From positions 186,001 to 250,000 of the forward strand of contig NZ_JQKJ01000002.1 of the NCBI RefSeq assembly GCF_000745975.1: a DNA stretch of 64,000 nucleotides, given 5' to 3'. Position numbers and translations under genes: made by a program. Of the stretch, positions 1 to 64,000 are shown piece by piece. Position 1 is the stretch's first letter. Every line of letters starts with the position of its first letter. The notes under the pieces were generated by a model. That model saw only the letters and a program-made list of their open reading frames with translations. It made no database searches and was not told where the DNA came from. The stretch is from Desulfobacter vibrioformis DSM 8776 (lineage in GTDB: Bacteria > Desulfobacterota > Desulfobacteria > Desulfobacterales > Desulfobacteraceae).

Positions 1-1
1 C

Positions 2-418
2 GGTATTGTCCAGGGCGGGGGTTCCGGTATCGTGTTTGCACTGGTCGGCATCCACAGTTCGGTTTTCTGGGGTGCTGTCATGACGGTGTTGTCCATTATA
101 CCGGGCATTGGCACCGCCTTGATATGGATTCCTGCAGCGCTCTGGCTGGGCGCCCAGGGCGCATGGTTCAAGGCAGGCATTCTTGTTGTCTTCTGCGGGG
201 CCGTGGCGGGAAGTGTTGACAATCTTCTGCGGCCCCGGCTTGTGGGCAAAGACACGGAAATGCACGATCTTTTAATTTTTTTTTCCACCCTCGGCGGCAT
301 TGCCATGTTCGGTATTATCGGCATCATCATCGGTCCTATTATTGCCGCATTATTCGTCACCATATGGGATATTTACGGTGTTGTTTTTAAGGATTCACTG
401 CCTAGGGTAGGACCATAA
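2..418 (+). CDS. AI-2E family transporter, C-terminal part (5' end outside window)
   Basis: The reading frame is open from the window edge, so only the last ~138 residues are visible. They carry the conserved C-terminal half of the AI-2E/PerM-type permease family: a hydrophobic segment with SIIPGIGTALIWIPAALWL, then the family's DNLLRPRLVGKD signature, then a glycine-rich membrane segment (GIIGIIIGPIIAALF). Members are polytopic inner-membrane proteins; some export autoinducer-2, others act as Na+/H+ antiporters, so the substrate cannot be read from this fragment. The family is clear; the specific role is open. It is followed by about 200 bp without a gene before gdhA. Confidence 0.88.
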   Translation, partial: GIVQGGGSGIVFALVGIHSSVFWGAVMTVLSIIPGIGTALIWIPAALWLGAQGAWFKAGILVVFCGAVAGSVDNLLRPRLVGKDTEMHDLLIFFSTLGGIAMFGIIGIIIGPIIAALFVTIWDIYGVVFKDSLPRVGP

Positions 419-619
419 GGGACGCCTGTCAGACCCGAATATAGTGCTGGGACCGGATCAAACACGAATGACCGAAAATTTTGCTTCCATGGCCTTCTAT
501 CGCCATGGTACACATTGAAAAGCATCTGTTCAAAAGGCAGCCGGCGATTTTGCCGGTGCCATGGCCGGTCTTTTCAAAGGCGAAAAATTATCATTCTTAA
601 ACACAGGAGACGATTTAAC

Positions 620-1969
620 ATGGGAACCCTAATGGACATTGTCAGCGGCAGAGACCCTTATGAAAAAGAGTTCCACCAGGCAGTTCACGAGGTGGTGGAA
701 TCCGTGAAACCAGTGCTTGATAAAAATCCTGAATACCGGCATGCAGGCATCATGGCGCGCATCGTGGAACCGGACCGTGTGATCCAGTTCCGGGTGCCCT
801 GGGTGGATGACCAGGGCCGGGTGCAGGTGAACAGGGGATTCCGCATCCAGATGAACTCTGCCATCGGTCCTTACAAGGGTGGTTTGCGGTTTCATCCTTC
901 CGTGAACCTTTCCATTTTGAAGTTCCTTGCCTTTGAGCAGGTATTTAAAAATGCGTTGACCACGCTTCCCATGGGCGGTGGCAAAGGCGGGTCCGACTTT
1001 GATCCCAAGGGAAAATCCGATTTTGAGGTGATGCGGTTCTGCCAGAGCTTCATGACGGAACTGTTCCACCACATCGGCCATGACACGGATGTCCCGGCAG
1101 GGGATATCGGCGTGGGGGGCCGGGAGATCGGCTATCTTTTCGGCATGTATAAAAAATTGAAAAATGAGTTCACAGGGGTGCTTACCGGCAAGTCCCTGAA
1201 CTGGGGCGGCTCGCTGATCCGGCCCGAGGCCACAGGCTACGGCGCTGTTTTCTTTGCAGACGAGATGCTGGGTACCCGCAATGACAGTCTGAAGGATAAA
1301 ATCTGCCTGGTGTCAGGTTCGGGCAACGTGGCCCAGTACACCACCGAAAAGATCAACCAGCTGGGTGGAAAGGTGGTGACCCTGTCCGATTCCTCGGGCT
1401 ATATCTATGACGAGGAAGGTATTGATGAAACCCGCCTGCAGTGGGTCATGTACCTTAAAAATGTCAAGCGCTCCCGTATCAAAGAGTACGTGGAAAAATA
1501 TCCCAAGGCCCAGTACACAGCCGTTGACGCCAGTCAGGACCACAATCCGCTGTGGAATCATAAAGCCGATTGCGCATTTCCCTCCGCGACCCAGAACGAA
1601 ATCAATGCAAAGGATGCCCAGAACCTGGTGAACAATGGGGTATACCTTGTGTGCGAAGGGGCCAATATGCCGTCAACTCCCGATGCCATTGATATTTTTC
1701 TGGACCACAAGCTGCTTTATACGCCGGGCAAGGCATCCAATGCCGGGGGCGTGGCTGTATCCGGCCTTGAGATGTCCCAGAACTCCATGCGCATTAAATG
1801 GTCCAGGGATGAGGTTGAAGCCAAGCTCAAAGGCATTATGCAACGCATCCACCACGCCTGCCTGGATGCGGCCGAAGAATACGGAACCCCTGGCAATTAC
1901 GTGAACGGCGCCAATATCGCAGGGTTTGTCAAGGTGGCGGACGCCATGATGGATCAGGGTATTGTCTGA
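620..1969 (+). CDS. gdhA: NADP-type glutamate dehydrogenase
   Basis: Catalyses reversible reductive amination of 2-oxoglutarate with ammonium to glutamate, in the cytoplasm. The 449-residue length matches hexameric GdhA enzymes. The glutamate/2-oxoglutarate site GPYKGGLRF and the catalytic-lysine segment PMGGGKGGSDFDPKGKSD (about residue 117-130) are intact, and a Rossmann motif VSGSGNVAQY sits near residue 230. The start at 620 is chosen because AGGAGA lies 5-10 bases upstream and the family begins at this point; a frame extending back to 515 has no similar support. It is monocistronic between an upstream permease and a convergent operon. The length and motif spacing fit the NADP-dependent assimilatory type, though cofactor preference is inferred. 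Confidence 0.97.
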   Translation: MGTLMDIVSGRDPYEKEFHQAVHEVVESVKPVLDKNPEYRHAGIMARIVEPDRVIQFRVPWVDDQGRVQVNRGFRIQMNSAIGPYKGGLRFHPSVNLSILKFLAFEQVFKNALTTLPMGGGKGGSDFDPKGKSDFEVMRFCQSFMTELFHHIGHDTDVPAGDIGVGGREIGYLFGMYKKLKNEFTGVLTGKSLNWGGSLIRPEATGYGAVFFADEMLGTRNDSLKDKICLVSGSGNVAQYTTEKINQLGGKVVTLSDSSGYIYDEEGIDETRLQWVMYLKNVKRSRIKEYVEKYPKAQYTAVDASQDHNPLWNHKADCAFPSATQNEINAKDAQNLVNNGVYLVCEGANMPSTPDAIDIFLDHKLLYTPGKASNAGGVAVSGLEMSQNSMRIKWSRDEVEAKLKGIMQRIHHACLDAAEEYGTPGNYVNGANIAGFVKVADAMMDQGIV

Positions 1970-1984
1970 TGACGGTTTAACGGT

Positions 1985-2045
1985 AGAGGGGTGTGATGAT
2001 GTTCAATAATGTTTTGATATGCTTTGAATTTTTATCATCCCCTCT
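1985..2045. terminator. Candidate bidirectional terminator hairpin between convergent genes
   Basis: AGAGGGG-TG-TGATGAT pairs with ATCATCCCCTCT around a long A/T-rich loop, between the convergent ends of gdhA and the kinase operon. A TTTTT stretch lies inside the loop rather than after the stem, so this is only a plausible terminator. Confidence 0.35.
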
Positions 2046-2079
2046 GTATGCATGAAACCATGCCCCCGGATATAGCGGC

Positions 2080-4392
2080 CTAGGCCAGGTTCTTTTGTTT
2101 TGTTGTCCGGCATTTTATGGCTGTCATCTCTGCATGATTTACGTCATGAGCCGGGAAAAAGACAGTGAATGTTGTGCCCCGGTTCAACCGGCTATGGACA
2201 TGTATAAAACCGTTATGCCTTTTGATAATACCATGAACAACCGCCATCCCTATGCCGGTTCCCTTGCCGGTGGGTTTTGTTGTATAGTATGGTTCAAACA
2301 CACGTTCGAGGGTGTTTTCGTCCATTCCGGTTCCATTATCATCAACCACTAATTTTGCATAGTTTCCTGCTTTTAATGAGGGGTGGAGCTTGACAGAACG
2401 GTCCTCCACAATTTCGTTATATATCTCTACCGTTAGAATACCTCCCATACCGGACATTGCATCAATTGCATTTTTACACAAATTAAGAATAACTTGGTTG
2501 ATCTGTGTTTTATTGCAAAAAATCGGATAAATTTTTTCTGCGATGTTCAGTTGAATCTTGATATTCGCCGGAGTTGACGAGCGGATAAGGTCCATGGACT
2601 CTTGCACAAGAGATCTCATATCAGTGACCTGCCGGGCGGGGCTGTCCTGTCTGCTGAAGGTCAAAAGCTGTTTAACAACATTTTTCCCCCGTATCCCGGC
2701 GACCTGGATTCTCTCCAAACGCCGCCAGGCCGGGCTTGCTTCGGGCAGCTCGCGCATATTCATTTCATTGTTACCGAGAATGATTGTAAGTATATTGTTA
2801 AACTCATGGGCAATGCCACCGGCAAGGCTGCCGATGGATTCCATTTTTTGTGACTGAATGAGCTGGTCCTGCAGCTTTCTCTTCTCAGAAAGATCGTCAC
2901 CGGAACAAAGCACCCCGACAATTTTCCCGTGGGCATCCCTGATCGTGGTATTATGCCAGGCAATATATTTTGTTTCCCCTTTTTGGGAAATGACTTCATT
3001 CTCGAAATACTCCGGGCCGCTGACATTGCCGGCAATCATATTTTTGAAAATGGCCCGAACATTATGCTGGACCGCTTCCGGGATAAACATGTGAAACCAA
3101 TCCTGGCCGATAACCTCTTCTTTGTTACATGCCAATATGGCGCAGGCCTTCTCATTGACCATATTGACCTTGCCGTCAACATCAAGGCTTACAAACATAA
3201 TCGTTGCCATATGCAGATAGAGTTCAGCTCTTTCCTTTTGCCTTGCAAGTTCTTTTTCGGCCTGTTTTCGCTCTTTAACCTCTGCTGCCAATTTGCGGTT
3301 AAATAAAAACAAAACCCCACTGCCCATCGCTAATAATGCAATAAGGCCCAGTGCACCAAAGACAATTTGTTTGATCTGTTTATAATCTGGCGTATGTTGA
3401 GGATTATAGAGAAATCCATTCAGCGAAAAGCCAGCATCAATTAATCCCAGTTTTTCGTATGTTCGTTTGATATGCTGCCATCGTCCCGGATTCATGTGTC
3501 CGATTTCAACAAGATCAGGAATCATAATTTTTCTCATTTCCTGGGCTTCATGCTGAAGATGCTCTCTTGTTCTATCTACCTTGTACTTTTCCAGAAGTAA
3601 GTCAATAATTTGCTGGGGATGATCCATGGCGTATTCCCAACCACGCAAAGAGGCTTGTAAGAAATTTTGTACCTGTTCGGAATGGTTCTCAATTTCCTGT
3701 TCAGTGGTAAACAGGCAATCGCTGTAAAAATCCACCCCGTAGACCATGGGAGAAATGGCCAGCGACACCACACCTTTTTGCAGCATTTGCCAAGGCTCGT
3801 TCGTCACATAGGCACTGACCGCGTCAATCCGCTTTGTGATAAGGTCTTCAAGGTTATAGGATTGATCGAACCGCTGGTATTTATCCGGCAATATTCCTTC
3901 GTTCAAAAGGGCCACCAATATATCGGCGTCTTTATTTCCGGGAAGCAGCATGACTTTCTTGCCGATAAGCCCTTGAAGATTAATGATACCCGAATCTTTC
4001 CTGACCAGAAGAACCGAGGGCGAATGCTGAAAAATAGGTGCAAGTACGACAAAAGGATCACCGTCTTTGCGGTGCAAAAGCAACTCGGAACCGGCAACGC
4101 CATACTGGGCACGGCCGCTGAGAACCTCTTCCCGGGCAAACTTGCCGGCACCGCCTTCAACGATGGAAACGTCAAGTCCGGCCTGACGGTAATGGCCCTT
4201 ATGGAGCGCTGCATAGTATCCGGCAAACTGAAATTGATGTTTCCATGCCAACTGCAGGCAGATTTTGTCTGACGCACTGGCCGGATTACAGCGAAAAACA
4301 AACAACAAGGCGATCAGAATATGGCGTATGTTTCTTCTGTCAAAGCCATATGATGGTAGTAAAAAACGCATACATTTCAGACGATTCACCAC
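2080..4392 (-). CDS. Sensor histidine kinase with NMT1/THI5-type periplasmic binding domain and PAS
   Basis: A 770-residue predicted membrane sensor. Residues ~22-41 form a signal/anchor. About 42-310 is an ABC-type substrate-binding domain of the NMT1/THI5 class (LQLAWKHQFQFAGYYAA at its start), normally used for pyrimidine or taurine-like ligands. A transmembrane helix near 345-365 is followed by a coiled linker, a PAS domain (~390-505), a HisKA domain with the phospho-acceptor in GGIAHEFNNIL near residue 525, and a HATPase domain with DNGTGMD and GKGTGIGM. The GTG start is favoured by AAGGA seven bases upstream. It ends the cupin-led operon, 30 bp after the preceding gene, suggesting the ligand may relate to that pathway. 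No response regulator is adjacent. Confidence 0.9.
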   Translation of the reverse strand: MVNRLKCMRFLLPSYGFDRRNIRHILIALLFVFRCNPASASDKICLQLAWKHQFQFAGYYAALHKGHYRQAGLDVSIVEGGAGKFAREEVLSGRAQYGVAGSELLLHRKDGDPFVVLAPIFQHSPSVLLVRKDSGIINLQGLIGKKVMLLPGNKDADILVALLNEGILPDKYQRFDQSYNLEDLITKRIDAVSAYVTNEPWQMLQKGVVSLAISPMVYGVDFYSDCLFTTEQEIENHSEQVQNFLQASLRGWEYAMDHPQQIIDLLLEKYKVDRTREHLQHEAQEMRKIMIPDLVEIGHMNPGRWQHIKRTYEKLGLIDAGFSLNGFLYNPQHTPDYKQIKQIVFGALGLIALLAMGSGVLFLFNRKLAAEVKERKQAEKELARQKERAELYLHMATIMFVSLDVDGKVNMVNEKACAILACNKEEVIGQDWFHMFIPEAVQHNVRAIFKNMIAGNVSGPEYFENEVISQKGETKYIAWHNTTIRDAHGKIVGVLCSGDDLSEKRKLQDQLIQSQKMESIGSLAGGIAHEFNNILTIILGNNEMNMRELPEASPAWRRLERIQVAGIRGKNVVKQLLTFSRQDSPARQVTDMRSLVQESMDLIRSSTPANIKIQLNIAEKIYPIFCNKTQINQVILNLCKNAIDAMSGMGGILTVEIYNEIVEDRSVKLHPSLKAGNYAKLVVDDNGTGMDENTLERVFEPYYTTKPTGKGTGIGMAVVHGIIKRHNGFIHVHSRLNRGTTFTVFFPAHDVNHAEMTAIKCRTTKQKNLA

Positions 4393-4422
4393 AGGATATT
4401 CCTTGTTATTTTTATTCGGTCA

Positions 4423-6054
4423 TCAGGAGGATAGCGCCTTCCGGCAGGCAAAGGCAAAATCTTCGGGAAAACATCCCCCGATAAAACGCATCTGGGCCTC
4501 GGAAAAGGTGCCCGGCGCATAGGGAAGGCGCGGGATAAAGGAGTATACAAGGTGCTGTTCTTTGACCGGGCTGTTAAACCGGCCTGAAAACTCCACGCTT
4601 GTGACCATCTGTGCCCCTAAGGTTTCCAGGGTCTGGACAGCCATGCGGATGCCGGTGTCCAGGGCATTCCGGGTTGCGGTATCAGCGGAAAGCACATGGG
4701 GACAGGGGGCTTTGGTCATCAGCATCAACTCCCATTCACTGACCTGGGCCTTGGGGGCAAACAGCATTACCTTTTCATTTTCCCAGACGATCAAGGCGCT
4801 GGGGCCGTCCGGGTTCATGTCTGTTCGTTGGTTGTTTTCAATGGCCTTGATAAAATCCTTAAAAAAATCTGTGTTGTGGGCGGCTTTGTAATCCCGGATA
4901 AAATCAGCCACAAGATCCCCGCAGGCAAAGCAGGGGTACGGGTTGCCGTCACTGTCCAAAATGCGTTCCGGAATCATGGCGTTCTGCTGGTGGATCATCT
5001 GGTGGGAGGCATGCAGCCGGTGTCCGGACTGGGCAAACCCGAATCCGAAATTCCACCCCCATAACGCCCCAGTGAAAAAAGGCGGATCACTGTCCAATGG
5101 ATTGTGGCCACCCGGGGCCATGGTCTCCATGATTTCCATGCGCAGGGCTTCCAGTTCATCTGTGGACAGGGACCGGCCTGTTGCCGGAAGCTTTATCCCC
5201 AGCATCCGGGCGGCGCGGACATAGATGCGCTGGTAATACAGATGCCGGATACCTGCCATGTCAGCAGGGGTCAGGTCATTGGCCCGGTAGCGGATTTGGT
5301 CATTGGCCATGTTGTCGGCATAATGGCCCCAGGGGATATATGAGTTGGCCCGCATATATTCAAAAACATGGGTGTTCTCCAGGCATTCGCCCACAATGGG
5401 GCTGTTCCCCTGGATGCCGGGTTTGAGCACCATCACCTCTTTATATGCATCGGGCAGGGCCGGATTGTTGCCAAGCACGTCATAAAGATCATGGTCGTGG
5501 ATGACCGGGCAGATTCTTCCCTTGGCATCCTTTTCAAAGGCAACACCCGTGGGCGGATGATCTCCACCGTTATCATACACAAAATCGCAGGCAAGACCGG
5601 CAAGGGCACAAAGTTCCTCCGGATCCGTGGATGCCTGGGCCAGGGCCAGTTTCAGAGGGCGGGGAAGCCGTTCCAGCACCTGGATGACAAGCCCCGTCGT
5701 AACACCCTTTTCCTTTTGCCATTGTTCCAGGCAAGCGGTTAAGGAGCAGTCCGGCCGGGCGGGAAGGCCTATGGTTCCAGGGCGTTCTGCCTTGCGGTCC
5801 GCCCAGGCCGAATTAATAAATGTACTTCCCCTGAAGGGAAATGCATTGGCGATTTCATAGATCCGGTCAGCCGCGTCTGCCCGGATCTGCCCCTGGGGAT
5901 AATTGCCCAGGTTTTCCACAGGCCCGCCGCCGGGAAGGCGGCCAAGCACCTCTTTAGTGGTCTTGTGCCTGAAATTATCCACAGCAAATTCAGGTTCGTG
6001 GATTCCCACCACAAACCGTCCCCGGGGGCTGACACAGGTTCTGGGCGCGTTCAT
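4423..6054 (-). CDS. Uncharacterised protein, possibly HIT/GalT-like
   Basis: I do not recognise a firm family for this 543-residue soluble protein. Visible features are a histidine-rich stretch (SGHRLHASHQMIHQQ) around residues 345-360, cysteines in YPCFACGDLV, and a C-terminal half (IVWENEKVMLFAPKAQ, WELMLMTK) whose style recalls the HIT-like fold of galactose-1-phosphate uridylyltransferases; that likeness is an impression, not a demonstrated match. Its ATG follows the stop of the cupin gene with no spacer (TAG-ATG), so translation is probably coupled, and a sensor kinase follows 30 bp later. This pairing suggests that cupin and enzyme act on one substrate. No signal peptide is seen. Confidence 0.6.
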   Translation of the reverse strand: MNAPRTCVSPRGRFVVGIHEPEFAVDNFRHKTTKEVLGRLPGGGPVENLGNYPQGQIRADAADRIYEIANAFPFRGSTFINSAWADRKAERPGTIGLPARPDCSLTACLEQWQKEKGVTTGLVIQVLERLPRPLKLALAQASTDPEELCALAGLACDFVYDNGGDHPPTGVAFEKDAKGRICPVIHDHDLYDVLGNNPALPDAYKEVMVLKPGIQGNSPIVGECLENTHVFEYMRANSYIPWGHYADNMANDQIRYRANDLTPADMAGIRHLYYQRIYVRAARMLGIKLPATGRSLSTDELEALRMEIMETMAPGGHNPLDSDPPFFTGALWGWNFGFGFAQSGHRLHASHQMIHQQNAMIPERILDSDGNPYPCFACGDLVADFIRDYKAAHNTDFFKDFIKAIENNQRTDMNPDGPSALIVWENEKVMLFAPKAQVSEWELMLMTKAPCPHVLSADTATRNALDTGIRMAVQTLETLGAQMVTSVEFSGRFNSPVKEQHLVYSFIPRLPYAPGTFSEAQMRFIGGCFPEDFAFACRKALSS

Positions 6055-6405
6055 CTACATCTCCGGGGCCGGCGGCGGCACCAGGCACAGAAAGGCAAGG
6101 TGTCCATCCGAGCTGTTTTTTATCTGGTGGTCAACATTGGGAGGCACATAGACCGCGGTTCCCGGGGAAATGGCATGCCACTGGTCTTCGATGAGCACCT
6201 CGCCCTTGCCCTCAAGCACATAAATCTCATGCTCCCAGTCATGGGTATGCCGGGGCGCATACCCCCCGGGCTCAACGTCGAATCTTCTCATGCAGAAATT
6301 TTTAGCCCCGTCTTCCCTGCCGATGAGCACGCGGCCCGTGATACGTTTGACCATGTCGTTATTCATTTGTTTACCTGGAATATCTGTATAGTGGGTGACC
6401 TTCAT
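6055..6405 (-). CDS. Small cupin-domain protein
   Basis: A 116-residue single-domain cupin. The metal-binding motif 1 is present as HTHDWEHEIYVLEGKGEV (residues ~58-75), followed by motif 2 around PPNVDHQIKN. Such proteins usually bind a divalent metal and act as isomerases, dioxygenases or sugar/ligand binders; the specific reaction cannot be read here. A strong AAGGAGAAG ribosome site precedes the ATG. It heads a three-gene minus-strand operon with the unknown 543-residue protein and the binding-protein-fused kinase, and is divergent from argG across ~330 bp. Confidence 0.85.
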   Translation of the reverse strand: MKVTHYTDIPGKQMNNDMVKRITGRVLIGREDGAKNFCMRRFDVEPGGYAPRHTHDWEHEIYVLEGKGEVLIEDQWHAISPGTAVYVPPNVDHQIKNSSDGHLAFLCLVPPPAPEM

Positions 6406-6540
6406 TTCTTCTCCTTTAAAATGTCGCTGTCCGGATGGTTCGGGTAAGTGCGGATATTTTGAGTTTAAGAACCTGGCTCTGAATTGTCAATGCCTGTTCA
6501 TGGGCCGAATTTGGCCTGGGCCGGGAAAGGCCTTGGGAGA

Positions 6541-6614
6541 GTATACCCTGGCGGCAACATTGATGCCTTGAAGCTGAAATCTTAACGACGTCTGCAACGC
6601 CGGGGGTAAATTAC
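6541..6614 (-). repeat. Short dispersed intergenic repeat, related to the 37.5 kb element
   Basis: Read on the minus strand this ~74-bp stretch runs AATTTACCCCCGGCGTTGCAG, then GATTTCAGCTT, GGCATC, and ends AGGGTATAC. The same ordered words (AATTTTACCCC, GCGTTGCAGA, GATTTTAGCTT, GGCATC, GGGTAAATAC) occur at 37505-37640. It therefore looks like a shorter, or internally deleted, member of the same element family. It lies in the cupin/argG divergent region. Confidence 0.55.
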
Positions 6615-6634
6615 ATGGCGATTGCCCTATGTGC

Positions 6635-6663
6635 TTGACTGTTATCTGTTTTTTTGCGTTAAT
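6635..6663 (+). promoter_or_regulatory. Candidate sigma-70 promoter for argG
   Basis: TTGACT, 17 bp, GTTAAT, ending about 77 bp before the argG start. The -35 is a good match (5/6), the -10 is moderate (4/6). Position is sensible; there is no other support. Confidence 0.3.
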
Positions 6664-6739
6664 ACCTTGTGTTTGAAGTAACCTAGGACCGTAAAATAAC
6701 ATTTTCGGCCAAATACCCAATGAATTGAAGGAGTTTTTA

Positions 6740-7966
6740 ATGGCAAAGGAAAAAGTGGTTCTGGCGTATTCAGGTGGACTGGATACCTCGGTCATTCTCA
6801 AATGGCTGCTGGAACAGGGGTACGAAGTATTTGCATACATGGCTGACATCGGCCAGGATGAAGATTTTCAGGCCGCAGAACAAAAAGCCCTTAAAATCGG
6901 TGCGTCAAAAGTGTTTATCGAAGATATGAAAAAAGAATTTGTCACCGATTATATATTCCCCGTTTTTAAGTCAAATACGGTTTACGAAGGCCGCTATCTT
7001 TTAGGTACAGCCATTGCCCGTCCCATCATTGCCAAAAAGCAGATTGACATTGCAAAGCAAGTGGGGGCCCGGTATGTGTCCCACGGCGCCACAGGCAAAG
7101 GAAACGACCAGGTTCGGTTTGAGCTCTCCTACTATGCCCTGAATCCGGCCATCAAAGTCATTGCACCGTGGAAAAACCCGGATTTTCTCAATGCCTTCCA
7201 GGGCCGTTCCGACCTTCTGGCCTATGCGGAAAAACACGGGATTCCCACCAAGCAGACCGCAGCCAAGCCGTATAGCGAAGATGATAACCTGCTGCACATT
7301 TCCCATGAAGCCGGGATTCTTGAAGACCCCGGCGCAGTATGCGATGAAAGCATCTATTCGCGTACCGTATCCCCGGAAAAGGCCCCGGATATCCCCACAC
7401 GCATCACCATTGCATTCAAAAACGGAATTCCGGTCAAAGTGAAAAACCTGGAAGACGGCACTGAAAAAACAGATGCCCTGGAATTGTTTTTATATCTGAA
7501 CCAGCTGGGAGCGCAGAACGGCATAGGCCGCCTGGACATGGTGGAAAACCGGTTTGTGGGCATCAAATCCAGGGGGGTTTACGAGACACCGGGCGGTGCC
7601 ATTCTGCACGAGGCACACAAGGACATTGAAGGCATTGCCATGGACCGTGAAGTCATGCGTCTCCGGGATATGCTGGCACCCAGGCTCGGGGAACTGGTTT
7701 ACTACGGCTTCTGGTTCAGCCCTGAAATGGAATTTCTCATGGCAGCAATGGACAAAAGCCAGGAACTTATTGACGGCGAAGTGACCCTGAAACTGTTCAA
7801 AGGGGTGGCCTATCCGATCGCCAGAACCTCCCCCTCTTCCCTGTACAACCAGAACCTGTCCTCCATGGATATCACCGGCGGCTACAACCAGGAAAACGCC
7901 GAAGGCTTCATCCGCGTCAACGCCATCCGCCTGATGGCCCACAGGGGCATCACCGGCAAAAACTAA
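6740..7966 (+). CDS. argG: Argininosuccinate synthase
   Basis: ATP-dependent condensation of citrulline and aspartate to argininosuccinate, the penultimate step of arginine synthesis, in the cytoplasm. The 408-residue length is typical. The N-terminal PP-loop [12 protein letters not shown] (residues ~8-19) binds [16 protein letters not shown] and the C-terminal [14 protein letters not shown] stretch are family hallmarks. The start at 6740 is preferred over an in-frame TTG 15 bases earlier because GAAGGAG lies at proper spacing and the family begins [13 protein letters not shown]. No argH or other arg gene is adjacent; a strong terminator follows directly, so the gene appears to be monocistronic. 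Confidence 0.98.
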
Positions 7967-7978
7967 AAAATGTTTTAA

Positions 7979-8018
7979 ACTTCGGCACGGCCTTTTTGCC
8001 GTGCCGAAGTGTTTGTTT
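7979..8018 (+). terminator. Rho-independent terminator of argG
   Basis: A perfect 13-bp stem, ACTTCGGCACGGC with GCCGTGCCGAAGT (7979-7991 and 7998-8010), closes a CTTTTT loop and is followed by GTTTGTTT. It starts 13 bp after the argG stop. Confidence 0.9.
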
Positions 8019-8063
8019 ATACCGCTCCGGTTAATTTCCCATGATTGGACAAGGAGAACAAAA

Positions 8064-11000
8064 ATGAAATCTCCCTCCCACCCACAAAACCAGCGAAACA
8101 ATCACTGCGAAAAAAAACGATCCTGTATTTTGCGTTTAGAACTGGCCATAATGATATTTTCGATCGTATTGCTTGCACTGATGGCGGTATGCGCCCCAAA
8201 GCACCTTTCAGCGGCCCCCCCGGATAAGGCGGTTTTCCTGACCAGGGAAGAACGCCTCTGGCTTGGGGCGCATGACGGTGGCATCCGTTTTGCGCCGTCG
8301 CCGGCATATGCGCCGGTCTGCTTTTGTGATGCCGGTGGCCGGTTCCAGGGAATCACCATGGACTACGCACGGCATATGGAAGCCACATTTGGATTCAGAT
8401 TCAAAATAGTTGTTTGTGAAAGCTGGGACGAGATCATGGAAAAGGCCCGGGCAAAGGAAATCGATGTAATCGGTAATATCCAGCGCACCCAAGAGCGGGC
8501 CCAATATTTGCGCTTCACAGAGCCGTATCTGACAATCCCCAATGCCATCATCACAAGAAAAGATGTGAAGCGGTCATTGTCGCTCGAAACCATGTCCGGG
8601 ATGCGGATCGCCGCTGTCGAGGGATACGCCACGGTGGCCTATATAGAAAAGAACTTACCCAAAATCGGCCTCATGCTTGTTCGCGACAACCTCGAGGGGT
8701 TACAGGCAGTATCATTTGGCAGAATAGACGCCATGGTGACCGACCTGGCAACAGCATCCCACACAATTGACCACCACGGCATCACAAATCTTAAAATGGC
8801 GGGGACAGTACCGGAATTCACCTGGCACCTGTCATTCGCCAGCCGCCGGGATTGGCCGATGCTCAATCAAATTCTTGCAAAAGGCCTGAAATCTGTTCCC
8901 CCCGGAGAGCGGCAGAAGATCCGGCACCGATGGATATCCATTGAAGCCCCCCCACCGCTCTATCGGGACAAACGCTTCTACGGCGCTGTGGGGATGACTC
9001 TGCTGTTTGGGTTTCTGATATGCCTTGTCTGGACACGGGCACTCCAAAGGATGGTGTCCAGGCGTACCAATGAGCTGCACCTGAGCGAGATGCGTTATCG
9101 AAGCATATCCGAGGATATGCCCGTACTGATCTGCCGTTTTCTGCCCGGCGGTGAATTGACCTATGTCAATGAGGCGTATAGCAGATATTTCGGCAAGACA
9201 GCTGAAACGCTGTTAGGCTCCTCTTTTTTGTCACTCATACCCGGAGAAGACCACGAACAGGTTAAGGACAATTTATCCTCCCTGACGGCCGAATCTCCGG
9301 CCCAGTCCCACGAGCACAAAGTGTTTACTCCGGATGGCGAAATCCGCTGGCAGCGATGGACCAACCGAGCCCTGTTTGACGCCGGGGGAAAGGTCGTGGC
9401 GTTTCAGTCCATTGGCGAGGACATCACCGAATGGAAGCGGGCTATGGAACGACTCTCCTATGTCATCCAGGGCACCAATGTGGGCACATGGGAATGGAAC
9501 GTGCAAACCGGCGAGACAATATTCAACGAGCGCTGGGCCGATATTATCGGCTACACCCTGGATGAAATATCGCCCGTATCCATCGATACGTGGATGAAGT
9601 TCTGTCACCCCGACGACCTGAAAGAATCCAACCGGTTGCTGCAGGCGTGTTTCGACGGCCGGACCGAGTATTATGAATGTGAATCCCGGATTCGCCATAA
9701 AAGCGGCGAGTGGATATGGATACTTGACCGTGGAAAAATCATCACCTGGACCCAGGACGGCAAACCCGAATGGATGTACGGCACACGCCAGGATACCACC
9801 GGGCGTAAGCAGGCCGAGGCCCGTCTCAGAGCGAACGAGGCAAAGCTGCGTCTTATGATCGAACAATCTCCCCTAGGTGTCTGCATAAATGAGCTGGATG
9901 GCACGTTTATCTCAGCAAATCCAGCATATGAAACACTCACAGGGTACACAGAAGAAGAGCTTAAAAAACTCACCTTCTTTGATATGATGCATCCCGATGA
10001 CCGGCCCGAAAACAGGCGTCTTTTCCATGGTATGACCTTTAAAGAGACGGCCAGTTTCCCTATGGAGAAAAGGTATATCCGCAAGGATGGCTCTGAGATC
10101 TTTGTAATCATTCATGCCGGACCGATTTGTGATCCTTCGGAGTCACCTCTGTTTGGGCTGGCGCTTGTTGAAGACATCACAGAGCGGAACAAGGCAAAGG
10201 AAGAGCGTGAAAAACTTCGGGAACAGCTATCCCAGGCCCAGAAGATGGAAGCTGTCGGGCGCCTGGCAGGCGGTGTGGCCCACGATTTCAACAACATGCT
10301 GACCATTATTCTCGGCAACACGGAGATGGCCATGGAATACGTAGATCCTGGGCAACCCGTTCATGCGGATCTCAAAGAGATCAAAAAAGCGGCCGAGCGC
10401 TCCACCGACCTGGTCCGGCAACTGCTGGCCTTTGCCCGTAAACAGACGGTCTCGCCCAAAGTACTCGACCTGAACACAACCGTGGCGGGCATGCTCAAAA
10501 TGCTGGAGCGGCTCATCGGCGAGGACATTGATCTGGCCTGGGTGCCGGGGCATGGGGTGTGGCCGGTCAAGATCGACCCCGGCCAGATCGACCAGATCCT
10601 GGCCAACCTGTGTGTCAATGCCCGGGACGCCATTGCAGGCGTGGGCAAGATGACCATTGAAACGGGCAACACGACATTTGATGATGCCTACTGCGCCGTT
10701 CACGCGGGTTTTATGCCCGGGGAATATGCGATGCTGGCCGTGAGCGACAACGGTTGCGGTATGGATGCCCAAACCCTGGACAATGTCTTTGAACCCTTTT
10801 TCACCACCAAAACCCAGGACAAAGGCACCGGCCTGGGCCTGTCCACAGTATATGGCGTGGTCAGGCAAAATCAGGGCTTCATTAACGTCTACAGTGAACC
10901 GGATCAGGGAACGACTTTCAGAATATATCTGCCGCACCACCGGGACAAGGCAGACCCATTGCCGGCCCCAAGGCCGCAGATACCGGCCGGGGGTGGCCAT

Positions 11001-11366
11001 GAAACCATCCTGCTGGTGGAAGACGAGCCCTCGATCCTGAAAATGACCACCAGGATGCTCAAGAGAAAGGGGTATACCTTGATCGCAGCCGGCACCCCGG
11101 GCCAGGCCATTGAACTTGCCCATACACACAAGGGAGAGATCCACCTGCTCATGACCGATGTGGTTATGCCCGAAATGAACGGCCGGGACCTGGCCGAAAA
11201 CATTTATAATCACTATCCCAATCTCAAGTGTCTGTTCATGTCAGGATACACGGCCAACGTGATCGCGCACCACGGCGTCTTGGACGAGGGCGTCAACTTC
11301 ATCCAGAAACCGTTCTCAATGGGTGACCTGTTTGTCAAAGTGCGGGAGGTGCTGGAGAAAAAATAA
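8064..11366 (+). CDS. Hybrid sensor histidine kinase: binding domain, three PAS domains, kinase and receiver
   Basis: A 1100-residue hybrid kinase. A signal/TM segment (residues ~25-50) is followed by a periplasmic SBP_bac_3-type domain (~60-300, amino-acid-binding style, with [20 protein letters not shown]), a TM helix near 310-330, then three PAS/PAC units (roughly 345-470, 470-590, 600-715), HisKA with the acceptor His near 740 ([11 protein letters not shown]), HATPase ([15 protein letters not shown]) and a C-terminal receiver with ILLVEDEPS and the phospho-acceptor Asp near 1032 ([12 protein letters not shown]). AAGGAGA upstream fixes the ATG at 8064; an earlier in-frame GTG lies inside the argG terminator. 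The separate output regulator is not adjacent. The ligand is unknown. Confidence 0.93.
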
Positions 11367-11446
11367 GTGTACAAAAATAGTCCATGAAAAATGAAAAATA
11401 AAATCATTCAAATGAATCTCAACGTTGCATGCATACAAGGAGTTCC

Positions 11447-12400
11447 ATGAGATATAAACATATATTCGGCCCGGTCCCTTCAAGGCGCCTTGGGCTCTCC
11501 CTGGGTGTGGATCTTGTCTGTCACAAAACCTGTACCCTGGATTGTATTTACTGCGAGTGCGGACCGACCACCAACCTGACCCATGAGCGAAGGGAATATG
11601 TTCCCTTTGATGAAGTCAAAGCAGAACTTGCCCATTACTTTAAAAATCATCCTGACCCGGACTATGTGACATTTTCAGGTTCGGGAGAGCCCACCTTAAG
11701 TCCGGATATCGGCAGGGTTATTGCGTTTATCAAAGAAAAAAAAGCAAAGATCCGGGTAGCTGTACTGACCAATGCCACCTTGCTGTCCGACCCCGCCGTC
11801 AGAAAGGATCTTAGCAGGGCCGATCTGGTCATGCCGTCCCTGGATGCCGTGACGCCCGGGACCTTTAAAAAGATCAACCGGCCAGCCGGACAGATTGATA
11901 TCCATAACGTGATTGACGGACTCAACGCGTTTGCGGACTCTTTCCAGGGAGAACTGTGGCTGGAGGTGTTTATCCTGCCCGGGATCAACGATGCCAAAAC
12001 AGAACTTGAAACCCTGGGAAAAATCATCCGGGACATCAACCCTGCCCGGGTTCAACTCAATACCCTGGACCGGCCCGGGGCTGTAACAGGGCTTAAACCC
12101 GCTTCGAAACAGGACCTGGACCGGGTGGCCCGGATTATTGATGCGGCCAATATGGAGATCATTGCCCGTGTAAAGGATCTGGCATCAGGTGATCATATCA
12201 GCGACGACAAGATGGAAGCCATGGTCATGGAAACCATTCACCGCCGCCCCTGCACCGTGGATGACCTGGCTGGGGCCTTGAACCTTGAAAAAGAAAAACT
12301 TGAAATTTTGATAAAACAGCTGATCCTGGAGAATAAAGTTGAATCTGTCCTTCAGGAGCGGGGCATGTTTTACCAGACCATAAAAGATCCCCGGGGTTAA
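11447..12400 (+). CDS. Radical SAM protein with C-terminal winged-helix-like region
   Basis: A 317-residue radical SAM enzyme. The [4Fe-4S]/SAM cluster motif C-x3-C-x2-C is Cys29, Cys33 and Cys36 (CTLDCIYC), preceded by the GPVPSRRLGLSLGVD leader that typifies the COG0731 group. FSGSGEPTL is the glycine-rich SAM-binding strand. Residues ~255-317 resemble a winged-helix module (CTVDDLAGALNLEKEKLEILIKQL). CAAGGAG before 11447 decides the start over an ATG six codons earlier. Members of this group are mostly uncharacterised, so the substrate is unknown. The 3' end overlaps that of convergent epmA by 4 bp. Confidence 0.9.
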   Translation: MRYKHIFGPVPSRRLGLSLGVDLVCHKTCTLDCIYCECGPTTNLTHERREYVPFDEVKAELAHYFKNHPDPDYVTFSGSGEPTLSPDIGRVIAFIKEKKAKIRVAVLTNATLLSDPAVRKDLSRADLVMPSLDAVTPGTFKKINRPAGQIDIHNVIDGLNAFADSFQGELWLEVFILPGINDAKTELETLGKIIRDINPARVQLNTLDRPGAVTGLKPASKQDLDRVARIIDAANMEIIARVKDLASGDHISDDKMEAMVMETIHRRPCTVDDLAGALNLEKEKLEILIKQLILENKVESVLQERGMFYQTIKDPRG

Positions 12401-13308
12401 AGCCGCTCGGGCGGGAAAGCCACAACCTGTTCAATATCCGGGGCATCGCAGAACAGCATGGCAAGACGGTCCATGCCAAGGGCAATGCCGGCAGCGGGCG
12501 GCATCAAGGCAAGGTCGGATAAGAACTTTTCAGGCACCGGCAGTTTTGTCTTACCCTGGCTGGTGCGCAGGTCATTTTCCGTTTCAAACCGTTTTCTCTG
12601 GAGTTCAGGGTCGGTCAGCTCCGTGAATCCGTTGGCCAGTTCAATGCCTGCGACATACAGTTCAAACCGTTGGGCCGTATCCGGTTTTCCAGGATGGGCC
12701 GCAGAAAGACTGGCCATGGATATGGGATAATCATAGAGGAAGCAGGGACGGGATATGCCCAGATGGGGTTCAATATCAAAACTGATAATCTCATCAAAGC
12801 GCCCGGTATCCAGGGCCTGGTTCAAAGAGACACTGGAAAATCGCTCAAACGCCCGGGCAACCGAAACCCGCTCAAAGGCACCTGCCAGGTCCAGGGATGC
12901 GCCCTGGTAGACCAGGCGTCCCGGTGTGCCCACGCCTTGTGCAATATGGCGCAAAAGCCCCTGGCACTGATCCATGAGATCTTCATATGTCCTATGGGCC
13001 GCATACCACTCAAGAAGTGTCAGTTCAGGTAAATGGCGCTGACCGCGTTCACCCTGGCGAAAGCATTTGCAGATCTGAAAGATTTTGTCTGCGCCCCGGG
13101 CCAGAAGCCGTTTCATGCACAGTTCCGGTGAGGCCTGAAGATATGCGCCCTGGGATCTCACCGGGTCAATATGGGCTTCGGGAATGATTGATGGGCACCG
13201 AAGCGGGGTTTCCACCTCGAAAAAGTCCATGGAATGGAAAAAATCCCTTGTCAATTCGCTGACAAGGGATCTTTTTTTTAAATTTTCCAACCATTGGAAA
13301 TGTGTCAT
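12397..13308 (-). CDS. epmA: EF-P lysine aminoacylase-like protein (EpmA/GenX)
   Basis: A 303-residue class II lysyl-tRNA-synthetase-like catalytic domain without the N-terminal anticodon-binding domain. This is the architecture of EpmA (PoxA/GenX), which attaches (R)-beta-lysine to elongation factor P. Motif 2 is seen in FQICKCFRQGERGQRHLPEF-like sequence (the local text is RHLPELTLLEWY) and motif 3 in GIALGMDRLAML near the C terminus. No epmB or efp lies nearby. It is the third co-oriented gene after the hydantoinase-type and deacetylase-type genes, with a 24-bp gap. The substrate is inferred from family. Confidence 0.92.
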   Translation of the reverse strand: MTHFQWLENLKKRSLVSELTRDFFHSMDFFEVETPLRCPSIIPEAHIDPVRSQGAYLQASPELCMKRLLARGADKIFQICKCFRQGERGQRHLPELTLLEWYAAHRTYEDLMDQCQGLLRHIAQGVGTPGRLVYQGASLDLAGAFERVSVARAFERFSSVSLNQALDTGRFDEIISFDIEPHLGISRPCFLYDYPISMASLSAAHPGKPDTAQRFELYVAGIELANGFTELTDPELQRKRFETENDLRTSQGKTKLPVPEKFLSDLALMPPAAGIALGMDRLAMLFCDAPDIEQVVAFPPERL

Positions 13309-13332
13309 CTTTTTGTGATTCGGGGGCAGGAT

Positions 13333-14649
13333 CTATTGTTTGATCTCATACAAATCCGTTGTCCGGTCCTGGAGATAGATGCGCTGGTACCTGGTCTTAT
13401 CTGCCTGTTCATAAAATTCATAACCCTGCTCCCGGCACGCCTTGCAGGCATTGATGGGAATATGAACACCCAGAACATGATGACCTGGCACGGCCTTGGA
13501 ATCCACCTCAAAACTGCCGCCGCAATCCCTGCAGACCCGGATTTTTTCTTTCTGGCGGTCAAAAATATTATCTGTGTCATAAAAGACTTCCCGGTGGCGG
13601 ATGATAATCTGCCCGGGTTCGCCGGCGGCTTCTCTCATTTCATACCGCTGACCCCAGTAGGTCATGATCTGGTCGCAGACCTTTTTAATTTTATCCGTAA
13701 CACTCACCGACTGCTTGAGCTTTTCCGGATTATAATCCGGTTCCACCACGCCGGAATAATCAATACCTGCCATGGCAAGGATAATACCCAGGTTGACATA
13801 AGGCAGGGCACCTTCAATGGCGTATCCCCCTTCAAGGACCGCAATGTCCGGCTTAAGCATGGCGGTCAGACGCGCATACCCCTGGGCCGAAAAATTCATA
13901 TTGGTCAAGGGGTCAGTGTAGTGGTTGTCCTGGCCGGCGGAATTCACCACAAGATCAGGCTTGAATGCCTCAAGTACCGGCAGCACACAATTTTCAATAA
14001 CATAGAGATACCCTTTGGTGGAAGTCCCCGGGGGAAGCGGGATATTCAAATTGGAGCCCTTGGCATTTGGACCGCCCAGTTCACCGGGAAAGCCTGTGCC
14101 CGGATACAGGGTCCGTCCGTCCTGGTGCAGCGAGATAAACAGCACATCAGGATCATGCCAGAAAATATCATTGGTGCCGTCTCCGTGGTGGCAGTCGGTA
14201 TCAATGATGGCAATACGTTTGACCCCGAACTGGGAACGGATATATTCCACCATGACCGCTTCGACATTGATATGACAGAATCCCCGGCCTCCGTGGGTCA
14301 CCCGCATGGCATGATGTCCCGGAGGTCTGACTAGGGCAAAGCCGTTTTTGACCTCTTTTAACATAACGGCATTGGCAATGGCCTTGGCACCGCCTGCAGA
14401 TATCAGATGATGGGATTCGGTTGTAACGGTATGTTCATCAGGCACACAGAAATGGGCCCGTTGTAAATCTTTGGGCGTCACAATTTCAGGTTTGTACTCT
14501 ATGATTCCGGGTATATCAAAAACCCCTTCTTCGGAAACCTGGTCCTGGGTATACAGAAGCCGCTCTTCCCTTTCCGGATGGGTGGAGTCAATGGCCCAGT
14601 CAAATGCAGGAAAAAAGACCAGCCCGGTTTTATGAGATGCGTTTAACAT
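13333..14649 (-). CDS. Histone deacetylase-family amidohydrolase with C-terminal zinc-ribbon-like tail
   Basis: A 438-residue protein. Residues ~25-345 are an arginase/deacetylase-fold domain with RPPGHHAM, DTDCHHGDGTNDIFW and the later DLVVNSAGQDNHY, giving the zinc-binding Asp/His/Asp set and the tandem active-site His. Bacterial members deacetylate acetylpolyamines or acetyl-lysine; the substrate here is unknown. Beyond the domain, residues ~395-430 contain two CxxC knuckles (CRDCGGSF and CKACREQGY), suggesting a structural zinc site that ordinary bacterial homologues lack. The ATG at 14649 has AGGGGA five bases upstream and avoids overlap with the preceding gene (10-bp gap). Confidence 0.9.
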   Translation of the reverse strand: MLNASHKTGLVFFPAFDWAIDSTHPEREERLLYTQDQVSEEGVFDIPGIIEYKPEIVTPKDLQRAHFCVPDEHTVTTESHHLISAGGAKAIANAVMLKEVKNGFALVRPPGHHAMRVTHGGRGFCHINVEAVMVEYIRSQFGVKRIAIIDTDCHHGDGTNDIFWHDPDVLFISLHQDGRTLYPGTGFPGELGGPNAKGSNLNIPLPPGTSTKGYLYVIENCVLPVLEAFKPDLVVNSAGQDNHYTDPLTNMNFSAQGYARLTAMLKPDIAVLEGGYAIEGALPYVNLGIILAMAGIDYSGVVEPDYNPEKLKQSVSVTDKIKKVCDQIMTYWGQRYEMREAAGEPGQIIIRHREVFYDTDNIFDRQKEKIRVCRDCGGSFEVDSKAVPGHHVLGVHIPINACKACREQGYEFYEQADKTRYQRIYLQDRTTDLYEIKQ

Positions 14650-14659
14650 GGTATCCCCT

Positions 14660-16354
14660 TTAATTTCCTTGCGCCTGCTGGTTAAGCATTGATTCATACC
14701 CATGTATCAGGCCGGGTTTAAGCTGAATTTTAGTCCGGAGAATTTTTCCCCTGGGAGAAAAATTGCGCACAATATTAAATTCCTGGAATTCCACCACTTC
14801 CACTTCGTTGAGATTGTCAGGATCAGCCCCTGCATTTTCCGCCTTGTCCTTAAGCAGGCTGTAAGCGGTCTCCTCCAGATCTTCCCGGGAAAAGGATTTG
14901 GAAACAGGCTCGGCAAAATCCTCTTCATGGGCGGTTACCACGCCCTGCTCTGTGTCTGCATTCACCGTGACCTCACAGGTGGTCCTGGCAAGGGCCGCGC
15001 CAATGGCATTTGCCACTGAAGCATAGGGAACCGCAATGGTTTCAAGCTGATACATATCCTGGATCTTCTCGGCGAAAAATCTGGCCGGCCCGCCCATGAG
15101 AAGAATCGTGTCCGGGCTGAACTTGTACCCTTCAAGAAAATCATGGACCGTATAAACGGGCTTGGCATTCAACGTATCGATCATCTCAAAGGTTTTTTTC
15201 AAAATAATGTTGCAGCAGATTTTAAATATATGTTCCGCAGCCTGTTTTTCTTCCATGCCCAGCTGATCTGCAATGGACTTTATACCCTGCCGGGCCCGGT
15301 CCTGGTCCCCTGCTTCCATGAGCCCTAAAACCACCAGGGCGTCCGTGGGTGTAGGCACAGGCCCGCCAAAGGCCATGGCCGGCCCTATACGGTCCGGTCC
15401 CACCATAAGCTCGCTTTTTTCATTGACCCTTAGGGCCGAGTCGCCGCCAATGCCTTTGGAATCGGTTCGCAGGGACCGAATCAGACTTCTGTATCCCCCG
15501 CGCTGGATGCCCACGGGCTCAAGCAATGGGGTTTTATCCACCAGGAATGCAATATCCGTGGTGGTGCCGCCGATATCAAGGACAACGGCATCCTGGCCTT
15601 CGGGGGCATAGGGAATCGCCCCCATGATGCTGGCTGCAGGTCCTGATAAAACCGTCTGGGCCGGAAACGCCATTGAGGCGCCCAATGTCATGGTCCCGCC
15701 GTCAGCCTTTAGAATCTGAATGGGTACGGTAAGCCCCATTTCCTCAAGGGATTGCTCAACGGCCTGGAAAAAATCTTTGTGCAGGGGATATACGGCCGCG
15801 TTCATGTGGGTGGTGGCAATGCGCCGGGGAAAATTGAGATTGCCGGAAACATGGTGACCCAGAAAAATCTGTTTAAACTGTTTGTTTAATATCCGCTTGA
15901 TCAAAATTTCATGGGAAGGATTTCGGACACAGAATTTACTGACAACTCCCACATACTCAATGCCGGCCTTTTTGAGCGTTTCACCCACAGCCTTAATTTC
16001 CATCTCATTGATCGGCTCTATTTCCCGGCCGCGGTGGTTGATGGAGCCGCCCACGGCATAATAGTGATCCCCGGTTCTGAAACTTTGAGGATCTATTCCC
16101 GGTCCGGCCGAAACAATCATGCCCACAGGTGTTACGGTCTGCTGGACAATGGCGTTGGTGGTCAGGGTGGTGGAGATGACAACCCGCTCAATACGTCCCG
16201 GATCAACGTTTTCAAGAATCAAAGTAAAACCTGAAAGAACGCTTTTAAATAAATTGTCCGGCTGGGTGGGCACTTTTACATGTTTTTGAACACCCTTTCT
16301 GCTCAGAAAAACAACGTCTGTGTGTGTGCCTCCGACATCTAGTCCTAAAATCAT
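14660..16354 (-). CDS. Hydantoinase/oxoprolinase (HyuA-type) family protein
   Basis: A 564-residue ASKHA-fold protein. LGLDVGGTHTDVV is the first phosphate-binding loop and VVLDIGGTTTDIAFL (about residue 240) the second; family members are ATP-dependent N-methylhydantoinases, 5-oxoprolinases or acetone-carboxylase beta subunits. It is shorter than the usual ~680 residues and no HyuB partner is beside it, so the activity is unclear. It is the first gene of a tight minus-strand unit with the deacetylase-like gene and epmA, and is divergent from the enoyl-CoA hydratase homologue across a 174-bp A/T-rich region. Confidence 0.88.
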   Translation of the reverse strand: MILGLDVGGTHTDVVFLSRKGVQKHVKVPTQPDNLFKSVLSGFTLILENVDPGRIERVVISTTLTTNAIVQQTVTPVGMIVSAGPGIDPQSFRTGDHYYAVGGSINHRGREIEPINEMEIKAVGETLKKAGIEYVGVVSKFCVRNPSHEILIKRILNKQFKQIFLGHHVSGNLNFPRRIATTHMNAAVYPLHKDFFQAVEQSLEEMGLTVPIQILKADGGTMTLGASMAFPAQTVLSGPAASIMGAIPYAPEGQDAVVLDIGGTTTDIAFLVDKTPLLEPVGIQRGGYRSLIRSLRTDSKGIGGDSALRVNEKSELMVGPDRIGPAMAFGGPVPTPTDALVVLGLMEAGDQDRARQGIKSIADQLGMEEKQAAEHIFKICCNIILKKTFEMIDTLNAKPVYTVHDFLEGYKFSPDTILLMGGPARFFAEKIQDMYQLETIAVPYASVANAIGAALARTTCEVTVNADTEQGVVTAHEEDFAEPVSKSFSREDLEETAYSLLKDKAENAGADPDNLNEVEVVEFQEFNIVRNFSPRGKILRTKIQLKPGLIHGYESMLNQQAQGN

Positions 16355-16528
16355 GGCGTCTTCCTTGGCATAACGATTTTCGCCGAAATATACGGTATTC
16401 GGAAAGCTTGTCAGAAATCGATTAGCTTGTCAATGAAGTTTTAGCCCCTTGAAATATGCAATTTTTTAATTTATCTTCCGAAAATTATGTTTATTTCTCT
16501 AAATCTTTTTTAATTAACAGGACTCGTT

Positions 16529-17251
16529 ATGGCCGTTGTCAAATGGAAAAAACAAGATACTGTGGCAATCGTTTCGATGTGTAATGCTGCCAACCGGATG
16601 AACAAAATTTTTGCACAGGATTTGACCCTGTGTCTTGATCAGGTAGAAGCAGATACCCAGGTGAAAGCCATGATCCTTACCGCCACGGATGAAAAAAACT
16701 TTTCCCAGGGTGTTGATGTGGAATGGATCGGTGAAAGATTGGCTGCCAAACAAAGACAGGATGTCATTGACTTCATGTATGGAATGAACGATGTGTTCAA
16801 GCGCCTGCTGCTTTTCCCCCTGCCTGTGATTGCTGCCATCAACGGCCATGCCTTTGGCAACGGTGCCATTTTAAGCTGTGCCTGCGATTTCAGGTTCATG
16901 AGAAAAGATAAAGGATTTTTTTGTTTTCCTGAAGTGGATGTCCGCATTCCCCTTCTGCCCGGCATGGTCGCTTTGGTACGCAAGGCTGTACCCGAATACA
17001 TGTTCAATCATATGCTGCTGTCCGGCCGGCGTATGACCGCAGGGGATCTTGGGACGTCCAATGTGCTTGTCAAAGCCTGTGAAAACCAGGAAGAACTGAT
17101 GACGGACGCCATGGCATTTGCCGCAGGGTTTGACAAAAAGCGCGGTATTTTCCGGGAACTGAAAAAAAGAATTCACCGGGAACTGATTCAAATCATGGAT
17201 GAACAGGACCCTGAATTTATTGATACGCTGAACCTGTTTGCCACCGAATGA
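16529..17251 (+). CDS. Enoyl-CoA hydratase/isomerase family protein
   Basis: A 240-residue crotonase-fold protein, slightly short for the family (~257). The oxyanion-hole segment AAINGHAFGNGAILSCACDFRFM (central residues GHAFGNGA) is clear, and FPEVDVRIPLLPG follows as expected. The usual catalytic Glu pair is not evident: the equivalent region reads PEVDVR, as in isomerase-like members, so the reaction is uncertain. It stands alone on the plus strand between two divergent/convergent units, and an upstream A/T-rich stretch may hold its promoter. The family is secure; the substrate is not. Confidence 0.87.
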   Translation: MAVVKWKKQDTVAIVSMCNAANRMNKIFAQDLTLCLDQVEADTQVKAMILTATDEKNFSQGVDVEWIGERLAAKQRQDVIDFMYGMNDVFKRLLLFPLPVIAAINGHAFGNGAILSCACDFRFMRKDKGFFCFPEVDVRIPLLPGMVALVRKAVPEYMFNHMLLSGRRMTAGDLGTSNVLVKACENQEELMTDAMAFAAGFDKKRGIFRELKKRIHRELIQIMDEQDPEFIDTLNLFATE

Positions 17252-17279
17252 TATAATCAGATTTAGACCTGGTCCAGGC

Positions 17280-18170
17280 TTAGATCTGGTCCTTTAAAAA
17301 CTGAATAAATTTTTCACATATGGGGGACCGGGTTCTCTTCCGGGACAGGGTCAGATAAAAATTTCTGGACAGGTCAAGGTCTTCAACACTCAGGGCATGC
17401 AGCCGCCCCTTGGCCAGTTCCTCAGTCACGGCAATGGTGGAGAGAATCGAGATGCCCACATTGTTGAGAATGCCCTGAATGACAGAAACACAATTGCCCA
17501 TGGTCACGGCAGGCGCCAACCGGGATACGTCAACCCTGGCCTTTTCCATGCTGGCGATAACGGTTTTCCAGGTACCTGACCCCTGTTCTCTGGCAATGAG
17601 CGGCTGGGACAGCACTGCCTTGCAGGTCACACTTGTCCTGTGTGCCCATTCATGACCGGCGGGCACGACCAGTTTCATTTCATCTTCAACCAGTTTCTCC
17701 TGGACAATATCGGGATCACTGGTCCTTGCCCCTACCACGCCCAGTTCCAGTTCACCGTCTTTGACCGCCCGGGTGATCTGGCCGGTATCCCCGACCGTCA
17801 TAAAGATGGATACATCCGGAAAAGCGGTTTTAAATGCCCCGATCATTTTGGGGAGGATATACCCGGCGGGAATGGTTGATCCGCCGATGAGCAGCTGTCC
17901 TTTGGTATGCCCTAAAAAATCCAGCATGGCGGACTGGGTTTCCTGTTTCAGCGCCAGCATCTGTTTGGCATAGCCATACAGGATCGCACCGGCCCGGGTG
18001 GGTTCGGTCACCTTGCCCAGCCTGTCCAGCAGGCGGCATTGGAAATGCGTCTCCAGTTCCTTGATATGGGTGGACACTGTGGGCTGAGATAAATGAATCA
18101 GTTCTGACGCTCTGGAAAAACTTTTCTGCTCAACCACGGAAACAAAAATATGAAGCTGCCACAAGTCCAC
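17280..18170 (-). CDS. LysR-family transcriptional regulator, selenium-metabolism type
   Basis: A 296-residue LysR protein: N-terminal winged HTH (residues 1-60, FVSVVEQKSFSRASELIHLS) and a periplasmic-binding-fold effector domain (~90-290). The opening MDLWQLHIFVSVVE and the segment GGSTIPAGYILPKMIGAF are characteristic of the subgroup that co-occurs with selenium utilisation genes in deltaproteobacteria and clostridia; this subgroup assignment is from memory of the family. No selenium gene lies next to it here; the neighbours are coaD/rsmD upstream on the same strand and the enoyl-CoA hydratase homologue in convergent orientation 28 bp away. The effector is unknown. Confidence 0.85.
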   Translation of the reverse strand: MDLWQLHIFVSVVEQKSFSRASELIHLSQPTVSTHIKELETHFQCRLLDRLGKVTEPTRAGAILYGYAKQMLALKQETQSAMLDFLGHTKGQLLIGGSTIPAGYILPKMIGAFKTAFPDVSIFMTVGDTGQITRAVKDGELELGVVGARTSDPDIVQEKLVEDEMKLVVPAGHEWAHRTSVTCKAVLSQPLIAREQGSGTWKTVIASMEKARVDVSRLAPAVTMGNCVSVIQGILNNVGISILSTIAVTEELAKGRLHALSVEDLDLSRNFYLTLSRKRTRSPICEKFIQFLKDQI

Positions 18171-18193
18171 GTTTATATATCCTTAAATAGGTA

Positions 18194-18718
18194 TCAGGTC
18201 ACTGTCCGGGCAAATTTCTCCTTCACCCTGCGTTCCACGGTTTCGGGAACCATATCCGAGATGTCTCCGCCAAACCGGGCCACCTCCTTAATGATGGACG
18301 ATGAGGTAAAAATCCAGCGCAATCCGGTCATAAGAAAAACCGACTGGACATCCCTGTTGAGCTTTCTGTTCATCAGCGCCATCTGAAATTCATTGTCAAA
18401 ATCAGAGAGCGCCCGCATGCCCCGGATAATGGCCACCGCCTTTTTCATTCTGGCATATTCAACAAGAAGCCCATCAAAGGTCTCCACCTCAATCCTTGCA
18501 GAGTCCACCTCCACCAACGGGTCCTGGAAACATTCCCCGATTATGGAGATACGCTCCTCCGGAGAGAACAACGGTTTTTTTTTAGACGGATTGTGCAACA
18601 CCCCCACGATCACATGGTCAAAAATTTCCTGGGCCCGTCTGATGACATCAAGATGTCCGTTTGTCAGGGGGTCAAAGGAACCGGGGTAGATGGCAATTTT
18701 CCGTTCTGGGGCAGTCAT
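18194..18718 (-). CDS. coaD: Phosphopantetheine adenylyltransferase
   Basis: Transfers AMP from ATP to 4'-phosphopantetheine, the penultimate step of coenzyme A synthesis. The 174-residue product has the nucleotidyltransferase motifs YPGSFDPLTNGHLDV (T/HxGH) near residue 8-22, IIRGMRALSDFDNE and the TSSSIIKEVA loop near the end. The ATG at 18718 has AAGGA six bases upstream and matches the family N terminus; it lies inside the 3' end of rsmD, giving a 47-bp overlap that implies translational coupling. A longer in-frame start would bury 27 unrelated residues in rsmD. Confidence 0.97.
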   Translation of the reverse strand: MTAPERKIAIYPGSFDPLTNGHLDVIRRAQEIFDHVIVGVLHNPSKKKPLFSPEERISIIGECFQDPLVEVDSARIEVETFDGLLVEYARMKKAVAIIRGMRALSDFDNEFQMALMNRKLNRDVQSVFLMTGLRWIFTSSSIIKEVARFGGDISDMVPETVERRVKEKFARTVT

Positions 18719-19283
18719 ACGTATCCTTGTCGTCTGTGGCGGATTTCCGCCAAAATGTAAGAGTTGTCCTTGAGTATTTTTTTTCCAGGTATTTGTCAAG
18801 GCTGTTTAGGGGATTGTTAAGGGTTTCTTTGGCAGACTGTTCCACAATGAGAATTGCCCCGGGTGCAAGGAGTTCTGAAAATCCAGGTTTTCCAAGCACC
18901 TGTCCGGGATACCCTTTATTGTACGGGGGATCCATGAAAATCAGATCAAAGGGTTGATGGAATACCGGCAAAGACGCGTTAACCAGGTCATGGCAGATAA
19001 TCCGGGCCTGATCCGCCATCCGGCACAATTCAATGTTCTGTTTGATCACATCGCAGGAAGACCGGGCCGCATCCACAAACACGGCGGATTCCGCCCCACG
19101 GCTCAAGGCCTCAAGCCCCAAGGCGCCGGTACCGGCAAACATGTCCAGCACCCTTTTTGCCCGGATACCGGGGCCGAGGATATTGAACATCGCTTCCCTG
19201 ACCCGGTCCGAGGTGGGACGGATATCCTTTCCCTGGATCTGAACCAGTTTTCTGCCACGGCAGGCACCACTGATAATACGCAT
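18672..19283 (-). CDS. rsmD: 16S rRNA (guanine(966)-N2)-methyltransferase
   Basis: A Rossmann-fold methyltransferase of 203 residues that modifies G966 of 16S rRNA. It starts MRIISGACRGRKL, as RsmD does, and has the SAM site DMFAGTGALGLEALSRGA (~residues 46-63) and the catalytic FMDPPYNKGY. The rsmD-coaD order is widely conserved. The 3' end runs 47 bp into coaD, so the last ~16 residues (rich in Cys/Pro/Arg) are probably a local extension beyond the fold. It begins 13 bp after the end of the upstream response regulator gene. Confidence 0.95.
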   Translation of the reverse strand: MRIISGACRGRKLVQIQGKDIRPTSDRVREAMFNILGPGIRAKRVLDMFAGTGALGLEALSRGAESAVFVDAARSSCDVIKQNIELCRMADQARIICHDLVNASLPVFHQPFDLIFMDPPYNKGYPGQVLGKPGFSELLAPGAILIVEQSAKETLNNPLNSLDKYLEKKYSRTTLTFWRKSATDDKDTYDCPRTENCHLPRFL

Positions 19284-19296
19284 CAGTTAATCCGCA

Positions 19297-20685
19297 TCAG
19301 CTTTTAGATATTCTTTTTTTGACAAAATTCAGGCTTGTTCCCATATGTTTGGCAGCGGCCTGGAGATCCCCGTTCATCCGATCCACCCTGGAACGGATAA
19401 ATTCCGTTTCAAAGGCTGCTTTTGCCTGGTCCAGTTTTTCCATGATAAAAATCCGGGTAAGCACGTCATCTGTTTCGGGCAAGGTTTCAATTCCAGGTTT
19501 GTAGGGCCCGGGGTTGTAGGGCCCGGGGTTGTAGGGCCCGGGGATATCATTTTTCCCGATAACCTGACTTTCCACCATAATGGATAAGCGCTCCATCAAA
19601 TTTTTAAGTTCCCTGACATTTCCCTTCCAATGCCATTGTTTTAAAATCTCAAGGGCCTCCGCGGACAGCGTTTTCCTGGGCGCAGATGATCTTTCAGCCA
19701 ATTGACTTAAGAAAAAATCCACCAGTATGGGGATGTCTTCGATTCTTTCCCTTAGGGCCGGCACATGAATCGGTATGACATTGAGCCTGAAAAACAGGTC
19801 TTCCCTGAACCGGCCTTGTTTGATTTCCGCTTCAAGATCTTTGTTGGATGACGCGATCACACGCACGTCCATGTTCAGGGTACGGCTGGAACCGATACGC
19901 TGAAAGGTTTTGGATTCCAGGGCCCGCAGCATTTTGGCCTGGGTACTGGTACTCATATCTCCGATTTCATCCAGAAACAGGGTTCCGCCTGCTGCCAGTT
20001 CAAATTTGCCCCTGTTTTTTGCTGTGGCCCCTTCAAAGGCCCCTTTCTCATGGCCGAACAATTCGGGTTCCAGGTGCGCTTCGGGTATGGCCGCACAGTT
20101 GATAATGATAAATGGACCTTCGGGACGTGTACTGAACTGGTGAATGGTGCGGGCCACCATCTCCTTGCCCGTGCCATTTTCACCCGTGATCAGGATTGAG
20201 GTATCTGTGGGTGCTGCGGCCATAATTTCGCCGTAAAGTTTCCGGACTGCCGGGCTTGTGCCGGTAATGGAATTTTTTTCAATGGCTTTCTTGCGGAGGT
20301 ACCGGTTCTCTTCCTCAAGTTTTCTGAAATTCAGGGCATTGTTGATGGTGAGTATGACCTTGTCAATGGATAACGGTTTTTCCAGGAAATCAAAGGCACC
20401 GGATTTGGTGGCATCCACGGCAGATTCAATGGAGCCGTGGCCTGTGATCATGACCACCGGCAGGCTGGGGTGATGCTGTTTGATCTCTTTGAGGGTGTCA
20501 ATGCCGTCCATGCCCGGCATCCAGATGTCCAGCAGCACAATGTCCGGGGAATGGGAGTCAATTTTTTTAAGGGCTTCATATCCGTTGAATGCATGCATGA
20601 CTTCGAATCCGTCATCGGAAAGAATACCTTCCAGGGAATCAATAATGGTGGATTCGTCATCAACAATCAGGACTGCCGGGTACAT
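19297..20685 (-). CDS. NtrX-like response regulator with altered GAFTGA loop
   Basis: A 462-residue regulator: receiver domain 1-120 with phospho-acceptor Asp53 (LLDIWMPGMDG), AAA+ domain ~140-370 with Walker A GENGTGKE and sensor/arginine-finger segments, and a short C-terminal Fis-type HTH region (~410-462). The sigma-54-contact loop reads GAFEGA (Glu218) instead of GAFTGA, so activation through sigma-54 is doubtful. A proline/tyrosine repeat (GPYNPGPYNPGPYKPG) forms the linker before the HTH. It is cotranscribed with the NtrY-like kinase 32 bp upstream, the usual NtrYX order, and with rsmD-coaD downstream. Confidence 0.92.
   Translation of the reverse strand: MYPAVLIVDDESTIIDSLEGILSDDGFEVMHAFNGYEALKKIDSHSPDIVLLDIWMPGMDGIDTLKEIKQHHPSLPVVMITGHGSIESAVDATKSGAFDFLEKPLSIDKVILTINNALNFRKLEEENRYLRKKAIEKNSITGTSPAVRKLYGEIMAAAPTDTSILITGENGTGKEMVARTIHQFSTRPEGPFIIINCAAIPEAHLEPELFGHEKGAFEGATAKNRGKFELAAGGTLFLDEIGDMSTSTQAKMLRALESKTFQRIGSSRTLNMDVRVIASSNKDLEAEIKQGRFREDLFFRLNVIPIHVPALRERIEDIPILVDFFLSQLAERSSAPRKTLSAEALEILKQWHWKGNVRELKNLMERLSIMVESQVIGKNDIPGPYNPGPYNPGPYKPGIETLPETDDVLTRIFIMEKLDQAKAAFETEFIRSRVDRMNGDLQAAAKHMGTSLNFVKKRISKS
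19499..19543 (-). repeat. In-frame 15-bp tandem repeat (three units) in the NtrX-like gene
   Basis: TTGTAGGGCCCGGGG occurs three times head to tail with no mismatch. On the coding strand each unit adds Gly-Pro-Tyr-Asn/Lys-Pro to the linker between the AAA+ and DNA-binding domains. Unit gain or loss would keep the frame. Confidence 0.95.
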
Positions 20686-20717
20686 ATTAAATCCTTTCTA
20701 TATTTTAATGTTTGCCA

Positions 20718-22940
20718 TCAAAGCCCTTCGGCAGGCAGTTCAATGATAAACTTGGCGCCCCGGGGCTGATTGTCCTGGACCCGGATCACGCCGTTGTGGT
20801 CTGAAATAATGGAGTTTACAATGGCAAGCCCAAGTCCCATGCCCGTTTTCTTGGTGGAGAAATAGGGTTCAAACAGCTTGGTCTTTTCCTTGTCTGAAAT
20901 ACCCTTTCCATTGTCTGCGATTTCAATGCGGACGATTTTAAGAATGGGGTCATAGGAGAGGTCAATCTCAATGGAGCCTTTTTTGTTCATGGCATAAACC
21001 GCATTGTCAATAAGATTGATAAAGGCCTGCTTCATGTGCTGATGATCCAGCTTCAAGGTGGGGATATTGTCCTTGAACCGGGTCTGGATGTCCACCTGTT
21101 CCAGCCCTTCCTTATACAGGGCAACGCTTTCAAGAATAATATTTTCAATGCGGGCCGAAACAAAATTAGTATCCGGAAATTTGGCAAAGGCGGCAAACTG
21201 GTTCACCAGGTTCCGGATCAGGTCAACATGCTCCACAATGGTGTCGGCACACCTGCTGAAGACCTCATCATCAATGGTTTTGCCGTATTTTCGTTTAAGG
21301 CGCTGGGCAGACAGCTTAATGGGGGTTAACGGATTTTTCACCTCATGGGCAATGCGGCGGGCCACCTCCCGCCAGGCCACTATGCGCTGGGCCCTTTCAA
21401 GTTCCGTCACATCATCAAATACCAGTACAGCCCCCAGATTCTGGCCGGTATCGTCCTTGAGCGTGGTACAATTCAATGAAAAATGCTTGGGGACCCCGGC
21501 CACAGTGGCGGAGACAGGAATCTTGAAATGGGTACCCCCCTGCTCTGCCTGTTCAAATATCTTGCTGGCCAAAGCCAGGTATTCTTCTGTGAGGACTTTT
21601 TTAAGATTTTTATTAAGGATATCATGGCTGTTAAGATCCAGCATGGACTCGGCAGCCTTGTTCATGGTGGTGATCGTCCCCTCATTGTCAATGGAGACAA
21701 CACCGGCAGAAATATTTTTTAAAACAATCTCAATGTACTGGCGGCTTTTTTCCAGTTCAACATTCTGCTGTTTGAGCATGCTTTCGGACAGGGCGATCTG
21801 CCGGCGGCCCTCGGCGAGCTGACGGGTCATGGAGTTGAAACTTTCAATCAGGGTACCGATCTCATCATCGGTCTTGAACTCGATCTGGTATTCCATGTCA
21901 CCGTCTATGATCCGCTGGGTGCCCTCGGCAAATTTCATAATGGGAATGGTAATGGACTTGGCAATATGGAAGCCAAACCACACCGCACAGAAAACAACAA
22001 GAAGCGCCACAATGGACAAGGCAATGTAGTAGGAAATCTGGGCCGGTCTCTTTGTCAGTTTGAGCTGGTGGTACTCTTCCACGCCTTTGAGAATGGATTT
22101 TAAATTCTCAGACAGATCCGGGGTCATCAGGGTGGTGATCACAATAAATCCGGCAGCCTTGTCCGGTGCCACCTCAAAGGGGATGGTGCATACGGTGCGT
22201 AAAAACTCCCCCTGGTCCATGGTCTGGTAAACGGCGTGGCTGGTACTGCCATCCGGGATGCTCCTTAATTCCGTGGTGGTCAGCAGCCCAAAATGCATGT
22301 TTTCCAGTTCGCTGGCTAAAGAGAGGCTTACCCGCTGGGCATCTGGGGTGTAGACCTCTACGGCGTGGCGGTTAAAGGCCCGCTGGATCACCTGGGTATA
22401 CCGGGTGAGTTTTTCCTGGTTTTCAGGCTTGAGCAGATCCCGGGAATGAATCTGAAACGCCCCTCTTTTGGCAAAAAAGGCATTTTTTTCTTCAATATAA
22501 TCATACAGGGTCTGTCCCACCGCCAGAGAGGCGTCCAGGGTCTGCTCCACAGGGGCATTGAACCAGAAGGCAATGGAGGTGGAGATAAACTGGATGGAAA
22601 AAAAGAAAAGCACGGTGGTGGGCAAAAGGGCCAGCACAACAAAAGCAATGGTCAGGCGGGTTTTTATTTTGGAACCCAGGATGCTATTTTTTCTCTCATA
22701 GTAGAGTTTGGCAAGATTCCTGAAAACCAGCAGCAGAAGGGTAAGCAGCAAAAGCAGGTTGATGTTTATCAAAATGAACATCAGCACGGTGGATGACAGG
22801 GGCAACCCCGTATCAAACGGCGCGATGCGGGTTTCAAGCACCGTCAGAACCCCCACGGCCAGAATAAGGCATAAAATGGCAACGCCTTCTCTTTTCCGGC
22901 CGGAACGTTTTCGTCCTGTATTCTGGGGTATCTGGGTCAT
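20718..22940 (-). CDS. NtrY-like sensor histidine kinase
   Basis: A 740-residue membrane kinase. Three hydrophobic helices (~residues 20-120), a large extracytoplasmic region (~125-290), another TM helix (~300-325), then HAMP (~325-380), PAS (~390-500, with NTSAGVVSIDNEGTITTMN-like sequence), HisKA with RIAHEVKNPLTPI near residue 540, and HATPase with DNGKGISD and GMGLGLAIV. The same arrangement is found in NtrY proteins. It pairs with the NtrX-like regulator 32 bp downstream. DUF4390 and lpxC lie upstream on the same strand, separated by a 150-bp gap that holds a dispersed repeat. The signal sensed is unknown. Confidence 0.92.
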   Translation of the reverse strand: MTQIPQNTGRKRSGRKREGVAILCLILAVGVLTVLETRIAPFDTGLPLSSTVLMFILININLLLLLTLLLLVFRNLAKLYYERKNSILGSKIKTRLTIAFVVLALLPTTVLFFFSIQFISTSIAFWFNAPVEQTLDASLAVGQTLYDYIEEKNAFFAKRGAFQIHSRDLLKPENQEKLTRYTQVIQRAFNRHAVEVYTPDAQRVSLSLASELENMHFGLLTTTELRSIPDGSTSHAVYQTMDQGEFLRTVCTIPFEVAPDKAAGFIVITTLMTPDLSENLKSILKGVEEYHQLKLTKRPAQISYYIALSIVALLVVFCAVWFGFHIAKSITIPIMKFAEGTQRIIDGDMEYQIEFKTDDEIGTLIESFNSMTRQLAEGRRQIALSESMLKQQNVELEKSRQYIEIVLKNISAGVVSIDNEGTITTMNKAAESMLDLNSHDILNKNLKKVLTEEYLALASKIFEQAEQGGTHFKIPVSATVAGVPKHFSLNCTTLKDDTGQNLGAVLVFDDVTELERAQRIVAWREVARRIAHEVKNPLTPIKLSAQRLKRKYGKTIDDEVFSRCADTIVEHVDLIRNLVNQFAAFAKFPDTNFVSARIENIILESVALYKEGLEQVDIQTRFKDNIPTLKLDHQHMKQAFINLIDNAVYAMNKKGSIEIDLSYDPILKIVRIEIADNGKGISDKEKTKLFEPYFSTKKTGMGLGLAIVNSIISDHNGVIRVQDNQPRGAKFIIELPAEGL

Positions 22941-22947
22941 AGAGGCC

Positions 22948-23054
22948 TTTTATAAGAAACTAGAGACAAGAAACAGTAAACAAGAGGGTGAAGTGCCTGG
23001 GGCGCCCCTTTTAGCCTGCATTGTTGGTGTCTTTAGTTGCATTGTTTGTTGTGG
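22948..23054 (+). repeat. Dispersed ~105-bp intergenic repeat, copy 1
   Basis: This stretch matches the reverse complement of 56211-56317 along its whole length at roughly 88-90% by eye. Shared words include TATAAGAAA, TAGAGACAAG, AAACAAGAGGG and GCATTGTTGGTGTCTTTAG. It lies between the NtrY-like gene and the DUF4390 gene and has no coding potential that I can support. Confidence 0.85.
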
Positions 23055-23090
23055 GCACGATTAATGGACGTTCAAGGCGGCCCATGGCTG

Positions 23091-23678
23091 TTAATAGGTA
23101 AAATTAATCACATACCAGTCTGTTTCAAAATCCCAGTAAGAGACAAAGAAAAAAACATAGTGCAGCCACAGGGGCAACGTGACTTTTTCAAGTTCAGCCT
23201 TGATCCGGATCTGGTACTTGTCCCCTTTTACCAGCTGGTTAAGGGGCACCACCTTCAGGTTATCAATTTCGGTCATCCAGGTCTTTGCCGCATCAAAGGA
23301 TTTTGTGATCAGCGGCGGGTCATCCTTCCACTTGCAGACAACCGCATATTCCTGTTTCATGGAGTTGTATTTTATTGTTGCACCGGTTCTGATATCAATG
23401 ATCTTCTTGTCAAACAGGCTGTTTGACGTTTTGTACAAGGTTACATAGAAGGTAAACGAGGTGGAAATGCCATTCTCAATGGCCTGGGTGTTTTTTTCAT
23501 TAAAGGCATTTTCCACCTTGAAATAAGCAAGCAGATCATCCCGGGTATTGGCCAGTTTGATATGGGAGAGACGCGCATCGTCATGGGCAAGGGCGATTAC
23601 CGGGGCAATAAAAAGAATGCCCGTGATAAAAAAAACAACAGCACATAAAAATCTTGTCCCCGCACCTTTAATCATCAT
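23091..23678 (-). CDS. DUF4390 domain protein
   Basis: A 195-residue exported protein with an N-terminal signal/anchor (residues ~10-30, ending VIALAHDD) and a beta-rich domain that ends in WHYVFFFVSYWDFETDWY-type aromatic sequence (local text LHYVFFFVSYWDF). DUF4390 proteins are commonly encoded just upstream of NtrY-type kinases in beta- and deltaproteobacteria, as here, and may feed an envelope signal to that kinase; this is inference from gene order. lpxC precedes it by 27 bp. Confidence 0.85.
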   Translation of the reverse strand: MMIKGAGTRFLCAVVFFITGILFIAPVIALAHDDARLSHIKLANTRDDLLAYFKVENAFNEKNTQAIENGISTSFTFYVTLYKTSNSLFDKKIIDIRTGATIKYNSMKQEYAVVCKWKDDPPLITKSFDAAKTWMTEIDNLKVVPLNQLVKGDKYQIRIKAELEKVTLPLWLHYVFFFVSYWDFETDWYVINFTY

Positions 23679-23705
23679 TTAATTATCATTGGCATTGAGT
23701 TCTGA

Positions 23706-24575
23706 TCAGCGCTTTGCCGGGCCTGTTTCCCAGGCCTGCTTTTCATCAAGAAATTTTTTTATAAACAGGTGGTTCAGGTGATGCCCGGATTTATGGGTGA
23801 TGATATGCCCTTGAATAGGCATTCCCAGAAGAGAAAAATCCCCAAGGCAGTCCAGCAGTTTGTGCCGGACAAATTCATCCGGATACCGCAGCCCCCCCTT
23901 ATTCAAAATTTTATTTTGGTCAATCACAATGGCATTGTTAAGGCTTCCGCCCCTGCCAAGGCTGAATTTTTTCAACAGTTCAAGATCTTTCACAAACCCA
24001 AAGGTCCGGGCCCCGCAGATCTCCTGCTCAAAGTTATTTTCCGCCCTGTCATAGACAATTTTCTGCAGGCCGATAAGCGGATGGTCAAATTCAATGGTGC
24101 AGGAAATTTTGAAACAGGATTCCGGTTCCACCCGGACCCATTTATCTCCCTGGGTGATTTCTATGGGTTTGTTCACGATAAAAAGGTGTCTGGGTTTCTC
24201 TTGCTCCACCAGGCCCACGGCGGTTATCGCCCGGGTAAACTCCCTGGCTGACCCGTCCATGATGGGGATCTCATAATCGTCCACCTCCACCAGGGCATTG
24301 TCAATGCCAAGGCCTGCAAAACTTGCCATCAAATGTTCAATGGTGGAAACAATGGCGCCATTGCCTCCGATAACCGTGGCAAGGCTGGTATCCACCACCA
24401 GTTTGAAAAGGGCAGGAATATCAGGGGTACCGGGAAGATCAAGGCGCCGGAATTTAATGCCGTGGTTCTCCTCGGCCGGCCGGATGGTCAGGTTTATCTT
24501 CTTACCCGAATGGACACCTGTCCCCGAAAGGTTCACCTTTCCGGCGATGGTTTGCTGATTATAAAAACGGTTCAT
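23706..24575 (-). CDS. lpxC: UDP-3-O-acyl-N-acetylglucosamine deacetylase
   Basis: Zinc amidase for the committed step of lipid A synthesis, so the cell makes lipopolysaccharide. The 289 residues show the family start QQTIAGKVNLSGTGVHSG, zinc-ligand His in TIEHLMAS, the FVRHKLLDCLGDF segment (second His and Asp ligands) and the catalytic HKSGHHLNH near the C terminus. It is the first gene of the lpxC-DUF4390-ntrY-ntrX-rsmD-coaD series and is divergent from yifB across ~90 bp. Confidence 0.97.
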   Translation of the reverse strand: MNRFYNQQTIAGKVNLSGTGVHSGKKINLTIRPAEENHGIKFRRLDLPGTPDIPALFKLVVDTSLATVIGGNGAIVSTIEHLMASFAGLGIDNALVEVDDYEIPIMDGSAREFTRAITAVGLVEQEKPRHLFIVNKPIEITQGDKWVRVEPESCFKISCTIEFDHPLIGLQKIVYDRAENNFEQEICGARTFGFVKDLELLKKFSLGRGGSLNNAIVIDQNKILNKGGLRYPDEFVRHKLLDCLGDFSLLGMPIQGHIITHKSGHHLNHLFIKKFLDEKQAWETGPAKR

Positions 24576-24666
24576 TGTCTATTCCAAAGTGTCTGACTAC
24601 TACCTATAAAACGTGGTATATATAGCTGATTTAAAAATACAAAGCAAAACAAATGAGAAAAATATT

Positions 24667-26214
24667 ATGATCGCAAAAATGAATTCCTGCGCAGTAAACG
24701 GATTTGAGGCCATTGTTGTGGATGTTGAAGTGGACATCACACTGGGGTTGCCGGTATTCAACATGGTGGGACTGGCTGAGGCCGCTGTCCGGGAAAGCCG
24801 GGACAGGGTCCGGTCTGCCCTGCAGAATGCCGGATATGCCTTTCCCATGGACAGGGTGGTGGTGAACCTTGCGCCTGCGGATTTTAAAAAAGAGGGTACA
24901 GGCCTGGACCTTCCCGTGGCTTTGGGGATTCTTTGTGCCCAGGGTTTATTCCAGGCATCTGCCGCCGCATCCTGGCTGTTTGCCGGGGAACTGTCCCTGG
25001 ACGGGCACCTGCGGCCGGTCAAGGCTGCACTGCCCTTTGCCCTGGCCGCCCGGGACAATGGATTTAAAGGCATTATCCTGCCCAAAGAAAATGGTGCGCA
25101 AGCAGCGCTTGTCAAAGATATTGAGGTACTGGCCCCGGGCCATATCGCCCAGGTGGTGGATTTTCTGGCAGGAAAGGCAACTCTTTCGCCCCTGGAACCG
25201 GACCTGTCCATGCTTCTTGAGAGCGATGAAACCGAACGGGAAAACGATTTCTCCCATGTCCGGGGCCAGACCCATGTAAAACGGGCCATGGAAGTGGCGG
25301 CAGCAGGCCATCATCATATCCTGCTCAACGGTCCGGCAGGATCCGGGAAAAGCCTGATGGCCAAATGCCTGTCCGGGATCATGCCGGAACCATCCTTTGA
25401 AGAGGCCATGGAAATCGCCCGGGTCTATTCGGTGGCCGGGGTGGCCCGGGAACCGGGTCAACCCCTGGGCGCACGGCCTTTCAGGTCCCCCCACCATTCC
25501 ATTTCCGATGCCGGGCTTGTGGGCGGCGGCACCGTGCCCAAACCCGGGGAAATCACGCTGTCCCATAACGGCGTACTGTTTCTGGATGAGTTACCCGAAT
25601 TCAGGCGCAGTGTGCTGGAGGTTCTGCGCCAGCCTATAGAGGAGGGCGTCATCACCCTGGCCCGGGCCAATGCCAAGGCCACCTATCCATGCCGGTTTAT
25701 GCTGGCAGGCGCCATGAATCCCTGCCCCTGCGGCAATCTCACCAATCCGGACAGGGAATGCACCTGCACCCCGGCAAAAATTGAGCAGTACAAAAACAAA
25801 ATCTCAGGCCCGCTCATGGACAGGATGGACATTCTTGTGGAGGTTCCCCGGCTGTCATTTAAGGAAATGACGGCAGACGGGCTTGGTGAGTCTTCCAAAT
25901 CCATCCGGAAACGGGTGGAAAAGGCCCGGAACATCCAGGCCCTTCGGTTTAAAAAAGCCGGGACAACCTGTTTTTCCAATGCAGACATGGGTCCCAAATT
26001 ATTACAGCAGTTCTGTCCGCTTAATGCCCAAAGCCGCCGGGTGGTTGAACAGGCCATGAAACAGTTTAACCTGTCCGGCCGGGCCTATGCCTCCATATTA
26101 AAACTTGCCAGGACCATCGCTGATCTGGCAGATGCACCCGATATACGCAAACCCCATGTTCTTGAGGCGATTCAGTACAAACGCCTGGACCAGGCCCGGG
26201 ACGACGTTAGCTGA
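24667..26214 (+). CDS. YifB/ComM-family AAA+ ATPase
   Basis: A 515-residue magnesium-chelatase-like protein. Residues 1-165 form the Lon-type ChlI domain (AVNGFEAIVVDVEVDI at its start); the AAA+ domain follows with Walker A GPAGSGKSLMAKCL near residue 222, Walker B LFLDELPEF and a CPCGN zinc-like knot; the C-terminal domain closes the protein. ComM is a branch-migration helicase that extends heteroduplex during natural transformation; that role is established in Vibrio and Haemophilus and inferred here. The ATG at 24667 fits the family N terminus; an upstream in-frame GTG would add 18 unrelated residues. The gap to the next gene (~325 bp) holds no gene that I can see. Confidence 0.93.
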   Translation: MIAKMNSCAVNGFEAIVVDVEVDITLGLPVFNMVGLAEAAVRESRDRVRSALQNAGYAFPMDRVVVNLAPADFKKEGTGLDLPVALGILCAQGLFQASAAASWLFAGELSLDGHLRPVKAALPFALAARDNGFKGIILPKENGAQAALVKDIEVLAPGHIAQVVDFLAGKATLSPLEPDLSMLLESDETERENDFSHVRGQTHVKRAMEVAAAGHHHILLNGPAGSGKSLMAKCLSGIMPEPSFEEAMEIARVYSVAGVAREPGQPLGARPFRSPHHSISDAGLVGGGTVPKPGEITLSHNGVLFLDELPEFRRSVLEVLRQPIEEGVITLARANAKATYPCRFMLAGAMNPCPCGNLTNPDRECTCTPAKIEQYKNKISGPLMDRMDILVEVPRLSFKEMTADGLGESSKSIRKRVEKARNIQALRFKKAGTTCFSNADMGPKLLQQFCPLNAQSRRVVEQAMKQFNLSGRAYASILKLARTIADLADAPDIRKPHVLEAIQYKRLDQARDDVS

Positions 26215-26482
26215 TGCGATTCCCCACAGGGCAATCGCATTCAACTTGTCTGCCGTTTCATATCAATTTCGAATGGCTCATAGGGATTGAATTATTGCAT
26301 TGTCCGGCCAGGGGTGTTTATCTCCAATATAATTGAATTTAAAAATTATTATCCAGATCCGTGTAACCGTCAAAATTTCATGTTATCCCGTTAGATACGT
26401 GGACATGAAGAATAAACTGAAACCACTGATCAACTTGTTCACATTGGACAAGCCAGTGAGTTAAACATTATGTGCCTTAAGG

Positions 26483-26511
26483 TTGATGCGTCACCTTGAT
26501 TCGTATAAGAT
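26483..26511 (+). promoter_or_regulatory. Candidate promoter of the Doc toxin-antitoxin pair
   Basis: TTGATG, 17 bp, TAAGAT, ending 30 bp before the antitoxin ATG. It is at the end of the otherwise featureless 26215-26541 gap, which shows only a short GCGATT/AATCGC hairpin right after yifB. Confidence 0.35.
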
Positions 26512-26541
26512 AGAGCTGTCTGAAACAAGGAGAAAATAACA

Positions 26542-26739
26542 ATGACTACGATTACCCTCGATATTGACGAATCAAAAGCGGCTATGCTTCAAGAAAAAGC
26601 CCAGAAATATGGATTAGCATTAGATCAATTTGTCAAAATGTCAATTGAAGACATTATAGCTTTTCCTGACTCTAAGTTTGAAGCTGCAATGAAAAAAGTT
26701 CTTATTAAAAATGCTGAACTATACAATCGTCTGGCATAA
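26542..26739 (+). CDS. Antitoxin of a Doc-type toxin-antitoxin pair
   Basis: A 65-residue protein with a ribbon-helix-helix-like N terminus (TTITLDIDESKAAMLQEKA) and a C-terminal helix ending AAMKKVLIKNAELYNRLA, the segment that normally wraps the toxin. CAAGGAG precedes the ATG. Its stop codon TAA shares one base with the ATG of the toxin gene, a hallmark of coupled toxin-antitoxin genes. It is not an obvious Phd homologue. The pair is A/T-richer than its surroundings, consistent with transfer. It probably autorepresses its own promoter, by analogy. Confidence 0.8.
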   Translation: MTTITLDIDESKAAMLQEKAQKYGLALDQFVKMSIEDIIAFPDSKFEAAMKKVLIKNAELYNRLA

Positions 26740-27131
26740 TGCGCTTTCTTACACTTATTGAAACATTGAATTTGCATGAAGCTGTAATAAAATCTTCAGG
26801 TGGCACAATGGGGATACGTGATATTGGCGCATTAGATTCGGCTATAGCCCAACCTCGGATGACTTTTAATGAGACAGAACTTTATCCTGATATCGCTTCA
26901 AAGGCTACTGCGCTGTGCTTTTCAATTGTCATGAACCACCCTTTTGTTGATGGCAATAAGAGAGTCGGACATGCCGCAATGGCAATTTTTTTAGAACTGA
27001 ATGGTTTCAAAATTGTAGCTGATGTGGATGAACAAGAGGAGCTGATGATTAATTTAGCCGCTGGTAAGGCGACCCGCCAGCAACTAAAAGATTGGGTAGA
27101 TGAACACATAACGAATAAGGTTAGATTGTGA
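26739..27131 (+). CDS. Doc-family (Fic fold) toxin
   Basis: A 130-residue death-on-curing type protein. The Fic catalytic loop is intact as HPFVDGNKRVGHAA (residues ~68-81), matching HxFx(D/N)GNKR; in phage P1 Doc this site phosphorylates elongation factor Tu and halts translation. The residues upstream (IRDIGALDSAIAQPRMTF) are also typical. Translation is coupled to the antitoxin by a one-base overlap. A 139-bp repeat that derives from a transposase 3' end begins 28 bp after its stop, marking an insertion or rearrangement boundary. Confidence 0.9.
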   Translation: MRFLTLIETLNLHEAVIKSSGGTMGIRDIGALDSAIAQPRMTFNETELYPDIASKATALCFSIVMNHPFVDGNKRVGHAAMAIFLELNGFKIVADVDEQEELMINLAAGKATRQQLKDWVDEHITNKVRL

Positions 27132-27159
27132 GAGCGGAGCGAACCACAATCTGAACCGT

Positions 27160-27298
27160 TTGTTCAGAAAGCATGAACGGACCGGTCGACCGTTGGGAAA
27201 AACAACTTTTGTAAAACAATTGGAGACTATTTTAGACAGACGTCTCAGGCCGAAAAAGGCTGGTCGAAAGAAAAATAGGTAAGGTGTCCCCGGATTTT
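27160..27298 (+). repeat. 139-bp direct repeat, copy A (detached transposase 3' end)
   Basis: Matches 29022-29160 over 139 bp with two mismatches by my alignment. In copy B this sequence is the last ~40 codons of a REP-associated transposase plus 16 bp beyond; copy A has only this tail, still open for translation, with no upstream transposase sequence. A further CCGGATTTTG repeat follows. Confidence 0.93.
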
Positions 27299-27371
27299 GC
27301 CGGATTTTGCGGATTTTAACGCACATGGAAGCGGTTGACTCAAACGCCTTGAGCCTTGGATTTAAAATCGG

Positions 27372-28520
27372 TTATGGGTTGTGATGGCTGCAATGCCCCT
27401 GTTTTTCCCTTACACATTTAATTGCGGCCTCAAGCTGATCCCGTCGGGGGGATGGGGTCCGGCAGGTATTTAAAACGTAATAGGCGGTCTGCAGCACTTG
27501 GGAGATACGGGGTTTTTGGGGCAGGGTATGAATATCCAGATATTTATCCAGCGTTTGGGTCCGCCGCCATCCATTGTGGTCGGAATAGACGCTCCATATT
27601 TTGGACTCCTCCGCCAGGTCCGCCTTTGTACGGCCGGTGGATTCCACCCAGTAATGAATAGTCCGGTTCATCAGATCAACAATACGTTCAGGCAGCGATG
27701 CAGGAGTCTTTTTTTGAACAATCCGGTTCCGGGCAGGGTCTGAATCAAGACATGAATCTTTGATTAACGCTGTGGCATCATTGATATCCGAAGCGTTGAG
27801 TTTGCTAAAAATTTTTTTGAGATAATGGTCTGCCGTTTCTTGACTGATGCCCAGCCCGGCGACAATCTGCCCGGTGTCCTCTCTTTTTGATATCCGCTTT
27901 AACACATCAATTTCCTGCTCGGACAATATTTTTTTGAGAAGTTTTTTTTTGACTTGTTCCACCGTCAATATGGCTTCCCCGGAGACAACGTCGATACATG
28001 AGATATTGCCAAGGGTTTCCATATTCTGGTCCGGGGAGAGTTCAAAGAGCATCATGCTGAGCCAGACGTCGCCCCTATCAGTCAATTCAAGCGTAATGTT
28101 CTGGTAGTGGACGCGGATCATTTTATTATGGTCGTTTCGCATCCGGTATTCCGCGATCACCTTGTAATTTTTGCGCTGATCAACCGGGAGGCCGGACACG
28201 TATTCCCAAACAAAGGCGGATCCGTTTATCATGATCATGGCATCAACCGGAATCAGCCGGTTTAAGGGATAGGCCAGTTTTTCCCGGTAAACGTTTTCAG
28301 GATCGAATCCAAAGTAATTAAAAAATTTGTCGGAAAGATAGAGAAAGTCATTTTTTACATAGTCCCAGACGATGGTAATCAAATTTCCCGTTGATTCCAT
28401 CTGTTCCCAAAAGGACCGCAAGCCGTCCGCTTTTGAGTAATCAGGAGCGGATGCAAAAGAGGGGTTCCCGCGTCTGTCCAGCACCAGTTCCCTGATTGCT
28501 TTTTCTACAGCCTTAGACAT
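27372..28520 (-). CDS. LuxR-type regulator with PAS-like sensor and unusual C-terminal extension
   Basis: A 382-residue protein. Residues ~35-190 look like a PAS/PAC-type sensor (TIVWDYVKNDFLYLSDKFFNYFG). A LuxR-type HTH follows at ~205-260 (LSEQEIDVLKRISKREDTGQ, QETADHYLKKIFSKL). Unlike ordinary LuxR proteins the HTH is not terminal: another ~120 residues follow, containing PERIVDLMNRTIHYWVEST and WRRTQTLDKYLDIHTLP, whose function I do not recognise. It stands alone between the two copies of the 139-bp repeat. An inverted repeat overlaps its likely promoter. The targets are unknown. Confidence 0.8.
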   Translation of the reverse strand: MSKAVEKAIRELVLDRRGNPSFASAPDYSKADGLRSFWEQMESTGNLITIVWDYVKNDFLYLSDKFFNYFGFDPENVYREKLAYPLNRLIPVDAMIMINGSAFVWEYVSGLPVDQRKNYKVIAEYRMRNDHNKMIRVHYQNITLELTDRGDVWLSMMLFELSPDQNMETLGNISCIDVVSGEAILTVEQVKKKLLKKILSEQEIDVLKRISKREDTGQIVAGLGISQETADHYLKKIFSKLNASDINDATALIKDSCLDSDPARNRIVQKKTPASLPERIVDLMNRTIHYWVESTGRTKADLAEESKIWSVYSDHNGWRRTQTLDKYLDIHTLPQKPRISQVLQTAYYVLNTCRTPSPRRDQLEAAIKCVREKQGHCSHHNP

Positions 28521-28543
28521 GCATTCCTCTCTAAAAACCCCCT

Positions 28544-28567
28544 CTTTATGGAAAATATTTCATAAAG
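28544..28567 (-). promoter_or_regulatory. Inverted repeat upstream of the LuxR-type gene
   Basis: CTTTATG and CATAAAG flank ten A/T-rich bases, centred ~35 bp upstream of the start codon. This is operator-like in size and position. Confidence 0.35.
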
Positions 28568-28634
28568 AATAGGAACTTCCTTTTTGTCTGGCAAGGTATA
28601 GCAAATCATGACAAGATCATCAAGATCCTGAAAT

Positions 28635-29144
28635 ATGGCCTATTGCCTGATGCCCAATCACATCCACCTGATTGCAGTTCCTGAAACCAAGGATGGATGA
28701 AATCTGGCAATCGAGGAAGCGCACAGGCGGTATACGATAATGATCAACTTCAGGGAAGGTTGGCGCGGTCATTTATGGCAGGGGCGGTTTGCGTCATTCA
28801 TCATGGAAGAAAGTTAATTATTGGCGTGTACACGGTATATTGAGTATAATCCAGTCCGTGCCGGTCTTGCAAAACGTCCTGAGAATTGAAATGGGGCAGC
28901 GCCGGAGCACATATGGATGAAATGGATGACGTTCTTGTTAAAAAAAGCCCCACTTCTCAAGATTGTCAATGCGCCCTGGGATGATTTTTTATCTTTTGAT
29001 AGCAAAGCATCTGAAATTGAATTGTTCAGAAAGCATGAACGGACCGGCCGACCGTTGGGAAAAACAACTTTTGTAAAACAATTGGAGACTATTTTAGACA
29101 GACGTCTCAGGCCGAAAAAGGCTGGTCGAAAGGAAAATAGGTAA
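28635..29144 (+). pseudogene. Decayed REP-associated tyrosine (Y1) transposase
   Basis: A 5'-truncated and degenerate relative of the RAYT/IS200-like Y1 transposases. It opens with AYCLMPNHIHLIAVPETKDG, which contains the HxH metal site of the family, then an in-frame TGA, then EEAHRRYT and the segment HLWQGRFASFIMEE, a TAA, RYIEYNPVRAGL, and finally the conserved tail LFRKHERTGRPLGKTTF. I count two in-frame stops and at least two single-base frameshifts, and the first third of the protein is missing. The catalytic tyrosine position is not preserved in a translatable context, so it must be inactive. Such genes mobilise short palindromic repeats, which may explain the repeat-rich surroundings. 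Confidence 0.88.
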
Positions 29145-29160
29145 GGTGTCCCCGGATTTT
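29022..29160 (+). repeat. 139-bp direct repeat, copy B (in the transposase remnant)
   Basis: The partner of 27160-27298. It begins inside the C-terminal coding part of the transposase remnant and ends GGTGTCCCCGGATTTT just past its stop, which may be the natural right end of the element. Confidence 0.93.
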
Positions 29161-29244
29161 ATGCGAGAAAACAGGGAACAGACCCCGTTTTATTTTTTTG
29201 TCCTCCAATTGATATCGGAGTAACTCCCTATCCTTAATAGGGGA

Positions 29245-29260
29245 TGGCATAAGATTTGCT
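29245..29260 (+). promoter_or_regulatory. Candidate sigma-54 (-24/-12) promoter of the PAS/AAA+ activator gene
   Basis: TGGCATAAGATTTGCT has the invariant GG and GC separated by exactly ten bases. It lies 104 bp before the activator ATG. A GTAAC half-site is just upstream (29220), suggesting autogenous control. Confidence 0.65.
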
Positions 29261-29274
29261 GCTATTTATTGATA

Positions 29275-29312
29275 GTTACCAGTTTAACAAAATAGTGAAC
29301 ACCATGGTAACG
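29275..29312 (+). promoter_or_regulatory. GTTACC...GGTAACG inverted repeat in the activator leader
   Basis: Divergent half-sites of the GTAACG motif lie between the predicted transcription start and the ATG of the activator. The same motif appears at the operon it faces, so this may be a feedback site. Confidence 0.45.
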
Positions 29313-29363
29313 CATATGTTTTCATAGTGCGGCCATAATACCCTTTGGACACAGGATCTGCCG

Positions 29364-30788
29364 ATGAAAAAGCATGAGATTTGGGATGTACCGTTTTTAA
29401 ATCAAATTCTTGACACCATGGCCGAAGGACTTTTCATCATGGATTCCAAAGGTGTGATTATCTCCTGGAACCGGTCCATGGAAAAGATCACCGGGTACAC
29501 GGCACAACAAGCCATTGGCAAGACCTGCGGTCTCATTGAGTGCAGCCGCTGTTTTGGCCATAACTGCCCGGCAGATATCCGGAAATGCGGCGTGATCGAA
29601 CACGGCAAAACCGAACCCAAAGAGTGCTTTATCCGCCACAGCCTGGGCCATGATGTCCCGGTCATCAAAAATGCCAGGCTGATAAAGGACGAAAATGACC
29701 GCATCCATGGCATTGTCGAGACCATCACGGATCTGACCGAACTTAAAAATGTCCGAAAGACTGCGGAAGAGGCCACCAGAAAACTTAAAAAAACCTATGA
29801 GTTGGGTAACATCATTGGAAAAAGCCCGGCCATACAGAATGTCTTTGATGCGATCCGGGCTGCGGCCAACAGCCAGGCAAGCATCCTTATCCATGGCGAA
29901 AGCGGCACGGGCAAGGAACTTGTGGCCGGGGCCATCCATTACAGCGGCACCCATGATGACAAGCCCATGGTAACGGTCAACTGTTCAGCCTTGTCGGAAA
30001 CGCTTTTGGAAAGCGAGCTGTTCGGCCATGTAAAAGGGGCGTTCACAGGCGCCCACAGGGACCGGAAAGGCCGGTTTGAAGAGGCGGACCAGGGCACCAT
30101 TTTTCTGGACGAGATTGGCGAACTCACCCCGTATATGCAGGTGAAACTTCTCAGGGTCCTCCAGGAGAGGGAGATCGAGAGGGTCGGAGACTCAAGAAAA
30201 ATCAAAATTGATATCCGGATTATCGCAGCCACCCACCAGGATCTTTTCCGCCTGGTCCGTGAAGGAAAATTTCGTGAGGATCTGTTTTACCGGCTCAAGG
30301 TTTTCCCTGTCTATGTGCCGCCGTTGCGGGAAAGAAAGTGCGATATCCCGATGCTGGTCAACCATTTCATGGGAAAGGGGAATAAAAGGGAAGGGAAAAA
30401 TATACTTAAAGTCAGCCCCGAAGCCATGAGAAAAATAATGGCGCATCCCTGGCCGGGAAACGTCCGGGAGCTGGAAAACGCCATAGAGCACGCCTTTGTC
30501 CTTTGCGAAGCAGGCCAGATCGAGTTAAAGGATCTTCCCATCGAAATCCTTGAAAAAAACAGTTTTCCGCTTCCTTCTCCAATGAACCGGTATCCGTCCC
30601 CTGAATTCTCCTATCAGAAAGTGACCCGGGAAAGCCTGATTCAACTGCTTGAACAATGCCACTGGAACAAGGCCGAAGTGGCCCGGCGCATTAATAAGAG
30701 CAGAACCTCTGTCTGGAAATACATGAAAAAATGGGATATCCCGCTGGATCCCCATGGTAACGCCCTCAATCCGTTACCTGTTAACTGA
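29364..30788 (+). CDS. Sigma-54-dependent activator with cysteine-rich PAS domain
   Basis: A 474-residue bacterial enhancer-binding protein. Residues ~10-125 form a PAS domain with an unusual set of cysteines (CGLIECSRCFGHNCP, then RKCGVIE), which could hold a metal/Fe-S centre or sense thiols. The AAA+ domain (~145-380) has Walker A HGESGTGKE, an intact GAFTGA sigma-54 loop, and FLDEIGEL; a Fis-type HTH (CHWNKAEVARRINKSRTSVWKY) ends the protein. It is followed, after a small minus-strand gene, by the TusA-Hdr operon, which has a -24/-12 promoter and matching palindromes; it is the likely activator of that operon and possibly of itself. Confidence 0.92.
   Translation: MKKHEIWDVPFLNQILDTMAEGLFIMDSKGVIISWNRSMEKITGYTAQQAIGKTCGLIECSRCFGHNCPADIRKCGVIEHGKTEPKECFIRHSLGHDVPVIKNARLIKDENDRIHGIVETITDLTELKNVRKTAEEATRKLKKTYELGNIIGKSPAIQNVFDAIRAAANSQASILIHGESGTGKELVAGAIHYSGTHDDKPMVTVNCSALSETLLESELFGHVKGAFTGAHRDRKGRFEEADQGTIFLDEIGELTPYMQVKLLRVLQEREIERVGDSRKIKIDIRIIAATHQDLFRLVREGKFREDLFYRLKVFPVYVPPLRERKCDIPMLVNHFMGKGNKREGKNILKVSPEAMRKIMAHPWPGNVRELENAIEHAFVLCEAGQIELKDLPIEILEKNSFPLPSPMNRYPSPEFSYQKVTRESLIQLLEQCHWNKAEVARRINKSRTSVWKYMKKWDIPLDPHGNALNPLPVN
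30757..30777 (+). promoter_or_regulatory. Palindromic GTAACG-N9-CGTTAC site (first copy)
   Basis: Six-base arms pair perfectly around CCCTCAATC. The site overlaps the last codons of the activator gene. The near-identical site at 31372 (spacer CTCCCCATC) supports a shared binding protein. A further GTAACG follows at 30790. Confidence 0.6.
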
Positions 30789-30910
30789 AGTAACGGTGTA
30801 GTTAATGGCACGGGTCGGGATCGAGTATACGGTCCCCAAAATTCAAAGCCGGGGGCTTGGTCCGGCCCCCGGCTTAACCCGCATCCTAGTCTGTGTGCGA
30901 ATCAGCCTTG

Positions 30911-31246
30911 TTAATAAGTACCTTCATTGCTTCTACACCCTGCTTCTTCTTCCTCTACCTGGCGGGCATATTCGGCGATATGCGCCAACTGTTCCATAAT
31001 TTGCTTTAATGACTTGATTACCGCTTCTTCGCCGTGCGCCAATGACATCCGGCGAGTGATCAGTTCTAAAAGCCTGGTATACCCCTTGATACCGCCACCC
31101 ATTGACTCTGACTTTACGGATTGGATTGCAAGTTCGATAACAGTGGACACTTCGTCTTCATTCATCTGGTCGGGATAATCCGCTTTGGGATTTGTCTTTA
31201 AATCGTTCAAAAAGGCCATGATGTTGGGATAAAAATCGTCTTGCAT
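30911..31246 (-). CDS. Small acidic protein of unknown function
   Basis: I do not recognise this 111-residue protein. It is hydrophilic and largely helical by appearance, with no membrane segment, and ends with an acidic stretch followed by a single Cys (EEEEAGC). A very strong ribosome site (CAGGAGGAT) lies seven bases before the ATG, which is the main reason to accept it as real. It sits in opposite orientation between the sigma-54 activator and the operon that the activator probably controls, and starts ~120 bp from the GTAACG sites upstream of the operon, so it may share that control region. Confidence 0.65.
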   Translation of the reverse strand: MQDDFYPNIMAFLNDLKTNPKADYPDQMNEDEVSTVIELAIQSVKSESMGGGIKGYTRLLELITRRMSLAHGEEAVIKSLKQIMEQLAHIAEYARQVEEEEAGCRSNEGTY

Positions 31247-31371
31247 GGATAATCCTCCTGTTCAATGGATATTAATTTACGGTGAATACGTTTTATGCAC
31301 GGATAAAAAGCATATCTTTAAATATAAAACCGGCTTGCCAAGTATCAAGGGGCATAAATTTGATTCGCATA

Positions 31372-31420
31372 GTAACGCTCCCCATCCGTTAACCCATTAA
31401 CTAAAGTAACCAAAGTAACG
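31372..31420 (+). promoter_or_regulatory. Likely upstream activating sequence of the TusA-Hdr operon
   Basis: GTAACG-N9-CGTTAA (31372-31392) is followed by the tandem nonamers AAAGTAACC and AAAGTAACG (31403-31420). The cluster ends ~110 bp upstream of the -24/-12 promoter, the usual distance for an enhancer-binding protein. Confidence 0.6.
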
Positions 31421-31532
31421 TCGGTACAGAACAGCCTGTGCCCCGGCTCTTGCCCACATCAGACAGCAAAAACTCTTTTAATTTCAGGGTGTTTTGACTT
31501 TTCACGATTTTCTTTTTCTCTTTTCCCCCCAC

Positions 31533-31548
31533 TGGCACCTGCCTTGCT
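31533..31548 (+). promoter_or_regulatory. Sigma-54 (-24/-12) promoter of the TusA-Hdr operon
   Basis: TGGCACCTGCCTTGCT matches TGGCAC-N5-TTGC(A/T) essentially exactly, with GG and GC ten bases apart. It lies 72 bp before the tusA-like start. The next operon genes follow without another visible promoter. Confidence 0.8.
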
Positions 31549-31619
31549 CTTATATGCTTTCATAGGGATCACCTTGAAATACACAAAATTTTCAACACAA
31601 AATGAAAGGAATAAAGATC

Positions 31620-31868
31620 ATGACGGATTTAAACACAATCGAAGCTGCAAACATCGCTGACGCCCGTGGAAGTGCATGTCCCGGTCCTCTTCTTGAAGCC
31701 AAAAAAGGCATTGGCAAAGTCCAGGTGGGCCAGATCCTTGAAATTCTGTCCAATGATGAAGGAACCCGGAATGATATCCCGGCCTGGGCCGGCAAGGTTG
31801 GACACGAATATATGGGCTTTCTTGAAGCTGACGGGTTTGACAGACATTTTGTCACCCGGAACAAATAA
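31620..31868 (+). CDS. TusA-family sulfur carrier protein
   Basis: An 82-residue SirA/TusA-fold protein. The sulfur-binding cysteine lies in ARGSACPGPLLEAKK (CPxP motif, residues ~16-30), where it can carry a persulfide. Family members relay sulfur between rhodaneses, DsrE proteins and target enzymes. AAAGGA precedes the ATG at 31620; an ATG six codons earlier lacks a ribosome site. It is the first gene of the sigma-54-controlled operon that also holds a DsrE-type gene at the other end, so it probably delivers or accepts sulfane sulfur for the Hdr-like complex. Confidence 0.9.
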   Translation: MTDLNTIEAANIADARGSACPGPLLEAKKGIGKVQVGQILEILSNDEGTRNDIPAWAGKVGHEYMGFLEADGFDRHFVTRNK

Positions 31869-31878
31869 GGCGGCGGCC

Positions 31879-32283
31879 ATGTCTTCCAAGGCAAATAAAA
31901 TATTAATCCTGGCTACGGAAACCTGCGCCTATCCGGGTGCGGATTCCGTGGGCCAGGCCCACTCCAGCTATCCGGCCAATACCTATATTCTCAGGGTCAA
32001 AGCCCCGGTGCTGTTCCCGGAATCCTTTTACATTGACTGTTTTAAAAAGGGCATCAGCGGGATCATCGTGATGTCCTGCGGGGAAGAGTGCCCCTATGAG
32101 GGGGCTTACAAGGCCCTGGCCGACCGGCTTAATTCGGTCTACCAGAAGATGAAGGCATTGAACCTGGATTTAAAGCGGCTTCGCCTGACTGCCATCTGCA
32201 CCGTGTGCAACCGCGCTTTTTTAAATGAGATCAACCAGATGAACGAACTGGTCAACAAACTGGGGCCGCCCCAGCCGGCATAA
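31879..32283 (+). CDS. MvhD-type hydrogenase/heterodisulfide reductase iron-sulfur subunit
   Basis: A 134-residue protein of the MvhD/FlpD family (hydrogenase delta subunit). Cysteines lie in CAYPGADSVG, MSCGEECPYEGAYK and ICTVCNRAF, in the family order, and would hold a [2Fe-2S] cluster. In methanogens MvhD passes electrons from a hydrogenase to HdrA during flavin-based electron bifurcation. Here it starts 10 bp after the tusA-like gene and precedes two HdrA-like genes, so it is likely the electron-entry subunit. No hydrogenase gene is present in the window. Confidence 0.87.
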   Translation: MSSKANKILILATETCAYPGADSVGQAHSSYPANTYILRVKAPVLFPESFYIDCFKKGISGIIVMSCGEECPYEGAYKALADRLNSVYQKMKALNLDLKRLRLTAICTVCNRAFLNEINQMNELVNKLGPPQPA

Positions 32284-32334
32284 TGACTCCGGCGGAACAA
32301 AGAAAACTGACCCACTCATCTATCAGGAGGAACC

Positions 32335-33627
32335 ATGCCCCCCATTCAACACTTTGACACCCTTGTGGTGGGCGCAGGAATATCCGGGCTCCAAACCGCC
32401 CTGGATCTGGGCGACCAGGGATACAAGGTCGCAGTCCTGGAAAAGGATGCGTCCATCGGCGGAAAAATGATCCGGCTATCCAAGGTCTTCCCCACCCTGG
32501 ACTGCGCCAGCTGCATCACCACGCCCAAGATGTCGTCGGCAGCCCACCATGAAAACATCACCTTGTTCACCTATTGCCGTTTGTCCGATTTAAAGCAGAC
32601 CCCGGCCGGTGTCTCGGCCAAAATTCGCCGGATGCCCCGGTATGTGGACTCAGACAAGTGCATTGGGTGCCGGAAATGCGAATATGTCTGCCCGGTATAT
32701 GTCCCGGATGAAGAACAGGGGGGCTTCAGCGCCAAAAAGGCGATTTCCATTCCCTTTTCCAACGCCATTCCCCAGTTGCCGGTGCTGGACCCCGGGTTTT
32801 GCATGCTCTGCGGACGGTGCGAAAAGGCCTGTCCCACCCAGGCCATCGACTATCTCCAGGAACCTGAAGATTTCACTATCCAGGCCAGAACCGCAGTGCT
32901 CACCACCGGGTTTGACATGCTGCCCAAGAAGAAAAATGTGCAATTTGGAAACGGCCGGATCCCCAATGTGATTGATTCGTTGCAGATGGAACGGCTTTTG
33001 GCTCCCCATGGCCCGTATAACAGAGTTCTGCGCCCATCCGACGGCATGGAGCCCGATTCTGTGGCCTATGTCCAGTGCGCAGGTTCCCGGGACAAACAAA
33101 TGGGCGTGCCCTATTGTTCGCGGGTCTGCTGCATGTATGCCATCAAGCAGGCCATGCTGCTGTCCGGTTCCCTGCCCCTGGCCGACATCACCATTTACTA
33201 CATGGATATCCGGGCCTTTGGCAAAGGATATGAACAGTTCTACCAGAATGCCAAGGCCATGGGTATTGAGTTTGTAAAGGCCAAGGTGGGCCGCATTGAC
33301 CAAGGAGAAAACGGGAACGTCAAGGTGCGGTACGAACGCCAGGACGGCGCAGGCATTGATACGGCCAGCCACGATCTGGTTGTCCTCTCCATGGGCATGG
33401 TGCCGGGCTGGGATCCTGCCGGTGTCTGTCCGGTGTCAACGGACACGGACAAGTTTATTACATCTGTCAAACCTAAAATATCTGCCGTACTCACGGACAT
33501 GGACGGGATATTTACCGCAGGCGCTGCGGCCGGTCCCAAGGATATTGTGGATTCCATCACCGAATCGGGAACCGCTGCCATGGAAGCAGCCAATTACATG
33601 GCCGGCCTGCCAGGGGAGGTTCAATGA
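32335..33627 (+). CDS. HdrA-like FAD/iron-sulfur protein (first)
   Basis: A 430-residue flavoprotein related to heterodisulfide reductase subunit A and QmoA. FAD-binding VVGAGISGLQTALDLG is at the N terminus; PTLDCASCITTPKM is the HdrA-type cysteine cluster; two ferredoxin-type clusters follow (CIGCRKCEYVCP and CMLCGRCEKACP, residues ~106-165); a second flavin/NAD segment is toward the C terminus (GIFTAGAAAGPKDI). A good AGGAGG lies ahead of the ATG. Its stop overlaps the start of the next hdrA-like gene by 4 bp. It probably moves electrons among flavin and Fe-S centres in a soluble Hdr-like complex. Confidence 0.92.
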   Translation: MPPIQHFDTLVVGAGISGLQTALDLGDQGYKVAVLEKDASIGGKMIRLSKVFPTLDCASCITTPKMSSAAHHENITLFTYCRLSDLKQTPAGVSAKIRRMPRYVDSDKCIGCRKCEYVCPVYVPDEEQGGFSAKKAISIPFSNAIPQLPVLDPGFCMLCGRCEKACPTQAIDYLQEPEDFTIQARTAVLTTGFDMLPKKKNVQFGNGRIPNVIDSLQMERLLAPHGPYNRVLRPSDGMEPDSVAYVQCAGSRDKQMGVPYCSRVCCMYAIKQAMLLSGSLPLADITIYYMDIRAFGKGYEQFYQNAKAMGIEFVKAKVGRIDQGENGNVKVRYERQDGAGIDTASHDLVVLSMGMVPGWDPAGVCPVSTDTDKFITSVKPKISAVLTDMDGIFTAGAAAGPKDIVDSITESGTAAMEAANYMAGLPGEVQ

Positions 33628-35405
33628 TGAAAGAGAACGATAAAAAAGTCGGCGTATATATCTGCTACTGCGGGGGCAATATCTCGGACCATGTGGATGT
33701 GGAAGCGGTCAGGAACCGGGTTGAAAAGATGCCCGGCGTGGCCGTGGCGAAAACCAACATGTTCATGTGTTCAGATCCCGGCCAGGAGCTGATCATCGAC
33801 GATCTGAAAAGCGGAAAAATTGACCGGGTGGTGGTGGCCTCCTGTGCCCCGAGCCTTCATGAAACCACCTTCCGGGGCGCCATTGAACGGGCCGGTGCCA
33901 ACCCCTTTATTTATGAGCATGCCAACATCCGCGAACAGGTCTCCTGGGTTCACCATGGTGATCCGGCCACGGACAAGGCAACGGTTCTTATTTCAGCAGC
34001 CGCCGCAAAAGCGAGAAAACTCAAACCCCTGGAACCCATCCGCGTGGATGCCAAAAAACATGCCGTGGTCATTGGCGGCGGCATTGCAGGGATCAAATCA
34101 GCCCTGGAGATTGCCCGTAACGGCATTGAGGTGGCCATCATCGAAAAGACCGGCAGCCTGGGGGGGAATTTGAACAATCTTGGCCGCCTGGCTCCGTCCG
34201 GGGAAAACGCCTCGGATATTCTTCAGGAGATTTTGGGCAAGGTTAAAGCCGCACCTTCCATCACCATCCACACCGGATGTGAGGTGACCGATGTCCAGGG
34301 GTATGTGGGAAATTTCACCCTGGATGTAAAGGGGCGCACCGATTCATTTAAAATTGATACGGGCGCCATTGTCATGGCAACAGGATCGGTGTCCTACCAG
34401 CCCTTTGAAGGAGAGTTCGGCTTTGGCACCTATCCCCAGGTCATCACCTTGCCCACCCTGATTGAAGCGCTCAAGCAAAGTAAATATCAGACGGAAACCG
34501 GCTGGTTTGAGTTTGGTGGCAAACCGGTGAGAAACATTGCCATGATTCACTGTGTGGGGTCCAGGCAGATCCCCGGAATCCATGAGCCCAGGGAGAACGG
34601 ACAACTCAACGAGTATTGCTCAAGGACCTGCTGTTCGGCCGTGCTCAACGCGGCCAACCAGATCAAGGAGCGCTTTGCCAAAACCCGGGTTGTTGACATG
34701 TACCGGGATATCCGGACCTATGGCCGGGGCCAGGAGGCGCTTTATGACCGGGCGTCAGCCAACAAGGTCGTATTCATGCGGTATGAGGCCGATGCCATGC
34801 CCACGGTTGAAAAAAGCAGTACCCCGGATTTCCCGTTAACCGTGAAAATCAAAGACGGCCTGACCTTTAACGAGGAGATGGACGTACCGGCGGATCTTGT
34901 GGTCCTTGCAACGGGCATCGAGCCCAGTGATGTATCCGGCCTGGCCTCGGCCATGAAACTGCCCGTGGGAACCGACCGTTTCCTGCTCGAGGTTCATCCC
35001 AAACTGAGACCTGTGGAATTCCCGGTCGCAGGCGTTTTTCTGGCCGGGACCTGCCAGGCGCCCATGGACGCGGGCGAGGCCTGTAATGCCGCAGGTGCCG
35101 CTGCCGCCAAAACCTGTGCCCTGCTCAGCAAAGGCGTGATTGAACTGGACCCCTTTGTGGCCGAGGTTAACCCGGACAAATGCCAGGGACACGGAAATTG
35201 CGTGGATGCCTGCATCAAGGAAGGGGCGCTCAAACTGGTTGACGTTCAAAGGGGAGGTAAAACCGTCACCCAGGCCCAGGTGACCGCAGCCATGTGTCTG
35301 GGGTGCGGGGCCTGTGCCGCAGTCTGTCCGGAAAAAGCCATTGATCTTAACGGATGGGCTTTGGAACAATATGAAGATATGGTGGATGCCATTGTTGCCG
35401 CCTGA
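33624..35405 (+). CDS. HdrA-like FAD/iron-sulfur protein (second)
   Basis: A 593-residue HdrA homologue, longer than the first. The N-terminal domain begins VGVYICYCGGNISDHVD with the HdrA cysteine pattern; FAD-binding VVIGGGIAGIKSALEIA is near residue 148; a conserved HCVGSRQ...YCSRTCC region is near residue 315-335; a C-terminal ferredoxin module carries CQGHGNCVDACIKEG and CLGCGACAAVCP (~515-580). A start one codon later is equally possible (ATGATG). HdrA1/HdrA2 pairs of this kind occur in bifurcating Hdr complexes. Overlap with the previous gene implies coupled translation and a shared complex. Confidence 0.92.
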   Translation: MMKENDKKVGVYICYCGGNISDHVDVEAVRNRVEKMPGVAVAKTNMFMCSDPGQELIIDDLKSGKIDRVVVASCAPSLHETTFRGAIERAGANPFIYEHANIREQVSWVHHGDPATDKATVLISAAAAKARKLKPLEPIRVDAKKHAVVIGGGIAGIKSALEIARNGIEVAIIEKTGSLGGNLNNLGRLAPSGENASDILQEILGKVKAAPSITIHTGCEVTDVQGYVGNFTLDVKGRTDSFKIDTGAIVMATGSVSYQPFEGEFGFGTYPQVITLPTLIEALKQSKYQTETGWFEFGGKPVRNIAMIHCVGSRQIPGIHEPRENGQLNEYCSRTCCSAVLNAANQIKERFAKTRVVDMYRDIRTYGRGQEALYDRASANKVVFMRYEADAMPTVEKSSTPDFPLTVKIKDGLTFNEEMDVPADLVVLATGIEPSDVSGLASAMKLPVGTDRFLLEVHPKLRPVEFPVAGVFLAGTCQAPMDAGEACNAAGAAAAKTCALLSKGVIELDPFVAEVNPDKCQGHGNCVDACIKEGALKLVDVQRGGKTVTQAQVTAAMCLGCGACAAVCPEKAIDLNGWALEQYEDMVDAIVAA

Positions 35406-35448
35406 AACCAACCTGTTATCCGTTTCAGGGAAGGGGGAGAAACAGATC

Positions 35449-35766
35449 ATGGAAAAACCAGATAACGATGCCAGAAAAAAGGCCATGAAAAATCTAAGGG
35501 CCAAAAGAAAAGAGACCATTGCGAAAAGTACCGCAATGATGAAACAGCAGAAAAAACAGGTTCAGGCGATCCTGGACTTTCTTGAAGCAGGGGAAGCCAC
35601 CATCCCGCAAATCGCCCTCAATGTCCATATGCCCACTGACAAAACCCTGTGGTATATGGCCACCTTGAAAAAGTACGGGCAGATTGTGGAAGGCCCCAAG
35701 GACGGTGCATTTTTTAAATACAGATTAAATGCCGGCCCCGGTGCCCCAAAAGAGAACGCAACCTAA
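35449..35766 (+). CDS. Winged-helix-like protein in the Hdr operon
   Basis: A 105-residue protein with a lysine-rich coiled N terminus (residues ~5-40) and a winged-helix-like domain (QVQAILDFLEAGEATIPQIA, then LWYMATLKKYGQIVEGPKDG). AAGGGGGAGA sets the ATG at 35449. It could be a DNA-binding regulator or, as with small helical partners in electron-transfer operons, a scaffold or assembly factor. It sits between the second hdrA-like gene and hdrC, 22 bp before the latter. I do not recognise a named family. Confidence 0.75.
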   Translation: MEKPDNDARKKAMKNLRAKRKETIAKSTAMMKQQKKQVQAILDFLEAGEATIPQIALNVHMPTDKTLWYMATLKKYGQIVEGPKDGAFFKYRLNAGPGAPKENAT

Positions 35767-35787
35767 GGAAAAAGCAAAGGTATCAAT

Positions 35788-36090
35788 ATGAGTACAATTG
35801 ATTTGAATTTTGAAGAAGAACTTAAAACCTTTTGCGAAAATACCGCCCTGGCGTGTTTTAACTGCGGGACCTGCACCGCCGTATGCCCCCTGGTCAATGA
35901 TAATTTTCCCAGAAAAATGATCCGGTATATCCAGGTGGGGGCCAAAGATGCGATTCTTGAAAACGCCAATGAACTGTACAAATGCCTGCACTGCGGGCTG
36001 TGCACCCATACCTGCCCCAGGCAGGCCGATCCCGGCGAGATCATCCTGGGGTTGAAACGGTTTGTTGTGGCAAATTGGAGGAGGTCTTAA
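35788..36090 (+). CDS. HdrC-like two-[4Fe-4S] protein
   Basis: A 100-residue ferredoxin-type protein with two CxxCxxxCP motifs (CFNCGTCTAVCP near residue 23 and CLHCGLCTHTCP near residue 65), the layout of HdrC, the partner that wires HdrA to the HdrB active site. It begins 22 bp after the winged-helix gene and is followed 5 bp later by the HdrB-like gene, the normal HdrC-HdrB order. Confidence 0.92.
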   Translation: MSTIDLNFEEELKTFCENTALACFNCGTCTAVCPLVNDNFPRKMIRYIQVGAKDAILENANELYKCLHCGLCTHTCPRQADPGEIILGLKRFVVANWRRS

Positions 36091-36094
36091 GATT

Positions 36095-37021
36095 ATGTTC
36101 AGTCCAAAAGATATCATTGACGTGCTTGCCCAGAACGTCCGGCAGACCATGAGCCCGTTCGGCATTCCAAGATTCATGGTCAACACATGGCATAAAGACC
36201 AGAACCTTCCCGATGACGGAGAGTACCTTTTGTATACGGGACTGATGTACCAGTTCGCACCCTATATTGAAAAATCCACCCACTACCTGGAATCCTTTGA
36301 AGATACTGCCAAGGCCCGTTACCTGAAATATGCCCGGTATGTCCCGGGATATCTTTCGGGTGCAGGCCTTGCCCTGATGACCCGGGCCAGGAAAAAATCA
36401 GAGGCAGGCCAACCCTTGAAGAATGTGGTGCGCCTGCTCAGGCAGTCCAGGGTGAATTTTGGCTACCGCCCGGACCTGGACCACTATTCGGGCATCCTGC
36501 TTTACGATATGGGGGACCAGAAGAGCTTTATCGCCCATGCCCGAAAAGTAGCCCAAAAACTTCAACGGGCAAAGATCAATAAAATTATCACCATTGATCC
36601 CCATACCACCTATGCGTTAAAGGAACTTTTCCCCAAGTATACCGGGGCACATTTTAAGGTGGTGCCCTATTTTGACCTGCTTAACCTTGGCCCTCAAAAT
36701 GCGGATCTTGAGGTGACCCTGCATGATCCCTGCTTTTTTGGCCGGTATCTCAAGGTCTCTGATATTCCCAGAAAAGTGCTGGCAGGATTGGGAATCCGGG
36801 AAACCCGGATCAGGAATTCAAAGGATTTTACCAGTTGCTGCGGCGGACCTGCCGAATCTGTTTCGCCTAAACTGTCCAGCCGGATTATGGATATCCGGGC
36901 AAAAGAACTGGCAGAACCGGGTAAACCCATTGTCTCCATGTGCCCCATCTGTCTGGGGAATCTTAAAAAGGCCGGGGCAGATGCCAGGGATTTGTCCAGC
37001 CTGCTGGTCCAACACATATAA
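36095..37021 (+). CDS. HdrB/HdrD-like CCG-domain protein
   Basis: A 308-residue protein with one complete CCG domain in the C-terminal half: HDPCFFGRYLK, then SCCGGPAESVS, then CPICLGNL, giving the C-xn-CCG-xn-CxxC ligand pattern. In methanogen HdrB two such domains bind noncubane [4Fe-4S] clusters that reduce a disulfide; here the N-terminal half lacks the second set, so this is a single-CCG variant. GGAGGAGG precedes the ATG at 36095. It is likely to be the catalytic subunit of the operon's complex, acting on a di- or persulfide whose identity is unknown. Confidence 0.87.
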   Translation: MFSPKDIIDVLAQNVRQTMSPFGIPRFMVNTWHKDQNLPDDGEYLLYTGLMYQFAPYIEKSTHYLESFEDTAKARYLKYARYVPGYLSGAGLALMTRARKKSEAGQPLKNVVRLLRQSRVNFGYRPDLDHYSGILLYDMGDQKSFIAHARKVAQKLQRAKINKIITIDPHTTYALKELFPKYTGAHFKVVPYFDLLNLGPQNADLEVTLHDPCFFGRYLKVSDIPRKVLAGLGIRETRIRNSKDFTSCCGGPAESVSPKLSSRIMDIRAKELAEPGKPIVSMCPICLGNLKKAGADARDLSSLLVQHI

Positions 37022-37105
37022 TATTTGAACGAAAAGCCACCCATCTGCGGCGTTGCAGAAAAAACAGTTTGATAACCTAATTTATAAAATAACAGGAGAA
37101 CTCTC

Positions 37106-37480
37106 ATGTCTGAAACAACGGAAAAAATCATCTACTTTTGTACCCATGCCGGTGAAGACGCGGAAAAAGCCTCGATCTGTTTTGCCATGGCAAGCTCTGC
37201 TTTGGCCCTGGAAGTGGAGACCACCGTGGCGCTGCAGGGTTCCGGGGTGTACCTGGCCCAGAAAGGATATGTCGAGCATGTGCCGGCCACAGGAGGTTTT
37301 GCCCCCTTGACCAAACTCATTGGGGACTATATGGAACTGGGCGGAAAACTTCTGGTGTGCAAACCCTGTGTTGAGGAGCGCAAAATCGAAGAATCGGATC
37401 TCATCGAAGGGGCCAAGGTAAGCACCGGCGGAACCTTGAACATGATCGCCCTGGAAGCCGACGCCCAACTGGTGTACTAA
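37106..37480 (+). CDS. DsrE-family protein
   Basis: A 124-residue DsrE/F-fold protein (IIYFCTHAGEDAEKASICFA at the start, VCKPCVEERK near residue 89-98, where a conserved Cys of the family usually sits). DsrE proteins bind persulfide sulfur and exchange it with TusA. AACAGGAGA precedes the ATG. It closes the operon 84 bp after the HdrB-like gene; a short GGCGTTGCAGA repeat lies in that gap. Together with the tusA-like gene it suggests that the Hdr-like complex acts on protein-bound sulfur. Confidence 0.87.
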   Translation: MSETTEKIIYFCTHAGEDAEKASICFAMASSALALEVETTVALQGSGVYLAQKGYVEHVPATGGFAPLTKLIGDYMELGGKLLVCKPCVEERKIEESDLIEGAKVSTGGTLNMIALEADAQLVY

Positions 37481-37508
37481 ATCACAACAGTGGGGAGCGC
37501 ATGGGAAT

Positions 37509-37636
37509 TTTACCCCGCGTTGCAGAAGCCATGAGGATTTTAGCTTGCGGCATCCAGGCTTTCAGCGGTAGTAATCCACCGCAAAAGCTTGATAACGCCG
37601 AAGATGAAATCCTCATGGCTTCCTGAGAAGGGTAAA
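37509..37636. repeat. 128-bp palindromic intergenic element with TTTACCC/GGGTAAA ends
   Basis: TTTACCC and GGGTAAA bound the element. Inside are perfect 15-bp arms, AAGCCATGAGGATTT (37526-37540) and AAATCCTCATGGCTT (37607-37621), and an inner TTGCGG/CCGCAA stem. It lies between dsrE and the convergent GAF-type activator gene. The left part resembles 6541-6614 on the other strand. It could be a miniature mobile element or a REP-like repeat; a termination role for both genes is also possible. No coding frame across it is convincing. The stretch to 37789 holds nothing else that I can identify. Confidence 0.75.
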
Positions 37637-37789
37637 TACACGCACCGGCGGGATGCCGCTTCTGGCGAGGGGTTTGAAAGTAGAGCCGGGTTGGAACGAC
37701 GCCGCTTTGAATCCATACCCCAATGGGAATGCCGATGACACCGAGTATAACAACAACCTGTTGAGCTGCTTTCATGGTTTGCTGCGGGC

Positions 37790-39343
37790 TTAATTGTTTT
37801 TGTAAAGCGATTGTGCCCTGCGCCCGAAGGGAATGCCCAGTTTTTGCATTCGGGATCTCAGGGTTCGGGGATTGATCCCCAGCAGATCCGCCGCCCCCTG
37901 TCCCCCCTCTATCCGTCCGCCGGTCATGTGAAGAACGGAGATAATGTGTCCGGTGATAATCCGGTCCAGTTTGGTCCCGCCTCTGATGGTGGAAACCGCG
38001 GTGGGGTCGAATAGGGCTGCATCAAAAATAATAGGTTTTCCCATGTTGATGATAATCTGGCGTTCGATGACATTTTCCAGTTCCCGTACATTGCCCGGCC
38101 AGTCATACGCCATGAGGGTACGAATTGCACCCGGGGCCACCTCCGGCATATCCGGCAGGGCCATTTCCCTGGCCTTCTTGGCCACCAAATGATAGGCCAT
38201 GGCCGGAATGTCCCCTAACCGTTCCCGCAAGGGAGGGATGGTTATGGGAAAAACATTGAGCCGGAAGAACAGGTCTTCCCGGAAAAGGCCCTGCCTGACC
38301 ATGGCCCCCAGATCCTTGTGCGTTGCCGCCACCACCCGAATGTCCAGCTTCATGGGCTCTTGTCCGCCGACCCGCTCCACCGTCCTGTCCTGCAAAACCC
38401 GCAGCAGCCGGATCTGTGCCTCCTGGGACAACTCAGCCACCTCATCCAAAAAAATCGTTCCATGATCAGCCCGTTCAAAATATCCGGGCCTGGATTGGTT
38501 TGCACCGGTAAAGGCGCCTTTTTCATGGCCGAAAAGCTCGCTTTCAAGCAGGCTTGGGGTAATAGCGCCGCAGTTGATTTTTATAAAAGGCCCTGATTTG
38601 CGGACCGAGGCCCGGTGGATGGCCCCGGCAATGACTTCCTTTCCGGTCCCGGTTTCCCCCAGCAATAAGACGGGGCTGTTTGTCCCGGCAACCTGGCCCA
38701 CGGCCGCCATGACGGTCCTGAGGCCTGACTCGGCACCGACAATCTCATTTTCCACGACACTCATCAACTCCCGGTTCACAAAAGCGTCCCGGTCCGTCAG
38801 CAATTCCCGGACCCGTTCCAGTTCCCGGTATCGGTGAAAGGCCTCCGCTGTTGCGGCCAGCGGTGAATGGATGGAAAGGAACAGTTCTCCCTGCTCTTTT
38901 ACATACTTGTTGCCGGGAGTTCCGGTCAGGGCGGCAAGCCCCAGAAACTGCCCTGACCGGAACAACCGCAGTATCAGGCAGGGCGCATTCGGTGTGCTCA
39001 GGTCTATGCCCAGTTGCCGGGCCTCCGGCACCAGGCTCAAATCGTCGATGATCCGATAGCTGGGCTGGCCTTTCATCCGGTCCACGGCAGCCTTGAACAA
39101 CTGCCGGGATTCAGGAGTTAAGGTGGTTTTATGGGAGACAGCTTCGGACTTTTCAAGGGTGGCGTCCACAACGGTTTCCACCACCCGCAATCCGGGATTA
39201 AACAGGTGGAGGCTGAAAAAATCTGCCGGAATAAAAGGGCGCAGATAGATCAGGCAATCCTGCCAGGCTTTAAAAATAGAGGTATTGTCCAGTAATCGGA
39301 TGGTCGCGTTTCTAAAGAATTCATCCCGAATGTTGATGTTCAT
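37790..39343 (-). CDS. Sigma-54-dependent activator with GAF-type sensor domain
   Basis: A 517-residue enhancer-binding protein. Residues ~15-180 form a GAF-like sensor with no evident cysteine or metal motif. The AAA+ domain (~200-435) has Walker A GETGTGKE, an intact GAFTGA and FLDEVAEL; a Fis-type HTH ([24 protein letters not shown]) ends it. The architecture is like NorR/FhlA-type regulators. It is divergent from the esterase autotransporter gene, whose -24/-12 promoter and upstream 12-bp inverted repeat lie in the 198-bp intergenic region, so that gene is the probable target. The signal is unknown. Confidence 0.92.
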
Positions 39344-39379
39344 GATCCCCCACCATTGATGTTAGATGACATCGTGAAA

Positions 39380-39419
39380 TCTATGATATTTACCGGATAC
39401 TACTTTGAAATACCATAGA
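39380..39419 (+). promoter_or_regulatory. Inverted repeat, likely enhancer for the esterase promoter
   Basis: TCTATGATATTT (39380-39391) and AAATACCATAGA (39408-39419) pair with one mismatch. The centre is ~85 bp upstream of the -24 element, a normal enhancer distance, and also close to the activator's own start. Confidence 0.55.
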
Positions 39420-39482
39420 ATTCTTATCCCGGCTCTCGACGGACACATCAGTCTGTACCGGTCTTCCCGGATTCCAGCCCTT

Positions 39483-39498
39483 TGGTATCACTCTTGCT
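39483..39498 (+). promoter_or_regulatory. Candidate sigma-54 (-24/-12) promoter of the esterase autotransporter
   Basis: TGGTATCACTCTTGCT (preceded by TT) keeps GG and GC ten bases apart with the TTGC -12 block. It lies about 44 bp before the GTG start. Confidence 0.65.
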
Positions 39499-39541
39499 GT
39501 GCTTCAGCAAATGCATTTAATACTCAAACTATGGGGGGACC

Positions 39542-41390
39542 GTGTTTGTAAAATTGATTTTGATATGGGGGATTCTTGCTTTTTCGAGTCCGTCCTGGGC
39601 CGGCGGCATGGGGCAGTTGTTCAGCTTTGGCGACAGCGGTATCGATACGGGGAATTTATATACCATGAGCGGCGGGCTTGCACCTTCAGATCCTTATTGG
39701 GAGGGAAGATTCAGCAACGGGCCTAACTATCTGGATTTGCTCGCTCAGGCCGTCCCCGGATGGGAGGCGGTTTCCTGGAGCCGGGGGGGGACCCAATATC
39801 GCCTTCGGAGGAGCCCTGTCCGGCCTGGGATACGTCCCGGGACTCGACGTTCCCAACGCCAGCCAGCAGGTGGTGGAATTCCAGGCATCATACGGCCAGG
39901 CATATGCGCCGGAGGATCTGGTTCTTTTCAGCATGGGGCAAAACGATCTGCATTCACATGAGGGTTCTCCGGCCGATCCTTCGACGGTTGCCGGTAATAT
40001 GGTTCAGGCCGTTGAACTTGCCTACCAGAATGGGGCGAGGCGATTTGTTTTTCCCACCCTGTTTCCGGTCGGTCTGATGCCCGAGGTGGTCAACGGCTCA
40101 GCAGTCACACCGGATGAGGCCGCAGCGTGGGCCGATCTGGTCAATGCCGAGGCAAATACGCGTTTTGCAGCGTTTCAGGCGGCCCATCCGGATGCGGTCA
40201 TCATACGGCCGGACCTGACCAGCCGCATCCGTGAGGTATACGCCAACCCGGAAAAATACGGCCTCACCAACGTAACGGATAGCGCCTATACCGGGGATTA
40301 TTACGGAACAGCGGACCCTGTGGCCTCCTGTCCTGACGCGTATCTCTGGTGGGATGGTGTTCATGTGACCACAACGGTTCACAAGCTGGTCGCCAAATGG
40401 ACGCTGCTGGATATCCAGAACGAATTTTTCCCGGAGCAGTCCTCTCCCCAGGCTGGCCTGGGCAGCATCCTGACCCTTGTGGATCAGACGAGATTAGCAA
40501 ACCAATGGGAATCCGACCGAGTTGCCCTGCTGATGGATTCCAATCGTACCGCCCGATCCCGGGAGCGGACAGGTGATTGGCGTTTTGAGCCCTACGGCAT
40601 TGCGGGGCGGCAGGACAGTTCGAGAATATCGAGCGGCTGGTCCTGGCATCATGCCGGGTTTTCCATGGGCAGGGAAATGCCCCTGGCCCAGTTTGGAGCC
40701 GCCGGATTTTCCCTGGGATGGTCCAGGGGAAAGCTGGATTTGAATAACGGGTATGGCGAGGCAGATACCCGCCTGTACCAGGCAGGGATCTATGGAGGGA
40801 TAACAAAAGAGCCTTTTTATATTTCCGGGGGCAGCCGGTACGGGTATGCGGACACCCAGGCCTTTCGTGATATGGATCTGACCGATACCACCGCAAGTCA
40901 CCCTTTCCACACCCATCTGCTTTCCGGCTGGATGGAGACCGGCTTCAATTTGGGAAAGAGGTCCGTTATTTTTTCCCCCCTGGCCGGCCTCTCCTATGTC
41001 CGGGCAATCAACGGCACCGGAGGTGAAAGCGGCGGGAGATTGCTCGACTATGACAGCATAGAGTATCCGTCAACCCACTACCTCCACCATAAGCTGGGGG
41101 GCCGTGTGCGAGGGACTATTCCCAGTGACAAGGGCCCCAGGGGCCGCTGGTCTGCCGAAGCCGCATGGCTGCACGAATATCTTGACACCCAATGTGAATC
41201 CAATGTGAGCCATGGAGGGGCATCCTACGCTTTTGCCTCGCCGTCACGCACCCGTGATTCCCTGGGACTGTCTGCGGAATTCTCCTGGTTCTACGGGGAA
41301 AAAGGTTCCCTGGCCCTGGCGTACCATGGGCAGTGGTCGAAAGAAGCCTTGGCCCATGCACTCAGGGTTTCCGCCAGATGGAATTATTAA
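39542..41390 (+). pseudogene. GDSL/SGNH esterase autotransporter, frameshifted at a G8 tract
   Basis: Two overlapping frames make one gene. Frame 1 begins at GTG 39542 with a signal peptide (LILIWGILAFSSPSWA) and SGNH block I (FSFGDSGIDTGN). At CC-G8-A (39781-39791) the frame is off by one; removing a single G joins it to frame 2, which gives block II (NIAFGGA), block III (SMGQND), the DGVH catalytic Asp-His pair and a C-terminal beta-barrel ending in RWNY. As written, frame 1 ends at 39961 and lacks the catalytic core and barrel. The full product would be an outer-membrane lipase/esterase of the EstA type, ~615 residues. Slippage in the G tract, a decayed gene, or a sequencing error are the options. 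Confidence 0.85.
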
Positions 41391-41415
41391 CGGCATTCCG
41401 GACGTGGTCTGTCCC

Positions 41416-41456
41416 CTATTTTCTCGAATGCTTAAATTTATGGCATCGAGAATAAG
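41416..41456. terminator. Candidate hairpin between convergent genes
   Basis: CTATTTTCTCGAATGC and GCATCGAGAATAAG pair with two imperfections around a 10-base loop, between the end of the esterase gene and the convergent unknown gene. Confidence 0.35.
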
Positions 41457-41485
41457 CCCTTCAAACGGCCAATTCGTCTTACGTC

Positions 41486-42361
41486 TTAATCCGCCCGGGG
41501 TGTCGCCGGATTCTTTGCAGCGGCCCGCAAGCGTTCTGCCAAGAATTCCACATAACTGTCAAATTCCTGGGAGTCCGATGTCTTCAATCTGGCGATATTA
41601 CTTTTAAAAAAGCTTGGCGGCACGAATAAATAGGTTCTTTTCTTATACGTCCAATGCCGCGACGCACTTTGATATTCGTGCTCATCCTCACCATTTACAT
41701 TGCCCAGATCAAAAATATTCTGCCTGTCTTCCTCCGGACCTTTGCTGACGGTATACGGGTCTATCTTCACCACAATCGCCGATGTTTGCGGAACCCCCAG
41801 CAATAACTCGCAAATAAAGAAAATGTTGCCGCTACGGCAAAATCTGCGTTCCTCTTTACTCATCTTTTGCCACTGCTCGGAAGAAACCTTCTGATGCCCC
41901 ATTCCGTTAAACATTCCCTTGGAAAAATGAAGCTGAAACTCAGAAAAATTCCGGTTCAGTATGGTCTGGATTAACTCTTTCCCCAATGGTGCGCCCACCC
42001 CCTGACTGCAAAACTCGCCCTCTTCCACGTTCGTCTCAACAAACATTCCTGACTGGTTCAGAACGTTTTTGATTACCTGATAATTGTAAATGGAAAACGG
42101 TTTCTGGGTGACCGGATTAATGGTTGAATGAACGGCTTTGGTCATTGCCGTAAAAAACACGCTGACATCGATGAAGGAATTTCGAATATCTTCATTAAAG
42201 TGCTGGATGCTGTCGGCAGTCGCACACAGCAAAATATTTCCGGTTTCATTGAACACATAATGCTTTGCCAGCGGCAAATATTGAGGCAAAAGCGCTTCCT
42301 GTCCGGATGAATCCGCACCTTTACCTTTCCTGGTCAACCAACGCCAAAATTTTCCTGACAT
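41486..42361 (-). CDS. Unknown protein, paralogue of the preceding gene
   Basis: A 291-residue protein I cannot name. It shares an ordered set of motifs with the gene upstream (42378-43199): NETGNILLCAT, DVSVFFTAMTKA, NQSGMFVETN, APLGKELIQTIL, IFFICELLLGV, and the C-terminal RTYLFVPPSFFKSN. Compared with its paralogue it has an insertion around residues 150-190 and a basic N terminus. It lacks an obvious signal peptide or TM helix. GGGAGGCC upstream supports the ATG at 42361, leaving 16 bp after the previous stop. It is the last gene of a muramidase-led operon; a role in lysis, secretion or interbacterial attack is a guess. Confidence 0.75.
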   Translation of the reverse strand: MSGKFWRWLTRKGKGADSSGQEALLPQYLPLAKHYVFNETGNILLCATADSIQHFNEDIRNSFIDVSVFFTAMTKAVHSTINPVTQKPFSIYNYQVIKNVLNQSGMFVETNVEEGEFCSQGVGAPLGKELIQTILNRNFSEFQLHFSKGMFNGMGHQKVSSEQWQKMSKEERRFCRSGNIFFICELLLGVPQTSAIVVKIDPYTVSKGPEEDRQNIFDLGNVNGEDEHEYQSASRHWTYKKRTYLFVPPSFFKSNIARLKTSDSQEFDSYVEFLAERLRAAAKNPATPRAD

Positions 42362-42377
42362 TTCCGGCCTCCCTCTT

Positions 42378-43199
42378 TTAAATTTGGGATGATGTGGCTG
42401 CGGGTTCAGGTGTGTCAGCAAGGATAGCAGATCTCATCGATTCAACCAGGTTGTTGAATTCCGGATCTGACATGGCCTCATTTAACGCTGATGCATGTTT
42501 TACAAAACAAGGCGGTACAAACAGATACACCGCTTTATCAATTTTCATTTTTATTTGCGAACTTTCAACTTTAAGGCATGGGCCTGCTTCCCAAAGACCT
42601 TTTGCAGTGGTTGCGTCCACGGAAATAACGATCGGGGTAATGGATACGGCACCCAGCAAATATTCGCAAACAAAAATAATCGTGCCGACTTTCTTGCTTT
42701 GACTGGACGTATCAGAGGCAATCTTTACGGCTTCCTGGCCCATCCCCATAATCATATCCATCAAGGATTTTCCAATGGAGGCCAGGCCCCCGCTCAAGCC
42801 CAGGAGGGCCTGTATCAACTGGCTTCCCAGGGTAATCCCCTTTTGTTTGCTCTCAAAATCAATGGTGCTTTCAGTGATTTTGACAAACAAACCGGAAGAA
42901 GACACCAGCTTGTCGATGGCATCAAAATTGAACAACCCGGTACCGGCCTCTGACATGGCCTTGGTCATTGCGGCAAAGAAGACGCTCACCTGGCCGAACG
43001 CCTCTTCAGCTTCCCCGGATATGGAAGCGTTTTCCTTTCCGGTACCGTTCAAGGTTGTCGCCACAAACAGGTTGCCGGTGGTATTGACAACAAATTGTTT
43101 CGTGGCAGGAATTTCCGAACTTTTACTTGTCGTTAAGTTCGCGGCCCTTGTTTCTGCATTGCTGATAAGATAACCTTCCTGGGGTTCAGTGCTTGGCAT
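42378..43199 (-). CDS. Unknown protein, paralogue of the following gene
   Basis: A 273-residue protein related to the downstream gene product (NTTGNLFVATT, QVSVFFAAMTKAM, SSSGLFVKITES, ITLGSQLIQALL, IIFVCEYLLGAV, AVYLFVPPCFVKHA). A glycine/methionine-rich central stretch (LSGGLASIGKSLMDMIMGMG, residues ~140-160) is amphipathic and could interact with membranes. No family is recognised. It lies 56 bp after the GH108-type muramidase gene and 16 bp before its paralogue, so the three are probably cotranscribed. Confidence 0.75.
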   Translation of the reverse strand: MPSTEPQEGYLISNAETRAANLTTSKSSEIPATKQFVVNTTGNLFVATTLNGTGKENASISGEAEEAFGQVSVFFAAMTKAMSEAGTGLFNFDAIDKLVSSSGLFVKITESTIDFESKQKGITLGSQLIQALLGLSGGLASIGKSLMDMIMGMGQEAVKIASDTSSQSKKVGTIIFVCEYLLGAVSITPIVISVDATTAKGLWEAGPCLKVESSQIKMKIDKAVYLFVPPCFVKHASALNEAMSDPEFNNLVESMRSAILADTPEPAATSSQI

Positions 43200-43255
43200 G
43201 TCATCCTCACTTTCATGGTCCTAGGTGTTGGTTTCATATAAAAAAATTTCTGTCA

Positions 43256-43993
43256 TCAGGCAATCAAACCCATTGCCCGATAGGTATTCCGGCCTGCAAT
43301 TCCGTCCGGTTCCAAACCGTGTTTCTCCTGCCAGGTTTTCAACGCCTTTTCCGTGTTGCTGCCGAAGATACCGTCGGCGTCAATCCCAAGATATTTCTGA
43401 ACCCTGGTCACCCAGTCCCCTGAATCACCCTTCCTGACGGTTTCAAATTGTTCCGGCGGGGCTGTATCATCGGGATCCTTGCCCAGAAAAAGCGCCACAG
43501 CATCTGCTTTCAGCCGTTCCACCCGGCGCTGCCATCCTTTCCCAAAGGATGGCCAGGTCGATAATGCCTTAAGAAAAGAGAGTCGCTGGTCACAGATCCC
43601 GTGTATCACAGAGACCCCGTCCCCCGTCTGGGTCTTTGAAATGGTATTCGGACCGATATGGCCATCCTGGGCTGCGCCCACAGCGGCCTGAAGCCACTTG
43701 ACGCTCCGCCCGGGACCGGAATTCACAGCGCCGTCAAAAACCGTTAAATCCACACCGTCCGGCAGGTCGTCACACAGACATGTATTCCAATACCCGGTAC
43801 GGTAAATGCGGGACAACGCCCCGAAACCGATCTGCCTCAAGTCCTCTTTTGTCTTGTCCGCACCATAAAATTGCCGGTAAGTGAACAAGGTCACCCCTTT
43901 CATGGTTGCACCGCCCGGATCATCCTTATGATCTGACCAGCCCCCTTCACTCTTCAACACATGGTCCAGACAAAATTCAAAATTTTTTTTCAT
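43256..43993 (-). CDS. GH108-type muramidase with peptidoglycan-binding domain
   Basis: A 245-residue lysozyme-like protein. The catalytic Glu lies in LKSEGGWSDHKDDPGGATMKG (the EGG start of glycoside hydrolase family 108), followed by a GH108-associated domain (DGAVNSGPGRSVKWLQ) and a C-terminal peptidoglycan-binding domain 1 (residues ~185-245, VTRVQKYLGIDADGIFG and KTWQEKHGLEPDG). No signal peptide is present, so export would need a holin, secretion system or lysis. The start at 43993 has TGAGG at 8-base spacing; an ATG two codons earlier is too close to it. Two paralogous unknown proteins follow. Confidence 0.88.
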   Translation of the reverse strand: MKKNFEFCLDHVLKSEGGWSDHKDDPGGATMKGVTLFTYRQFYGADKTKEDLRQIGFGALSRIYRTGYWNTCLCDDLPDGVDLTVFDGAVNSGPGRSVKWLQAAVGAAQDGHIGPNTISKTQTGDGVSVIHGICDQRLSFLKALSTWPSFGKGWQRRVERLKADAVALFLGKDPDDTAPPEQFETVRKGDSGDWVTRVQKYLGIDADGIFGSNTEKALKTWQEKHGLEPDGIAGRNTYRAMGLIA

Positions 43994-44026
43994 ATCCATG
44001 CCTCAGGTGATACAATTTCAATCTAG

Positions 44027-44054
44027 TTTACATTTACAGATCAGGTCTTATAAT
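44027..44054 (+). promoter_or_regulatory. Sigma-70-type promoter of hslO
   Basis: TTTACA, 16 bp, TATAAT, 32 bp before the hslO start. The -10 is a perfect consensus. Confidence 0.55.
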
Positions 44055-44086
44055 AACCCGAAAAGATTACTTTTGGGAATCAGAAG

Positions 44087-45034
44087 ATGATAAAAAAAGA
44101 TATATTCAACCATGATATAAAAGCCCGGTTCCAGGCCTCGGCCAAAGAACGGCTGTGCCGTTTTTTAATGGCGGATGACCAGATCAAAGGGGTGGTGGTA
44201 CATGCCACCCGCATGGTCAAAGAGATGCAGGTCAACCATGACCTGGGTCCTTTGGAAACGCTGGTTCTGGGCCAGGCATATATTGCCGCGGCCCTGATGA
44301 GCGCGCCCCTGAAAGGCCGGGACCGGATTGCAATGAACATCCAGTGTTCCGGCCCCATAAAAGGCCTTGATGTGGAAGCCAATGCCCTTGGGGAGATCCG
44401 CGGATATTTAAAGGCCAACCCCATTGAAGTGGAAAATCCGGAAAAGATCAAATGGCTGTCCACCCTTTACGGGGCAGGTTTTTTGTCGGTGACCAGGTAT
44501 ATAGAGGATACAAACCGGCCCTATACCGGACAGATTGCCCTGGTCCACGGCTCCATTGCCGAAGATCTGGCAGAATACTTTCTGACCTCGGAACAGATTC
44601 CTTCCGGCTTCAGCCTGAGCGTGGCCTTTGATGAAGATGAAAACATCACCGGTGCAGGCGGTATATTTCTGCAGGCCCTGCCAGGCGCCCAACCCGATAA
44701 CGTTGCCCGGGCCGAGACCATGATCCGGGAAATCGGCGCTTTAGGCCACCGCTTTGCCCTGAATCAATCGGATCAGGCGGATCAGACACCGGAATCCATC
44801 ATTAAGACCGGTTTTGCCGACCTGTCACCACGGTTTCTGGACAGTTCCCGGGTGGAATTTTACTGCCGGTGCGCAAAGGAGCGGATGGCAGGCTACCTTA
44901 AGAACCTGCCAGAAGAAGACCGTACCGATATCCTGGCAAACGGTCCTTTTCCGCTGACGCTTCGTTGCCATCACTGTAATTCGGTCTACCGGTTCAGCCA
45001 AAAGGAATTAACCGGCATTCTTAACTTTAGATAA
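44087..45034 (+). CDS. hslO: Redox-activated chaperone Hsp33
   Basis: A 315-residue homologue of Hsp33, a cytoplasmic holdase activated by oxidative unfolding. The C-terminal zinc centre is seen as CRC (residues ~262-264) and CHHC (~295-298), the CxC/CxxC tetrad whose oxidation switches the chaperone on. The N-terminal domain contains ALMSAPLKGRDRI and LGEIRGYL. The length is slightly above the usual ~290. A consensus-like promoter lies directly upstream. It stands alone; a disperse inverted repeat begins at its stop codon. Confidence 0.95.
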   Translation: MIKKDIFNHDIKARFQASAKERLCRFLMADDQIKGVVVHATRMVKEMQVNHDLGPLETLVLGQAYIAAALMSAPLKGRDRIAMNIQCSGPIKGLDVEANALGEIRGYLKANPIEVENPEKIKWLSTLYGAGFLSVTRYIEDTNRPYTGQIALVHGSIAEDLAEYFLTSEQIPSGFSLSVAFDEDENITGAGGIFLQALPGAQPDNVARAETMIREIGALGHRFALNQSDQADQTPESIIKTGFADLSPRFLDSSRVEFYCRCAKERMAGYLKNLPEEDRTDILANGPFPLTLRCHHCNSVYRFSQKELTGILNFR

Positions 45035-45150
45035 CCACGGAAGACACGGAAAACACTGAAAAGTTTGAGCGAAACCTCCGTCATATATACTTTTGGGTGA
45101 CTGCCAAAGTTGATCGGTAATCAAACTCATTTCCGTGCTCTTCCGTGGTT
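45033..45150. repeat. ACCACGGAAGACACGGAA-type inverted repeat, copy 1
   Basis: AACCACGGAAGACACGGAAA at the left pairs with TTTCCGTGCTCTTCCGTGGTT at the right (one extra base). It fills the gap between the convergent hslO and HD-domain genes and overlaps the stop codon of each by one or two bases. A related pair of arms occurs at 49014-49080. Confidence 0.8.
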
Positions 45151-45938
45151 CAACTCCCGGATGCGGCAAGAGCTTTCAAATGATCCAAAAGCGCCTGAGC
45201 CAGCCGGGTAATCAGATCTGATGGGGAAATACCGCCGAACAGGACAGGGATGACTTCCAAATCCAGGATAGCAGCGGCAGCGGCAGGAAAATTTAAATCA
45301 TAAATCATTCCGGCCTGAAAAATCCTCATGTTATTAAGCGTGGTGACACAGCTTGAATCGTTCTGCCGGGTTTCAAGAAGAACCCGGGCAGCAGTTTCCG
45401 GTATTTTGCCGTCATCATGCAGATTATAGGTAATAAAGCCGTGGCTTGAATCCGGATTCAGATAATGGTTTTTTATTACATTGAAAATATCAATCTTGTC
45501 CGCATCCCTGAGCAGACGGGCCAAAAGACTCAAATCACGCCCAAGCTTTTGGGAAAGCCGGGGACGGTTATGCAGGGCCACTGCCCGCAAAATCAACTGC
45601 CGGTCTGTGACGGATAAATGGGAAAGCATGTTGCTTCGTACGATTTCCCGGCACCCTAAGGCTGCATGGTTCTTGGAACAGGCATCCGCATAGGTGTGAA
45701 ACACGGCAAACTGGGGGAAGCGGCCCATATCATGAACCATGGCCGCAGCACAGGCCCGGACAGTTTCCGGGCCGTCAAGATCAAGGGATGCGCAAAGCAT
45801 CTCCATGGCCCTGCAGACCCGGGCAGTATGTTCCTGTTTGAGTACAAATGGGTAGGGATCTTCGGCCCTGTCAACAAAAGGGCCGGTATATGCATAAAAC
45901 TGTTTTTCTATCTTTAAAAAATCATCGTGGGTCATCAT
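45150..45938 (-). CDS. HD-domain phosphohydrolase-like protein
   Basis: A 262-residue HD-superfamily protein. Metal-ligand candidates are His in KQEHTARVCRAM, the HD pair in AAMVHDMGRFPQF (~residues 68-80), His in VALHNRPRL and Asp in LLRDADKIDIF. The substrate (a nucleotide or phosphoester) cannot be told. There is no signal peptide, so it is presumably cytoplasmic. It lies 48 bp downstream of a DUF368 gene on the same strand and may be cotranscribed. Confidence 0.85.
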   Translation of the reverse strand: MMTHDDFLKIEKQFYAYTGPFVDRAEDPYPFVLKQEHTARVCRAMEMLCASLDLDGPETVRACAAAMVHDMGRFPQFAVFHTYADACSKNHAALGCREIVRSNMLSHLSVTDRQLILRAVALHNRPRLSQKLGRDLSLLARLLRDADKIDIFNVIKNHYLNPDSSHGFITYNLHDDGKIPETAARVLLETRQNDSSCVTTLNNMRIFQAGMIYDLNFPAAAAAILDLEVIPVLFGGISPSDLITRLAQALLDHLKALAASGS

Positions 45939-45986
45939 GGATCAGGTTTCCGAAAACAATAGGTGCAATTTTCAAATCTTAATGAT

Positions 45987-47126
45987 TTATTGGCCTGCCG
46001 GAGAAGCAACTGTCTCGTTTCTGACAAAAAGCATCATGATAATACAGCCAAGGACAAAAAAGACAAACGCTGCGATCAAAGGATCATCTCCGGTGGGAAG
46101 GACATTGATATTGGTCTGGACTGCCACATTTTCAAGACAGACCACGTCTCCGGCCTGCTTTACATACTGCTGGGCCATGAATACAGTCTTTTTAAAGGGC
46201 CACAACGCATAAAGCGACCCCACCATCAGCCCGCCTAAAAAGGCCATGGTGGCATTATAGTAACGGGAAAGGACAAAGCTGACCAGCCGGGCAAACAAAA
46301 GACCGCCCAGACCCACCCCCAGGCCGAATATCCCCAGAAAGATAAATGTCTCCAAATGAAAGGATTTTAATTCGGAAATGGCTGAAATAACGTCAAAATA
46401 GGTTCCCATTAAAATCAGTACCAGGGAACCGCTGACACCGGGCAGCACAGTGGCGGAGATGGCAAGGGCACCGCAAAGTGCAATATACAGATAGTCCCCG
46501 GAAGAATAACCCTGGACAAAGGAAATGGGTTTTCCCGATTCAGGCACTAAACCACCCCGACCGCCAGCAGAAACGGACTGGACCTGGAAGGCCCGGGCAA
46601 GATGATCGGACTTCATCTTGATTTTATCATAGGGATTGACCATGGCTGATACCCATACAGTGATGCCGATCCCAGCCAGAAGGCAAACCACTGCCCAGAT
46701 ATCAAAACGCCTAAGCATCTTTACCGGGATAATGACAGAGACCAGAATCAGTCCGAAAAAAAAAGAATAGGTTACTGAAAAATTGTGGAGCAAAAGATAT
46801 TTCATCAGACTGGACAGGGTCAGAATGGCCACGGCGGTCCCGGCCGCAAGTTTAAACAAGAAAGAAAAACCGGTTTCCCTGGAAAATGCATAAAAATTTT
46901 TAATCCCCTGGACCGGATGTATGAAACAGGAAAGGACAAGTGCAAGGCATTTTAAAATAAAGGATTTATTGATCTGGTTTAAAATTGAAAATACCCGTTC
47001 ATATATCCCGAAAACCAGCAGAAAGGTCCCGCCGGAAACCCCCGGGATAATATTGGCAACGCCCAGGCAGAATCCCATGAGCAGCGCTTTTATGGTTGCC
47101 GAGGTGGCAGAAGAAGAAAAAAACAT
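45987..47126 (-). CDS. DUF368 (PopT-type) polyprenyl-phosphate transporter family protein
   Basis: A 379-residue polytopic membrane protein with the paired family signature NIIPGVSGGT (residues ~25-34) and VLPGVSGSL (~235-243), one in each half of a pseudo-symmetric protein. DUF368 proteins have been shown to be undecaprenyl-phosphate translocases that recycle the lipid carrier for wall and O-antigen synthesis; this function is inferred here from family. It may form an operon with the HD-domain gene downstream and pcm upstream (44-bp gap). Confidence 0.9.
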   Translation of the reverse strand: MFFSSSATSATIKALLMGFCLGVANIIPGVSGGTFLLVFGIYERVFSILNQINKSFILKCLALVLSCFIHPVQGIKNFYAFSRETGFSFLFKLAAGTAVAILTLSSLMKYLLLHNFSVTYSFFFGLILVSVIIPVKMLRRFDIWAVVCLLAGIGITVWVSAMVNPYDKIKMKSDHLARAFQVQSVSAGGRGGLVPESGKPISFVQGYSSGDYLYIALCGALAISATVLPGVSGSLVLILMGTYFDVISAISELKSFHLETFIFLGIFGLGVGLGGLLFARLVSFVLSRYYNATMAFLGGLMVGSLYALWPFKKTVFMAQQYVKQAGDVVCLENVAVQTNINVLPTGDDPLIAAFVFFVLGCIIMMLFVRNETVASPAGQ

Positions 47127-47170
47127 GAAAATTTACCTATAGGATGAGTTAATTGCTACCTAAACACGAT

Positions 47171-47827
47171 CTAAGCTGGCCACCCGTGTTCTCCGATCAG
47201 CTTGACAAAACGGCAGCCGCCCAGATTGACCGTTCTGATGCCGGTGCTGGTTTTTTCAATACGTAAAAGTTCCTGGGAATGCAGCCCCCCCACGGGCATG
47301 ACCAGGCGCCCGCCCTCTGAAAGCTGATTCACTAAAGGTTCAGGGACCTGATTGCCCCCGGCCGTGACAATGATGGCGTCAAAGGGACTTTCGGCTTTCC
47401 AGCCCTGGGTGCCGTCGGAATAGCGGGTTACGATATTATGGTATTTCAGACGGTCAAACAGTTTGCGGGTCTGTAAATACAAGGTATTATTCCGTTCAAT
47501 GGTATACACCCTGTAAACAATACGTGACAGCACAGCAGCCTGGTAACCGGAGCCTGTGCCGATCTCAAGGACGCGTTCCTGGCCTGTCAGGGTCAGGCTC
47601 TGGGTCATTTCAGCGATGATAAAAGGCTGGGAAATGGTCTGGCCCTCACCGATGGGAAGCGGAAAATCTCCATAAGCGCTGTCCCCCAGGGCTTCACTGA
47701 CAAAAAGATGGCGGGGCACCTGGATCATGGACTGGATTACCAGAGGATCGCTTATCCCCCTGGCAATGATCTGCTTTTCCACCATATCCCTGCGCCAGCG
47801 CAAAAATTTTGTGGGTTCGTCTGTCAT
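47171..47827 (-). CDS. pcm: Protein-L-isoaspartate O-methyltransferase
   Basis: A 218-residue SAM-dependent methyltransferase that repairs isoaspartyl residues in aged proteins. Features are VPRHLFVSEALGDSAYGD, the substrate/SAM segment GEGQTISQPFIIAEM, motif I VLEIGTGSGYQAAVL (~residues 85-99) and IVTAGGNQVPEPLVNQL. Length and motifs are typical. It is divergent from the potassium-channel gene across 140 bp. Confidence 0.96.
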   Translation of the reverse strand: MTDEPTKFLRWRRDMVEKQIIARGISDPLVIQSMIQVPRHLFVSEALGDSAYGDFPLPIGEGQTISQPFIIAEMTQSLTLTGQERVLEIGTGSGYQAAVLSRIVYRVYTIERNNTLYLQTRKLFDRLKYHNIVTRYSDGTQGWKAESPFDAIIVTAGGNQVPEPLVNQLSEGGRLVMPVGGLHSQELLRIEKTSTGIRTVNLGGCRFVKLIGEHGWPA

Positions 47828-47967
47828 GGCCTTTTAATACCAGCAACCGCCGGGGCCGTCAAGCATTAGAAAACGGGTTTAAAGCCCGTAATAAAAGCCG
47901 TTATGGGAATTAGCCGCTTTTCATCTTTCCCTTGCGTTTGGGCGTCAGTAAACGTAAATAAAAAGCC

Positions 47968-48972
47968 ATGGATAAAACGTTAAAAATGGAAATGGCCGTA
48001 ATTATCGCGGTTCTGTTTTTTATATTCGGCACTGCCGGGTACATGGCCATTGAAGGCTGGAGTATTCTTGATTCCGCCTATATGACAGCCATTACCCTGA
48101 GCACTGTGGGATTTATGGAAGTCCACGATCTGTCAGACGGCGGACGCTTGTTCACCATTTTTCTGATATTTACAGGTGTAGGGTACTTTCTGTATCTGGG
48201 CGGCGTTTTCATCAGTTCTGTGGTGGACGGTGAAATTAAAAGCATGCTGGGGAGGAAGCGTTTGGACAGCAAAATAAAAAAAATGAACGATCATTACATT
48301 GTCTGCGGGTACGGTCGCATCGGAAGAGTGCTGTGCAAATTCGTGGGCGAAGATACCCAGGACATTGTCGTCGTAGAACAGAATGACGCGCTCAAAGATG
48401 TTCTGGAAAAGGATAAAATCCACTATATCATCGGAGATGCCGGAAACGAGGAAGTTCTGGAAAAAGCCGGGATAAAACGCGCAAAAGCCCTGGTGGCGGT
48501 CCTTGCAACGGATACGGCAAATGTGTTTCTGGTACTTACAGCCAGGCAACTCAATCCGGACATCTATATTATGGCCCGGGCCGCAAACCCCTTGGTGGGA
48601 AAGAAATTCTATGTGGCCGGTGCCAACCAGGTGGAATCCCCCTATGATATCGGCGGGGTTTCCATGGGGTTGAAACTGTTGCGCCCTACGGTTTCCAGTT
48701 TTCTGAACACGGCACTGTCCCGGGAAAGCGATGCCATCCAGATTGAAGAGGCCTTTGTACCGGAGACATCGGATTATGCCGGGAAACCGCTTAAGGATTC
48801 CGGCATCCGGCAGAATTACAACCTGATCATCATTGCAATCAAAGAAAAGTCAGACAACATGGTGTTTGCCCCCCATTTTGAAACCATTATCCACCCCCGC
48901 GACACACTGATTGTCATGGGCAAAACCGCCGATCTGAAGGCATTCAGGCGTGCGCTTGGCAATATTATATAA
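47968..48972 (+). CDS. Two-TM potassium channel with RCK (TrkA-N/TrkA-C) domains
   Basis: A 334-residue channel protein: TM1 (~residues 8-28), pore loop (~35-58), TM2 (~62-85), Rossmann RCK N domain with VCGYGRIGRVL near residue 112, and TrkA-C domain (~250-334). The fold matches MthK-like channels. The selectivity filter reads TVGFMEV where TVGYGD or TVGFG is expected, so the second filter glycine is a Met; K+ selectivity may be altered. It is monocistronic, and an inverted repeat of the ACCACGGAA type follows. Confidence 0.9.
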   Translation: MDKTLKMEMAVIIAVLFFIFGTAGYMAIEGWSILDSAYMTAITLSTVGFMEVHDLSDGGRLFTIFLIFTGVGYFLYLGGVFISSVVDGEIKSMLGRKRLDSKIKKMNDHYIVCGYGRIGRVLCKFVGEDTQDIVVVEQNDALKDVLEKDKIHYIIGDAGNEEVLEKAGIKRAKALVAVLATDTANVFLVLTARQLNPDIYIMARAANPLVGKKFYVAGANQVESPYDIGGVSMGLKLLRPTVSSFLNTALSRESDAIQIEEAFVPETSDYAGKPLKDSGIRQNYNLIIIAIKEKSDNMVFAPHFETIIHPRDTLIVMGKTADLKAFRRALGNII

Positions 48973-49013
48973 CGGCCATGACCCGACGGACACAACAAAC
49001 CATGAAAAATATT

Positions 49014-49080
49014 TTAACCACGGAACCCACGGAAATCACAGAATTCTATCTTCAGTGTCATCAGTGATTTCCGTGGTTAA
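49014..49080. repeat. ACCACGGAA-type inverted repeat, copy 2
   Basis: TTAACCACGGAA and TTCCGTGGTTAA form perfect 12-bp ends; CACGGAAATCAC and GTGATTTCCGTG give an alternative nested pairing. Located after the potassium-channel gene, where it could also end transcription. Same family as 45033-45150. Confidence 0.8.
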
Positions 49081-49116
49081 ACTTTTTCATATAAAAATCA
49101 GGATGCTTAAACCCTA

Positions 49117-49302
49117 TGGACCAAACCGAAACCCATAAACTCTTTAAGATTTTGCTGGACACGGCCCAAAAAGTTTCCATGGGAGCGTATGAACAAACCG
49201 GCAGCCCTCTTGGACCAGCAGTTCGCCATGGGAGCGCCTGAGTCCAAAATTCTAAAAAATGTCAGCGCCCCGGTGATAATCCGGCAGATCCACATTGATT
49301 AA
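49117..49302 (+). pseudogene. Possible remnant of a small gene (frameshifted)
   Basis: An ATG frame gives MDQTETHKLFKILLDTAQKV and continues for 42 codons. A one-base shift near 49200 would continue it to 49302 with a sensible end (FAMGAPESKILKNVSAPVII). I do not recognise a family, and no clear ribosome site is seen. It may be a degraded gene or chance. Confidence 0.25.
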
Positions 49303-49357
49303 CCCGGACAAACGACAGGTGCCTGTACCCACAAAAAGGTGACTTCGGGTCCAAACA

Positions 49358-51085
49358 CTATTCCAGAAGCCAGGATTCGTGATTGTAGTAGGATAGCAGC
49401 ACAGGGAAAAGCAAGGTGTTGATCTCGGTGTGACGACTTTGGGTCATGCCCTTGCCGAATACAAGCTCGCGCCTGAACACCTCGGGGGTTAAAAACCGGG
49501 TGGGAACACTAAATTCAAGTGCTGCAATTCGTTGTTGCCAAAACGCGCTTCCCCAATCTTTACGGGTACATAAAAACCAGCCCCAGTCCCCGAACGAAGG
49601 CACATTTTCATGGTATGGCAAAATAAAAAATCCGGCAGAGGCCAATGTCCTGCCAATGCAAAGATAACTTTCCCTGGCAAGGTAAGGCGAGGTGGACTGA
49701 ACAGATGCAATGCCGTCTTTTGCCAGCTTGTGCCGGACTTTAAGATAAAATTGCTTTGAGTAGAGTTTGGTCAGTTCCGGTGTGGACGGATCCGGCATAT
49801 CCACAATGATGACGTCCCAGACGCCCTTGACCTGTTCCAGGAATTTGTCTGCATCCAGATTCATGACCCGGACCTCGGCCACGTGCCGTGAATCGGCGAC
49901 ACGCCACGAATCGACCGGTTTTCTTTTTCTGTCAGAAGCAGATTGATATATCTGGCGAAAATCCCCGGGTAAAGTCCCGGAACCTGTCAGGGTGTTCACC
50001 CGGGCGTTGTCAAAGGCATGATCATTGAGCCGGGACAGCAGCGGATGGGTGGCCGCAAGCCTTGTCATGGCCGGGTCCAGATCCACCAGGGTAATCGCGT
50101 CAACATCCGGGTACTTTAAAACCTCCCTTAATGCACAGCCGTCACCGCCGCCAAGAATCAGCACACGGCTGCGGTCCCGGGCCAGGGCCATGGCCGGATG
50201 AACCAGGGATTCATGGTACCGGGCCTCATCCGTACTGCATAATTGCAGGTTTCCGTTTAAAAAGAGCCGGATTTCGTCCAACGGTTTGAAATGCGTAATA
50301 ACGATGTGCTGGTACTGGCTGGTTTTAGAGTAAACGATTGGGTCGTCATACAGGGACTGTTCGTTGGTGAGCTGCCACTGGCGGTTGTTCATAAACCCGA
50401 AAATCACAGCCGCACAAGTAACGGCCATGATCCCAAGCAGTGGGATATTACGATGGATAATTTGTTTGCGGGTAAAATAGATAACGGTAACCAGGGCAAG
50501 AAAAAAATTCATACCGGCGGTTAAAAAAGCCGCCTCTGTGATTGGAAAAAACCGCAGCAGGATAAACACATAGACCAGGGCACCTGCCAAAGACCCGATA
50601 TAGTCCGCGGACAGGATATTACCCAGATTGGTGGACAGTTCCTTTGAAAAATCGTTGTTGATCCGTATGATCACCGGAATTTCAAGTCCGATGAGAATGC
50701 CGATCACGGAAACAAAAAAGTAAAGCACCAGACTGTAGTGGCTGGTATATCCGTAGGACAGATAAGTCAGGGTGGGTGAATACCCTCCTGCAAGGGCCAG
50801 CGCAATTTCAATGCCGATAAAGGCATGTACCAGGCGTTCCCTGGAAATCCCTGCCTGGATCAGGCTGCCAAACCCCATCCAGAACATCATCAGGCCGATG
50901 ACCATGGCCCACTGTTCAAAGGCATTGCCCAGGATCATGGAGGCAAGGCTTGCCTGGATATACTCAAGAATGATGCCGCAGGCCCCGGATGCAAACATGC
51001 ACAGGCACAGCAGGGCCGAGGCCGGATTGAGCCGGGAGCCTCCGGGCGCCCGGGCGCTCCCGGAAAGATCAGATGGCATGGGCAA
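49358..51085 (-). CDS. Membrane-bound spermidine synthase-like protein
   Basis: A 575-residue protein: about seven predicted TM helices in residues 25-250, then a spermidine-synthase fold. SAM/dcSAM-binding LILGGGDGCALREVL (~residue 308), TLVDLDPAMTRLA and VDMPDPSTPELTKLYSKQFY contain the aspartates typical of aminopropyltransferases. Membrane-fused versions are thought to modify amine or peptide substrates at the membrane rather than make free spermidine; this is not proven. It overlaps the DUF350 gene by 17 bp, and is the last gene of a six-gene minus-strand cluster. Confidence 0.9.
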   Translation of the reverse strand: MPMPSDLSGSARAPGGSRLNPASALLCLCMFASGACGIILEYIQASLASMILGNAFEQWAMVIGLMMFWMGFGSLIQAGISRERLVHAFIGIEIALALAGGYSPTLTYLSYGYTSHYSLVLYFFVSVIGILIGLEIPVIIRINNDFSKELSTNLGNILSADYIGSLAGALVYVFILLRFFPITEAAFLTAGMNFFLALVTVIYFTRKQIIHRNIPLLGIMAVTCAAVIFGFMNNRQWQLTNEQSLYDDPIVYSKTSQYQHIVITHFKPLDEIRLFLNGNLQLCSTDEARYHESLVHPAMALARDRSRVLILGGGDGCALREVLKYPDVDAITLVDLDPAMTRLAATHPLLSRLNDHAFDNARVNTLTGSGTLPGDFRQIYQSASDRKRKPVDSWRVADSRHVAEVRVMNLDADKFLEQVKGVWDVIIVDMPDPSTPELTKLYSKQFYLKVRHKLAKDGIASVQSTSPYLARESYLCIGRTLASAGFFILPYHENVPSFGDWGWFLCTRKDWGSAFWQQRIAALEFSVPTRFLTPEVFRRELVFGKGMTQSRHTEINTLLFPVLLSYYNHESWLLE

Positions 51086-51965
51086 TGATCAAAGCCAGGG
51101 CAATGATGGTCGCCTGGACCACCACCAGGGCCGCAACATTTTTATCCTCTTTAATCTCAGTTGCAATGTTTGTGGTCGGCAGAAGAAAGCGGTCCACAAG
51201 CACACTGAATCCAAGCAGCAGAATCATGCCAAATACCGTGTAAATAAAAAATCCGGTAATATCATTTACCCACCCGGTGAAAGGACCTGCAAGACTGCCC
51301 TTGAGAATAATGCCCAGGGCCACCAGAATCCCGGCCAGGCCAATGCCTGCGGCCGGATTGTTCTGCTTGATTTCATCCCTGACGTGAAAGGGAGTGATAA
51401 GTTCATAGACCAGGCCAAAAATCAGGAGCACAACCTGTCCCAGAATAAAAAAGACCAGGGCCGATGCCAGGGACTGAAAAAAACTGCCCCCGCCCCCGGA
51501 CATGCTGCCGCTGAGAATAAAGCCGGTGGCAATGTACATGCCTGCCTCCACCATGCCAAGGGCGGTATTGCCGACAGTGGTGCGCCCGTCTCCGAGGATA
51601 AATACTTTTACGCACTCCCGGTCGTTGTCCATATTGCCCATCATGATGCAATCGTTGATAAACCGGGACAGAAAAAGGCAGCCTGTGATGACGACACCGT
51701 CTGCCAAAAGATAAAGCATATCGTTCCCGAATCCTGCGGAGTCCCCTGACAGCGCGCCGGTCATGCCGATGGCAATGCCGAGATAAAGCCCTGCCCGTCT
51801 CAATCCCACGGCCACATTGCCGTCGTCAATATGGCGGTCATCATCAAAGTCCTTGGTCCGCCAGTCATCCAGTTTTTTGGCCAGAAAAATGAATACAACG
51901 CTCACCAGGGCATAGCACAAACCATGAACCATGCTGCTTAAGGTTGCTGTAAAATTAAAACTCAT
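51069..51965 (-). CDS. DUF350 membrane protein
   Basis: A 298-residue polytopic protein with duplicated DUF350 units (roughly 10-140 and 150-298), each with several TM helices (GLCYALVSVVFIFLAKKL; ALVFFILGQVVLLIFGLVYELITPF). The family is of unknown function and often accompanies spermidine-synthase-like, PspA-type or ATP-grasp genes in envelope-stress clusters. The overlap with the next gene and a 12-bp gap to the lipoprotein gene upstream indicate one operon. Confidence 0.87.
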   Translation of the reverse strand: MSFNFTATLSSMVHGLCYALVSVVFIFLAKKLDDWRTKDFDDDRHIDDGNVAVGLRRAGLYLGIAIGMTGALSGDSAGFGNDMLYLLADGVVITGCLFLSRFINDCIMMGNMDNDRECVKVFILGDGRTTVGNTALGMVEAGMYIATGFILSGSMSGGGGSFFQSLASALVFFILGQVVLLIFGLVYELITPFHVRDEIKQNNPAAGIGLAGILVALGIILKGSLAGPFTGWVNDITGFFIYTVFGMILLLGFSVLVDRFLLPTTNIATEIKEDKNVAALVVVQATIIALALIIAHAI

Positions 51966-51977
51966 ACGTTGTTCTCC

Positions 51978-53612
51978 TTATTTACCTTTTGAGTTGGGAC
52001 CGCCGCCCCTGAGCCCTGAAGCGCCGCCCCTTACCGAGGCAGAAGCGGTTTTAAGCCCGCCGGTTTTTGAAAAGGTACTGTTCTGGTACCGTGGTGACTG
52101 GTTCATGCGGGTGCCCCGGGTACCGTAGGTGTATCCTGTATTGGTCTGGCCGTAATAGGGTTTTTGGTGTCTGTAGCCCGTGTTCCACCGGTTCCATGAT
52201 CCATAGGAGTAGTAATGGGGCGGGAAGAAAAACAGATGGGAGAAAAATGCATACCGGCCGTACCAGGACCAGAAATTATTGCCGTTTTCATCCTTTTTCC
52301 ATTCCCCGTATTTGGCATTTCCCACATAGGCCATGCCGGGCGGGGCGGCCTGGGAATCGGGCTCAAACTCGCCATAGGGCTTGGACAGAATCGCCATGCC
52401 TAGGTTTTCCAGGTTTTGTTCATAAAAAGAGGCATTCACCGCTTCCCAGCCGGTTTCCGAGGTTTCCCCGTTCTCTTCCTTAAGATATTTATGAAAATAT
52501 TTTAATTGGGTGCTGTCAAGGTAGAAGGTGGCGGCATTGTGACCCGCGCCGGGCCATTTTTCAACCGGGTCAATTTTCAGCGCCTTAAAGGCGGATTCCA
52601 GACCCGGCCGGGGACGAAAGTTCAGTCCGCTGAAACCAGGTGACAAATCTGCAATGGATTCGGCTTCGGACCCGGTCAGCGCCTGGAATGTGGCAAAGGA
52701 AACCTGCCGGACAAATGAGGTAACCGCCGGATTGTAATAGTCTGAACGGTCATCCCAGGACTCCCGCTTTATGGTGACATAATAATCCACCTTCATATCT
52801 TCAAGGATTTTGGTATAGCTTTGGTAAAGCTGATCCAGATCCTTTTCAAATTTTGGGCCGTCCTTGGAAAGTGTCGCATTTGCCTGTTCAATGGCATCGG
52901 CTGCCGTGACAAAGGCGGCATAGTCGGCATTTCCTGCGGTATGGGCCTGATACTGGGCCTTTACAATATCTGTATCAGCCTTTGTGTCGTCTGCCATTTT
53001 GGAAAACGGGGCAAACCGGGCCGTAATTTTTGATGCTGAACCAGGGAATTTTTCCCTGGCCTTGGCCACGGGTCCTTGTTCCAGGCTTTGCACCTTTGAC
53101 AGGATGGTATCGGCCGAGGCCAGGGCGGATGTCTCCATGGCCCGGGGCCCTGTCATGGCAGCCTTGATCCTGCTGACACGTTCAAAGGGCGATTTTGCCT
53201 GGTTTTTCGCTTCTTGAATCACCGAGTTAACCTGCTTGATCTGAACGTTGGCCAGGGCTTCGCCTTCGGGTTTGTCCTGTTTGATGGTGAGGTTTAACCC
53301 CTTATCATACACGGCCCGGGCCCGGGCCAGGGTGGCGGTGGCATTGGCAAATGCCGTGTCCCATTTTTCCCTTGCTGCATACTCCGCCATGGCAGAAAAA
53401 TCCGGGGAAGCAGACAGGCTGTCATATTTTTTCTTCTGGGCTTCGATAAAATCCCTGGTGGATTTCAAGTCCTGTTTTACTGCCTTGGCCCGGGTTTTGG
53501 TTGCATCGGAAAGTCCCTGGCCACAGCCAGCCAGAAATACCAGGGCCAGTAAAATCAAACCAAGCCCTGTATATATTTTTTCTGTTTTAAACCAGGGGTT
53601 GCGGTGCCTCAT
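51978..53612 (-). CDS. Predicted lipoprotein of the DUF350/TelA cluster
   Basis: A 544-residue protein with a lipobox LVFLAGCGQ (Cys near residue 30) and so probably lipidated. Residues ~35-270 are helical and alanine/lysine-rich, likely coiled coil (TRAKAVKQDLKSTRDFIEAQ). The C-terminal ~130 residues are rich in Gly, Tyr, Trp, Asn and Ser (YSYGSWNRWNTGYRHQKPYY) and end in a glycine/arginine tail, apparently disordered. No named family is recognised. Its start overlaps the end of the DUF4178 gene by 26 bp, so the two are coupled. Confidence 0.82.
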   Translation of the reverse strand: MRHRNPWFKTEKIYTGLGLILLALVFLAGCGQGLSDATKTRAKAVKQDLKSTRDFIEAQKKKYDSLSASPDFSAMAEYAAREKWDTAFANATATLARARAVYDKGLNLTIKQDKPEGEALANVQIKQVNSVIQEAKNQAKSPFERVSRIKAAMTGPRAMETSALASADTILSKVQSLEQGPVAKAREKFPGSASKITARFAPFSKMADDTKADTDIVKAQYQAHTAGNADYAAFVTAADAIEQANATLSKDGPKFEKDLDQLYQSYTKILEDMKVDYYVTIKRESWDDRSDYYNPAVTSFVRQVSFATFQALTGSEAESIADLSPGFSGLNFRPRPGLESAFKALKIDPVEKWPGAGHNAATFYLDSTQLKYFHKYLKEENGETSETGWEAVNASFYEQNLENLGMAILSKPYGEFEPDSQAAPPGMAYVGNAKYGEWKKDENGNNFWSWYGRYAFFSHLFFFPPHYYSYGSWNRWNTGYRHQKPYYGQTNTGYTYGTRGTRMNQSPRYQNSTFSKTGGLKTASASVRGGASGLRGGGPNSKGK

Positions 53613-54246
53613 GGTTTGCCTCCCCTCTGCTGATCAACGTCAGTTCCGCCGGGTCCACAGGTTTGGAAATATAAATCCGGTATTCCTCTTTGTCTCCGTC
53701 CTGCCACTCCTCAATGGTAATGAACAAAGACGAGTGACTATTAACAAATTCGTACATATAAACATGTTCTTCCTTGCCGTTACGCCGGTACACGGCAGCC
53801 CAGTCATCATCATAATCAAAGGTTTCCCCGGCATAGACAATACAGTCCTCATCATCCACAATCTGGTCCAGATCATCTTCATCAATGGGCTGGCCTTCAT
53901 CATCGGTCAGCCGTTTGAATTTGGTCTGGTCCAGGGTGATGCACACCTCCAGTTCATCATCAATTTCCCATTCAAAATGCCCCACCGCACCGGTCTCCAG
54001 GCACAGGCAGGTCAGTTCGGTGACAAAGTAGTCTTTCAGCTTTGAATAGTCCTCACTGGCCTCCTGATAGGTATTGATCTCCTGGATGACATAAGTGCTG
54101 TCAAAACAGGTAAAACTGTCTCCAATACCTGCATCCATGATGGTCAGGCGGGTCTGTTCTTCCTGGGACAGCATCTTGTCCGGGGCCAGGGTGCGGATCA
54201 GGGAAAACCGCTGGTCAAAGGATTTTTGTTCGGAAACGGAAATCAT
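53587..54246 (-). CDS. DUF4178-type protein
   Basis: A 219-residue acidic soluble protein. The sequence MDAGIGDSFTCFDSTYVIQE and the later GHFEWEIDDELEVCITL match the style of DUF4178 domains, beta-rich modules of unknown function found with DUF350 and spermidine-synthase-like genes. The Asp/Glu-rich middle (DDEGQPIDEDDLDQIVDDED) may bind a cation. It is placed between TelA (3-bp gap) and the lipoprotein gene (26-bp overlap). Confidence 0.75.
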   Translation of the reverse strand: MISVSEQKSFDQRFSLIRTLAPDKMLSQEEQTRLTIMDAGIGDSFTCFDSTYVIQEINTYQEASEDYSKLKDYFVTELTCLCLETGAVGHFEWEIDDELEVCITLDQTKFKRLTDDEGQPIDEDDLDQIVDDEDCIVYAGETFDYDDDWAAVYRRNGKEEHVYMYEFVNSHSSLFITIEEWQDGDKEEYRIYISKPVDPAELTLISRGEANHEAPQPLV

Positions 54247-54249
54247 AAA

Positions 54250-55482
54250 TCAGTTCTCCTGACGTCTTGACGTTAATGCATCTGTCCTTGCCCTGAAACG
54301 TTCGTTCATAACGCCCAGGGCATTGGAGCTTTGGGAAGCAATGCTGATGGTCTCCTTTGAAATGGCAGTGTAGGCCTCAAATGCCTGCTCATAGGTATTG
54401 CATGCCTCTTCCAGGGCTTGGATGTTCACGGTCATGCTCTGGCTCATTTTTGCGCCTTTGACCGCGGCATCGCCAATGATCTTTGCCGTATCTGTCATGG
54501 TCTCAGCCGCTGCCTGCTGGACCATGTCCAGTTGTTGCAACGTCTCCATCTGCTGTTCCGCCGCCACCCGGACGGCCAGGGCATTTTTCACGGCCGTGGC
54601 CAGGATCATGTCCGTACGCTGGACCAGGCGCTGGACCAGGTGGGAATTCCGGACCATCATTTCACCGCCGAACCGGGTCTGAAGATTAGAATTGTCAATG
54701 GTCTGCAGGTCAACAACAGCCGTGGCCAGATCCGACGTCAGGGTGGTCAGGGCTTCTTTGGCCCGGGGATCCTCCACCGTGTCAAGGTAGGCGGTAAGTT
54801 TTTCCCAGATCAGCTGGCCCAGGTAAATCTGTTCCTGAAGGGCCGGTTGGATCTCTTTTAAGGCATCACAGATCTGGGACAGTTCCGCCGCGTCAAAGGC
54901 CACCTGGTCCGCCTCGCTGCGCAGGTGGTCCCGGATCCCGTCAATGGTGGAATTCACGGTTTCCCTGCGTTCGGCAATAATGCGCAAAATCTCGTCTCCT
55001 TTGGGCAGACGGTTTACGGTGCGGGTGAAAAGTCCCATCACCTTTTTAGGCAGGGGCATTTGCGTTTTTGCCACCATGGTGGGGTTGACCTTGTCCAGCT
55101 CGGTTTTTACGGCCAGGATATTTTTTGCCACAGGGGAGCTATCTGTTAAGGCCACGTTTTTCAGCACCGCACCCATTTTCCGGTCGTAAAGGGATACCTG
55201 GGCCTGGGTTTTTTCCATGATTTCCCGGCCCAGGGAAAATACAAAATTGCCAAGCTGCCAGGCGGACGGGTCTGTTTTGACCTTCTCCACAAAGGCCTGG
55301 GCCTGCTCTTCAAGCGCCTTGATATCCTCAACAGCAAGGTGCCCGGGCTGGACCGGCACCAGCTGGGTGGGGGGCTGAACAGGGGTAAGCGCCCCCTGCC
55401 CCGATGCTTGTGTAACGTCTGCTAATACAGGGGCTTTGGCCTGACCGGACACACTGGCAAGTTCCTGAGCCAAACTGGACAT
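54250..55482 (-). CDS. TelA/KlaA-family toxic-anion-resistance-like protein
   Basis: A 410-residue cytoplasmic, mainly helical protein of the TelA family, named for plasmid tellurite resistance; chromosomal members take part in envelope stress responses and their exact role is unsettled. Typical segments are LFTRTVNRLPKGDEILRIIA (~residue 150), GEMMVRNSHLVQRLVQRTDMI (~270) and AFEAYTAISKETISIASQSS near the C terminus. The first ~60 residues are low-complexity (Pro/Gln-rich). It follows the small membrane-anchored gene by 12 bp. Confidence 0.92.
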   Translation of the reverse strand: MSSLAQELASVSGQAKAPVLADVTQASGQGALTPVQPPTQLVPVQPGHLAVEDIKALEEQAQAFVEKVKTDPSAWQLGNFVFSLGREIMEKTQAQVSLYDRKMGAVLKNVALTDSSPVAKNILAVKTELDKVNPTMVAKTQMPLPKKVMGLFTRTVNRLPKGDEILRIIAERRETVNSTIDGIRDHLRSEADQVAFDAAELSQICDALKEIQPALQEQIYLGQLIWEKLTAYLDTVEDPRAKEALTTLTSDLATAVVDLQTIDNSNLQTRFGGEMMVRNSHLVQRLVQRTDMILATAVKNALAVRVAAEQQMETLQQLDMVQQAAAETMTDTAKIIGDAAVKGAKMSQSMTVNIQALEEACNTYEQAFEAYTAISKETISIASQSSNALGVMNERFRARTDALTSRRQEN

Positions 55483-55494
55483 AGGTTTTCTCCT

Positions 55495-56037
55495 TTATGA
55501 AAATTTACCCTCAAGAAAATGGGCCATGGTTTTAAATTCTGCGATTTCGTTATTGTCCACAATCTGACGTGATCTGACGCATACGTCACGAAGGCTTTCA
55601 ATGGTTTTTTCAAAGGCCTGTCTTTGGGTCTGCCTGCTGTCAAAGGAAAGGTCAAGATACTCTTTAACCGCTTTAAACAGGTGGGTGCTCCCGATCTTTT
55701 TCAGTTCATAGGTCAGGGTCTCCCCCGGATAACGGCTGATCATGTCGGGGATAAGGGCTTTAAGATCGTCAATAATGGATTCTATTTTTACAATCAGATC
55801 CATAGAAAAATCACGGTCGGTGCGGATCAACAGATTCAGCTTGATCAGGGTGTCAAGGATCTGTTTGAAATCAGCACCCGGATCTTTTTTTTTATGAACC
55901 GGATCTTTTTTCTGAGGGGCCGGGGGGGACTGCTCCCCGGGGGCGAATGACACCCTATGGGTTTTAAAGCGCCTGATAATCAGGTTGAATACAAATAGCG
56001 CGATAATAAAGAAAGTAGCCATAATTATAACTGTCAT
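55495..56037 (-). CDS. Small membrane-anchored protein upstream of TelA
   Basis: A 180-residue protein with an N-terminal TM helix (residues ~3-22, IIMATFFIIALFVFNLII), a basic/proline-rich linker (~35-50) and a helical C-terminal domain. TelA genes often neighbour XpaC-type membrane-anchored proteins, and this could be a divergent equivalent, but I do not see enough similarity to name it. It is the first gene of the six-gene cluster; the 425 bp upstream holds a dispersed repeat and a folded element and, somewhere, its promoter. Confidence 0.7.
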   Translation of the reverse strand: MTVIIMATFFIIALFVFNLIIRRFKTHRVSFAPGEQSPPAPQKKDPVHKKKDPGADFKQILDTLIKLNLLIRTDRDFSMDLIVKIESIIDDLKALIPDMISRYPGETLTYELKKIGSTHLFKAVKEYLDLSFDSRQTQRQAFEKTIESLRDVCVRSRQIVDNNEIAEFKTMAHFLEGKFS

Positions 56038-56210
56038 GAAGTATTCCCTTCCAAATTAATAATTTTAATGCCTTTTAGGCTTGGATGGTACTATTGTGTT
56101 ATACATTAAATGATACGAAGTTCAAGTCAATCCGTCCTGTTGACCAGGACACTGGCTACCGATTTAAGCCGGGACACTTTTTTTGATTAAAACCCCCATG
56201 TCCTGGCGGA

Positions 56211-56317
56211 CACAACGAAGCATGAAACTAAAGACACCAACAATGCGGGCTAAAATGGGCGCCCTCAGGCGCTTCGCCCTCTTGTTTCCTGTATCTTGTC
56301 TCTATTTTCTTATAAAG
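56211..56317 (-). repeat. Dispersed ~105-bp intergenic repeat, copy 2
   Basis: Inverted relative to 22948-23054. The two align end to end with few gaps. It lies upstream of the TelA cluster and next to the three-stem element. Confidence 0.85.
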
Positions 56318-56332
56318 AAAACTTGCTAGCAC

Positions 56333-56442
56333 TACAGCGACACTTTGTTCTTTTAAAATGGGGCTGTAAATCATCGTATTTTTGCTGATTTACAGCTATA
56401 AATTCCCTCCTGAAAGGGCGGGAATTCTGAAGTGCCGCTGTA
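56333..56442. repeat. Three-stem (cloverleaf-like) intergenic element past brxL
   Basis: Outer arms TACAGCGACACTT (56333-56345) and AAGTGCCGCTGTA (56430-56442) pair with one mismatch. Inside are two further hairpins: GCTGTAAATCA/TGATTTACAGC (56363-56373, 56386-56396) and AATTCCC/GGGAATT extended by CC/GG (56401-56410, 56417-56426). It ends 20 bp from the brxL stop. It could terminate the BREX transcript, or be a mobile structured repeat. Confidence 0.75.
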
Positions 56443-56462
56443 ATGTTATCCGATCGAACAAA

Positions 56463-58526
56463 TCAAAATAAGTTTTCATCGGCCCGAATACATGTCACCT
56501 CGAACGCTTTACAGGGGCGAAACTGCTGCAACCTGTTTGTAAAGATAAAGGTGTCATTCATCTCGTAGTGCTGGAAGATGTCCAGGCCACGATCCAGGGA
56601 GATCTTCCAGCCGTGATCGGTCAAGATGTGGCGGGCATGGATTGTGCCGGTTCCGTCGAATTCCCAAGATAAATTGATACCCACTGAACCGGCCGATTCC
56701 TTCATCTTCTCTAAGTTTTCTTTCTGCTGTTCCCCTTTGAACTCATCTTCTGTTGTCACCAGATTCACGGACACTTCTTCATCCAGAGCCTTGTGCTTGA
56801 CCACAGTCTCAAGAAATTCCATGAAATTGCGCATCTGGTAGAACAGGCGGATGTATGGATCGGTGACCGTTATCTGGGTGGCACCTTTGAGGTAGGGACC
56901 AAACAACGTATCAAAGGAAATGCCTTTCTGGTTCTCCTGGAATGTAAGGTGCTTTTCTTTAAGGGAAGGCCCTGAATCTTTCAGCGGTCCGGATGAAACT
57001 TCAGATGAGCCCGATTTCACATCTTCAAATAGTTCCCCATCTTTACCCTCCGAGATGGTCTTGTGGTAATAGTTGGGGTATTCCTCTTCTTCGAGAGTGA
57101 AGACAGGCGTGGTCTTTCCATCTGCACACAAATAAGAAAAATTAACATTGCCGTAAGTGGAATCAATCCGCATCAGTTGATCTTTGACACGCTTGCGGCC
57201 CTCAATTGCCAACCGCAATAGGTCCTCGACCTCTTCTTTAGTTGCGCCCCCATCCGGAAAAAGAACCTTCATCAGGCCGGAGAAGGTTTTGTTGATCCCA
57301 TCACGATCCCTCGTTGAAATGCCGGAAGATAGAGTGAAATGATCCTTGTAGCGGTCCGAATAATCATAGTTACGCAAAGAACGCAGGATTTCGGCCAGAT
57401 AGTCCACCACAAATCCGTAGCCGTTAGAGAACATTTCTCCCCGGATGATATCCACCTCCCAGCCAGGGATATAAAAATGGATGCGGTCCAGAAATGCGGA
57501 GTCGTAGAACTTGTCAGGCAACTCGGAAAACAGGTCTGAGTGCTTGAGCATGTAAGGCAAGGTATGCTGGGTATTGCCTACGAATACGACAGATGCCTCA
57601 GCCCCCAATGTCTCGACTCCGCGTGAAAATGATTTATTGGCCATGTAGTTTTTCATGATATCGACCAGTGCCTTGTCCACGCGCTTTTGTTTTCCTGCAA
57701 ACTCATCAAAGGCGACACAGTCCCAGTAGCCGACCAGGCCGATTTTTCCGGTAGAGTTGTTCACAAACAATTTGGGAACCGTGACTTCTCCACCGGAGAT
57801 CAGGATGCCGTGGGGCGAGAACTCTGAGTAGATGTGAGATTTGCCGGTTCCCTTGGGGCCAAGTTCGATCAAGTTAAAATTGCGCTCACAAAAGGGAATC
57901 AGGCGGATCAACTGGGTCAGCTTGCTGCGCTTGCCGAACATTTCCGGGTTAAAACCAATACTTTGAATCAGCAGATCAATCCACTTGTCTGTGGTGAATT
58001 GCCTGCGGGCTTCAACATAACCATCAAAGTCGAAGTGGGAGAGCTGAATGGGCTTGAGAGACGACAAAATCCAGGGGCTGGCGTTCTTGTCCTCTGTAAA
58101 TTCGTATTCGACATCAGCAATGCACCACACGCCGCTGACCAAAAGCTTGGGGTGGGCCTTGACCGTCCCCGAGTCCACCAGCACCTTTTTGATGCCGAGA
58201 TTGGAGAATTCCGCCTCGTAAACGTCGGCCTTGTCGTTCAGGGACACGCTGATTTTGTCGATAACTTTATACCGCCCCTTTTCCTTGATATTAGAACGGA
58301 CTAGCCCTGCCTCGTTACGATGCACATAATGCTTGCGCAAAATTTCTTTGACGGTCTCGATGCCGGTCTGGATGGTCGGTTCATCGTTGGTAGCGCAATA
58401 CTGTCCCAAGAGGTATTCCAGCACGTAGGAGGGAACGATGGCATTTCCCTTGACCGTCTTGACAAGGTCCTTGCGGACAACGAGTCCTGGAAAATGTGTA
58501 TTGATTTTCTGATCAAGGTCATTCAT
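56463..58526 (-). CDS. brxL: BREX system AAA+ protein BrxL, variant C terminus
   Basis: A 687-residue BREX component. Residues ~10-130 are the N-terminal BrxL domain; the AAA+ ATPase has Walker A GPKGTGKSH (~224-232) and Walker B CVAFDEF (~268-274), with an arginine-rich FLDRIHFYIPGWE region. In well-studied type 1 BrxL a Lon-like protease domain follows; here residues ~525-687 instead carry TVTDPYIRLFYQMRNFMEF and GWKISLDRGLDIFQ, which resemble the phospholipase-D-like C-terminal domain of MIT-domain proteins. BrxL forms ring-shaped DNA-bound assemblies in phage defence. It is the last gene of the operon, 14 bp after pglZ. Confidence 0.9.
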   Translation of the reverse strand: MNDLDQKINTHFPGLVVRKDLVKTVKGNAIVPSYVLEYLLGQYCATNDEPTIQTGIETVKEILRKHYVHRNEAGLVRSNIKEKGRYKVIDKISVSLNDKADVYEAEFSNLGIKKVLVDSGTVKAHPKLLVSGVWCIADVEYEFTEDKNASPWILSSLKPIQLSHFDFDGYVEARRQFTTDKWIDLLIQSIGFNPEMFGKRSKLTQLIRLIPFCERNFNLIELGPKGTGKSHIYSEFSPHGILISGGEVTVPKLFVNNSTGKIGLVGYWDCVAFDEFAGKQKRVDKALVDIMKNYMANKSFSRGVETLGAEASVVFVGNTQHTLPYMLKHSDLFSELPDKFYDSAFLDRIHFYIPGWEVDIIRGEMFSNGYGFVVDYLAEILRSLRNYDYSDRYKDHFTLSSGISTRDRDGINKTFSGLMKVLFPDGGATKEEVEDLLRLAIEGRKRVKDQLMRIDSTYGNVNFSYLCADGKTTPVFTLEEEEYPNYYHKTISEGKDGELFEDVKSGSSEVSSGPLKDSGPSLKEKHLTFQENQKGISFDTLFGPYLKGATQITVTDPYIRLFYQMRNFMEFLETVVKHKALDEEVSVNLVTTEDEFKGEQQKENLEKMKESAGSVGINLSWEFDGTGTIHARHILTDHGWKISLDRGLDIFQHYEMNDTFIFTNRLQQFRPCKAFEVTCIRADENLF

Positions 58527-58540
58527 CGGCCACGTATCCT

Positions 58541-61039
58541 TTAAAAATCAAAGTCGCTGGTAAATGATCGCCGCATCAAATACCGCAGCGACTTATATTC
58601 CTTGTAATGTGAGGTCCCGGCATGCTTTTCCTCAAGCTTGAGAATAACCTCCTGGCCATTGGCTTCATCCGCCTTTCGGGTCAGCACAAAGCGAATCTGA
58701 ATCTCCCGTTCCCGGGGATTGTCCAGATCCAGATCAAAGGTCAGATCATGGCTGTCGGAGATCAGATCACCGGCCTCCGTGTAGATACCGGCCCTCAGCA
58801 CTCTTGGCTGGATTTTGTCTGTTACCGGGCCTGCCTGGTACATGGTCACTGCCAATTGCCCGGAGGTGATCACTGAACCGGGTCCCCGCAGGATGTCCAC
58901 CTCAACACAAGTAATATCACTCTGCCGCTTCTTATTGATTTTGAGTATCGGGATCACCACCTCCTGCAAGCAGGCACCCCCATGCACAAAGCGGGAACCT
59001 GAGCCCTTCAGGCGCAATCGATTGATCGACCTGGGTATCTGGACCTCCACATCACCGGCCAGCCCAAGCTGATCCGGGGTAAACTTATGCAGGCCGGAGA
59101 CTTCGGCAAGTCCTTTGCCAAGCACAAAGCGCCGGTCCCGGAACAGAATCTGATCTCCCCCGACATCGACGCCTGAAAAATCACTATCGTCAATGGCGCG
59201 ATTCTGGTAGATAAAGCCGTGATCGGCAGTCACTATGAAGTTATACAAATTGGCATTGTTCAATTTTTTGACCAGACGAATCAGTTCATGCAATGTCTCT
59301 TCCACAGCCTCGAAAACCCGTTCCTCCGATTCCCGCTTGTCCCCGGTGTCGTCTATGCGGTTGTGGTAGACGTAAAGCACGTCATGGTCACGCACCAAGG
59401 CCCGGCAGTTATCTCCTTTCATCTCCATCAGCGCGTTAGCCTTGCAGGCAGTGGCCCGAAACTTTGCCGCCTGCCCAAGAATTTTGATGCGGTTGGCCAG
59501 CCCCTGGGAACTTTGCCCATCCACCATTACGGTCCCGGTTTCATTGTCGGAAATGATCAATACCTTACCGGGCAGCAACGCAGCCATGCCAAGCTGGGTG
59601 TAGCTGGGCAGCATGGAAAGCGCCGGTTCCAGTTCCGCGTGGTACCGGTCCTCCTGCCGGATCAGACCCATAAATTCATCAGCGATTTCATAGCGCATGG
59701 CATCGGAGATAATCACGCAAACCTTATTGCCCTTGTGCAGGAATGGCTGTACATACGTGGAGAAAAACTGACTTTGTTTGCGCACCGGAAAGGCTTCCCA
59801 CTTGGTTGCCGCATCCACGAAGATCTGGAAGCGGTCCCCCAGTTTCAGCAGAAAATTGTTGGTGTAGAGGTTTTCGATCTGTTCGGTCAGCGTTCCCATC
59901 AAAGATGCCTGTCCCGACATGCGGACATGGAAACAGAACTTGCGATAAAGCTGATCCAGCTGATACCAGAATCGGCTGTAACGCTGTACGCCCTCGGCAA
60001 GACTGTCCATGGTAAGCCTGGCCTCGCCCAGGGTCTGGATAAACCGGGCAGCATGATCAACAGCCTCATACAGGTGCCGGTATTCACGATACCAGTGGCC
60101 CTGCCGCCGCCGGCGGACCCAGCTTGAGACATCTGAACTTCCAACCGTGCGTGATGCCACAGCCTTCACCAGATCACTGATGATCTTTTGGTCAATCAGA
60201 CAAAAATAGTCCAGTTCGATCAGTTGCCGGAAATCCCTTTTGGCCAGATCCTGCTCAATCCCCAGGACTTCGGCACACTCTTTTGAAAGGGTCTCAAAAC
60301 TGCCTTCAAACTGCCGGCTGTCCTTCCAGCGCTTGAGAAACACCAACGCATCACCGGTCAACTTGACCTGGCCGTCAGTGCCTAATGCGTAGCAGGATTT
60401 GAACAGCTCAATGGCAAAATCACGTACGCCCGGCTTATCGCACCTGTAACCATAACAGCGGACCATTTGCTCCCAGAGAAAGCTGTCCAGGCCGCACCGG
60501 CCGACCAGCTTGATCTTCTCCTCCCGGCCCTCGGCCAGTTCCTGCAGCAGATTCTCCACCACAGCATCCATGCGTGGCTCGGTGACGGTGCATACAGCAA
60601 GCATTTTAAGACGGATCTGTCCGGCAGTGTCATCACGCTTCAAAAGTTTCTTCAAAGCGTCCTTGCGCTTTATGGCCGTGAAAAACTCAGCATGGGTATG
60701 TACCACATCCGTAAATTCCAGGCCAAGGGCAAGTTCGGACAGCCAGATCGCCACCTGATCGGTGCGAAACTCGCCATGGGCCAGTTGCACATCCAGCAGC
60801 CAGTTATCCAGATCAGCCGGCTGGGGCCCTTCACGGTAGAGCAGGAATTTTTGTTCCGGCTGTTCGCGTAAAATCTTGTATTTTAGCCCGTACTCGTTAT
60901 TAGCCAGTTCTATCTTCTCAATGCCGGGCAACGAGAGCGCCTCGAAATCATCACGCAACTCTTTCTTGGCGTCGTACCAGAAAATAATCCGGTGCCGATC
61001 GAAGAGTTTGGTCAGGGCTATGGCGATGCGGTTTCCCAA
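58541..61039 (-). CDS. pglZ: BREX-1 alkaline-phosphatase-fold protein PglZ
   Basis: An 832-residue PglZ, a core BREX protein with an alkaline-phosphatase-superfamily domain whose target in defence is still unclear. The start MGNRIAIALTKLFDRHRIIFWYD and the metal-site stretches VCVIISDAMRYE (~residue 445) and IVTADHGFIYQ (~605) are diagnostic of the type 1 form. Length is as expected. It lies between the DUF262 gene (2-bp gap) and brxL (14-bp gap), so all are cotranscribed. Confidence 0.95.
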   Translation of the reverse strand: MGNRIAIALTKLFDRHRIIFWYDAKKELRDDFEALSLPGIEKIELANNEYGLKYKILREQPEQKFLLYREGPQPADLDNWLLDVQLAHGEFRTDQVAIWLSELALGLEFTDVVHTHAEFFTAIKRKDALKKLLKRDDTAGQIRLKMLAVCTVTEPRMDAVVENLLQELAEGREEKIKLVGRCGLDSFLWEQMVRCYGYRCDKPGVRDFAIELFKSCYALGTDGQVKLTGDALVFLKRWKDSRQFEGSFETLSKECAEVLGIEQDLAKRDFRQLIELDYFCLIDQKIISDLVKAVASRTVGSSDVSSWVRRRRQGHWYREYRHLYEAVDHAARFIQTLGEARLTMDSLAEGVQRYSRFWYQLDQLYRKFCFHVRMSGQASLMGTLTEQIENLYTNNFLLKLGDRFQIFVDAATKWEAFPVRKQSQFFSTYVQPFLHKGNKVCVIISDAMRYEIADEFMGLIRQEDRYHAELEPALSMLPSYTQLGMAALLPGKVLIISDNETGTVMVDGQSSQGLANRIKILGQAAKFRATACKANALMEMKGDNCRALVRDHDVLYVYHNRIDDTGDKRESEERVFEAVEETLHELIRLVKKLNNANLYNFIVTADHGFIYQNRAIDDSDFSGVDVGGDQILFRDRRFVLGKGLAEVSGLHKFTPDQLGLAGDVEVQIPRSINRLRLKGSGSRFVHGGACLQEVVIPILKINKKRQSDITCVEVDILRGPGSVITSGQLAVTMYQAGPVTDKIQPRVLRAGIYTEAGDLISDSHDLTFDLDLDNPREREIQIRFVLTRKADEANGQEVILKLEEKHAGTSHYKEYKSLRYLMRRSFTSDFDF

Positions 61040-61041
61040 GA

Positions 61042-62763
61042 TTATCCTCCGAATTCAACCTTCCAGATACCCGAGGCAACTGCGGCAAGTTGCTTTTGCC
61101 TGGCTTCTATCTTTTGTTCGTCCCAGGCATCATAATGTTCCGCCACGGCTTTGGTGATCTGGAATGAACTGTCCTGGTAAACAGATCGTTTGGCGGTGTA
61201 ATCCGAATTTCCCAGGTCACGGTTTTTCCCGGTCTCAAGGGGGGTCATGTTGCCGATACGATAGATTAATCGTTCCTGTTTTGACTCCTCTATATAGCCC
61301 CAGGCTTCGGAGGGGTGCTCGGGAAGGATATGCTCCAGATTATAGGTTGCGCTCTCAAAATCAAAATCCCGGCCTGATCGCTGACGTTCGATCTCAAAAA
61401 GAATATAACGCACCACCTTTTTATTTCGGCTGTTTGTGGTCCTCAATTCCTTCTCTGCAAAGGCCGCTTTGAACTGATTGTCATCGGGATACACCTCCTG
61501 CAGCGCGGTCATCACATCCAACGGTTTTTCATGCACCTTTCCGGAGACTTTCCAGGCAATGTCATTGTATAACCGTTCCTGTTCATGGGTTTGAAGATTG
61601 CAGATGACATTATACCGGAATGACACGGCGGCAACCGCCTTGATAATTCGTGTGAACGCCGCTCTGTCCGGGTCGAAAAAAAGATCATGGCAGGCCATCA
61701 GCATGGCCAGGGGCTGGCGGACATTGAACATCTGCAACAGTTCAATGGATTTTTTTTCTTCGCCGTTCCAGGATGCATCCTGGGGGTCACGAAGAGCCGC
61801 ATATATGGCAGCTGATTGATCAAGATTGCGGATCAGCTCAAATGCGGCATCCCGGCTGGAGATCCGTTTCCGGATGGTTTTAAACAACTCCGCCTTCCGG
61901 ACAAGTTTGTTGCGGCTATTCCAGAATATTCTCAAAAATTCCGGAAAACTCTCACTGCCCAATAACCCGACGATACGCTCCCATCTCTCTTCCAGGGCCT
62001 TTAATTCGGTTTCATGGGTGTCCCGGGTGCTGATAATCGAAAAAAGATAATTTTTCAACAGATCTGTTGCCGAGAGTCTTACACCCCGGGCATTGAGCGT
62101 TTCAAAAACTTTAAATGCGTTCAACTCATCGGTAACCGTTATGACCGTGAAGAATAACTTATCCACCAGGCTGTCAACAAACGAGGCGATCTCCCGGCCG
62201 CCGGCAGCGGTCATCCCGCAACGGGCCTTAAGCTTATCCTTGAACCAGTTGAATGTTTTGCGCAGCTGATGCTCTGACGCGTTTAATCCCCTTTGGGGCA
62301 GTTTTTCCAAAGGCACGAGATAGGTCTGGTAAAATCGGTTGTTATGGCGATTCAACTCCAGCTTTGACCGGGGCACAAGACTGACAGGATTAATATACCC
62401 GATGTAACTGTTCTGGAGCTGCTCTTTACGTTTGGCATTGTTTTCTGCATCATGGCCTGCTGACACCAGATCCTGAAGATGCCCAAGTCCTGCCAGGATC
62501 AGCACGCTGATCGTGGTAAGCCGCTGCTGGCCGTCAATGATGTCAAACCGCTTGCTGTCAGAGGATTGGAGAACCAGGTATCCCATATAATGAGCCGATT
62601 CGCCGTCGGCCTCAAAAAGACCGAGAATATCCTGCCACAGATCACCCCACTCATCCTCTGTCCAGGAATAATCCCGCTGGAAAGGGGGAACATGGTAGCT
62701 CAAGCCATTGCCCAGCAGCTGCCGGAAGGTTGAATTCTGGGTGTTGAAATTCATGGTGGCCAT
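61042..62763 (-). CDS. DUF262/DUF1524 nuclease of the GmrSD (BrxU-like) type
   Basis: A 573-residue fusion of a GmrS-like DUF262 domain (VPPFQRDYSWTEDEW near residue 25 and the nucleotide-site DGQQR at 77-81) with a GmrD-like DUF1524 HNH domain (NLEHILPEHP and IGNMTPLETGKN, about 475-525). Such proteins are type IV enzymes that cut DNA carrying modified cytosines; BrxU is one encoded within a BREX island. The position between pglX and pglZ, with 2-3 bp gaps, shows it is part of this operon and would cover phages whose modified DNA escapes BREX. Modification specificity is unknown. Confidence 0.92.
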   Translation of the reverse strand: MATMNFNTQNSTFRQLLGNGLSYHVPPFQRDYSWTEDEWGDLWQDILGLFEADGESAHYMGYLVLQSSDSKRFDIIDGQQRLTTISVLILAGLGHLQDLVSAGHDAENNAKRKEQLQNSYIGYINPVSLVPRSKLELNRHNNRFYQTYLVPLEKLPQRGLNASEHQLRKTFNWFKDKLKARCGMTAAGGREIASFVDSLVDKLFFTVITVTDELNAFKVFETLNARGVRLSATDLLKNYLFSIISTRDTHETELKALEERWERIVGLLGSESFPEFLRIFWNSRNKLVRKAELFKTIRKRISSRDAAFELIRNLDQSAAIYAALRDPQDASWNGEEKKSIELLQMFNVRQPLAMLMACHDLFFDPDRAAFTRIIKAVAAVSFRYNVICNLQTHEQERLYNDIAWKVSGKVHEKPLDVMTALQEVYPDDNQFKAAFAEKELRTTNSRNKKVVRYILFEIERQRSGRDFDFESATYNLEHILPEHPSEAWGYIEESKQERLIYRIGNMTPLETGKNRDLGNSDYTAKRSVYQDSSFQITKAVAEHYDAWDEQKIEARQKQLAAVASGIWKVEFGG

Positions 62764-62766
62764 TTT

Positions 62767-64000
62767 TTAATCCTCCTTTGCAGAAAGCCCGGGAATCTTC
62801 TTCAAGGCCTTGCCGAATTTGGGATAGTTGACCTTCACCCCGTCATCAAGATCAATCTCTTTGAGCTCGGTGGCCAGGGGGTAGAGCACCTCCCGCTCGT
62901 ACTCTTCCATCTCGGATATCATCTTGGTGATCTTTTCGATTTCCTTTAACGCACGGGTCTTTTCGCTCTGGCTGCTGGCGGCATTGATGGTCACCGCCTC
63001 CAGGTGATTCTTGTGTGTGGAGAGCTTGGTGCGAAACTCCCGCAAGTAATCATTCAGGACAATGCTGATTGTATCCGGCCGGTAGCGGTGCATGTAGATC
63101 AATGCGTTGAAGCTGCCTTTGGGGCTGGAGAACAGCCAGTAAATGGGCCGCTTTTTGTAGCGTTTCCAATGGTCGGTGTAGAACTCGCTTAAAAAATAGT
63201 CCCGGATGCCGTAATTGCGCTTACCCTTGATGTTCAGGGCCTGTTCGACAAACCGCAGGTTCTCCTCGTAGTGTTCTTCCCCAAAGGCTACGCGCAGGAA
63301 CTTGCGGAAGCGCTCAACAATGTCATCGGTGAACCAGTTGCCGTCGAGCATGGGAATGACGTTGTCGTCATCCGCCGGAAAGATGGGCTCCGGAACCTGC
63401 TTCAGGTAGTCCTCGATGGTCTGGCCCTGGTTGGCCAGGATCAGCCCCGGCTTGTCTATTGCGTAACGGCCGAACATGCAGCCTACGGCATAGGAGACCA
63501 GTTCTCGCATAGTGTCGGCCAGGAGCAACGGCTCTAGTTCATCTTCTCTTTTGCTGTTTCCATAGCGATAATGCGGATTGCAGGTCAGGGCGATTTCGTT
63601 GATCGATACCTCAGGTTTCAGTTCATCCTGAAGACCATAGGCCTCAATGAAGATGCGGTTGTTCTCTCCCTCTATTCGTTGCATCTCCTGAGTCACCTGT
63701 TGCCAGTGGGTGCGGAGTTTCTGGTAGGTTTCCTTTAGCGTTGATTGACGGTAGTTGGGGGTCAGTACTGGCAGGTTGGCGAAGTCCCATGAGGTTTCGT
63801 AGCTGTTCCAATCATCTTTGGCTAAAAGAATGTTTTTGTGTGCATTGCTACTAATAACGTCTGACAAAGCGACAGCTTCATCAAAGGGCAAGTTTGCAAT
63901 ATCTGCCACCACGAAATTCAGAGTTGGATTTAAAATTTGTAGTATTCGTTTGGCAGTTTTGGAATTTAAAAAAGCTAAAACTCCAAATATGAAATCGAGT
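62767..64000 (-). CDS. pglX: BREX-1 adenine-specific DNA methyltransferase PglX, C-terminal part
   Basis: The frame stays open to the window edge, so only the last ~411 residues are seen; the methyltransferase motifs lie outside. The visible part matches the target-recognition and C-terminal region of type 1 PglX: LNPTLNFVVADIANLPF, YAVGCMFGRYAIDKPGL (~residue 175 of the visible part) and KKRPIYWLFSSPKGSF. PglX methylates adenine in a BREX site to mark host DNA and is needed for defence. It ends 3 bp before the DUF262 gene. brxA, brxB and brxC are expected beyond the right edge. Confidence 0.92.
   Translation of the reverse strand, partial: LDFIFGVLAFLNSKTAKRILQILNPTLNFVVADIANLPFDEAVALSDVISSNAHKNILLAKDDWNSYETSWDFANLPVLTPNYRQSTLKETYQKLRTHWQQVTQEMQRIEGENNRIFIEAYGLQDELKPEVSINEIALTCNPHYRYGNSKREDELEPLLLADTMRELVSYAVGCMFGRYAIDKPGLILANQGQTIEDYLKQVPEPIFPADDDNVIPMLDGNWFTDDIVERFRKFLRVAFGEEHYEENLRFVEQALNIKGKRNYGIRDYFLSEFYTDHWKRYKKRPIYWLFSSPKGSFNALIYMHRYRPDTISIVLNDYLREFRTKLSTHKNHLEAVTINAASSQSEKTRALKEIEKITKMISEMEEYEREVLYPLATELKEIDLDDGVKVNYPKFGKALKKIPGLSAKED

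Follow-up and report, generated by a model that had tools for sequence, protein, structure and literature searches.

How a bacterium might exchange electrons with sulfur held on carrier proteins, and when it would do so, are the questions raised by a locus in Desulfobacter vibrioformis DSM 8776 that places TusA and DsrE beside MvhD- and Hdr-type redox subunits and a cysteine-rich transcriptional activator. We analyzed this locus within a stretch of 64,000 nucleotides (the window) and compared it with related loci in other genomes; we found no published description of a tusA-mvhD-hdrA1-hdrA2 operon. Our analysis indicates that the operon probably passes electrons to or from carrier-held sulfur atoms.

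All genes of the unit lie on the + strand in the order that a sequence-only reading of this DNA had given: tusA (31602..31868), mvhD of the FlpD family (31879..32283), hdrA1 (32335..33627), hdrA2 (33624..35405), a winged-helix protein gene (35449..35766), hdrC (35788..36090), hdrB (36095..37021) and dsrE (37106..37480). The gaps between them are, in turn, 10, 51, -4 (an overlap of hdrA1 and hdrA2), 43, 21, 4 and 84 nt. TusA has a CPGP motif and an invariant Cys26 (62/62), and DsrE a vicinal C85-x-x-C88 pair that is likewise invariant (57/57), so that the residues expected of sulfur carriers, the role proposed for both proteins, are unchanged across loci. MvhD carries the cluster-specific cysteines C54, C107 and C110; C107 and C110 are invariant (64/64) and are absent from three other MvhDs. 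HdrC retains eight cluster-ligand cysteines in 50 of 50 sequences, and HdrB has one CCG domain (C213, C248, C249, C283, C286) rather than the usual two motifs, and across 49 sequences no cysteine N-terminal to C213 is conserved. The winged-helix product contains no cysteines; some of its orthologs show a weak ArsR/HTH_20-type match, and the window copy shows none at the 0.001 level. A 111-aa minus-strand frame between the activator gene and tusA has no match in PHROGs.

The order tusA-mvhD-hdrA1-hdrA2-winged-helix gene is kept in all 46 loci with enough sequence, a degree of conservation far beyond chance that bears out the view of the cluster as one conserved unit. The set of related loci, L009-L088, comprises the best 80 among 105 confirmed stretches; because the search patterns were derived from the window's own HdrA2, distant forms are under-sampled in it. 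Several of these loci lie on MAG contigs, and organism names are those of the record titles; the cultured carriers include Desulfospira joergensenii (L015). The cluster occurs in two of ten genomes of the genus and in 32 of 394 in the phylum, the latter counted with the winged-helix model as a proxy (66 matches reach E values up to 0.001, and the 32 with E < 1e-20 were counted).

Control by sigma-54 had been proposed for this operon, and the sequence evidence supports it. The putative -24/-12 promoter at 31533..31548 (+ strand, TGGCACCTGCCTTGCT), earlier described as near-perfect, has zero mismatches to TGGCACN5TTGCW. In the 300 bp preceding the tusA run, 34 of 59 loci, the window included, have a site that departs from this consensus at no more than one position, compared with 0.25% of shuffles and none of 39 control stretches upstream of hdrC. 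In 20 of the 59 loci the best upstream site is no better than three mismatches. A second -24/-12-like site, before the activator gene (29245..29260, + strand), departs from the consensus at one position; chance alone would give 3.0 sites of this quality in the window, where 2 are found, so this site alone is not above chance. The activator itself (29364..30788, + strand) combines a PAS domain containing six cysteines (55, 60, 63, 68, 75, 88), an AAA+ domain (Sigma54_activat) with the GAFTGA motif intact, as had been read from the DNA, and a Fis-type HTH. The cysteine-rich character of the PAS domain is conserved: in the divergent activator type, four of its cysteines are kept in 38 of 38 sequences and a fifth in 37 of 38. 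An activator gene is linked within 3 kb of the operon in 33 of 45 loci. Candidate activator-binding words occur on the + strand at 30782..30794 (TAACTGAAGTAAC) and at 31398..31419, where two overlapping TAAC(T/C)AAAGTAAC words stand about 115-135 bp upstream of the promoter; the word has 3 matches within the window against 0.11 expected. When loci were grouped only by linked activator, repeated GTAAC/GTTAC words resembling activator sites were enriched upstream of the operon in related loci as well. Sigma-70-like sites in the region, at 10 found versus 8.5 expected, are not above shuffles, a count that speaks neither for nor against promoters of that type. At the sequence level, a -24/-12 promoter site, a GAFTGA activator and candidate upstream sites are all present.

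The paired HdrA and MvhD had been taken to set this operon apart, a claim that stands in part. HdrA1, which has an FAD domain with an inserted two-cluster ferredoxin domain and matches HdrA residues about 146-562, and HdrA2, which has an N-terminal HdrA domain, an FAD domain without the ferredoxin insert and a C-terminal ferredoxin domain, correspond to the N- and C-terminal halves of a fused double HdrA of about 1010 aa, and HdrA2 groups with the C-halves of such proteins (support 100/97). Fused forms, found with MvhD and, for example, beside MetVF, are common in relatives, so pairing of HdrA is not in kind peculiar to this operon. Its distinguishing mark is that the pair is split into two separate genes and accompanied by TusA, DsrE, the winged-helix protein and an MvhD that has gained cysteines.

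The operon is neither sHdr nor Qmo. It resembles sHdr in joining Hdr subunits to TusA and a DsrE protein, sometimes with YeeE-like import, yet sHdr has the gene order hdrCBA-hyp-hdrCB, with two HdrB and two HdrC to one HdrA (PMC6397845), and is described as 'inevitably associated' with a lipoate-binding protein (PMC6067878). Here, in contrast, there is one hdrB, one hdrC, a paired hdrA and MvhD, with a sigma-54 activator in place of the ArsR-type sHdrR, and no linked lipoate-binding protein (the genome's only GCV_H-type gene is on contig C5, the operon on C2). Membership in sHdr was rejected on this gene content, in agreement with the difference first noticed. Like QmoABC and QmoAB-HdrBC, the unit has two HdrA-like subunits and an outlet that is either QmoC-like or HdrCB, an exchange that has been reported for Qmo too (PMC13416013). 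HdrA1 and HdrA2 nevertheless fall in a branch separate from QmoA and QmoB (support 100/99), on which grounds Qmo membership was rejected, and separate QmoAB homologs are encoded in the window's genome. The YTD cluster, or yeeE-tusA-dsrEFH type II, likewise combines TusA and DsrE in Dsr organisms, and five Desulfobacterota loci of our set add a Sulf_transp gene; as described, however, it lacks Hdr and MvhD subunits and links yeeE/yedE to tusA and three DsrE-type genes, whereas our unit has one dsrE. Methanogen HdrABC-MvhD shares homologs of HdrA, MvhD, HdrB and HdrC, but the unit differs from it in the split double HdrA, in having one CCG motif in HdrB where the bifurcating complex has two, and in containing no hydrogenase or formate dehydrogenase gene.

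Comparison among loci shows which parts of the module are constant. HdrC and HdrB give way to a QmoC-like subunit, which in L045 matches the QmoC model, in 9 of 52 loci; all nine retain TusA and MvhD, and eight a same-family DsrE, the ninth (L086) having a DrsE_2-family protein instead. In L050 and L060, no HdrCB and no QmoC-like gene lies within 3.5 kb. Disulfide reduction by HdrB with HdrC had been suggested, and although both genes are present in the window, this exchange means that such a reaction is not the constant function. Because HdrCB can be exchanged, a mechanism centered on HdrB was not retained, and since TusA and MvhD stay when HdrCB is replaced, the sulfur chemistry probably takes place on the conserved core and not on HdrB.

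Carriers of the cluster are mostly Dsr organisms: dsrA is found in 30 of 32 carriers compared with 197 of the 394 genomes sampled overall (Fisher p 4e-8, uncorrected for kinship). Among named carriers it is over the cut-off in 17 of 20, the exceptions being L066, L086 and L088; it is absent also from carriers G193 and G233. Two Rhodospirillales carriers, L073 and L077, possess dsrABEFHC, and in L073 the contig of the cluster also bears COX1. Downstream of dsrE, a Sulf_transp gene occurs in L017, L046, L052, L054, L069 and L086, and a rhodanese (Pfam) in L046, L054 and L069. The window's genome has no Sulf_transp (PF04143) gene, so import does not belong to the system in this organism.

We propose, as a reading to which we give an even chance, that the operon encodes a sigma-54-controlled cytoplasmic redox complex whose substrate is sulfane (persulfide) sulfur bound to its carriers TusA and DsrE, most likely a complex linking this sulfur to the DsrC/menaquinone pool. 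TusA would deliver or accept sulfur at Cys26, the CxxC of DsrE would exchange it, and MvhD, with its family-specific extra CxxC, would pass electrons between these sulfur reactions and the flavin/Fe-S pair formed by HdrA1 and HdrA2. Two outlets could then reach the same pool: HdrC with HdrB, whose single non-cubane CCG site, as in DsrK-type proteins, would probably face DsrC or another thiol/disulfide, and the QmoC-like membrane subunit, which would lead to menaquinone. The cysteine-rich PAS activator would switch the operon on, presumably upon a reactive sulfur or redox signal at its cysteines. Counting for a sulfane-sulfur complex are the unbroken gene order, the invariant cysteines, the outlet exchange, the dsrA link, the Sulf_transp and rhodanese neighbors and the dsrABEFHC sets of the two Rhodospirillales carriers. 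Counting against it are the MetV/MetF-like genes discussed below, the carriers without dsrA over the cut-off, the two loci without a known outlet and the lack of Sulf_transp in the window's genome.

For the direction of flow, oxidation from the sulfur side to the pool takes the lead, with reduction nearly as likely. The majority of carriers are Desulfobacterota with dsrA and reduce sulfate by the reductive type of pathway. Sulfane sulfur might just as well accept electrons in them, and the CxxC of DsrE would be well suited to releasing sulfide. The corresponding alternative, less probable than the general proposal but a serious contender, is a cytoplasmic persulfide reductase in which the DsrE CxxC resolves TusA-SSH and sulfide leaves, while a low-potential donor re-reduces the carrier via MvhD/HdrA, perhaps with bifurcation. 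The invariant CxxC of DsrE, the extra CxxC of MvhD and the sulfane import genes at some loci would all fit such an enzyme. The QmoC-like variant, however, ties the core to menaquinone, which by its potential is a poor donor for sulfane sulfur reduction, and the dsrEFHC sets of two carriers are of the oxidative type.

It is unlikely that the complex serves mainly as electron partner of a methylene-tetrahydrofolate reductase, with TusA and DsrE as accessories. Among the 42 loci whose sequence extends 3 kb or more beyond dsrE, 10 have MetV and 11 have MetF, and several of them show the order dsrE-X-metV-metF; a general MetVF partnership was set aside on these counts. Moreover, metVF is missing from the remaining loci and from the window, TusA is retained wherever sequence is available, and the MetV homolog of the window's genome adjoins another HdrA, of 1012 aa, on contig C3. 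Least probable is a biosynthetic role, in which TusA and DsrE would supply sulfur for thiolating cofactors or tRNA, with the Hdr subunits doing no more than keeping these carriers reduced: the operon's TusA is the genome's only free-standing one (another TusA-domain match lies in a 211-aa frame), but patchy presence in genus and phylum and sigma-54 switching ill suit a housekeeping task.

The preferred reading of a sulfane-sulfur complex has a bolder extension, which we offer tentatively and regard as doubtful: sHdr and Qmo may have a third counterpart among Hdr-type sulfur systems, with this operon encoding a flavin-bifurcating oxidoreductase linked to sulfide/persulfide. Sulfur bound to TusA/DsrE would be the donor through MvhD, DsrC or menaquinone would form the high-potential branch, and ferredoxin the low-potential branch. 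If so, sulfate reducers and Dsr-type sulfur oxidizers would gain energy from sulfane sulfur on demand. More broadly, this switchable gene set, near-unchanged in many sulfate-reducing bacteria, bears on how these organisms handle sulfane sulfur (polysulfide, S0, thiosulfate) and how some of them oxidize or disproportionate it, and as a compact and widely conserved module joining sulfur carriers to a flavin/Fe-S complex it provides a concrete genetic target.

In the window, a sigma-54 activator gene (29364-30788) is followed by a mismatch-free -24/-12 site (31533-31548) and by a tight run of eight genes: tusA, mvhD, hdrA1, hdrA2, a winged-helix gene, hdrC, hdrB and dsrE. The activator, promoter and gene set described in the sequence-only reading are thus all present. 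Around them lie a 111-aa frame between activator and tusA (30914-31246, minus strand), with no counterpart among 80 related loci and no PHROGs match, a stretch 5' of the activator (28617-29150) that reads as decayed and transposase-like, and a second sigma-54 activator gene without a PAS match, convergent with the operon (37790-39343, minus strand). The 4.47 Mb host genome has a dsrA scoring over the family cut-off, QmoAB-like genes apart from the cluster, a 1012-aa HdrA with MetV adjoining, and one TusA-domain match besides the cluster tusA, within a 211-aa frame; no Sulf_transp gene was found in it.

Scanning the window's HdrA2 against named genomes yielded 105 confirmed relatives; the analysis used the 80 best. 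The sequence-only reading had proposed looking for the same gene order elsewhere, and tusA-mvhD-hdrA1-hdrA2-winged-helix indeed recurs in all 46 loci with enough sequence. What follows is more variable. In 38 of the 52 loci whose sequence extends 3.5 kb or more 3' of hdrA2, HdrC, HdrB and DsrE come next (HdrB being only 26-27% identical in five: L073, L075, L078, L080 and L081), and in nine a QmoC-like protein replaces HdrC and HdrB. Within range, two loci lack only DsrE (L039, L077), two lack both outlets but have DsrE (L050, L060), and one has none of these proteins (L040). Eight of the nine QmoC-like loci encode a DsrE resembling the window's, and the ninth, L086, a protein matching Pfam DrsE_2; the QmoC-like protein of L045 scores 188 bits, under the QmoC model's 300-bit cut-off.

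Sulf_transp genes lie 3' of dsrE in L017, L046, L052, L054 and L069; in L086 the gene there is TsuA-like. Pfam rhodaneses accompany those of L046, L054 and L069, and by reading a 249-aa frame in L052 is closely similar to them. Where 3 kb or more is available 3' of dsrE (42 loci), 19 loci have a protein of about 240 aa, protein X (for example L014:12516-13241), 10 MetV and 11 MetF. Protein X, located 3' of dsrE or beyond the activator, has no Pfam or NCBIfam match and none in the window's genome; its C69, C74, C79, C194 and C197 are invariant in 27 copies. The genes for MetV- and MetF-like proteins come after those for DsrE and X (L014:13243-14921, L012, L016, L028, L045 and others), an arrangement that may connect carrier-bound sulfur with C1 metabolism. 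Also nearby are DUF1638 genes (L014:3058-3750, L028, L044, L070, L078, L080), an additional HdrA/HdrC-like set immediately 3' of dsrE (L018:12606-16324), and, close to tusA, a second TusA-family gene (L014:1132-1419, L018:6164-6397, L021:2139-2390) whose CPxP cysteine reads as Ser, Ala and Cys, respectively. The literature searched gave no description of the tusA-mvhD-hdrA1-hdrA2-winged-helix-hdrCB-dsrE set, which does not establish its absence. Two papers could offer a glimpse of it: PMC10553843, which refers in a supplementary figure to the surroundings of HdrA and to two HdrABC copies side by side in Seep-SRB1g, and PMC5109826, with a mention of hdrBC and mvhD2 adjoining hdrA2 in Desulfococcus multivorans.

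Support for the proposed sigma-54 control extends beyond the perfect site at 31533. Of 59 loci, the window included, 34 have a -24/-12 site with no more than one mismatch (16 exact) within 300 bp 5' of the tusA run, against 0.25% of shuffles (none exact) and none of 39 control stretches 5' of hdrC. Of 45 loci, 33 have a sigma-54 activator, mostly divergent, in the 3 kb preceding mvhD, and the other 12 lack one in that range. Linked activators fall into two types. GTTAA/TTAAC occurs 116 times 5' of the 34 divergent-type loci, a label given by sequence that also covers the plus-strand activators of L015 and L016 (30.4 in shuffles, highest 47); GTAAC/GTTAC occurs 10 times in three window-type loci, the window, L014 and L028 (2.4, highest 7). 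Since divergent-type L015 (Desulfospira joergensenii) shows GTAAC-type words, activator type and word are not strictly paired. With one mismatch allowed, the word TAACTNAAGTAAC occurs three times in the window, where 0.11 occurrences would be expected.

Conserved cysteines mark most of the proteins. The divergent-type PAS domain keeps C53, C58, C61 and C74 in 38/38 sequences and C89 in 37; the window type keeps C55, C63 and C68 in 7/7 and C75 and C88 in six, these seven including paralogs from elsewhere in the loci. Invariant are TusA C26 (62/62), DsrE C85 and C88 (57/57), eight HdrC cysteines (50/50), and in HdrB C213, C248, C249 (49/49), C283 (47/47) and C286 (48/48). Because no cysteine is conserved before C213 in the aligned sequences, HdrB has one CCG site. 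MvhD C107 and C110 (64/64) and C54 (61/64) are all missing from the host genome's other MvhD (L004), the L100 MvhD and the solved 9sw2 chain D. The aligned winged-helix orthologs share no conserved cysteine, which makes thiol sensing like that of SoxR (PMC10451225) unlikely for this protein.

A 68-row tree places HdrA1 and HdrA2 on one branch each (100/100), apart from QmoA and QmoB, which stand together (100/99). In fused double HdrAs, the C-terminal halves group with HdrA2 (100/97), and no clear support joins the N-terminal halves to HdrA1; HdrA2 is therefore firmly part of a 'split double HdrA', and HdrA1 would be so from architecture. Six relatives' fused double HdrAs (L099, L101, L102, L110, L112, L113) each contain one in-frame TGA, probably selenocysteine. 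Desulfospira joergensenii is the window's sister in both branches, but the only other genome of the window's genus to have the cluster (G400, L097) falls beside L044. Together with orthologs near 70% identity or more in only two of ten genomes of the genus, one of which is 56% complete among the ten, this placement suggests horizontal movement or loss.

A winged-helix profile, standing in for the cluster, hits 32 of 394 phylum genomes at E <1e-20 (66 at E up to 0.001); 30 of these 32 have dsrA, against 197 of 394 overall (p 4e-8, kinship ignored), and the two without it, G193 and G233, belong to one genus. dsrA scores over the cut-off in 17 of 20 named carriers; of the rest, two Anaerolineales (L086, L088) gave no match and a Geobacteraceae MAG (L066) only a weak one. 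The Rhodospirillales MAGs of L073 and L077 have dsrAB, dsrE, dsrF, dsrH and dsrC; the L073 contig also bears COX1, and the L077 MAG has dsrM-like and dsrK genes and an NAD(P)-binding flavoprotein, which we take to be DsrL. DsrEFH and DsrL are markers of the oxidative direction, as PMC13293266 also has it.

TusA, MvhD, HdrA1 and HdrA2 stay the same whether the outlet is HdrCB or a QmoC-like subunit. The site of the sulfur step is therefore most likely among TusA, DsrE, MvhD and HdrA, and the connection to DsrC or menaquinone would run through HdrB or QmoC. DsrK-type proteins are the one-CCG kind facing DsrC, and by this likeness the cluster's HdrB may do the same. Midpoint potentials are about -0.25 V for sulfane/sulfide and about -0.07 V for menaquinone; these values, like the Rhodospirillales carriers, speak for electrons moving from sulfur into the pool. 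We consider the opposite, reductive flow less likely but plausible, since the CxxC of DsrE and the predominance of sulfate reducers among carriers leave room for it. We give an even chance to the cluster encoding a sulfane-sulfur redox complex that would act on TusA/DsrE carriers, with oxidation as the leading direction.
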